A stretch of DNA of 22,537 nt from a virus: positions 1 to 22,537 of IMG/VR virus record IMGVR_UViG_3300042564_004864; one strand, 5' to 3'. Under the pieces are notes generated by a model. The model saw only the letters and a list, made by a program, of their open reading frames with translations, did no database searches and was not told the origin of the DNA. The translations under genes were made by a program, and so were the position numbers. This document shows, piece by piece, positions 1 to 22,537 of the stretch. How positions within the stretch are numbered: position 1 is the first letter of the stretch; each line of letters starts with the position of its first letter.

Positions 1-513
1 ACATTAGAGTTTGCCGTGCGCGACGCGATGGACAAACTCGGTGCTGATCGTGTCGCCGAAATTCTCGGGACATCATCATCCATCCTATATAAGTCCACCG
101 GCCCAAATCCGACAAGGAAACTTCCTACAATCGTATTCTCTGCCGCAGTCGAACTGGCGCGGCTCATCAAGAGCCAACGGCGGCGCGGTCGCGGCAAGGC
201 ACCAGATAAGGTCGAGCATTTCAGCGCTGTCTTTCGGGCCGTGGGGCGTTCTCAGGTGGTGAAGTCGCTTGATTTGAACGGCAGCATGACGTGGGCAACG
301 GCAGAGGTAGGCCGATTCGCCAAGGCGCTCTATGAAGCAACGCACAAGCCGCATGGATCGGACACTATCACGAGCGATGAATTGGCCGAATTAGCGAAGA
401 TCGGCAGGAACGCCATGAGGGCGATTTCACAAACGGTTGCCGTTGCTGAGTATCGCGTGAAGCAACAGCGCGGCGAGGATGCTGTATTGGAGCTAGACAC
501 CGGGCAGGATTAG
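1..513 (+). CDS. Phage CII-like regulatory protein (5' partial)
   Basis: The reading frame is open from the first base of the window, so the true start is probably outside; internal candidates are GTG at 16 and ATG at 28. The N-terminal part (AVRDAMDKLGADRVAEILG, then SSILYKSTGPNP) resembles the small HTH regulators of alphaproteobacterial phages annotated as CII-like: a helix, a recognition helix with SxxxLYK, then a Pro-rich turn. The rest is helical and basic (KSQRRRGRGK around residue 52 of the GTG form) with no recognised domain. It converges on the leftward replication operon, whose last stop lies 10 bp away. By analogy it would regulate phage transcription in the cytoplasm. Family assignment is by eye and moderate; function is inference. 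Confidence 0.5.
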   Translation, partial: TLEFAVRDAMDKLGADRVAEILGTSSSILYKSTGPNPTRKLPTIVFSAAVELARLIKSQRRRGRGKAPDKVEHFSAVFRAVGRSQVVKSLDLNGSMTWATAEVGRFAKALYEATHKPHGSDTITSDELAELAKIGRNAMRAISQTVAVAEYRVKQQRGEDAVLELDTGQD

Positions 514-522
514 GCTCCGGTT

Positions 523-1266
523 TTATCGCCGCGCCTCCAGCCTTCCAGTTTCCGGGTTGATCCTCGTCTCGCAGTCTGGCGGCAGTTGCGCGCGGCTCTG
601 AATCGGCGTCCATTCGGAGCCGACGGACGCAAAGCGCTGGCCTGCCGATGCGCCGTTCAAATCCGATTCATCGGCAGGCATCGGCTTGCCGACGCGGCCC
701 AAAAGCGCATCCAACTTGGCCTGTGTCTCTGGCGGAAGCGGTTTGCGTTCCTCGGACGCCTTGCGCCCGTCCGCTTCCGTTTTTCTGCGCTCGTGCTCCA
801 CAAGAATCAGCTTTGCGCGCGCCGCTATGCCGCGTCGTTTCGAGACCAGTTCCTCCATCACCTGAAACAGATCGGCCCTCGTCGGTAAAAACCGCAGGCG
901 ACTGGTGATGATGTCGATTGCCAGCCAGCCAATATCCGGCGGGTACTTCCAGAACACAGAACTAATGGCGTCAGCATAAACTTCGGCATCTTGCACTTCG
1001 CGCGCCGGATAGGAGCCGATGAGCTTGCGCGTTTGTTTCGCAACACGCAGCACATCTTGCTCTTCTTGGCGGTTTGGCAGTACAGACAGCGAATGCTCAA
1101 TCTCGGAAATAACCAATTGGCATTGCGGGACGGGGATTAGCTTATCCCCCCTGTTGATCGTGTATTGTCGGGTAAGTTCCTGCTCGAACAAGGCGCACGT
1201 CGGCATGTATCCGGCGCTGATCGGCGCAGGAAGATTGCTTGTCAGGGTGGTCTTTGCGTCGCTCAT
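523..1266 (-). CDS. Phage protein of unknown function, end of replication operon
   Basis: A 247-aa protein that I do not recognise. It is the last gene of the leftward early operon and its ATG overlaps the stop of the DUF1376 gene by 4 bp (ATGA), so translation is probably coupled. The sequence is soluble and mostly helical, with a central stretch on cell-sized helices (residues about 60-150), a charged linker rich in Lys/Arg/Glu (about 155-185), and a tail with Pro and Gly. There are no membrane segments, metal clusters or nucleotide-binding motifs. Genes directly after a DUF1376 replication protein in phages often encode a helicase loader or similar accessory factor, but no Walker A motif is present here, so a DnaC-type ATPase is not supported. 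Confidence 0.7.
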   Translation of the reverse strand: MSDAKTTLTSNLPAPISAGYMPTCALFEQELTRQYTINRGDKLIPVPQCQLVISEIEHSLSVLPNRQEEQDVLRVAKQTRKLIGSYPAREVQDAEVYADAISSVFWKYPPDIGWLAIDIITSRLRFLPTRADLFQVMEELVSKRRGIAARAKLILVEHERRKTEADGRKASEERKPLPPETQAKLDALLGRVGKPMPADESDLNGASAGQRFASVGSEWTPIQSRAQLPPDCETRINPETGRLEARR

Positions 1267-2231
1267 GATGTGTCCTTCACCACGGTTCCTTCGATGAGTA
1301 TTCCTGGGCCGAGATCAAAGAGGCTCTTTGCCTCTGTTCTTTCTTCTGGCATCAGCCTGCTAATTGCCGCCGCAAGATCGTTCGGCGCGTCGTTTCGGCC
1401 TCTTATCGTGGCTTTACCCTTGTTGCTTAGGCACCAGTTCAACCAAGTGCGCTTCCAGTCCTTCTTAGCGGAGTTGGCGTTTCCGCTGCCGATAAAGTGG
1501 TTGGCAAATTTCTCTGCTTCCAGATCGAGATTGATCGGCAGCATCCCGTGTCGCTGCCGCGCCGCCGCCGCGTCTTCGCGCCATTCCTCAGGCACGGTCC
1601 AGTCGCTAGGCAGCCTCATCGCACGCTTCGGCCCTGTGGGCTTATCAGCCTCCGGCACTGCATCCCCCAGGAGATCGGCAACTGGTGGCGACGCCACCTG
1701 TCGCACAGGCTCTATCTGCTCAACATCGGGCTTGCGCGGCGTTGACGGCGCTGGCGGTGAGTAAGCTGGCCGCTCTTCAACCTGTATAGGCGCGGATTCC
1801 GAATCATCCGCCCTCTTGCCACGGTTAGCGGCACGAGATGCCCGCGCTCTTTCCGTCCTGGCGCGCTGCTGTACCTTGCGAGCCCACGCTTGGGCCGCCT
1901 TCTCGCAGACGGTCGGGTGATACCATCGGTTGTCGCTGCACAGAACCCAGCCGTGCATGACCTTTTCCTTGATAGAGCGCCAAGTTTCCATATCGGCAGA
2001 CATGGCGAGTTCACAAAGGATGTCATCGTCGTTCGGGAGACTCCCGGCGGGCCGCTCATGCCAGGACTCGCACCAGAGATTGTGCATGTAAAAGCCAAGT
2101 CTCGGGTCTCGCTTGGCAATGACGCTCCATGCTCTCGACCTGCGGAGCCGCATGATTTCCACGGGCATGAATGGGAAATCGCGCAGATCAACCTCTTTGT
2201 CGATAAGCGGGGGCAGCCTATCATTCTTCAT
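1263..2231 (-). CDS. DUF1376 replication-initiator-like protein
   Basis: The N-terminal ~110 residues match the DUF1376 pattern found in phage replication proteins: FPFMPVEIMRL, then LWCESWHERPAGSLPNDD, then a Trp-rich stretch ending in WYHPTVCEKAAQAW. A basic, Pro-rich disordered linker follows (about 120-215). The C-terminus carries a W-rich segment (DWKRTWLNW) like those of O-protein-type initiators. It probably acts at the phage origin and recruits the host replisome. The start is placed at ATG 2231; a TTG at 2246 in the same frame would add five residues. The upstream VRR-NUC stop is at 2250-2252. Length of about 322 aa is usual for this group. Family call is strong; the precise replication role is inferred from operon position. 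Confidence 0.8.
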   Translation of the reverse strand: MKNDRLPPLIDKEVDLRDFPFMPVEIMRLRRSRAWSVIAKRDPRLGFYMHNLWCESWHERPAGSLPNDDDILCELAMSADMETWRSIKEKVMHGWVLCSDNRWYHPTVCEKAAQAWARKVQQRARTERARASRAANRGKRADDSESAPIQVEERPAYSPPAPSTPRKPDVEQIEPVRQVASPPVADLLGDAVPEADKPTGPKRAMRLPSDWTVPEEWREDAAAARQRHGMLPINLDLEAEKFANHFIGSGNANSAKKDWKRTWLNWCLSNKGKATIRGRNDAPNDLAAAISRLMPEERTEAKSLFDLGPGILIEGTVVKDTS

Positions 2232-2249
2232 CCGCGCCAATCCCAAGGG

Positions 2250-2669
2250 TCATGCCAGAATACCCCACTCGCGCAGTTTCGCTTCGGCATCATCGGCGCT
2301 TCGACAAACGGCATGGTTTACGCCGCGCATGGCGCTCCAATCGCGGAAGTCCTTTTGGTTGTCGCTAAGGCTCCCGCCGGGGGCTTTCATTTCGATCACA
2401 GCGCTGGTCTGCCCGATGAATAGGAAATCGGGCGTGCCCGGTATCATTCCCAGCGCTTTCGCCAGGGTATATCGAAGGGCTGCGTTTTTCGTTCCGCCAC
2501 CCACTTCGTTTGCCGGGTGCGTCCAAACGGCGTTAAGTCGCCCGTCCAATGACCAGCCCCGCAGGCGGTCGGCTAGTTCGATACTGATTCGATCTTCCGG
2601 CCCGACCTTCAGGCTTCCCAGCTTCGGGCGTTGCATGAGGCGGACGAGAAAGAGAGGGACGGCGGTCAT
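2250..2669 (-). CDS. VRR-NUC domain nuclease
   Basis: A 139-aa protein with the VRR-NUC fold signature: NAALRYTLAKALGMIPGTPDF, then AVIEMKAPGGSLSDNQKDF, then VNHAVCRSADDAEAKL. The PD...(E)xK residues (P-D near 82-83, E and K in IEMKAP) and the following Q are the catalytic set of PD-(D/E)XK enzymes. VRR-NUC proteins cleave branched or flap DNA, and small phage versions are common in replication operons, where Holliday-junction resolution is a plausible job. Start chosen at ATG 2669, which overlaps the stop of the DUF1643 gene as ATGA; the longer open frame upstream lies inside that gene and lacks family similarity. Confidence 0.85.
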   Translation of the reverse strand: MTAVPLFLVRLMQRPKLGSLKVGPEDRISIELADRLRGWSLDGRLNAVWTHPANEVGGGTKNAALRYTLAKALGMIPGTPDFLFIGQTSAVIEMKAPGGSLSDNQKDFRDWSAMRGVNHAVCRSADDAEAKLREWGILA

Positions 2670-3211
2670 GCTGCTTCCCGCATGGGGGCCGGGCGCAAGC
2701 TCGCCTTGAGATAAAGCGGGTGCTGAGGCTGCCCCTTGCCCGTAATCGCCAAAGCGTGCGGCTCTTTGCCAGACTGCCGAATGCGTCGCAGCACCATTGC
2801 GCCGCGCCCCCAGAGCAGCCCGTGATTTCCCCAACCGCAGACGACGAGATGCGCTTCATGGCAGATACGCTCGATCCAGGCGTCGTTCTCAAGTCCAACC
2901 GGATCGACAACGGTTTTCAGCCCCGCCGGGTCAGTGCTGCGATAGGCGAAGGCATTGCCGACGATATAGCCGCCATACCCCCAATCCCAGGCGTATCCAG
3001 CCATCCGACGAACACTTGGATCGCTGACGGTTTCAGTAGCCTTGCTCGGATTCAGGCATATCCACGCCATCACCGGACGCGTCTCATCCCAGACCCGCTT
3101 TAGGTAATAGCGGTACAGGCGGCATTCGCTGAAGACCGCCGTGTTTTGCATGTCGGAGATCGGCGGCAATGCGGACGGCGACGCGCCAAGATCAAGGCTG
3201 CGTTGGTTCAT
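2666..3211 (-). CDS. DUF1643 family protein
   Basis: A protein of about 181 aa that matches DUF1643: CRLYRYYLKRVW, MAWICLNPSKATETVSDPSV, RRMAGYAWDWGYGGYIVGN, AFAYRSTDP, VVCGWGNHG, and near the C-terminus GQPQHPLYL. The LNPS, WG and HPLY motifs are the family landmarks. The biochemical function of DUF1643 is not known to me. It is found in phages and mobile elements, often beside replication or nuclease genes, as here. Start is ATG 3211 (a TTG at 3217 is possible), giving a 20-bp overlap with the XRE gene upstream; the downstream VRR-NUC gene overlaps by 4 bp. The tight overlaps support a single leftward transcript. Confidence 0.8.
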   Translation of the reverse strand: MNQRSLDLGASPSALPPISDMQNTAVFSECRLYRYYLKRVWDETRPVMAWICLNPSKATETVSDPSVRRMAGYAWDWGYGGYIVGNAFAYRSTDPAGLKTVVDPVGLENDAWIERICHEAHLVVCGWGNHGLLWGRGAMVLRRIRQSGKEPHALAITGKGQPQHPLYLKASLRPAPMREAA

Positions 3212-3431
3212 TTTCAACCACGATTCTGAGATTGAGGGCCGCAGCCCAAAGAAAGAGATTCGATCCGTTCGGCAGGCTCGCGCCAGCTTCCCAGGCAGCG
3301 ATAGCCTGTCGCGTCACTCCTACCTTTGCCGCAATCTGCTCTTGCGTTTTGCCGGATGCAACGCGCGCTCGGGTCAGTCTCGCCAGAACGGCCATTTGCA
3401 TCCGGCCCGCGCCGGAGATGCGCCCGGCCAT
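3192..3431 (-). CDS. XRE-family HTH regulator
   Basis: A 79-aa protein that is almost entirely one helix-turn-helix domain: LARLTRARVASGKTQEQIAA, then KVGVTRQAIAAWEAG, then SNLFLWAAALNLRIVV. The pattern TQEQIAxKVGVTRQAIAxWE is classic Cro/C1-type HTH. It starts at ATG 3431, sharing one base with the TAA of the GapR-like gene (TAATG). It is the second HTH protein of this operon besides the Cro-like protein. It may modulate the operon or late switch, but no target can be read from the sequence. Confidence 0.8.
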   Translation of the reverse strand: MAGRISGAGRMQMAVLARLTRARVASGKTQEQIAAKVGVTRQAIAAWEAGASLPNGSNLFLWAAALNLRIVVENEPTQP

Positions 3432-3700
3432 TATTCGTCGTCCAGCGGCGGGCCGTCGGTCATCGAGAGCGCGCGCTTGTATAGCTCAAGCAGGGTTTCT
3501 TGCTCCTGCCGGTCGATTTCTTCCAGTTTCCGCAAACGAATAATCTGGCGCATGGTTTGCACTGAAAAACCATTGCCTTTTGCTTCCGCAAACACGTCCT
3601 TTATGTCGGCGGCGATACCCGCCTTCTCCGAATCCAATCGTTCGATTCGCTCGATATACGAACACAATTGGTCCGCCGCCACGCCACCAACGTCTGTCAT
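3431..3700 (-). CDS. GapR-like (DUF2312) DNA-binding protein
   Basis: An 89-aa protein with strong similarity to DUF2312/GapR: VAADQLCSYIERIERLDSEK, then IAADIKDVFAEAKGNGFSV, then IIRLRKLEEIDRQEQE. In Caulobacter, GapR is a nucleoid protein that binds overtwisted AT-rich DNA ahead of replication and transcription; that is family knowledge. A phage copy in a replication operon could support phage DNA topology or compete with host GapR (inference). Start set to ATG 3700 with a GGGAG ribosome site; the GTG at 3709 lies too close to that site. It is followed directly by the XRE gene (TAATG). Confidence 0.88.
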   Translation of the reverse strand: MTDVGGVAADQLCSYIERIERLDSEKAGIAADIKDVFAEAKGNGFSVQTMRQIIRLRKLEEIDRQEQETLLELYKRALSMTDGPPLDDE

Positions 3701-3778
3701 GACGCTCACTCCCGATAGACAAGAACTCAGCGCTCCGAGAAGCGAAGGCGTCTCGGCGTTATGCGATTCAAGGCGGCC

Positions 3779-4039
3779 TTATGCCGCTTTTGCGAGGTCG
3801 GGCTGAAGCTGGTGAAAGTCGCCGGGCGTCAATGCGCGATTGATTTTGCCCTCAGCCGCGAGCGTCTTGGAGATTTCGATGATCTGCTTTTGACGCCGCG
3901 CCGGGATCGTGCCGCGATTCAACCAGCCGCTTACCGACGATTGATCCACGCCCAACAACCGCGCAAGACGGTCTTGCGTCCAGAAAACATCGATCACCTG
4001 CTGCACGATGTCTTTTTCTTCTTGGGTCGGCTCTTTCAT
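3779..4039 (-). CDS. Cro-like / YdaS-type HTH protein
   Basis: An 86-aa protein whose first half is an HTH: VQQVIDVFWTQDRLARLLGV then DQSSVSGWLNRGTIPARRQ. The WxxQxxLARLLGVxxSxVSxWL pattern is that of the small Cro/YdaS-like antirepressors next to phage repressors. Start chosen at ATG 4039 behind a GGAA ribosome site; upstream in-frame ATGs at 4054 and further lie toward the promoter without a better site. It is the first gene of the leftward operon and is divergent from cI, the standard position for Cro. It would bind the shared operators and favour lytic growth (inference by position). Confidence 0.78.
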   Translation of the reverse strand: MKEPTQEEKDIVQQVIDVFWTQDRLARLLGVDQSSVSGWLNRGTIPARRQKQIIEISKTLAAEGKINRALTPGDFHQLQPDLAKAA

Positions 4040-4073
4040 GTTCGATTCCGGCATATGTTGTGGTCTCGAACCC

Positions 4074-4102
4074 ATCATATGAGATAGTCCAATCATACGC
4101 AA
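4074..4102 (-). promoter_or_regulatory. Leftward early promoter with operator-like spacer (Cro-like gene)
   Basis: On the minus strand there is TTGCGT (4097-4102), exactly 17 bp, then TATGAT (4074-4079). The -10 box is 35 bp upstream of the Cro-like ATG. The spacer contains the operator-like dyad; read on the plus strand it is ATGAGATAGTCCAAT at 4079-4093. A repressor bound there would cover the polymerase site. Seen directly; activity is inferred. Confidence 0.7.
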
Positions 4103-4159
4103 TGTGGTTTTCTCATTAAGTCTGGCGAATGCAATCTGTTAGAAATTCTTGGCGCGGCC

Positions 4160-4188
4160 TTGCTAAAGTTTATGACATGATCTAATAA
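4160..4188 (+). promoter_or_regulatory. cI promoter with operator in the spacer
   Basis: TTGCTA (4160-4165), 17-bp spacer, TAATAA (4183-4188). The operator-like sequence ATGACATGATCTAATAATC (4172-4190) straddles the spacer and -10 box. Transcription would begin near 4195, about 50 nt before the cI ATG. The position suggests autoregulation by CI. Confidence 0.72.
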
Positions 4189-4245
4189 TCTCTCGGCATC
4201 AAAAAGGCGTCTTTCTCATTGATACGGAAAAGAGAAGATAATTGC

Positions 4246-4884
4246 ATGAAGTCTGATAAATCTCAGACGATAGGGAACCGTATTAAAGAAGCCAGGAAGG
4301 CTATAAATCTTAGCCAAGACTCGCTTGCAAAGCTGGTTGGCGTCGATCAGTCCACGGTAGCACTTTGGGAGACTGACAAGACCAGCCCGCGAGAAGAGAC
4401 TCTATCTCAGCTTGCCCAAATTTTGTACCTGACGCCTGAGTTCCTGCGATATGGCCCGCCGCGCGAAGCGCCGTCGATGCCGCAGCGTACCGTTCCTGTT
4501 GTCGGTTTTGTGATTGCGGGGAACGAAATTAAACCGCTTGGGAGGCGGGTTATGCAGGAAACAGCGGCCCCGCCCGTCTTCGATAAAGATACGCCGGAGC
4601 CGACGGCGGCGCTTATCGTGCGCGGCGATTCCATGTGGCCGGTTTATCGAGATGGCGACATCTTGTTTTTCAGCGATCACGCAAAGCCGAACGACATGAT
4701 CGGCACGGAATGCGTTGTGAAGCTCGATGACGGAACGATGCTGGTCAAGCGCGTCATGTCGGGCAGCCGCCGGGGGCTTTACACCCTGGCGAGCTATAAT
4801 GCGCCGGAAATTCATGACGTGAGCATCGAATGGGCCGCGCCGGTCGTATGGGTGCGACGCAATTTGATTCGATCCAACGACTGA
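4246..4884 (+). CDS. CI-type phage repressor (HTH + S24 peptidase)
   Basis: A 212-aa repressor. Residues 8-65 form an XRE HTH (RIKEARKAINLSQDSLAKLV, GVDQSTVALWE). Residues about 85-205 are a LexA/S24 peptidase domain with the catalytic Ser129 in RGDSMWPVYRDGD and Lys168 in DGTMLVKRV. The likely self-cleavage site is Ala91-Gly92 in GFVIAGNE. It should maintain lysogeny and be inactivated by RecA-dependent self-cleavage after DNA damage (family knowledge). Start chosen at ATG 4246 behind AGAGAAG; the ORF extends upstream to 4219 without a good ribosome site. It is divergent from the Cro-like gene and followed by a terminator. The repeated operator-like sites in this window are its obvious candidate targets. 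Confidence 0.92.
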   Translation: MKSDKSQTIGNRIKEARKAINLSQDSLAKLVGVDQSTVALWETDKTSPREETLSQLAQILYLTPEFLRYGPPREAPSMPQRTVPVVGFVIAGNEIKPLGRRVMQETAAPPVFDKDTPEPTAALIVRGDSMWPVYRDGDILFFSDHAKPNDMIGTECVVKLDDGTMLVKRVMSGSRRGLYTLASYNAPEIHDVSIEWAAPVVWVRRNLIRSND

Positions 4885-4885
4885 A

Positions 4886-4911
4886 AAAAGGCGGCGCGAT
4901 ACACGCCTTTT
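4886..4911 (+). terminator. Rho-independent terminator after cI
   Basis: Perfect inverted repeat AAAAGGCG / CGCCTTTT with a 10-nt loop, just after the cI stop. The A/T tracts flanking the stem make it usable in both directions. It separates cI from the next promoter only a few bases downstream. Confidence 0.8.
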
Positions 4912-4915
4912 CCCC

Positions 4916-4944
4916 TTGCCTAGATTTATGATATTATCTAATCT
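4916..4944 (+). promoter_or_regulatory. Recombination-operon promoter with operator in the spacer
   Basis: TTGCCT (4916-4921), 17 bp, TAATCT (4939-4944). The spacer carries ATGATATTATCTAATCTC (4928-4945), the same ATGA...ATCTAAT pattern and register as the cI and csf3 promoters. It lies about 48 bp upstream of the RecB-like nuclease ATG. Confidence 0.75.
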
Positions 4945-4991
4945 CTTTCCATTGGCGATAATCATTGCCTTCCATCTGCACAAGGCTCCCA

Positions 4992-5861
4992 ATGAGAGAC
5001 GAACTAGGGCGAACCATCATTCGACCCTCGGCGCTGGCATCCTACGGAGACACGCCAAGGCGCACCGCTGCTACGCTGTTCAAAGATGAGTTCCAGGCGG
5101 CAGGGTACACGGTGAACGACACGCCGGGCGGGATCGCGGCGACGGTGGGAACCGCACTGCATCGCGGCGCGGAATTGCTGCTGACAGACAAGATGAAGGG
5201 TCAATATGGCCCAGGCTCTTTGTCATCGGCTACAGACGCGGCTATCGAAAATCTTCGATCAAACGCGCAGCGCGGCATCATCATGGATGCGACAAGCCCG
5301 ACCGTTTCGACTGCTGAAAAGCAGGTCGCGCGTATGACGGATTGCTACGCGCAGCACGCGGTCCCTGACATTGAGCCGATTGCACTGGAGCAGCGGCTTG
5401 TGATCGATATGGGAGACGAGTTCGTTCTCTCCGGCCAGTCTGACGTGGTTGCTCTCGCCCCCGAGGGGTGCCTGGAAGACACGAAGACTGGCGTGGTCAG
5501 CCGCACGCACGCGGCGCAGCTTGGCGGATATACGATGGCGCAGCGGGCGCATGGCCGCGACATTAAATTCGCCCGCACCCGGTTCATTCAGCGCGTTTCG
5601 ATCAAGAAAGATCAGCCGCCGCCTGCGGTCCAGCGGTACGAGCTATGGGCGATTGAGCCGATCACGGCCATTCGCATCAGGAACATCAAGCGCGACCTGA
5701 TGGAGTTTCGACGGCTGGTCGAGGTCGGCAATGCCGATCCGATTAGCGCGTTCGACTGTAACCCGATGAGCATGCTGTGCTCGCGGAAATTTTGCGGCCT
5801 TTGGGGAACCGACGGTTGCTTTGAGTGGCAATTCAAGGAGAAAAGTGATGACGACGCCTAA
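4992..5861 (+). CDS. RecB/Cas4-like PD-(D/E)XK exonuclease
   Basis: A 289-aa protein of the PF12705-like nuclease group that pairs with RecT in phages. Visible motifs are VGTALHRGAE (residues 52-61, the GxxxH motif I), GQSDVV with Asp151, LEDTKTG with Asp163 and Lys165, and Gln176 in AAQLGGY. The C-terminal NPMSMLCSRKFCGLWGTDGC has the cysteine-rich end common in this group, possibly a metal cluster. It would resect DNA ends to give single strands for RecT. Start is ATG 4992 (AAGG ribosome site), not the in-frame TTG at 4965. The end overlaps recT by 14 bp. Do not confuse it with a CRISPR Cas4: the neighbour and promoter make it a recombination gene. Confidence 0.85.
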   Translation: MRDELGRTIIRPSALASYGDTPRRTAATLFKDEFQAAGYTVNDTPGGIAATVGTALHRGAELLLTDKMKGQYGPGSLSSATDAAIENLRSNAQRGIIMDATSPTVSTAEKQVARMTDCYAQHAVPDIEPIALEQRLVIDMGDEFVLSGQSDVVALAPEGCLEDTKTGVVSRTHAAQLGGYTMAQRAHGRDIKFARTRFIQRVSIKKDQPPPAVQRYELWAIEPITAIRIRNIKRDLMEFRRLVEVGNADPISAFDCNPMSMLCSRKFCGLWGTDGCFEWQFKEKSDDDA

Positions 5862-6978
5862 CGCGCCCGCTGTGACGCAAAAGACTAAGACCCTTGGCGA
5901 ATATCTTTCTGACCAGCGCGTGATTGATGGCATCAAGGCCGTCGCCGGGAATTATCTTCGCCCCGAGCGCATGCTGAAGCTGGTCACGAGTTCGATCAGC
6001 AAGGTGCCGAAGCTGGCGCAGTGCGACCGGAAGTCCTTCCTCGGCGCGGTGATGACTTCCGCAGCGCTCGAATTGGAGCCGAACACTCCCCAGGGTCACG
6101 CTTACCTGATTCCGTATGATAAGCGCGGCAAAGACCCCCAGACGGGTAAGTGGGGGGTGATCGGCACCGAATGTCAGTTCATCATCGGCTATCGCGGCTT
6201 CATCGAACTTGCCTACCGCAACCCGAAAATCAAGAAAGTCGTCGCCAAGCCGATCTATAAGAACGACCTGTTTGAATGCGAGGAAGGCAGCACGGCGTTC
6301 TTGCGGCATCGGCAGGCGATGGAAGACCGTGGCCCGCTGATTGGTGCGTTTGCTTTTGCCCAATATGAAACGCCCAGCGGCGCTATTGCCGATATGTCGA
6401 TGGTTTTGCCGTTGGAAGAAATCCATAAGGCGCGGTCCAAGTCCGAGACCTATAATTTCCTCGCGGCCCAGGTTGAGAAGGCTGAAGCAGGGTACAAGCG
6501 CGAGCAAGCCGAAAAGAAGCTGGCCGAGACGCCGTGGGTGATGTGGGAAGGCGATATGGCGGCCAAGACCGCTATTCGTCGCCTCGCCAAGTTCCTGCCG
6601 GTGGGTGGCAGCTTCGCGTCTGCCGCCGCGCTCGATGAAAACGCCGAGGCCGGTATTGTCGATTTCGGCGCGATGGCCGACGCCAGCACAGCCAAGGGTG
6701 TTGCTGAAGGCGATGAAGCGCCGGTGATCGGCGTGGAATATGAAGACGAACCCCAAGCCCCTGCCCTGCCGCAGCCCACTGAACGCCCGCTGAATGTCGT
6801 CACCGGCGGGAAAGGTCAGCCGCAACCCGAGACCGTAAGTGCTGGCCCTCAGCCGACGCAACGGGATCGGCGCGGCAAGGCACCCGCCCAGGAAGAACCG
6901 CCGCCCTACGATCCTGAAACCGGCGAAATCCTCGCGCCCGGCCAGAGCGATGACGGCGGCCTGAATTTCGGCGGCTAA
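5848..6978 (+). CDS. recT: RecT single-strand annealing protein
   Basis: A 376-aa RecT. Core motifs are FLGAVMTSAALELEPNTPQG, HAYLIPYDKRG, CQFIIGYRGFIELAYRNP, and MAAKTAIRRLAKFLP at the end of the conserved domain. Residues beyond about 270 are acidic and Pro-rich with no recognised fold, as in many RecT proteins. It anneals complementary single strands made by the exonuclease during phage recombination and replication. Start is ATG 5848 with AAGGAG eight bases upstream, inside the end of the nuclease gene. Length is a little above the E. coli Rac RecT because of the tail. Confidence 0.95.
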   Translation: MTTPNAPAVTQKTKTLGEYLSDQRVIDGIKAVAGNYLRPERMLKLVTSSISKVPKLAQCDRKSFLGAVMTSAALELEPNTPQGHAYLIPYDKRGKDPQTGKWGVIGTECQFIIGYRGFIELAYRNPKIKKVVAKPIYKNDLFECEEGSTAFLRHRQAMEDRGPLIGAFAFAQYETPSGAIADMSMVLPLEEIHKARSKSETYNFLAAQVEKAEAGYKREQAEKKLAETPWVMWEGDMAAKTAIRRLAKFLPVGGSFASAAALDENAEAGIVDFGAMADASTAKGVAEGDEAPVIGVEYEDEPQAPALPQPTERPLNVVTGGKGQPQPETVSAGPQPTQRDRRGKAPAQEEPPPYDPETGEILAPGQSDDGGLNFGG

Positions 6979-7027
6979 TCAACAGCGGCGGCGCGTGGTG
7001 CGCCGCCCCATCTGCAAGGGATAAACC

Positions 7028-7414
7028 ATGCTCAATCTCGTTTCCAACACCGCCACGATTGCGGCGTCTTTCCTGGCGGCGCACAAAATGCCCACCGACG
7101 GCATCCCAGACCTGATGCGGACTATTCACGATGCGCTCAAATCTGCGGGTTCGCCGCCCGTCCCGGTTAATGTTGCGCCTATCCCAGCGGTCCCGATCAA
7201 GAAGTCTATCACTCCTGACTTCATCATCTGCCTGGAAGATGGCCTGCCGTTCAAGATGATGAAGGGGCACCTGCGGAAATCCTTCAACATGTCGCCGGAT
7301 GAATACCGCGCCAAATGGGGACTGCCGCGCGATTACCCCATGACGGCACCGAACCACACGGCCAAGCGCGCCTCTATCGCAAGGCAAATTGGTTTGGGCC
7401 ATAGGGTCCGTTAG
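7028..7414 (+). CDS. Ros/MucR family transcriptional regulator
   Basis: A 128-aa protein with the MucR/Ros signature: SITPDFIICLEDGLPFKMMK, then MSPDEYRAKWGLPRDYPMTAPNHTAKRASIARQIGLG. Ros/MucR proteins bind AT-rich promoters and silence genes in alphaproteobacteria. In classical Ros a Cys2His2 site holds zinc. Here the second Cys position is Asp (CLED) and the second His region reads HLRKSF, so zinc binding is doubtful, as reported for some Mesorhizobium homologues. The N-terminal 60 residues are variable. It follows recT by 49 bp and precedes a strong terminator, so it is the last gene of this transcript. Target genes are unknown. Confidence 0.88.
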   Translation: MLNLVSNTATIAASFLAAHKMPTDGIPDLMRTIHDALKSAGSPPVPVNVAPIPAVPIKKSITPDFIICLEDGLPFKMMKGHLRKSFNMSPDEYRAKWGLPRDYPMTAPNHTAKRASIARQIGLGHRVR

Positions 7415-7437
7415 CAACCGTCAAGCTGGTAAGACAA

Positions 7438-7468
7438 GGGGGCTCGCTTAACGCAGCCCCCTTTTTTT
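7438..7468 (+). terminator. Strong rho-independent terminator
   Basis: GGGGGCT / AGCCCCC stem (7438-7444 with 7455-7461) followed by seven T. It closes the recombination transcript. Confidence 0.93.
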
Positions 7469-7490
7469 ATGTGCTTTTCTCATTTCCCCC

Positions 7491-7519
7491 TGGCGCACAC
7501 TATGAGTTTATGCAATATT
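7491..7519 (+). promoter_or_regulatory. Promoter of the Rad50-like operon
   Basis: TGGCGC (7491-7496), 17 bp, AATATT (7514-7519), with ATGAGTTTATGCAAT in the spacer and -10 region. The upstream stretch TGCTTTTCTCAT (from 7472) and CTGGCG recur before the small-gene operon at 12195 and, in part, near 4108, so this is a repeated control element. Confidence 0.6.
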
Positions 7520-7549
7520 TTCCCCGAAACATCTGCAAAGGAGCCTGTC

Positions 7550-9397
7550 ATGACTTTTCGTTTTAGCGTCTCCGATTTTATGGGGGCGCGTCGCGCTGAT
7601 TTCGACGTGAGCGGCATCACGCTTCTGGTCGGTGATGGTGGCGCAAGCAAAAGCTCGCTGCTGCGGGCCATCGGGGCCGTCACCACCGGCGAGACGATCC
7701 CGGTGAAGGGGATCAAGAAGAGCGAGGCTCTGCGTTTGGTTCGCAGCGGCGCGGAGAAGGGGCGCGTCGAATGGGCCGGAGAAGGGTTCAAGCAGACCGC
7801 CAGCTATCCAAAGGCCGAAGTGACGCTCGACAAGGGCGGAGAGGCCAGCCCGCCCTCCGTGTCGCTCTATGCCGCCGGTCTGGTCGATCTTCTGGACAAG
7901 CCCCTCAAGGACCGCGCCGCAGTGCTCTATCCATTGCTAAAGGCAGAGCCAACGCACGTTGACCTGCTCAATGAGATGCGCGATCTGTCGGCCTCTGAAG
8001 TTGCCGCGCTTCTCAATCCGCAGGAACGCGACCAACTGCCCTCCGGAAAAGAAGCCGAGGTGATGACCGGGCTCAAACTCAACCCGGAACGTGGCGAAGA
8101 CAAGCGGCTGTATCGTCTGCTCACGAAGACGTGGAAGGCGATCAAGGATAAAGGCTGGAACACGGTTCACGCCGATCACGCCAGCGCGGCCACCGATGTT
8201 AAGCGCGATTGGAAGAAGGTCACGCAACAGACCTGGGGCGCTGTCGCCGGGGAAACGTGGTTGCCGGAGGGTTATGACGATTCTCTGCACACGCACAGCT
8301 TGGCCGATCTGGAAGCGGCGGCGCGCGCGGCCCAGACGAAGCTCGAAGCTGCGATCAAGGCTGAAGGCGCTGGTGAGGCCGTCCTGGCCGATTTGCAGGC
8401 CAAGGCTGCGCTTATCGGCCCGCGCACCAAAGAGCAGGCCGATGCTGCGGCAGAGTCCACTAAGCAGGAAAAGGCTTGGCAGGAATTTAGCACCCGCTCG
8501 AATCCGATGGTGCCGACCGAACCGATCCCGTGCCCGCATTGCAACCAGGGCGTTTCCATCGTTCAAGACCTGACCGGGCATCGCCTGGAGAAGTCCGACA
8601 AGGTGACGGCGGAAGCTATCGCAGCAGCGAAGGAGGCGCGGGCGAAATACGATGCCGACCGCAAGGCTCAAAGTGACAAGACCGATGCGGCTATCAAGGC
8701 CGAGCGCGCCGCGTTCGCCGCTTTGCAGGAAGCCAAGAACGCCGAGGCAAAGCTCACAGAACTGGCGGCGACGGCTGGCAGCGATGTTTCGGTCGCAGAT
8801 GCCCGCACGGCCAAGGCGGCGGCGGATGCTCTATTGGCGGCTTACCGCGCTGCTGCCGAGTCTTCGGCGCTTCATCGGGTGATCGTCGCCAATATCGCCA
8901 TCGCTGCGATCCTGTCGGAAGACAAGGGCCTACGTAAGCGGAAACTGTCTCAGGCGCTGGATGCGTTCAATAAGGCCATCCTGTCGCCTCTGGTCGAGGC
9001 CGCGAACGCCGGGCTCCCGGCGCAAGCATCGCGCTCTGCCATTTGGCAGCCGGTGACGATGAGCGAGGATTTCGAGGCTGAATACGGCGGGCGCGGCTTT
9101 CCGATGCTCTGCAAATCGGAGCAGCAGCGGTGCCGTTTCGTTTTCCAAATCGCCATCGCCAAGCTGGACGATTCGGCCTTGGTGCTGATCGATGACGCGG
9201 AAACGATCCCGATGGAATCGCGGCCCGGCCTGCTGAAGATGCTGAAAACGGTCGGCATCAAGGCTGTCGTTGCCATGATGCTTGCAAAGCCCGATATGGC
9301 CCCCGATCTGGTGGCTGCTAAGCTGGGCGCAACCTATTGGGTCGAGGGCGGCGAGTGCATGACGCGCGCCGAAGCGATCAGCAGCAAGGCGGCGTAG
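7550..9397 (+). CDS. Rad50/SbcC-like ATPase with zinc-hook CxxC
   Basis: A 615-aa SMC/Rad50-type ATPase. Walker A is GDGGASKSS (28-36), with Ser in place of the usual Gly before Lys. Coiled-coil arms rich in Ala, Glu and Lys run about 250-325 and 345-440, separated by CPHC (328-331), which matches a Rad50 zinc hook. The C-terminal half has the signature-like KSEQQR (522-527) and Walker B ALVLIDDAE (543-551). Such proteins hold and process DNA ends, normally with an Mre11/SbcD nuclease; none is seen nearby, so a partner may be the RecB-like nuclease or a host protein. Start is ATG 7550 with AAAGGAG; the frame is open from 7469 but that part overlaps the promoter. The length is short for Rad50, typical for phage versions. 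Confidence 0.82.
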   Translation: MTFRFSVSDFMGARRADFDVSGITLLVGDGGASKSSLLRAIGAVTTGETIPVKGIKKSEALRLVRSGAEKGRVEWAGEGFKQTASYPKAEVTLDKGGEASPPSVSLYAAGLVDLLDKPLKDRAAVLYPLLKAEPTHVDLLNEMRDLSASEVAALLNPQERDQLPSGKEAEVMTGLKLNPERGEDKRLYRLLTKTWKAIKDKGWNTVHADHASAATDVKRDWKKVTQQTWGAVAGETWLPEGYDDSLHTHSLADLEAAARAAQTKLEAAIKAEGAGEAVLADLQAKAALIGPRTKEQADAAAESTKQEKAWQEFSTRSNPMVPTEPIPCPHCNQGVSIVQDLTGHRLEKSDKVTAEAIAAAKEARAKYDADRKAQSDKTDAAIKAERAAFAALQEAKNAEAKLTELAATAGSDVSVADARTAKAAADALLAAYRAAAESSALHRVIVANIAIAAILSEDKGLRKRKLSQALDAFNKAILSPLVEAANAGLPAQASRSAIWQPVTMSEDFEAEYGGRGFPMLCKSEQQRCRFVFQIAIAKLDDSALVLIDDAETIPMESRPGLLKMLKTVGIKAVVAMMLAKPDMAPDLVAAKLGATYWVEGGECMTRAEAISSKAA

Positions 9398-9398
9398 C

Positions 9399-9578
9399 AT
9401 GGGCAACCCGCCGCCGATCAATTCCTTCGATGATGGGTACCAGGCCGCGCTGCATGACGTGCTGGCGCAGCTTGGTCGCCTTCAATCCGACAACAACTAT
9501 GAACGCAGCGGGATTTACCGCTCAATTTCCGAAACTCAGGCGTTGCTCGCTAGGCACGACGCCAAGGGCAACCTCTAG
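9399..9578 (+). CDS. Small phage protein (59 aa), unknown
   Basis: A short gene filling the gap between the Rad50-like ATPase and the next large gene. It begins one base after the previous stop, with AAGGCGG upstream of the ATG, and ends 9 bp before the next GTG. The product starts MGNPPPINSFDDGYQAALHD and is soluble, slightly acidic and helical in the middle (LHDVLAQLGRLQSDNNYERS). No known domain. Reality rests on packing within the operon and on a plausible ribosome site. Confidence 0.62.
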   Translation: MGNPPPINSFDDGYQAALHDVLAQLGRLQSDNNYERSGIYRSISETQALLARHDAKGNL

Positions 9579-9587
9579 GAGATAATC

Positions 9588-11408
9588 GTGACCGAACCGA
9601 AGAAGCCGCCTCCCTTCACTGCCGACAATCTGCCTGAAGCGGCGCGGGCGTTCTTTGATGACGAAAAGGGCGCTGGCGAGCGCGCGGCAAGAAAAATTGT
9701 GCGGGATTTAGACGATCACGCAGCAAAGGTTATCAACAGCCTCTGCGCCGCCCACCCCGGCCTGCGCGAATGGCTGCTGAACGGCACGGCCCCGGTTGCG
9801 ACGCATGAGCCGCCGGAGGTCGATACCAGACTACTCTCCGAAGCGCACCGCTTGATCGGCGATATGACCCTTCAGGGCGATGCTTTGAAGCGTGGCCTGG
9901 AAGGGTTCTTGCAAATCGTCTGTCAGACCCACCGCCCCGCCGCCGATCCGGTGCGGTTCGCGCTGGAGAAGGTGACGGATGAGCGGTGGAACCGCTTCCT
10001 CGGTTACATCGTCCAGGCCGTAGAAACCCCTGAGGCGAGTTTAGACTATGTGGTGCGCTCTCAACTCGCCGAAATCCTCCCCGTCGCAAAGTCGTGGGCG
10101 GAACTGACGGATGCGGAAGGGGCGATGATCATCCGTAATGCGTGCAAGGCCGCAGCCATAACCGGTACTGAAGCGGAAGCCGTCGCCTCCCTCCGCGCCA
10201 GCCTGTCCGCCTACGCCCCGCCGCCGCGCGCGGTAGAGGTGACGCCGGAGGTGATGGAAGCATTTACCGAGGCTTGGTGCGCGCTAAATGAGCAAAACGG
10301 CCAAACGTTCACGGATGAGCCGGGTTACGAGAACCTTTCCCGACCGATAATGACCGCTCACCTATCCAGCTTCCGCGCCGCCATTGCCGTCGCCAACTCC
10401 CAAGCCAACGCGCGCGAAAGCGATGCCGTCGCGGAAGTGGCGCGGCTGCGTGATCTGGTGGAGCAGTGCGAACGGAAAATCGCGCGCAAAGATGCAGTGC
10501 TGGCGCATCCCGAAATCCAGGCGCTACTCAACAAGATCGGCTTTGGGGTTGAACCCGGCGAAACGGAAGTGGAGCGACTGAAGGGCGAGGCGCGCGCTAG
10601 CTTGGCCGACATTGTCCGGCTACGAAGCGACATTGCAAACCTTGATGCTGCTGTGAAAGGCGCTGTTGACCGTGCGGGCGAAGAGGCGCGAGAAGTGGAG
10701 CGGTTGCGTTCCCTGATAGGCGACGACAACATCGCCGCGCTGACCGAGGGTCGGGCGCGCATCATCGCCGCGAACCAAGCGCCGGGCATGCCGCATGCGG
10801 CTTGCCACGCCTGCCGGATTGGCGACTATTGCGAAAGCGCGGACTGTCCGAATGCAAGGCTAGAAATCGAGCGGCTGGAAGGCGAGCTTGAGCAGGCCGA
10901 GGCGCAGTTAGATCATGCGAACGTCGAGCTTGGGTTGATCGTCAGCGAGCGCGACGCCCTTAAAGTCGAGGTGGCGCGGCTGACCAAGGAGCGTGACGAG
11001 GCGCGCGAAAAGCTGGCTTCATCCTGCCAAGCCTTGCGCGACGAAAGCGACGATTACTTTACGCAACTCAAGGCAACCCAAGCTCACGCCGCCAAGCTGG
11101 AAGCGATGCTGACGGTGCCGGGCATTGTCGGCCCGGTCATGTTGTGGCGACCTTTTGAACAACGGTTTCTCTTCGGCTGGAAAGACGCCGAATTTTCCAT
11201 CTGCTTTCGCCCGCGCGATCAAAGTGCGCACTGGATGATCTGGCATGCCGTCGGCCTTGAGCTTCGCCAGACCCCCGCGCCGGAAGCGGAAGAGAAGCGC
11301 TACCGCATCCGCCTCTTTCCGCCCAACGCCCATATCGAGTTCACCACCGAACCGATGACGCGCGCCGATGCCGAGCACTTCGGCGAAGTGATCGGTCCAG
11401 TCAATTGA
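9588..11408 (+). CDS. Large coiled-coil phage protein (Ea22-like), unknown
   Basis: A 606-aa protein starting at GTG 9588 behind TAGGAGATAATC. The N-terminal third is helical. Residues about 285-375 and 430-510 are coiled coil (VERLKGEARASLADIVRLRS, ERDALKVEVARLTKERDEAR). Between them is a Cys-rich patch (HAACHACRIGDYCESADCPN) that could bind zinc. The C-terminal ~95 residues look globular with Trp and Arg (FEQRFLFGWKDAEFSICFRP). Mosaic proteins of this kind occur in the accessory region of lambdoid phages as Ea22-like genes. Function is unknown; the likeness is in architecture, not in a specific motif. The end overlaps the next start by 4 bp. Confidence 0.75.
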   Translation: MTEPKKPPPFTADNLPEAARAFFDDEKGAGERAARKIVRDLDDHAAKVINSLCAAHPGLREWLLNGTAPVATHEPPEVDTRLLSEAHRLIGDMTLQGDALKRGLEGFLQIVCQTHRPAADPVRFALEKVTDERWNRFLGYIVQAVETPEASLDYVVRSQLAEILPVAKSWAELTDAEGAMIIRNACKAAAITGTEAEAVASLRASLSAYAPPPRAVEVTPEVMEAFTEAWCALNEQNGQTFTDEPGYENLSRPIMTAHLSSFRAAIAVANSQANARESDAVAEVARLRDLVEQCERKIARKDAVLAHPEIQALLNKIGFGVEPGETEVERLKGEARASLADIVRLRSDIANLDAAVKGAVDRAGEEAREVERLRSLIGDDNIAALTEGRARIIAANQAPGMPHAACHACRIGDYCESADCPNARLEIERLEGELEQAEAQLDHANVELGLIVSERDALKVEVARLTKERDEAREKLASSCQALRDESDDYFTQLKATQAHAAKLEAMLTVPGIVGPVMLWRPFEQRFLFGWKDAEFSICFRPRDQSAHWMIWHAVGLELRQTPAPEAEEKRYRIRLFPPNAHIEFTTEPMTRADAEHFGEVIGPVN

Positions 11409-11596
11409 CACCTTACGCCCTGGTTCTAGCCATCGGCCTGCTTCACGGGCCGGGGGCCAAGATACTCGACACCGAAGAGCGCTATGCGACGATGCGGGAA
11501 TGCCGGGAAGAGGCCAAAAAACTCAACACCGGCCCCCGCGTAATTCCCCGCACCGACGCGCGCTGCATCAATCTCACCGAATTTTACCAGGAGTAA
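11405..11596 (+). CDS. Small protein with hydrophobic N-terminus
   Basis: A 63-aa protein that starts at TTG 11405, overlapping the previous stop (TTGA). Residues 4-15 are hydrophobic (YALVLAIGLLHG), possibly a weak signal or membrane anchor. The remainder has two Cys (MRECREEA and DARCINL), a layout seen in small exported proteins of alphaproteobacterial phages. The start codon is the main uncertainty; no ATG gives a sensible alternative. It is followed by a strong AGGAG site for the next gene. Confidence 0.58.
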   Translation: MTPYALVLAIGLLHGPGAKILDTEERYATMRECREEAKKLNTGPRVIPRTDARCINLTEFYQE

Positions 11597-11600
11597 CCAC

Positions 11601-12152
11601 ATGACCGAAGAAGCAAGCCTGTTTCCGCCGGGCTCCCTGCCCTACCCGCGCCCGCAGCGCAATTCGGATTCCGTCATTCGCGCTGCTGTCGAAGACATCC
11701 TGCCAGATGTGATGGTTTGGGCTGGCGATGGCGACCGCGATGTTCTCCGTGATGATCTCGTGGCTTCTTTCAAGCTCGACCGCGACACATACGGCACCGC
11801 CCGACATTTGGAGCAAGAGCGGTTTTGGGGCGATGTTGATGATTCCCTGTTGGACATCCTCTCGCGCATCAACGTAACCGGGCACTATGACCGCGCCGTC
11901 GAAAAGTGGGTTGCTGAAAACGCCATTAAGCCGACGCACGTCATCGGCGACCGCGTGCGTTTCTATCGGGCGCATCGCCTGAATGGCGAGCCCGCTGGCC
12001 TGGAGTATGCTGGGATCATCGACAGGATCGACGCCAAGCGCGCGGAATACGGAATCAGCATCGGCGAGCGCAATAGCTGGTGTGTGGTCCGTTTCGAGCA
12101 CGTCATCGGGCATGCTGATGAAGATGCGCCATTGGGTGAGCAGACGAAATAA
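11601..12152 (+). CDS. Phage protein of unknown function (183 aa)
   Basis: Starts at ATG 11601 with CAGGAG eight bases before it, and ends just before a terminator, so it is the last gene of the Rad50-like operon. The product is soluble and acidic, with RAAVEDILPDVMVWAGDGDR near the start. The C-terminal half has a small beta-rich stretch (VIGDRVRFYRAHRLNGEPAG and YGISIGERNSWCVVRFEHV) like a short SH3-type or KOW-like barrel. No family recognised. Confidence 0.75.
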   Translation: MTEEASLFPPGSLPYPRPQRNSDSVIRAAVEDILPDVMVWAGDGDRDVLRDDLVASFKLDRDTYGTARHLEQERFWGDVDDSLLDILSRINVTGHYDRAVEKWVAENAIKPTHVIGDRVRFYRAHRLNGEPAGLEYAGIIDRIDAKRAEYGISIGERNSWCVVRFEHVIGHADEDAPLGEQTK

Positions 12153-12167
12153 GGAGCGCACAGACTT

Positions 12168-12192
12168 GGGCCGTCATCGCGCGGCCCTTTTT
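12168..12192 (+). terminator. Rho-independent terminator
   Basis: GGGCCG / CGGCCC stem (12168-12173 with 12182-12187) followed by TTTTT. It ends the Rad50-like operon immediately before the next promoter. Confidence 0.88.
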
Positions 12193-12215
12193 AATTGCTT
12201 TTTCTCATCTCCCTC

Positions 12216-12244
12216 TTGCGGATTATGAGATTTGCGCATAAGCT
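12216..12244 (+). promoter_or_regulatory. Promoter of the small-gene operon
   Basis: TTGCGG (12216-12221), 17 bp, TAAGCT (12239-12244). The spacer carries ATGAGATTTGCGCA. The flank TGCTTTTTCTCATCTCCC (from 12196) is closely similar to that of the Rad50-operon promoter at 7472-7490. Confidence 0.62.
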
Positions 12245-12274
12245 TAGGCCATACAAATCGCGCAGGGGGACGAC

Positions 12275-12352
12275 ATGATTGATCTACTTCTCGTAATCGC
12301 ATGCACTGGCCTTGCTGAAGCGCTTCTTGCGTTTGGGCTGCTATGGCGATGA
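12275..12352 (+). CDS. 25-aa single-pass membrane peptide
   Basis: ATG 12275 behind AGGGGGA encodes a 25-residue peptide that is almost wholly hydrophobic: it starts MIDLLLVIACTGLAEALLAF and ends LLWR. It would insert as a single transmembrane helix. It is the first gene after the promoter and its TGA overlaps the next ATG (ATGA), so it probably is translated. Function unknown; small membrane peptides of phages can affect lysis, superinfection or entry. Confidence 0.55.
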   Translation: MIDLLLVIACTGLAEALLAFGLLWR

Positions 12353-12516
12353 CCAAACCGGAAGATTGGCCTTTGGTGGCCGATGAGTTGCGAAAGGCTC
12401 GGCAGCGGCTCTCTGACGCCGAGTGGGCCGGTCGCAAAGACAGCGAAGCAGCCGCAGCCGTGCGGTCGCTGCTTCAAGCGCAAACATGGGGCCAACTGCG
12501 GGTTCCGCCATTCTAG
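12349..12516 (+). CDS. Small soluble protein (55 aa), unknown
   Basis: ATG 12349 overlaps the stop of the membrane peptide as ATGA; an ATG two codons earlier (12343) is also possible. The product starts MTKPEDWPLVADELRKARQR and is a charged helix with Ala-rich middle. No family recognised. Its stop is 9 bp upstream of the next ATG, with AGGGGG between. Confidence 0.55.
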   Translation: MTKPEDWPLVADELRKARQRLSDAEWAGRKDSEAAAAVRSLLQAQTWGQLRVPPF

Positions 12517-12524
12517 GGGGTGTT

Positions 12525-12812
12525 ATGATCGACCTAACCGTGACCGGCCACGCAGAGCCGGAACAGGACCGCGCGGAGATTGCGCGGCTGCTGAAAGAGT
12601 ACGGCCTTGGCGCGGTGTGTTTGCTGCGGGATCACAGCATTTACACCGTGTTTGAAAAGCCGGATTGCGCCAACTGGAACCTCGGCGACAATTTCGAGTG
12701 CTATCACAAACATGACGGGACTTACCCGGCAATCGGCGGGCACGAAAACGACATCATCCGCGTCTTCCCGCCCGGCACGCGCCTGCGGGTAACGGTGCAG
12801 GTGGTGGAATGA
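12525..12812 (+). CDS. Phage protein of unknown function (95 aa)
   Basis: Start at ATG 12525 behind AGGGGG. The same frame is open upstream, but that part overlaps the previous gene. The product begins MIDLTVTGHAEPEQDRAEIA and looks like a small alpha/beta protein ending in a beta strand with basic residues (PPGTRLRVTVQVVE). One Cys-His patch (CANW, FECYHKH) is visible without a clear metal site. It overlaps the next gene by 4 bp (ATGA). Confidence 0.68.
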   Translation: MIDLTVTGHAEPEQDRAEIARLLKEYGLGAVCLLRDHSIYTVFEKPDCANWNLGDNFECYHKHDGTYPAIGGHENDIIRVFPPGTRLRVTVQVVE

Positions 12813-12991
12813 GCGGTCCATTACTATCGGATCGGCCAAAGACAAAATACGGTTTCCCGAAAATGTGTCTGAACTGCACTGGCGTGGGCGACGAAGCTGC
12901 GGTCCCGCCAACGTTCTGGTGTTCTGTTTGGAGGCGGCAGGTTGATGAGGAGTATTTTTGCCAAAAGCACAAAACACTGAGCCGGACCTAA
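12809..12991 (+). CDS. Small Cys-rich zinc-ribbon-like protein (60 aa)
   Basis: ATG 12809 overlaps the previous stop by 4 bp. The product has CLNC at 20-23, then Cys 38 (FWCSVWRR) and Cys 51 with His (YFCQKHK), a spacing compatible with a zinc ribbon. Such phage miniproteins can bind nucleic acids or host RNA polymerase, but no specific target is readable. Confidence 0.62.
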   Translation: MSGPLLSDRPKTKYGFPKMCLNCTGVGDEAAVPPTFWCSVWRRQVDEEYFCQKHKTLSRT

Positions 12992-13023
12992 AGCCAGGGG
13001 CGAGCGCATTGCCCCCTCCGATG

Positions 13024-13049
13024 AACCGCCGCAGGGGTGGCGGGTTTTT
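13024..13049 (+). terminator. Rho-independent terminator
   Basis: AACCGCC / GGCGGGTT stem (13024-13030 with 13039-13045) with a T run to 13049. A second GC stem, GGGGC / GCCCC, lies just upstream at 12997-13015. The next ribosome site directly follows, so partial read-through is likely. Confidence 0.65.
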
Positions 13050-13061
13050 GGAGGGATGAAG

Positions 13062-13406
13062 ATGGGCGTGAATATTTGGGTGACGGATGCAGACACTGGC
13101 GAGAAACACCCGGTCTGCTGGGGGGTTAACATGATCGCCCATACTATCGAAGATGGACGGCACGTTGTCACGACGACAGACGGCAAGCATGAAGTCCCGA
13201 TCCGCGAAACCCCCGCCGAGGTCATGGCCCTGGTGGCCGCGAAAGAGCGCGAGCAGGCGCGCGAGCGGATTGCAGCCATGGCGTTGCAGGGCGCGCTTGC
13301 CAATCCTGAGCGTGTCGGCAACGGGTTTTGCGCGCCAATCGATGAAGCCATAAAATACGCCGACGGGCTCCTCGACGCTCTGGCCGCGCGGGGGGAACGT
13401 TCCTAA
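13062..13406 (+). CDS. Phage protein of unknown function (114 aa)
   Basis: Start placed at ATG 13062, six bases after GGAGGG; the in-frame ATG at 13056 abuts that site and is unlikely. The product begins MGVNIWVTDADTGEKHPVCW, with a beta-rich first half and a helical Ala/Glu/Arg-rich second half (ALVAAKEREQARERIAAMAL). Not recognised. Its TAA shares bases with the next ATG (TAATG). Confidence 0.66.
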   Translation: MGVNIWVTDADTGEKHPVCWGVNMIAHTIEDGRHVVTTTDGKHEVPIRETPAEVMALVAAKEREQARERIAAMALQGALANPERVGNGFCAPIDEAIKYADGLLDALAARGERS

Positions 13407-13567
13407 TGCGTTGGCGCGGCGCGGGCAAGGGGGCTGTGAATCTGATGAAATGCAAGAAACCGCGTGCCCGAGCCAAGCTCGAAACAGTCCCCGGCGAAGG
13501 TTTGCTGTCAAAAAGGCAACGCCGGAAGATCGCGCGGGAAGCAAAGAAAAGGATGGGCAGGTATTGA
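13406..13567 (+). CDS. Small very basic protein (53 aa)
   Basis: ATG 13406 sits within the stop of the previous gene (TAATG). The product begins MRWRGAGKGAVNLMKCKKPR and ends with KRQRRKIAREAKKRMGRY; over a third of it is Arg or Lys. It may bind nucleic acid. A second in-frame ATG at 13445 is possible. Another open frame overlaps at 13411-13605, but this one has the better translational coupling. Confidence 0.5.
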   Translation: MRWRGAGKGAVNLMKCKKPRARAKLETVPGEGLLSKRQRRKIAREAKKRMGRY

Positions 13568-13617
13568 TTCAGGTGTGCGCTATCAGCGCTAAGAATATGG
13601 TGTGATTTTGTAGGTGA

Positions 13618-13687
13618 GGCCCGCATGGGAGTTGAACCCATCCTTACGCGCTGAGAACGCGTCGTTCTTCCGATAAACTAGCGGGCC
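13618..13687 (-). tRNA. tRNA-Glu (anticodon CUC), phage-borne
   Basis: On the minus strand the 70 nt fold as a cloverleaf. The acceptor is GGCCCGC/GCGGGCC, 7 bp perfect. U8 and A9 are followed by a 4-bp D stem with a short loop containing GG. The anticodon stem is ACGCG/CGCGT, 5 bp, with loop TTCTCAG, which places CTC at 34-36 (plus-strand 13653-13655). The T stem is ATGGG/CCCAT with loop TTCAACT. CCA is not encoded. The D loop is short (7 nt) and the discriminator base reads T, unusual for tRNA-Glu, so identity in vivo is less sure than the fold. Neighbours are phage genes on both sides. Confidence 0.8.
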
Positions 13688-13897
13688 ATAATCATTTCGT
13701 CAAGATTGATATTTGATTGGGATTTGCTTTGCAAATCCTATATTTTCAATTCAAATCAATATTTTAGTTTTTGGGGTTATTAGAGTGAGAGAACCCTATC
13801 TCGATTTTCCTCACCCTGCATCCGACCGCGAAACTCATAATTTAGAAGCCATTGTCTCGCAACGACTTTTGGCAAAATCTCATACTTTCAACCAGCT

Positions 13898-13926
13898 TTA
13901 TTAGACTATCTCATTATTCGCTTGCA
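13898..13926 (-). promoter_or_regulatory. Candidate leftward promoter/operator toward the tRNA
   Basis: On the minus strand TGCAAG (13921-13926), 17 bp, TAATAA (13898-13903), with ATGAGATAGTCTAATAAAG across the -10 box. The first 15 bases form a near dyad, ATnAGA-nnn-TCTnAT. The operator match is excellent; the -35 box is poor. Confidence 0.45.
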
Positions 13927-13950
13927 TGATATTTTATAATATGAGATTAT
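13922..13950 (+). promoter_or_regulatory. Promoter of the integrase-side operon
   Basis: TTGCAT (13922-13927), 17 bp, GATTAT (13945-13950). Its -35 box overlaps that of the leftward candidate. The dyad ATGATATTTTATAATATGA lies in the spacer. It could drive the 14015 gene and the integrase. Confidence 0.55.
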
Positions 13951-14014
13951 TGAAATCGCTCATACAAATCAATGTGATGCTCTTAATGGGTATCTGATTG
14001 GCATAGGAGAAGGC

Positions 14015-14320
14015 ATGACGATGACTTTGCAGCCAAAGCTCGCGACGCCACCGGCCCCGGCGGTCGTGGATAAAAAAGCCGCTGAGGCGTTTGTGGACGC
14101 GCTTATCGGCTGGGAAACTTTAGGCGTGGCAGGCGACGAAGAAATCACCCGCCCCAAAGCACCCGAGGCGCGGGCGCATCTGTCCGCTGTTCTCGGCGAG
14201 CACATGCCCGCATACGCCAATCACGCTAGGCCGGGCAGCCTAAAGGCCGCTTTGCTTGGGGCTTATCTTCGCAGCGTGGCCGAGGTGCTGGACCCGCCGA
14301 AGGTCGAAACTACCGCGTAA
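14015..14320 (+). CDS. Phage protein of unknown function (101 aa)
   Basis: Start at ATG 14015 with AGGAGAAGG just before it. The product begins MTMTLQPKLATPPAPAVVDK and is a small helical protein after a Pro-rich N-terminus, with a possible amphipathic helix (AEAFVDALIGWETLGV). It lacks a clear HTH, so calling it an excisionase is not supported, although its position before the integrase would suit a directionality factor. Gap to the integrase is 60 bp. Confidence 0.68.
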   Translation: MTMTLQPKLATPPAPAVVDKKAAEAFVDALIGWETLGVAGDEEITRPKAPEARAHLSAVLGEHMPAYANHARPGSLKAALLGAYLRSVAEVLDPPKVETTA

Positions 14321-14380
14321 CCAGTCCGCCTACACAAACCCCGCGCCGCAGAATGTGGCCGGTAGATCAGAAGGATCATC

Positions 14381-15652
14381 ATGGCTCGCCTCACCCGCGA
14401 CAGCCGCCTGGAAACCCGAAAGGGCCGGGAACGGCTTCCTATCTCGAAGAAACCCGTCTGGCACACCCTGGAGCATGGCCGCTCCATAGGCTACCGCAAG
14501 ACCGCCACCGGCGGCGCATGGATCGCCCGCATGTACCTCGGCGATAAGAAGCACGAAGAGCGGCGCATCGGGGCTGCCGACGACACGCTAGACGCCGACG
14601 GTGTGCATGTCTTTTCCTGGCAGCAGGCGCAGGTGACGGCACGGGAATGGTTCGAGGCGCGGGCGCACGAGATAGCCGGGCGCGGCAAGGCCGATCTGAC
14701 TGTCAAGGAAGCCACCTCTGACTATATGGCGTGGTTCCGAACGCAGCGGAAATCCATCGACCAGTTCGAGCACACGATCAATGCCCATATCCTGCCTGAG
14801 TTCGGCAGCGCCCTGGTGCGCGAGTTGACCAGCAGGCAAATCAGGGCTTGGCTGAACCGGGTAGCGGCCAGTGGTCGGAGGCTGAGGACCAAGCCGGGCC
14901 AGCCCCAGAAATTCATGGCCCCGCCGCAGACCAAGGACCAAATCCGCGCGCGGCGCTCGACCGCCAATCGCGTGCTTACGGTGCTGAAAGCGATCCTGAA
15001 TCACGCGGCCAAAGAGAACGAAGCCATCAATACCGCCGCCTGGGACCGCGTGGATCCTTTCGAAGGCGTGGACGCGGCGCGCGTGCGGTTCCTCGACCAT
15101 GCAGAAGCCAAGCGGCTTGTGAACGCTTGCGATCCAGAATTTCGTCCCATGCTCATCGCGGCCCTGCATACCGGCGCGCGCTATGGTGAGCTTTGCCGGG
15201 TTACGGTCGGCGATTACCAGAATGGCAGGCTCTTCTTCGGTGATACCAAGGACGGCAAATCGCGGTGGATTTCTCTGACGAGCGAGGGGCGCACGTTCTT
15301 CGACGGCGTGACGGCGGGACGGCACAAGCGAGAGCCGATCTTCCGGCGCAATGACGGCGACCCGTGGGGCAATAACCACCAAAGCCGCCGCGTTGATGCT
15401 GCCTGCGCCAACGGTAAGATTGAGCCGATCTGCACCTTCCATCAGTTGCGGCACACCTACGCAAGCTTGGCCCTGATGAACGGCATGCCAATGATGGTGC
15501 TATCGGCCAATCTAGGGCACTCTGACACTCGTATGGTAGAGAAGCATTACGGACACTTATTACAGTCCTACAAAGATCAAATGGTAGAAGACCATGCTCC
15601 TAAATTTGGTTTTGATGACTCGCATATTGTAAAAATTCTAGCCAATTCCTAA
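14381..15652 (+). CDS. int: Tyrosine-family phage integrase
   Basis: A 423-aa tyrosine recombinase. The N-terminal arm-binding part (1-100) contains GYRKTATGGAWIARMYLG. The core-binding SAM-like domain spans about 105-225. The catalytic domain carries Arg267 (HTGARYGEL), a Lys at 290 or 293 (GDTKDGKSRW), His354 and Arg357 (HQLRHTY), His380 (ANLGHSD) and Tyr390 (VEKHYGHL), so the full active set is present. It integrates and excises the phage at an attachment site. Start is ATG 14381 with AAGGA eight bases upstream. A long open frame on the opposite strand here is a codon-bias shadow. Confidence 0.95.
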   Translation: MARLTRDSRLETRKGRERLPISKKPVWHTLEHGRSIGYRKTATGGAWIARMYLGDKKHEERRIGAADDTLDADGVHVFSWQQAQVTAREWFEARAHEIAGRGKADLTVKEATSDYMAWFRTQRKSIDQFEHTINAHILPEFGSALVRELTSRQIRAWLNRVAASGRRLRTKPGQPQKFMAPPQTKDQIRARRSTANRVLTVLKAILNHAAKENEAINTAAWDRVDPFEGVDAARVRFLDHAEAKRLVNACDPEFRPMLIAALHTGARYGELCRVTVGDYQNGRLFFGDTKDGKSRWISLTSEGRTFFDGVTAGRHKREPIFRRNDGDPWGNNHQSRRVDAACANGKIEPICTFHQLRHTYASLALMNGMPMMVLSANLGHSDTRMVEKHYGHLLQSYKDQMVEDHAPKFGFDDSHIVKILANS

Positions 15653-15686
15653 ATTCGGATAATTGAAGCGTCTTCGAGGGGTTATC

Positions 15687-16370
15687 TTGAGTGCAGAATA
15701 CAGCGCGAGAAATAAATCTTACGCCAACCGCTTTGCTTACTGTCTAATCCCGTATGTGAACGACTCTGGAGACGCTGATGTTGTCTGGAACAGTAGAGAC
15801 GGCGGCATTGCCAGCGCATTGAGGGGAACGTCTGGGCGTGTCGTCTACCCAATGCTTGCCGCCACCATCGTTCAAGCGCGTTATTACGTTCCGCCGATTG
15901 GGTCTGTGATCCTAGTCGATCCTGATTTTGATCAGATCGTTTTGAGAATGCGCGAACTGATCGACGCATCGTGGGAGGATCGGGTCAACCCTGGGATGCG
16001 CCATCACCTTTTCTCCAGGCTTGGACGCGAAGGATCGGCAAGGTTCATGGCCCAGGCTCGGGTTGAGAATGAGGAAGGGCATCCTATTGTTGTCGATGAG
16101 GCCCTTCACGAGCATTTCAGCCAGCGGGCGCGGAACCGGGTCGTAGGTCGGTCAAATCTGCCGTCCGAAGTCTTGACGGACTCATGCACGCCCGAGGTTT
16201 CGCGAAACCCGCGCGAAATCACATTGAACTGGTGGCGCATGGGAAAGTTGCGGTCGCGCCGAGTGCCGCTCATTGGGCCGTGGGCGTCGGCAGTGGGGCC
16301 GGTTGCGGCTTGGTTGTCCGCTGCCGGTAATAGCTTAGCTGGCTCGCCGCTTCTTTCATCCATCGGGTAA
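15687..16370 (+). CDS. Unknown protein next to the integrase, 3' end overlaps Rz1
   Basis: About 227 aa if it starts at TTG 15687, which has GAGGGG five bases upstream; a TTG at 15663 would add eight residues and lacks a site. The product begins MSAEYSARNKSYANRFAYCL and contains VVYPMLAATIVQARYYVPPI and QIVLRMRELIDASWEDRVNP. I do not recognise a family. The last ~34 residues are read from DNA that also encodes the C-terminus of the convergent Rz1-like lipoprotein, and they are of simple Ala/Gly/Ser/Leu composition. The original C-terminus may have been lost where the lysis/tail cassette joins the integrase region. The body of the gene is less GC-rich than its neighbours. Confidence 0.55.
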   Translation: MSAEYSARNKSYANRFAYCLIPYVNDSGDADVVWNSRDGGIASALRGTSGRVVYPMLAATIVQARYYVPPIGSVILVDPDFDQIVLRMRELIDASWEDRVNPGMRHHLFSRLGREGSARFMAQARVENEEGHPIVVDEALHEHFSQRARNRVVGRSNLPSEVLTDSCTPEVSRNPREITLNWWRMGKLRSRRVPLIGPWASAVGPVAAWLSAAGNSLAGSPLLSSIG

Positions 16371-16629
16371 TGTCGGCCAACCCCAGCGACAACGCCTCAT
16401 AGTCTTGAGGCGTGAGCGCGATCATGCTGCCGCCGGGCGTCGAGATGACTTTCCAGCGCACCTGCGGCAGCGATACCGGGTCAGGCGGAGGCGGTGCCGC
16501 AAGCTCAATTTGCGGGAGCGGTTTTTCCTGGCTGACCGTCACCACCGTTTCCCGAAATGGATTCGAGCAGGCGGCGAGTGTGATCGGAAGCAGCATTAAT
16601 GCGGCTTTCCAAAAGACCGGGCTTTTCAT
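16270..16629 (-). CDS. Rz1-like outer-membrane spanin lipoprotein
   Basis: A 119-aa product starting at ATG 16629 in an alternative frame inside the end of the Rz gene, the classical Rz/Rz1 nested layout. It begins MKSPVFWKAALMLLPITLAAC, a lipoprotein signal with lipobox LAAC and Cys21 as the modified residue. The mature part is Pro-rich (AAPPPPDPVSLPQ), as in o-spanins. Together with Rz it would fuse the inner and outer membranes at the last step of lysis. The 125-bp overlap with Rz and the lipobox are seen directly. Its 3' end overlaps the convergent unknown gene by 101 bp. It is longer than lambda Rz1, as often seen for proteobacterial phages. Confidence 0.8.
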   Translation of the reverse strand: MKSPVFWKAALMLLPITLAACSNPFRETVVTVSQEKPLPQIELAAPPPPDPVSLPQVRWKVISTPGGSMIALTPQDYEALSLGLADITRWMKEAASQLSYYRQRTTKPQPAPLPTPTAQ

Positions 16630-17047
16630 CGGCGATTTTCCCCAGGTTGTGCTTGGCGAAGAGGGTTGTGAGGCGCTTACTTTCGGCACGGGCGGCTCTG
16701 GCATCCGCCTGAAGCGCTTCCAGGCGGCGGTTATTGTCGCCAACCTCCTGCGAGACGCGCTGCAATTCGGCGATGATGCTTTCGGCCCGCTGGCGCTCGA
16801 CCTGCAAGGCAAGCTCTAGCCTTGCTTGTTCGGCTGCGGCCTGTTCGGCGCGCTGCTGCATATTCTCGACGTAGCGGTAGCCGAGATAGATGGTCAGGCA
16901 TAGGCCGAGGGCCGCAAGCCCGATGAGCGCCCATTTGCCCCAGCCCTTGAGCAGCGGGGCTAGAAGTGAGCCCCCGCCGGTCGCTACTGCTGCCGCGCCG
17001 CCGAGAAGAAGATCGGTAGAGGGCAGCCAGGATAGCATGGCGTCCAT
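16505..17047 (-). CDS. Rz-like inner-membrane spanin
   Basis: A 180-aa protein with one transmembrane helix at about 35-58 (WALIGLAALGLCLTIYLGYR) followed by a long periplasmic coiled coil (AEQAAAEQARLELALQVERQ and onward to about 145). This is the i-spanin pattern. It starts at ATG 17047, sharing a base with the endolysin stop (TAATG); an in-frame ATG nine bases later is also possible. The Rz1-like gene is nested at its 3' end. Confidence 0.83.
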   Translation of the reverse strand: MDAMLSWLPSTDLLLGGAAAVATGGGSLLAPLLKGWGKWALIGLAALGLCLTIYLGYRYVENMQQRAEQAAAEQARLELALQVERQRAESIIAELQRVSQEVGDNNRRLEALQADARAARAESKRLTTLFAKHNLGKIADEKPGLLESRINAASDHTRRLLESISGNGGDGQPGKTAPAN

Positions 17048-17448
17048 TATGGATAAGCCGAACGAGGAAGCTCGAAATGCGGGCCGTCATAGAACGATTC
17101 GTCCGCAGAGGAACCATTGCTGTTCCAATCGCCGCCCCAGCGCAGCTTGACGCCTAGGCGTTCCGCGATTGCAAACATTTGGTCGCGCAGTCGGCGGAAG
17201 CTGGCCTTGTCCTTCCAATCGATCTGGCCGCCCTTCAATGGAGCAAGATCGACGGCATGGCCGCTCAGATGACGGCTCTGCATCGTCTTGCTTTTCCCCT
17301 CGGCGACAAGCTGCTTTTGCCGGTCGTAGGTACGCAATCCTTCGATAACCATGAAGGGCGCATCGCTTTCATCGCCCAAGGCCATGACGACGCGCACCAG
17401 ATCGGGATGCACGCCCTGGAGTCTCTGTTTGTCTCGTGCGGTAAGCAT
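17047..17448 (-). CDS. Endolysin, M15-family peptidase
   Basis: A 133-aa enzyme of the M15 (VanY/L-Ala-D-Glu peptidase) group. It shows FMVIEGLRTYDRQKQLV, then SRHLSGHAVDLAP with His60 and Asp67 as zinc-ligand candidates, then DGPHFELP with His124. It cleaves peptide links of peptidoglycan to lyse the host. No signal peptide is seen, so a holin is needed; none is clearly visible next to it, though the Rz N-terminus has an extra hydrophobic stretch. Start is ATG 17448 with GAGGA. The spanin genes follow immediately. Confidence 0.9.
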   Translation of the reverse strand: MLTARDKQRLQGVHPDLVRVVMALGDESDAPFMVIEGLRTYDRQKQLVAEGKSKTMQSRHLSGHAVDLAPLKGGQIDWKDKASFRRLRDQMFAIAERLGVKLRWGGDWNSNGSSADESFYDGPHFELPRSAYP

Positions 17449-17486
17449 GTGAAATCCTCATATTGAGGACTGCACCGTATCACCTT

Positions 17487-18065
17487 CTATGAGTTTTGCC
17501 AATCGGTCGCAGAGCGTCGCTCGCAAGCGAAGCATCGTCCGCAAGGTCCGGTTGTTATTGGCTCTCGGCAGGACCACGTTTCGCACCACAACTCTTCGCC
17601 GATTTCCCCGCGTATGGCGCGTTTGTCCAGATGGCGCGGCTCATAGTGCCAGTTTACGGGCCGCTCGATCCAGGCAGGGGAATTTCGAGCGGTGAGCATT
17701 GCGACTTGCGCGCCCATTGCATCTCGCTCGCTCACGTCTCCATCCTCGATCACGGTGCCACCCCAGACATCGGTGATTTCAGGCCGACCAGCGATAACCC
17801 CGCCCATGATGCCGCCGAGCAGCACCCAATCCGCCGCGACGCAGGACAGAGGCACAGTCAGGCCGCATGTCATGCGCTCTATAGGCCGGATGCGTTCTAG
17901 CTGGTCACAGATGCTCTGAAAGGCCCGCATCTCGAATGGCGCTCGTCCGCCCGCGTCCAGAATCTTGACGTGCAGAGCGATGACGGGTGCATCGGTGGTG
18001 AGCAGCACATGCCGCAGGCACCAAGCGCTATCCGGCCCGCCGCTGACCATGACCATATGCGTCAT
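17487..18065 (-). CDS. QueC-like PP-loop ATPase
   Basis: A 192-aa protein. The PP-loop SGGPDS is at residues 8-13 (MTHMVMVSGGPDSAWCLRHV), and a Cys cluster at the C-terminus reads SCREPITTGPCGRCFACERR (Cys166, 175, 178, 181), the zinc site of QueC-type 7-cyano-7-deazaguanine synthases. QueC makes preQ0, which some phages insert in DNA to resist host nucleases. No queD, queE, folE or transglycosylase gene is in the window, so a full pathway is not shown; a different PP-loop reaction is possible. Start is ATG 18065, coupled (ATGA) to the adhesin gene. It is shorter than bacterial QueC (about 220-230 aa). It sits between tail and lysis genes. PP-loop CysH-like proteins are linked with type IV-B CRISPR loci, but this one has QueC features and another transcript. 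Confidence 0.72.
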   Translation of the reverse strand: MTHMVMVSGGPDSAWCLRHVLLTTDAPVIALHVKILDAGGRAPFEMRAFQSICDQLERIRPIERMTCGLTVPLSCVAADWVLLGGIMGGVIAGRPEITDVWGGTVIEDGDVSERDAMGAQVAMLTARNSPAWIERPVNWHYEPRHLDKRAIRGEIGEELWCETWSCREPITTGPCGRCFACERRSATDWQNS

Positions 18066-18853
18066 GCAACGCCCCCAAGCAGCGTTCCGGGTACGGACCA
18101 TGTGACAAACGAATTGCCGAGGATGTACTTGCCCGCCGCGCCGCCGGTGCTGGTGACTGCGTTGTTTCCCGCTGCACCAAGCGCCCCGCCGATGCCGCCG
18201 TCATTTCGGCTTGATCCGCCCTTGCCGCCCGGCAGTGTCGCTGTTCCCGTTCCCCCTGCGGTCCCGTTCGTGTTTGTGTAGCCGCCTGACGTTGTGCCAC
18301 CGGAACCCGGCGCACCGCCGACCGAGCCCTGCCCCCCGCCACCGCCGCCACCGCCATAGTTGAAACCGCGATACCAAGTTGTGTCAGCGCCGCCGCCGGT
18401 CTGGTCCTCATGTTTGCCGCTGCCGCCACCGCCCCCGCCACCGCCCCCGGCGATAGTGCCGTTATTGATGACGGTCAGAGGAACCGTAGCGCGCAGGGCT
18501 GGGCCGCCGGGCAAACCCGCGCCGCCCGCAGTAGAAGCCCCGGCCTGATAGCCACCCGTCGCAGTGCCGCCATTGCCGCCCTTGCCGCCCGCCCCAAGAA
18601 TGCTGCCGTTGTTTATTAGGGTCAGCACAGACCCGGCTGGAAACGTGCCGGTGTCCATCGCCGGATTAGCGGTGCTCGTGCTGCCTACGATAGCGGCGAC
18701 ATCGACAATCACGGTCATATTGACGGGCGAAACGCCGTCCCACCCGGCTCCTACCGCCGCCGTCTGCATGTTGAAGTTGGTCGTGCTGGCTGCGATGGTG
18801 ATGACCAATCCCACCGCGCCCTGAGAGAAGAAACCGACCGGCGCGGGCCACAT
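18062..18853 (-). CDS. Glycine-rich tail tip/adhesin protein
   Basis: A 263-aa protein. The N-terminal 80 residues are beta-rich (VGLVITIAASTTNFNMQTAA, then SVLTLINNGSILGAG). Beyond about residue 85 there are repeated Gly runs separated by short variable segments, including runs of eight or nine Gly around 138-175. This resembles the polyglycine-sandwich receptor-binding tips of phage fibres (for example gp38-type adhesins), where loops between Gly helices set host range. The start overlaps the stop of the tail-fibre gene (TAATG). The repeats are a natural substrate for recombination and slippage. Confidence 0.78.
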   Translation of the reverse strand: MWPAPVGFFSQGAVGLVITIAASTTNFNMQTAAVGAGWDGVSPVNMTVIVDVAAIVGSTSTANPAMDTGTFPAGSVLTLINNGSILGAGGKGGNGGTATGGYQAGASTAGGAGLPGGPALRATVPLTVINNGTIAGGGGGGGGGSGKHEDQTGGGADTTWYRGFNYGGGGGGGGQGSVGGAPGSGGTTSGGYTNTNGTAGGTGTATLPGGKGGSSRNDGGIGGALGAAGNNAVTSTGGAAGKYILGNSFVTWSVPGTLLGGVA

Positions 18854-19740
18854 TACGCAAAGCCCTTCGAGATGCTGCCCATCATTTTTGTCCCGGTGCA
18901 GTAGAAGGTCAGCAGGTCAACGGCATTCGCGGTCGTGCTGAGAATCGGATCGGCCCCGCCGGGGAAAAGGTAATCAGTCGAGAAGGACAGCGTGCGCGAG
19001 CCCGTGGCGTCCTGGGTCACACGCAAAAGATAGGTCGCCCCCGCGCGCATGTTCGTCGGCGTCGCCAGCGCGCGGTTCCCGCCGAGCGTTACGCGGGCGC
19101 ATTGCGCGGTGTCCAAATCCCAATTGATCGTCGCGGCATCGGTCAAGGCGGCTTCGGCGAAATACTGCGCCCGCGTGTGGCTTGATACAGCCCCGAGCCG
19201 TGGATAGGTAGCCGCGCCCGCTGCTGCCGTGAGTGCTTTGGCGGTATCGGTCCCTGCCTGCGCTTCCGCATTGCTGGTAAGCTGGACCACGCCCGGCGCG
19301 CTGGAGGTGGCCGAAGGGATGAAGCGCATGACTTCGCGCCAGTCCGTGCCGGATCGTTGGAGCAACAGACACGCGCTCAAGCTGCTCATCGCATAGTCGG
19401 CACCATAGGCAAGCCAGATTTGCCCAGCCCCGCCCGCGAGATGCCTGACGGTGATGATGCGCCCGGCGCTGACGGGGCGCAGCAAAAGCCACCGGCCATC
19501 AGCAAGGTTAGACGTGGCGATATTCGACAAGTCATCGCTGGCCGCCGCACCCTCGGTATCGACATCATGCGCTCCGCGCGTCGGGGTGATGCTGCCGCCG
19601 GAGATGACGAACGACGTTCCGGTCTGAGACCCGGTTGCTTCGGCGATGAACTGATAAAGCTGGAGGACTGCCGCGACCCAGGGGCCTGCCGGTTCTCTGG
19701 CGACATAAGTTATCGCCGCTTCTGTCGGCAAATCGGTCAT
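18853..19740 (-). CDS. Tail fibre protein
   Basis: A 295-aa protein carrying the tail-fibre repeat SAPGVVQLTSNAEAQAGTDT in its middle, typical of phage fibre proteins. The C-terminal half is beta-rich (ARVTLGGNRALATPTNMRAG, YLLRVTQDATGSRTLSFSTD), a pattern seen in the shaft or tip of fibres. It would bind the host surface together with the Gly-rich adhesin. It starts at ATG 19740 and overlaps a tiny upstream frame by ATGA. Being short, it may be only the distal part of a longer fibre encoded further right. Its start lies about 90 bp from the csf promoter, which fires the opposite way. Confidence 0.8.
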   Translation of the reverse strand: MTDLPTEAAITYVAREPAGPWVAAVLQLYQFIAEATGSQTGTSFVISGGSITPTRGAHDVDTEGAAASDDLSNIATSNLADGRWLLLRPVSAGRIITVRHLAGGAGQIWLAYGADYAMSSLSACLLLQRSGTDWREVMRFIPSATSSAPGVVQLTSNAEAQAGTDTAKALTAAAGAATYPRLGAVSSHTRAQYFAEAALTDAATINWDLDTAQCARVTLGGNRALATPTNMRAGATYLLRVTQDATGSRTLSFSTDYLFPGGADPILSTTANAVDLLTFYCTGTKMMGSISKGFA

Positions 19741-19823
19741 TTGGCTGACTCTTTTTTGTTTTCCCTATGATGCCACAGCACGCCTTCGGATTCACCCTTA
19801 AAAATCGTATGCGTTTTTATCAT
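19737..19823 (-). CDS. Possible 28-aa leader peptide before the tail fibre
   Basis: ATG 19823 behind GAAAG opens a 28-codon frame (MIKTHTIFKGESEGVLWHHR, then ENKKESAK) whose TGA overlaps the tail-fibre ATG as ATGA. The product is basic with no fold recognised. It could serve for translational coupling. The frame stays open further upstream, but that part runs across the csf promoter. Evidence is only the coupling and a modest ribosome site. Confidence 0.35.
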   Translation of the reverse strand: MIKTHTIFKGESEGVLWHHRENKKESAK

Positions 19824-19830
19824 TCTTTCG

Positions 19831-19859
19831 TTGCGTCTCGTGATGAGTTGATCTAATAA
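19831..19859 (+). promoter_or_regulatory. csf operon promoter with phage-type operator
   Basis: TTGCGT (19831-19836), 17-bp spacer, TAATAA (19854-19859). ATGAGTTGATCTAATAATC (19843-19861) overlies the spacer and -10 box; it differs from the cI promoter copy (4172-4190) at two of 19 positions and has the same register. Transcription would start near 19866, giving a 40-nt leader before the csf3 ATG. Confidence 0.75.
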
Positions 19860-19905
19860 TCCATCACCAAACACAAACCCCTCCCACAAACCCGCAGGCG
19901 ATAAA

Positions 19906-20598
19906 ATGACACCTTTTCTGGTGAAAATGGACCTGTGCGCGCCGGTTATCCTTGGGCGTCGGCTCACGCTTGACGCGCTTCTGGCGTCGCAGATTTACGA
20001 GCGCACCGGCTGCGTTGAAACCGCACACGAGACGATTCCGCTGGAGCGTATCGGCGAGATTTGGACCGGCTCACAGGCTTTCGTTGACGGCTATGTGCCG
20101 TCGCGGATGGTCACGATCATCGCTTCCCTTCGCGCCGATCACGATCTAACGCCAGATATCATTTGTCCGAGCGGACGGCGGAAGATGTATCCCTCAGTCG
20201 AAGTAAAGCGGGGAGATTATAAAAATAGCCTGTCGATCTATCGAACGCATGAAGCGCCGTGCGTTTGGTTCTCGGGTCGTGGCGATGTTGATGCGGTGAC
20301 GGAACTGTTGAACGGCGTCTCTGGCATCGGCACTAAGCGTTCGCATGGTTATGGGCAGGTCGTGCGGGTCCATGTCCGCGCCGTGTCTGGCGAGAACCAA
20401 TATGCGGGCCTCAAGCTCGCCGATGGCAGCCCGGCCCGCCCGATCCCTGCTGCGTTCTGGCAGGATATTTCCAGCAAGCGCGCGTTGATCTCTGCCGAGC
20501 GGTTCAAACCGCCCTATTGGGATGGGAAGAGCGTTCTCTGCGCCGTGCCGAACCCGCCGCCGGAAGAAATCACCCAGCAGCTTTTCTTCAGCCGATAG
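19906..20598 (+). CDS. csf3: Csf3-like (Cas5-group) type IV CRISPR protein
   Basis: A 230-aa RAMP protein. The N-terminal beta strand and the LTLDALLASQIYERTG motif (20-35) match the Csf3/Cas5 group. The glycine-rich loop GVSGIGTKRSHGYGQV (137-152) is the RAMP signature. A Trp/Pro-rich C-terminus follows. Csf3 caps the 5' handle of the crRNA in type IV complexes (family knowledge). Start is ATG 19906; the ribosome site AGGCG is weak. It is the first gene of the operon, whereas in described type IV-A loci csf3 usually follows csf2. A large frame on the opposite strand (20194-21318) is a shadow. Family call is good; subtype cannot be fixed. Confidence 0.82.
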   Translation: MTPFLVKMDLCAPVILGRRLTLDALLASQIYERTGCVETAHETIPLERIGEIWTGSQAFVDGYVPSRMVTIIASLRADHDLTPDIICPSGRRKMYPSVEVKRGDYKNSLSIYRTHEAPCVWFSGRGDVDAVTELLNGVSGIGTKRSHGYGQVVRVHVRAVSGENQYAGLKLADGSPARPIPAAFWQDISSKRALISAERFKPPYWDGKSVLCAVPNPPPEEITQQLFFSR

Positions 20599-20610
20599 GA
20601 GCCTGCCGTG

Positions 20611-21267
20611 ATGACACCTCTTGAATTTTGGTATCGCGGCATTGGGCAATATTTGCATCCCGCCGTCGAGCAGGGCGTTGATCCGGCGATTGTCGCGCTG
20701 TCGCGCAATCATCGTCACAGCCAATCGGGTTCTTTGATCCGCCTCGGCGGTGGAAAGGCTATGTCGCTGGTCTGTGAAGACCGCGCGATTCTCATGGCCG
20801 ACATAACGCCATGCACTCAGCCGCCTGGGAACGTCGAGATTAAAGACGGAAGCTGGCGCTCGATCCCCAACTGGATTGCTGAAATTATCCGCAACCCACC
20901 GCCGCCGCCATTCCTTGTCGTTATCCACGGGAACGCCTGGGATACAATCCATAATTGGCGCATCAACCAATCGACCGATTTCATTTCGCTGTCGGGTGTT
21001 TGGACTGAAACCGTCAACCGCGCAGTCGTGTCCAAGGCGTTCGCCGATCTGGAAGGCATCCCGAATGCCGTATGGCGGTCGGCCTGCAACCTTCTCGAAA
21101 AGCGCAAGCGTGACCCGAGCCAAGCGAAGCAGATTGACGCCATGCTTGACGCAGTGATCGCCAAAACACCGGCTCTGGACGCGATTATCGACACGCTGCC
21201 GCCGACCAGTTCCGACGACTTTGAAATCATCTCCCTGCTGTGCGGGGACCGCGAAAAGAATGGATAA
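20611..21267 (+). CDS. Unrecognised csf-operon gene; candidate Csf1/Cas8-like subunit
   Basis: A 218-aa protein between csf3 and cas6. By size (Csf1 is about 200-250 aa) and place it is the best candidate for the type IV large subunit, but the four-Cys zinc finger of typical Csf1 is absent: only Cys55, 68, 159 and 211 are present and they are scattered. It has NPPPPPFLVVIHGNAWDTIH (95-114), then RINQSTDFISLSGVWTE, suggesting a beta-rich core, and a helical C-terminal third (KAFADLEGIPNAVWRSACNL onward). Start is ATG 20611 (GTG at 20608 possible) with AGGAG. The stop overlaps the alternative cas6 start. If it is not Csf1, it is a new component. Function is inference from context. Confidence 0.6.
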   Translation: MTPLEFWYRGIGQYLHPAVEQGVDPAIVALSRNHRHSQSGSLIRLGGGKAMSLVCEDRAILMADITPCTQPPGNVEIKDGSWRSIPNWIAEIIRNPPPPPFLVVIHGNAWDTIHNWRINQSTDFISLSGVWTETVNRAVVSKAFADLEGIPNAVWRSACNLLEKRKRDPSQAKQIDAMLDAVIAKTPALDAIIDTLPPTSSDDFEIISLLCGDREKNG

Positions 21268-21271
21268 AGCC

Positions 21272-21823
21272 ATGACTGTTCTCGAATTGCCGGTCGCGCT
21301 AAGCGGTCTGCCCAACAATCGGTATGAATTGCACCAGACCGCCTACGAACTGATGCTGGAAGACCCGGATGATCGGCGGGATTTCATCTTCTGTGCCGAC
21401 AAGCTCTTGCCGGGCGTTTTGATCCGGTCTGCGACGATGCCGGAGAAACTGAGGCAGCATTGCGTTCCCACGCTCATGCCGGAGAACGGCAAGACGTACC
21501 GTTTCATCCTTGAAGCGCACCCGACATACAGCCCGGTCAAAGGCGTGCGGGCGTGCTATCCGGCCCGCGATGAAGTGTCCCGCTTGCGCTGGCTCGCACA
21601 GCGCGCCGAAACGCGCGGCTTTGAAGTGCTCTCCTCTGGTGTAGAGACCGAATACAACTGGGTCGCCAAGCCTGGGATCATCGGCAAGATGCTCGATCAC
21701 AGCACTTTCTCTGGCTCCCTCACCGTTACCGATGAAACCGCCATGCGGGAAGCAATGGTTCGCGGAATCGGCCACTGCAAGACGTTCGGACTCGGCGTCA
21801 TGCGCTTGTTTAACCCCAGCTAA
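21272..21823 (+). CDS. cas6e: Cas6e-like crRNA-processing endonuclease
   Basis: A 183-aa protein matching the Cas6e/Cse3 pattern. NNRYELHQTAYELM (15-28) places Tyr18 and His21 with the Y-x-x-H spacing of the catalytic Tyr23/His26 of Thermus Cas6e. Further matches are RDFIFCADKLLPGVLIRS, then TYRFILEAHPTY, then SGSLTVTD, and the glycine-rich loop GIGHCKTFGLGVMRLF (165-180). It should cut CRISPR transcripts at the 3' side of a hairpin in the repeat. Some type IV-A loci use a Cas6e-type enzyme (also named Csf5). The presence of a complete active site implies a CRISPR array somewhere, outside this window. Start chosen at 21272; ATG 21260, overlapping the previous gene by 8 bp, is the alternative. 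Confidence 0.85.
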   Translation: MTVLELPVALSGLPNNRYELHQTAYELMLEDPDDRRDFIFCADKLLPGVLIRSATMPEKLRQHCVPTLMPENGKTYRFILEAHPTYSPVKGVRACYPARDEVSRLRWLAQRAETRGFEVLSSGVETEYNWVAKPGIIGKMLDHSTFSGSLTVTDETAMREAMVRGIGHCKTFGLGVMRLFNPS

Positions 21824-21840
21824 TCGCCCCGCATCTGGGG
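21814..21840 (+). promoter_or_regulatory. Hairpin between cas6e and csf2
   Basis: CCCCAG (21814-21819) can pair with CTGGGG (21835-21840) around the cas6e stop codon; a competing small stem CCCC/GGGG uses 21827-21830 with 21837-21840. No T run follows, so it is not a normal terminator. It could tune csf2 translation, or be a Cas6e-bound RNA hairpin. Function is speculative. Confidence 0.3.
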
Positions 21841-21867
21841 ATGATGATATTCATTTGGAGACCCGAC

Positions 21868-22537
21868 ATGACGAAGACCTACACCGTTGTTCTCAACGGC
21901 ACGATCACCGCTGAAACCCCGCTGGCGACCGCGCCGCATCGGCCCGAGAGCGAAAAGCGCGCCGACTTCGGGGTTAAGAACCCGCCCTCCCGTCTGCCGC
22001 GCATGACGGTCGGTGGCGTTGAGACCGTTTATTTCCCTGGCTCCGGTCTGCGCGGCAAGCTGCGCCGGATGGCAATGCAGCGGGTGCGCGAAGCGCTGCA
22101 AGAGGACGGCAAGCCGATTTTCACGCTGGATGACCATTTCTTCAACGTCATCGGCGGGATCAAGGATAAGGGCAGCGATAGCAAGGCCGATATTGTCGCC
22201 GCTGCCGATCTGCGTAACCGCAATCCGATCATCAGCCTGTTCGGCTCGATGGCGGCCCATATCGGTGGGCGCTTGATGATCGGCCATGCTGTCCCCGTTC
22301 ATCCGACCTCCCCGATTGTCTTGACCGGCGTTCGCACCGATGATTTCGAGCGCCAGCCCGATAACCTGCGGTTTCTCTCCGAGGAAGAGCGCGAAAAGTG
22401 GCAGGCCATGTCCGAGCAGGGTGCGGAAAACAGCAAGGCGAAGACCGAGCTAAAGAACGTCGAAACCGACCTTCGCAAGCTGTCCAAGGCCAAGGGCGAA
22501 ATCGACGCCGATAAGGTCGATGAACTGTCCAAGCGCC
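21868..22537 (+). CDS. csf2: Csf2-like (Cas7-group) backbone protein, 3' partial
   Basis: Starts at ATG 21868 behind TTTGGAG and stays open to the end of the window (223 codons seen; Csf2 is usually about 300-350 aa). The N-terminal beta strand KTYTVVLNGTITAETPLATA and the RAMP segment VYFPGSGLRGKLRRMAMQRV (54-73) are the Cas7/Csf2 signature. ISLFGSMAAHIGGRLMIGHA is the following core. Copies of this protein would form the crRNA-binding filament. Residues about 160-223 are a charged helical stretch (EEEREKWQAMSEQGAENSKA onward), probably a helical insertion. The rest lies off the right edge. Confidence 0.85.
   Translation, partial: MTKTYTVVLNGTITAETPLATAPHRPESEKRADFGVKNPPSRLPRMTVGGVETVYFPGSGLRGKLRRMAMQRVREALQEDGKPIFTLDDHFFNVIGGIKDKGSDSKADIVAAADLRNRNPIISLFGSMAAHIGGRLMIGHAVPVHPTSPIVLTGVRTDDFERQPDNLRFLSEEEREKWQAMSEQGAENSKAKTELKNVETDLRKLSKAKGEIDADKVDELSKR

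Follow-up and report, generated by a model that had tools for sequence, protein, structure and literature searches.

Expression of the type IV csf CRISPR operon carried by this virus appears to follow the viral life cycle, being turned on and off with it. The window analyzed here corresponds to the entire 22.5-kb virus record (22,537 nucleotides) and encodes an immunity region, recB-like and RecT genes, an SMC-like protein, an integrase, as well as lysis and tail genes, with the csf genes at its right end. Control of csf by the phage's own CI/Cro-type regulator, as proposed in an earlier note on this DNA, is supported at the level of the sites: beyond the 17-of-19 match between the csf3 and cI operators, a motif learned with the csf region held out was recovered there, together with a second csf operator; the matrix transferred to the csf3 and dinG promoters of a diverged phage, the sites of each phage matching its own dialect; and such sites were absent from a phage (L147) with recB, recT and smc relatives in which no cI was detected. 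This part of the proposal stands, whereas we infer which protein binds and that it represses. We consider it likely that csf belongs to the immunity regulon of the phage, being repressed in the lysogen by CI (perhaps also by the Cro-like protein) and released upon infection or SOS induction, with binding, binder, sign and timing deduced from sequence.

The type IV csf operon and its CRISPR array

The csf genes identified in the window are the following:

19906-20598, plus strand: csf3 (Cas5-type, type IV; PADLOC Csf3_0_IV, 1.8e-38)
20608-21267, plus strand: Cas8/Csf1-like large subunit (PADLOC typeIV_Cas8, weak, 0.006; 64% to the diverged relative G001)
21260-21823, plus strand: cas6 (Cas6e-like; Pfam PF08798, 2.4e-18)
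21868-22537, plus strand: csf2 (Cas7-type; PADLOC Csf2_0_IV, 3.9e-34), cut by the contig end

Contig L122 shares positions 13990-22537 with the window, without any difference, and continues for a further 1.1 kb, in which csf2 is completed (full protein: PADLOC Csf2_0_IV, 1.7e-56) and a CRISPR array of 10 units of about 66 bp is entered. Type IV Csf2 and Csf3 proteins together with this array in L122 identify the locus as a type IV CRISPR-Cas system. Phage genes and csf are therefore seen joined in two records, although L122, having the same sequence, is not counted here as a further lineage. The window and L122 both end too early to show a dinG gene, which was read in G001 only. In the array (L122:9035-9691), 37-bp repeats alternate with spacers of about 29 bp; the first three repeats are identical and the others increasingly degenerate. 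Comparison of the spacers with phage and plasmid records revealed no credible target. Alignments of csf3 and csf2 against viral contigs retrieved L122 and G001 as the only relatives, and matches to the pattern ATGANNTKATCTAATNNTC were present in at least 119 stretches of viral DNA, including the contig of L112/L122. A gene for a QueC-like ATPase (17487-18101, minus strand) is located near the operon, between the endolysin and tail genes.

The csf3 promoter and its likeness to the cI promoter

The csf3 promoter reads TTGCGT-CTCGTGATGAGTTGATC-TAATAA, with a 17-bp spacer and ATGAGTTGATCTAATAATC at 19843-19861, and the cI promoter reads TTGCTA-AAGTTTATGACATGATC-TAATAA, with ATGACATGATCTAATAATC at 4172-4190. 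Direct reading of the sequence confirmed the likeness of the two described in the earlier note, operator included: 17 of the 19 operator positions are identical and lie at an equal offset from the -35 hexamer. The recB-like promoter was found to share the pattern as well (TTGCCT-17-TAATCT from 4916, TTATGATATTATCTAATCT at 4926-4944), again as had been claimed. When the cI 19-mer was compared with the whole window on both strands, it matched itself at 19 positions and the csf site at 17, followed by a best remaining match of 14. The pattern TTGC-N19-TAAT, for which 0.33 occurrences are expected, is present in the window only at 4160 (cI), 4916 (recB-like) and 19831 (csf3).

The csf element proved to be larger than previously described, since a second operator (GTATGCGTTTTTATCATTC, 19807-19825) is found just upstream of the -35 hexamer. 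The symmetric unit at the promoter is a 19-bp palindrome at 19841-19859, starting 2 bases before the 19843-19861 stretch first reported. The two operators start 34 bp apart, on either side of the -35 hexamer:

19807-19825: csf operator 1, GTATGCGTTTTTATCATTC, upstream of the -35 hexamer (rank 16 of 22,519 window positions, csf-free matrix)
19831-19836, plus strand: -35 hexamer TTGCGT, with the spacing of the cI and recB-like promoters and kept upstream of csf3 in G001
19841-19859: csf operator 2, TGATGAGTTGATCTAATAA, over the promoter spacer and -10 hexamer (rank 8 of 22,519, csf-free matrix; 17 of 19 positions identical to the cI operator)
19854-19859, plus strand: -10 hexamer TAATAA, read from the sequence

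A LexA box (GTTC-N7-GTTC) was sought throughout the window and none was found, so that it is also absent at the csf promoter.

An operator motif learned outside the csf region

Intergenic DNA of the window, with the csf region left out, was searched for a palindrome by expectation-maximization, using intergenic base composition as background. This returned TTATGAGAT-N-ATCTCATAA with a log-likelihood of 78, as compared to 42 +/- 7.5 (maximum 67) in 40 dinucleotide shuffles; with a whole-window background, the procedure returned AT-rich noise. The held-out csf region contains 2 of the 16 best sites of the window (ranks 8 and 16 of 22,519). Shuffled csf upstream DNA reached the better of the two csf scores in 0.11% of the cases and never, in 20,000 shuffles, the two together. 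The csf promoter had been proposed to be a member of the operator set, and it does carry the motif learned from the other promoters alone. With 13.1 and 10.3 bits, the csf sites are mid-ranked, below the recB-like and 12.2-kb sites. The other operators of the window, as located in matrix scans (those in the last entry being possible ones), are:

4077-4095: operator over the cro promoter, ATATGAGATAGTCCAATCA
4100-4118: operator in the cro-cI intergenic region, CAATGTGGTTTTCTCATTA
4170-4188: operator over the cI promoter, TTATGACATGATCTAATAA
4926-4944: operator over the recB-like promoter, TTATGATATTATCTAATCT
7467-7518: operator pair before the SMC-like gene (7467-7485 and 7500-7518)
12192-12241: operator pair before the 12.3-kb genes (12192-12210 and 12223-12241)
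13867-13965: operator cluster before the 14.0-kb ORF and the integrase gene (13867, 13898, 13924 and 13947)
17445-17505: possible operators before the endolysin gene, minus strand (17445 and 17487; 11.2 and 8.5 bits with the csf-free matrix, 12.7 and 13.7 in a second scan)

Operators are often paired, at distances of about two or three helical turns, and the pairs before the SMC-like gene (33 bp apart) and at the 12.2-kb promoter (31 bp apart) resemble that of csf. A gene for tRNA-Glu (CTC anticodon; 13616-13687, minus strand) adjoins a 330-bp noncoding stretch that contains at least 4 operator sites and precedes the integrase gene.

The palindrome might instead be a general feature of AT-rich promoters, read by the host RNA polymerase or by nucleoid proteins of the GapR or MucR kind, with csf merely possessing a strong promoter. 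The intergenic regions are indeed AT-rich, the 17-of-19 match includes the -10 hexamer, and the phage encodes a GapR homologue (3431-3709) as well as a protein that we take to be MucR/Ros-like (7028-7414), both of which are conserved in G001. However, the motif is symmetric over 19 bp and was found against intergenic background composition, its sites are frequently arranged in the pairs described above, it transfers to G001 with the same dyad spacing but in a phage-specific dialect, and it is absent from the scanned part of the L147 phage. We regard such an origin as highly improbable.

Conservation in a diverged phage

G001 is a 114.8-kb record that probably represents a complete circular genome, because it has a 127-bp terminal direct repeat (L141:1-127 and L144:8675-8801). 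The identity between the window and G001 is 70% for CI, 46% for Cro, 62% for RecT, 81% for the integrase, 57% for Csf3 and 64% for Cas8. Its CRISPR system is of type IV-A, since it contains dinG (csf4; Csf4_0_IVA, 2e-140). This gene (71494-73707) appears to be transcribed separately, as a unit preceded by operator sites of its own. A short degenerate array is located at about 76,250-76,640, between cas6 and csf2 and not after csf2.

In G001, the matrix trained on the window, csf excluded, identified 23 sites of at least 9 bits; second-order Markov simulations gave 2.5 on average, and column-permuted matrices 2.2 (maximum 12 of 200). Some 25 operator copies are dispersed over G001, nearly all of them intergenic: with a joint matrix, 24 of the 25 sites of at least 15 bits were outside long ORFs, which cover 75% of the genome. 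An unconstrained expectation-maximization search of the G001 "noncoding" set was swamped by codon-periodic CAT repeats, corresponding to coding DNA within that set. In both phages, sites precede cro/cI, the SMC-like gene and the orf14-integrase region; the G001 sites at 84058-84107 are near the orthologue of the 14.0-kb ORF/integrase region of the window. A G001 matrix trained without csf and dinG placed the csf3 promoter sites at 78632 and 78667, which are 35 bp apart, at ranks 22 and 8 of 114,602, and the dinG site at 73758, which has a weaker neighbor, at rank 18 of 114,602.

The operator dialects of the two phages differ, namely, TTATGAGAT-N-ATCTCATAA in the window phage and a form like TAATGGAAA-N-TTTCCATTA in G001. 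All 4 csf sites score higher with the matrix of their own phage than with that of the other: 18.8 versus 10.5 and 13.1 versus 6.9 for the window, and 18.0 versus 10.8 and 22.0 versus 17.1 for G001. In the alignment of the csf3 upstream regions, parts of both operators and TTGCGT are kept, whereas neighboring bases drift. Because the csf sites fit their own dialect despite divergence, and because operators are kept in drifting surroundings, continued selection by each phage's own regulator is suggested, rather than a relic. This bears on the possibility that the csf cassette was acquired along with a copy of a phage promoter, whose sites would then have no regulatory effect. Such a duplication would account for the 17-of-19 identity to the cI operator in the window, but the likeness between the csf and cI upstream regions does not extend beyond the operator and promoter elements, and the G001 csf sites have diverged and yet follow the G001 dialect, so that this explanation is very doubtful. 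Conservation rests on 2 phage lineages that have both CI and csf, L122 being identical to the window where the two overlap.

Controls in other phages and plasmids

No site of at least 14 bits was detected in the 16.8 kb scanned of the L147 phage, which has recB-, RecT- and SMC-like relatives, and no cI was detected in its 34.5-kb record. The csf regions of Paracoccus and Pseudomonas plasmids contained no site of at least 12 bits. That of a Halomonas plasmid contained three scattered sites above 13 bits, and single mid-score matches are for this reason not diagnostic alone. A comparable set of sites was sought in 78 loci with distant Cro homologues and found in none but G001 itself; the upstream regions of these homologues gave only weak matrix matches. 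In many of these loci (L201, L210, L215 and others), the matched stretch is preceded, at a distance of about 60 bp, by a weak CAAATCGGTATTCCCATAA-type element, which is a lead on the DNA bound by this type of HTH protein. According to the earlier note, equally good matrix matches scattered randomly through the host genome would speak against the proposal; in the control sequences, which are non-host records, no such scatter was seen.

Candidate regulators and proposed mechanism

The immunity region of the window and the DNA beside it encode the following candidates:

3192-3431, minus strand: second HTH_3 protein, an alternative regulator (Pfam, 2e-13; 38% homologue in G001)
3779-4054, minus strand: Cro/YdaS-like HTH protein, divergent from cI (Pfam P22_Cro, 3e-7; YdaS, 5e-7)
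4246-4884, plus strand: CI-like repressor (Pfam HTH_3, 4.9e-13; Peptidase_S24, 9.1e-10)

An immunity repressor of the dimeric HTH type would be expected to have a symmetric 19-bp site that lies over the cI/cro promoters and is dispersed over promoters of lytic type. Among the possible binders CI is favored, because its recognition-helix region (HTH VDQSTVALWE) is identical in the window and G001, because the P22 C2 repressor is its closest relative of known structure, and because CI has apparent autocleavage residues. Ala91-Gly92, Ser129 and Lys168 are invariant in the alignment with G001 CI and, assigned by eye, look like the Ala-Gly site and the Ser/Lys dyad of self-cleaving S24 repressors; possessing these as well as HTH and S24 peptidase domains, the window protein is classed as an S24-type repressor, with cleavage predicted from the sequence. 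A search of genome contigs with CI gave distant HTH matches only, and thus no host or prophage relative was found. The Cro-like or the second HTH_3 protein, encoded beside CI, could also be the binder.

In the proposed mechanism, the 19-bp palindrome would be bound by a dimeric HTH repressor of the phage, in all likelihood the S24-type CI, with the Cro-like protein perhaps binding as well, at operators dispersed over the cro/cI, recB-recT, SMC, orf14-integrase and csf promoters. At the csf promoter, the spacer and the -10 hexamer would be occupied by one dimer, and the site for another is some 34 bp farther upstream, at a distance of roughly three helical turns. The bound repressor would shut the csf promoter, keeping the CRISPR system off or low in the lysogen; the system would be turned on when the phage enters a repressor-free cell, or when DNA damage causes cleavage of the repressor, along with the recombination and replication genes. 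Because the cI promoter has the same site in the same register, it is possible that csf repression is partial or Cro-dependent, not full.

The opposite sign would apply if the sites were bound mainly by the Cro/YdaS-like protein, or by the HTH_3 protein at 3192-3431: csf would then be shut in lytic growth and open in the lysogen, where it would confer lysogen immunity. The Cro-like protein adjoins operators and is conserved in G001 (46%, with a common DQSxxSGW helix), and the operator register at the csf promoter is that at the cI promoter. Furthermore, the prophage defense gene tha of 80alpha is expressed from the cI promoter and is active in the lysogen but largely silent during lytic growth (PMC11087260). 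However, sites are also present on the recB-like, SMC-like and other presumed lytic promoters, which a Cro-only regulon would shut as well, and only weak matrix matches precede distant Cro homologues. We consider a Cro-type regulon of this kind unlikely and favor repression by CI in the lysogen.

Relation to known systems

Plasmid type IV-A CRISPR systems employ a dinG helicase and have no Cas nuclease. The phage systems share csf2, csf3, cas6 and the array with them, as well as dinG in G001, but are located on a phage genome, differ in gene order (csf3-cas8-cas6-csf2-array in the window phage) and carry phage operators at their promoters, which the Paracoccus and Pseudomonas plasmid csf loci lack. 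A single repressor acting on many operators across the genome is a feature shared with P1 C1 and mycobacteriophages L5/L1. The dispersed operators of P1 C1 and L5 are asymmetric. So are those of the mycobacteriophage L1 repressor, as has been reported (PMC1934351). The operators identified here are palindromic, and one target is a CRISPR operon.

Type IV systems are known in some prophages (PMC11656645). The nearest precedent found is that of the type I-F3 CAST transposons, in which coopted Xre-family regulators (RtaC/RtbC) and zygotic induction serve guided transposition (PMC11406308). There, too, an Xre-family regulator of a mobile element governs its CRISPR module, with a burst of activity on entering a new cell; yet CAST are transposons that use type I-F3 for guided transposition under a dedicated regulator, and not an immunity repressor with dispersed operators. 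Like Tha of 80alpha, csf is a phage-borne defense system tied to the lysis-lysogeny switch, but the reverse of the Tha pattern is predicted for it. The earlier note knew of no CRISPR locus described as so regulated, and the literature searched, largely without subscription papers, likewise contained no report of a phage-borne CRISPR system under phage-repressor control, or of a CRISPR operon included in the regulon of a phage immunity repressor.

A type IV-A CRISPR system, composed of the csf operon and a separate dinG, may be wired into the lytic regulon of a temperate phage lineage, where it would act as a zygotically and SOS-induced weapon of the infecting or induced phage against competitors or host genes and not as lysogen immunity, a proposal for which we consider the chances to be even. 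The work yields an operator sequence that can be tested directly, a pair of diverged phage lineages and the prediction that csf transcripts would rise upon loss or cleavage of CI. A tie between a CRISPR system and the life-cycle switch of a phage is relevant to the question of when type IV CRISPR carried by phages acts, and who benefits from it.
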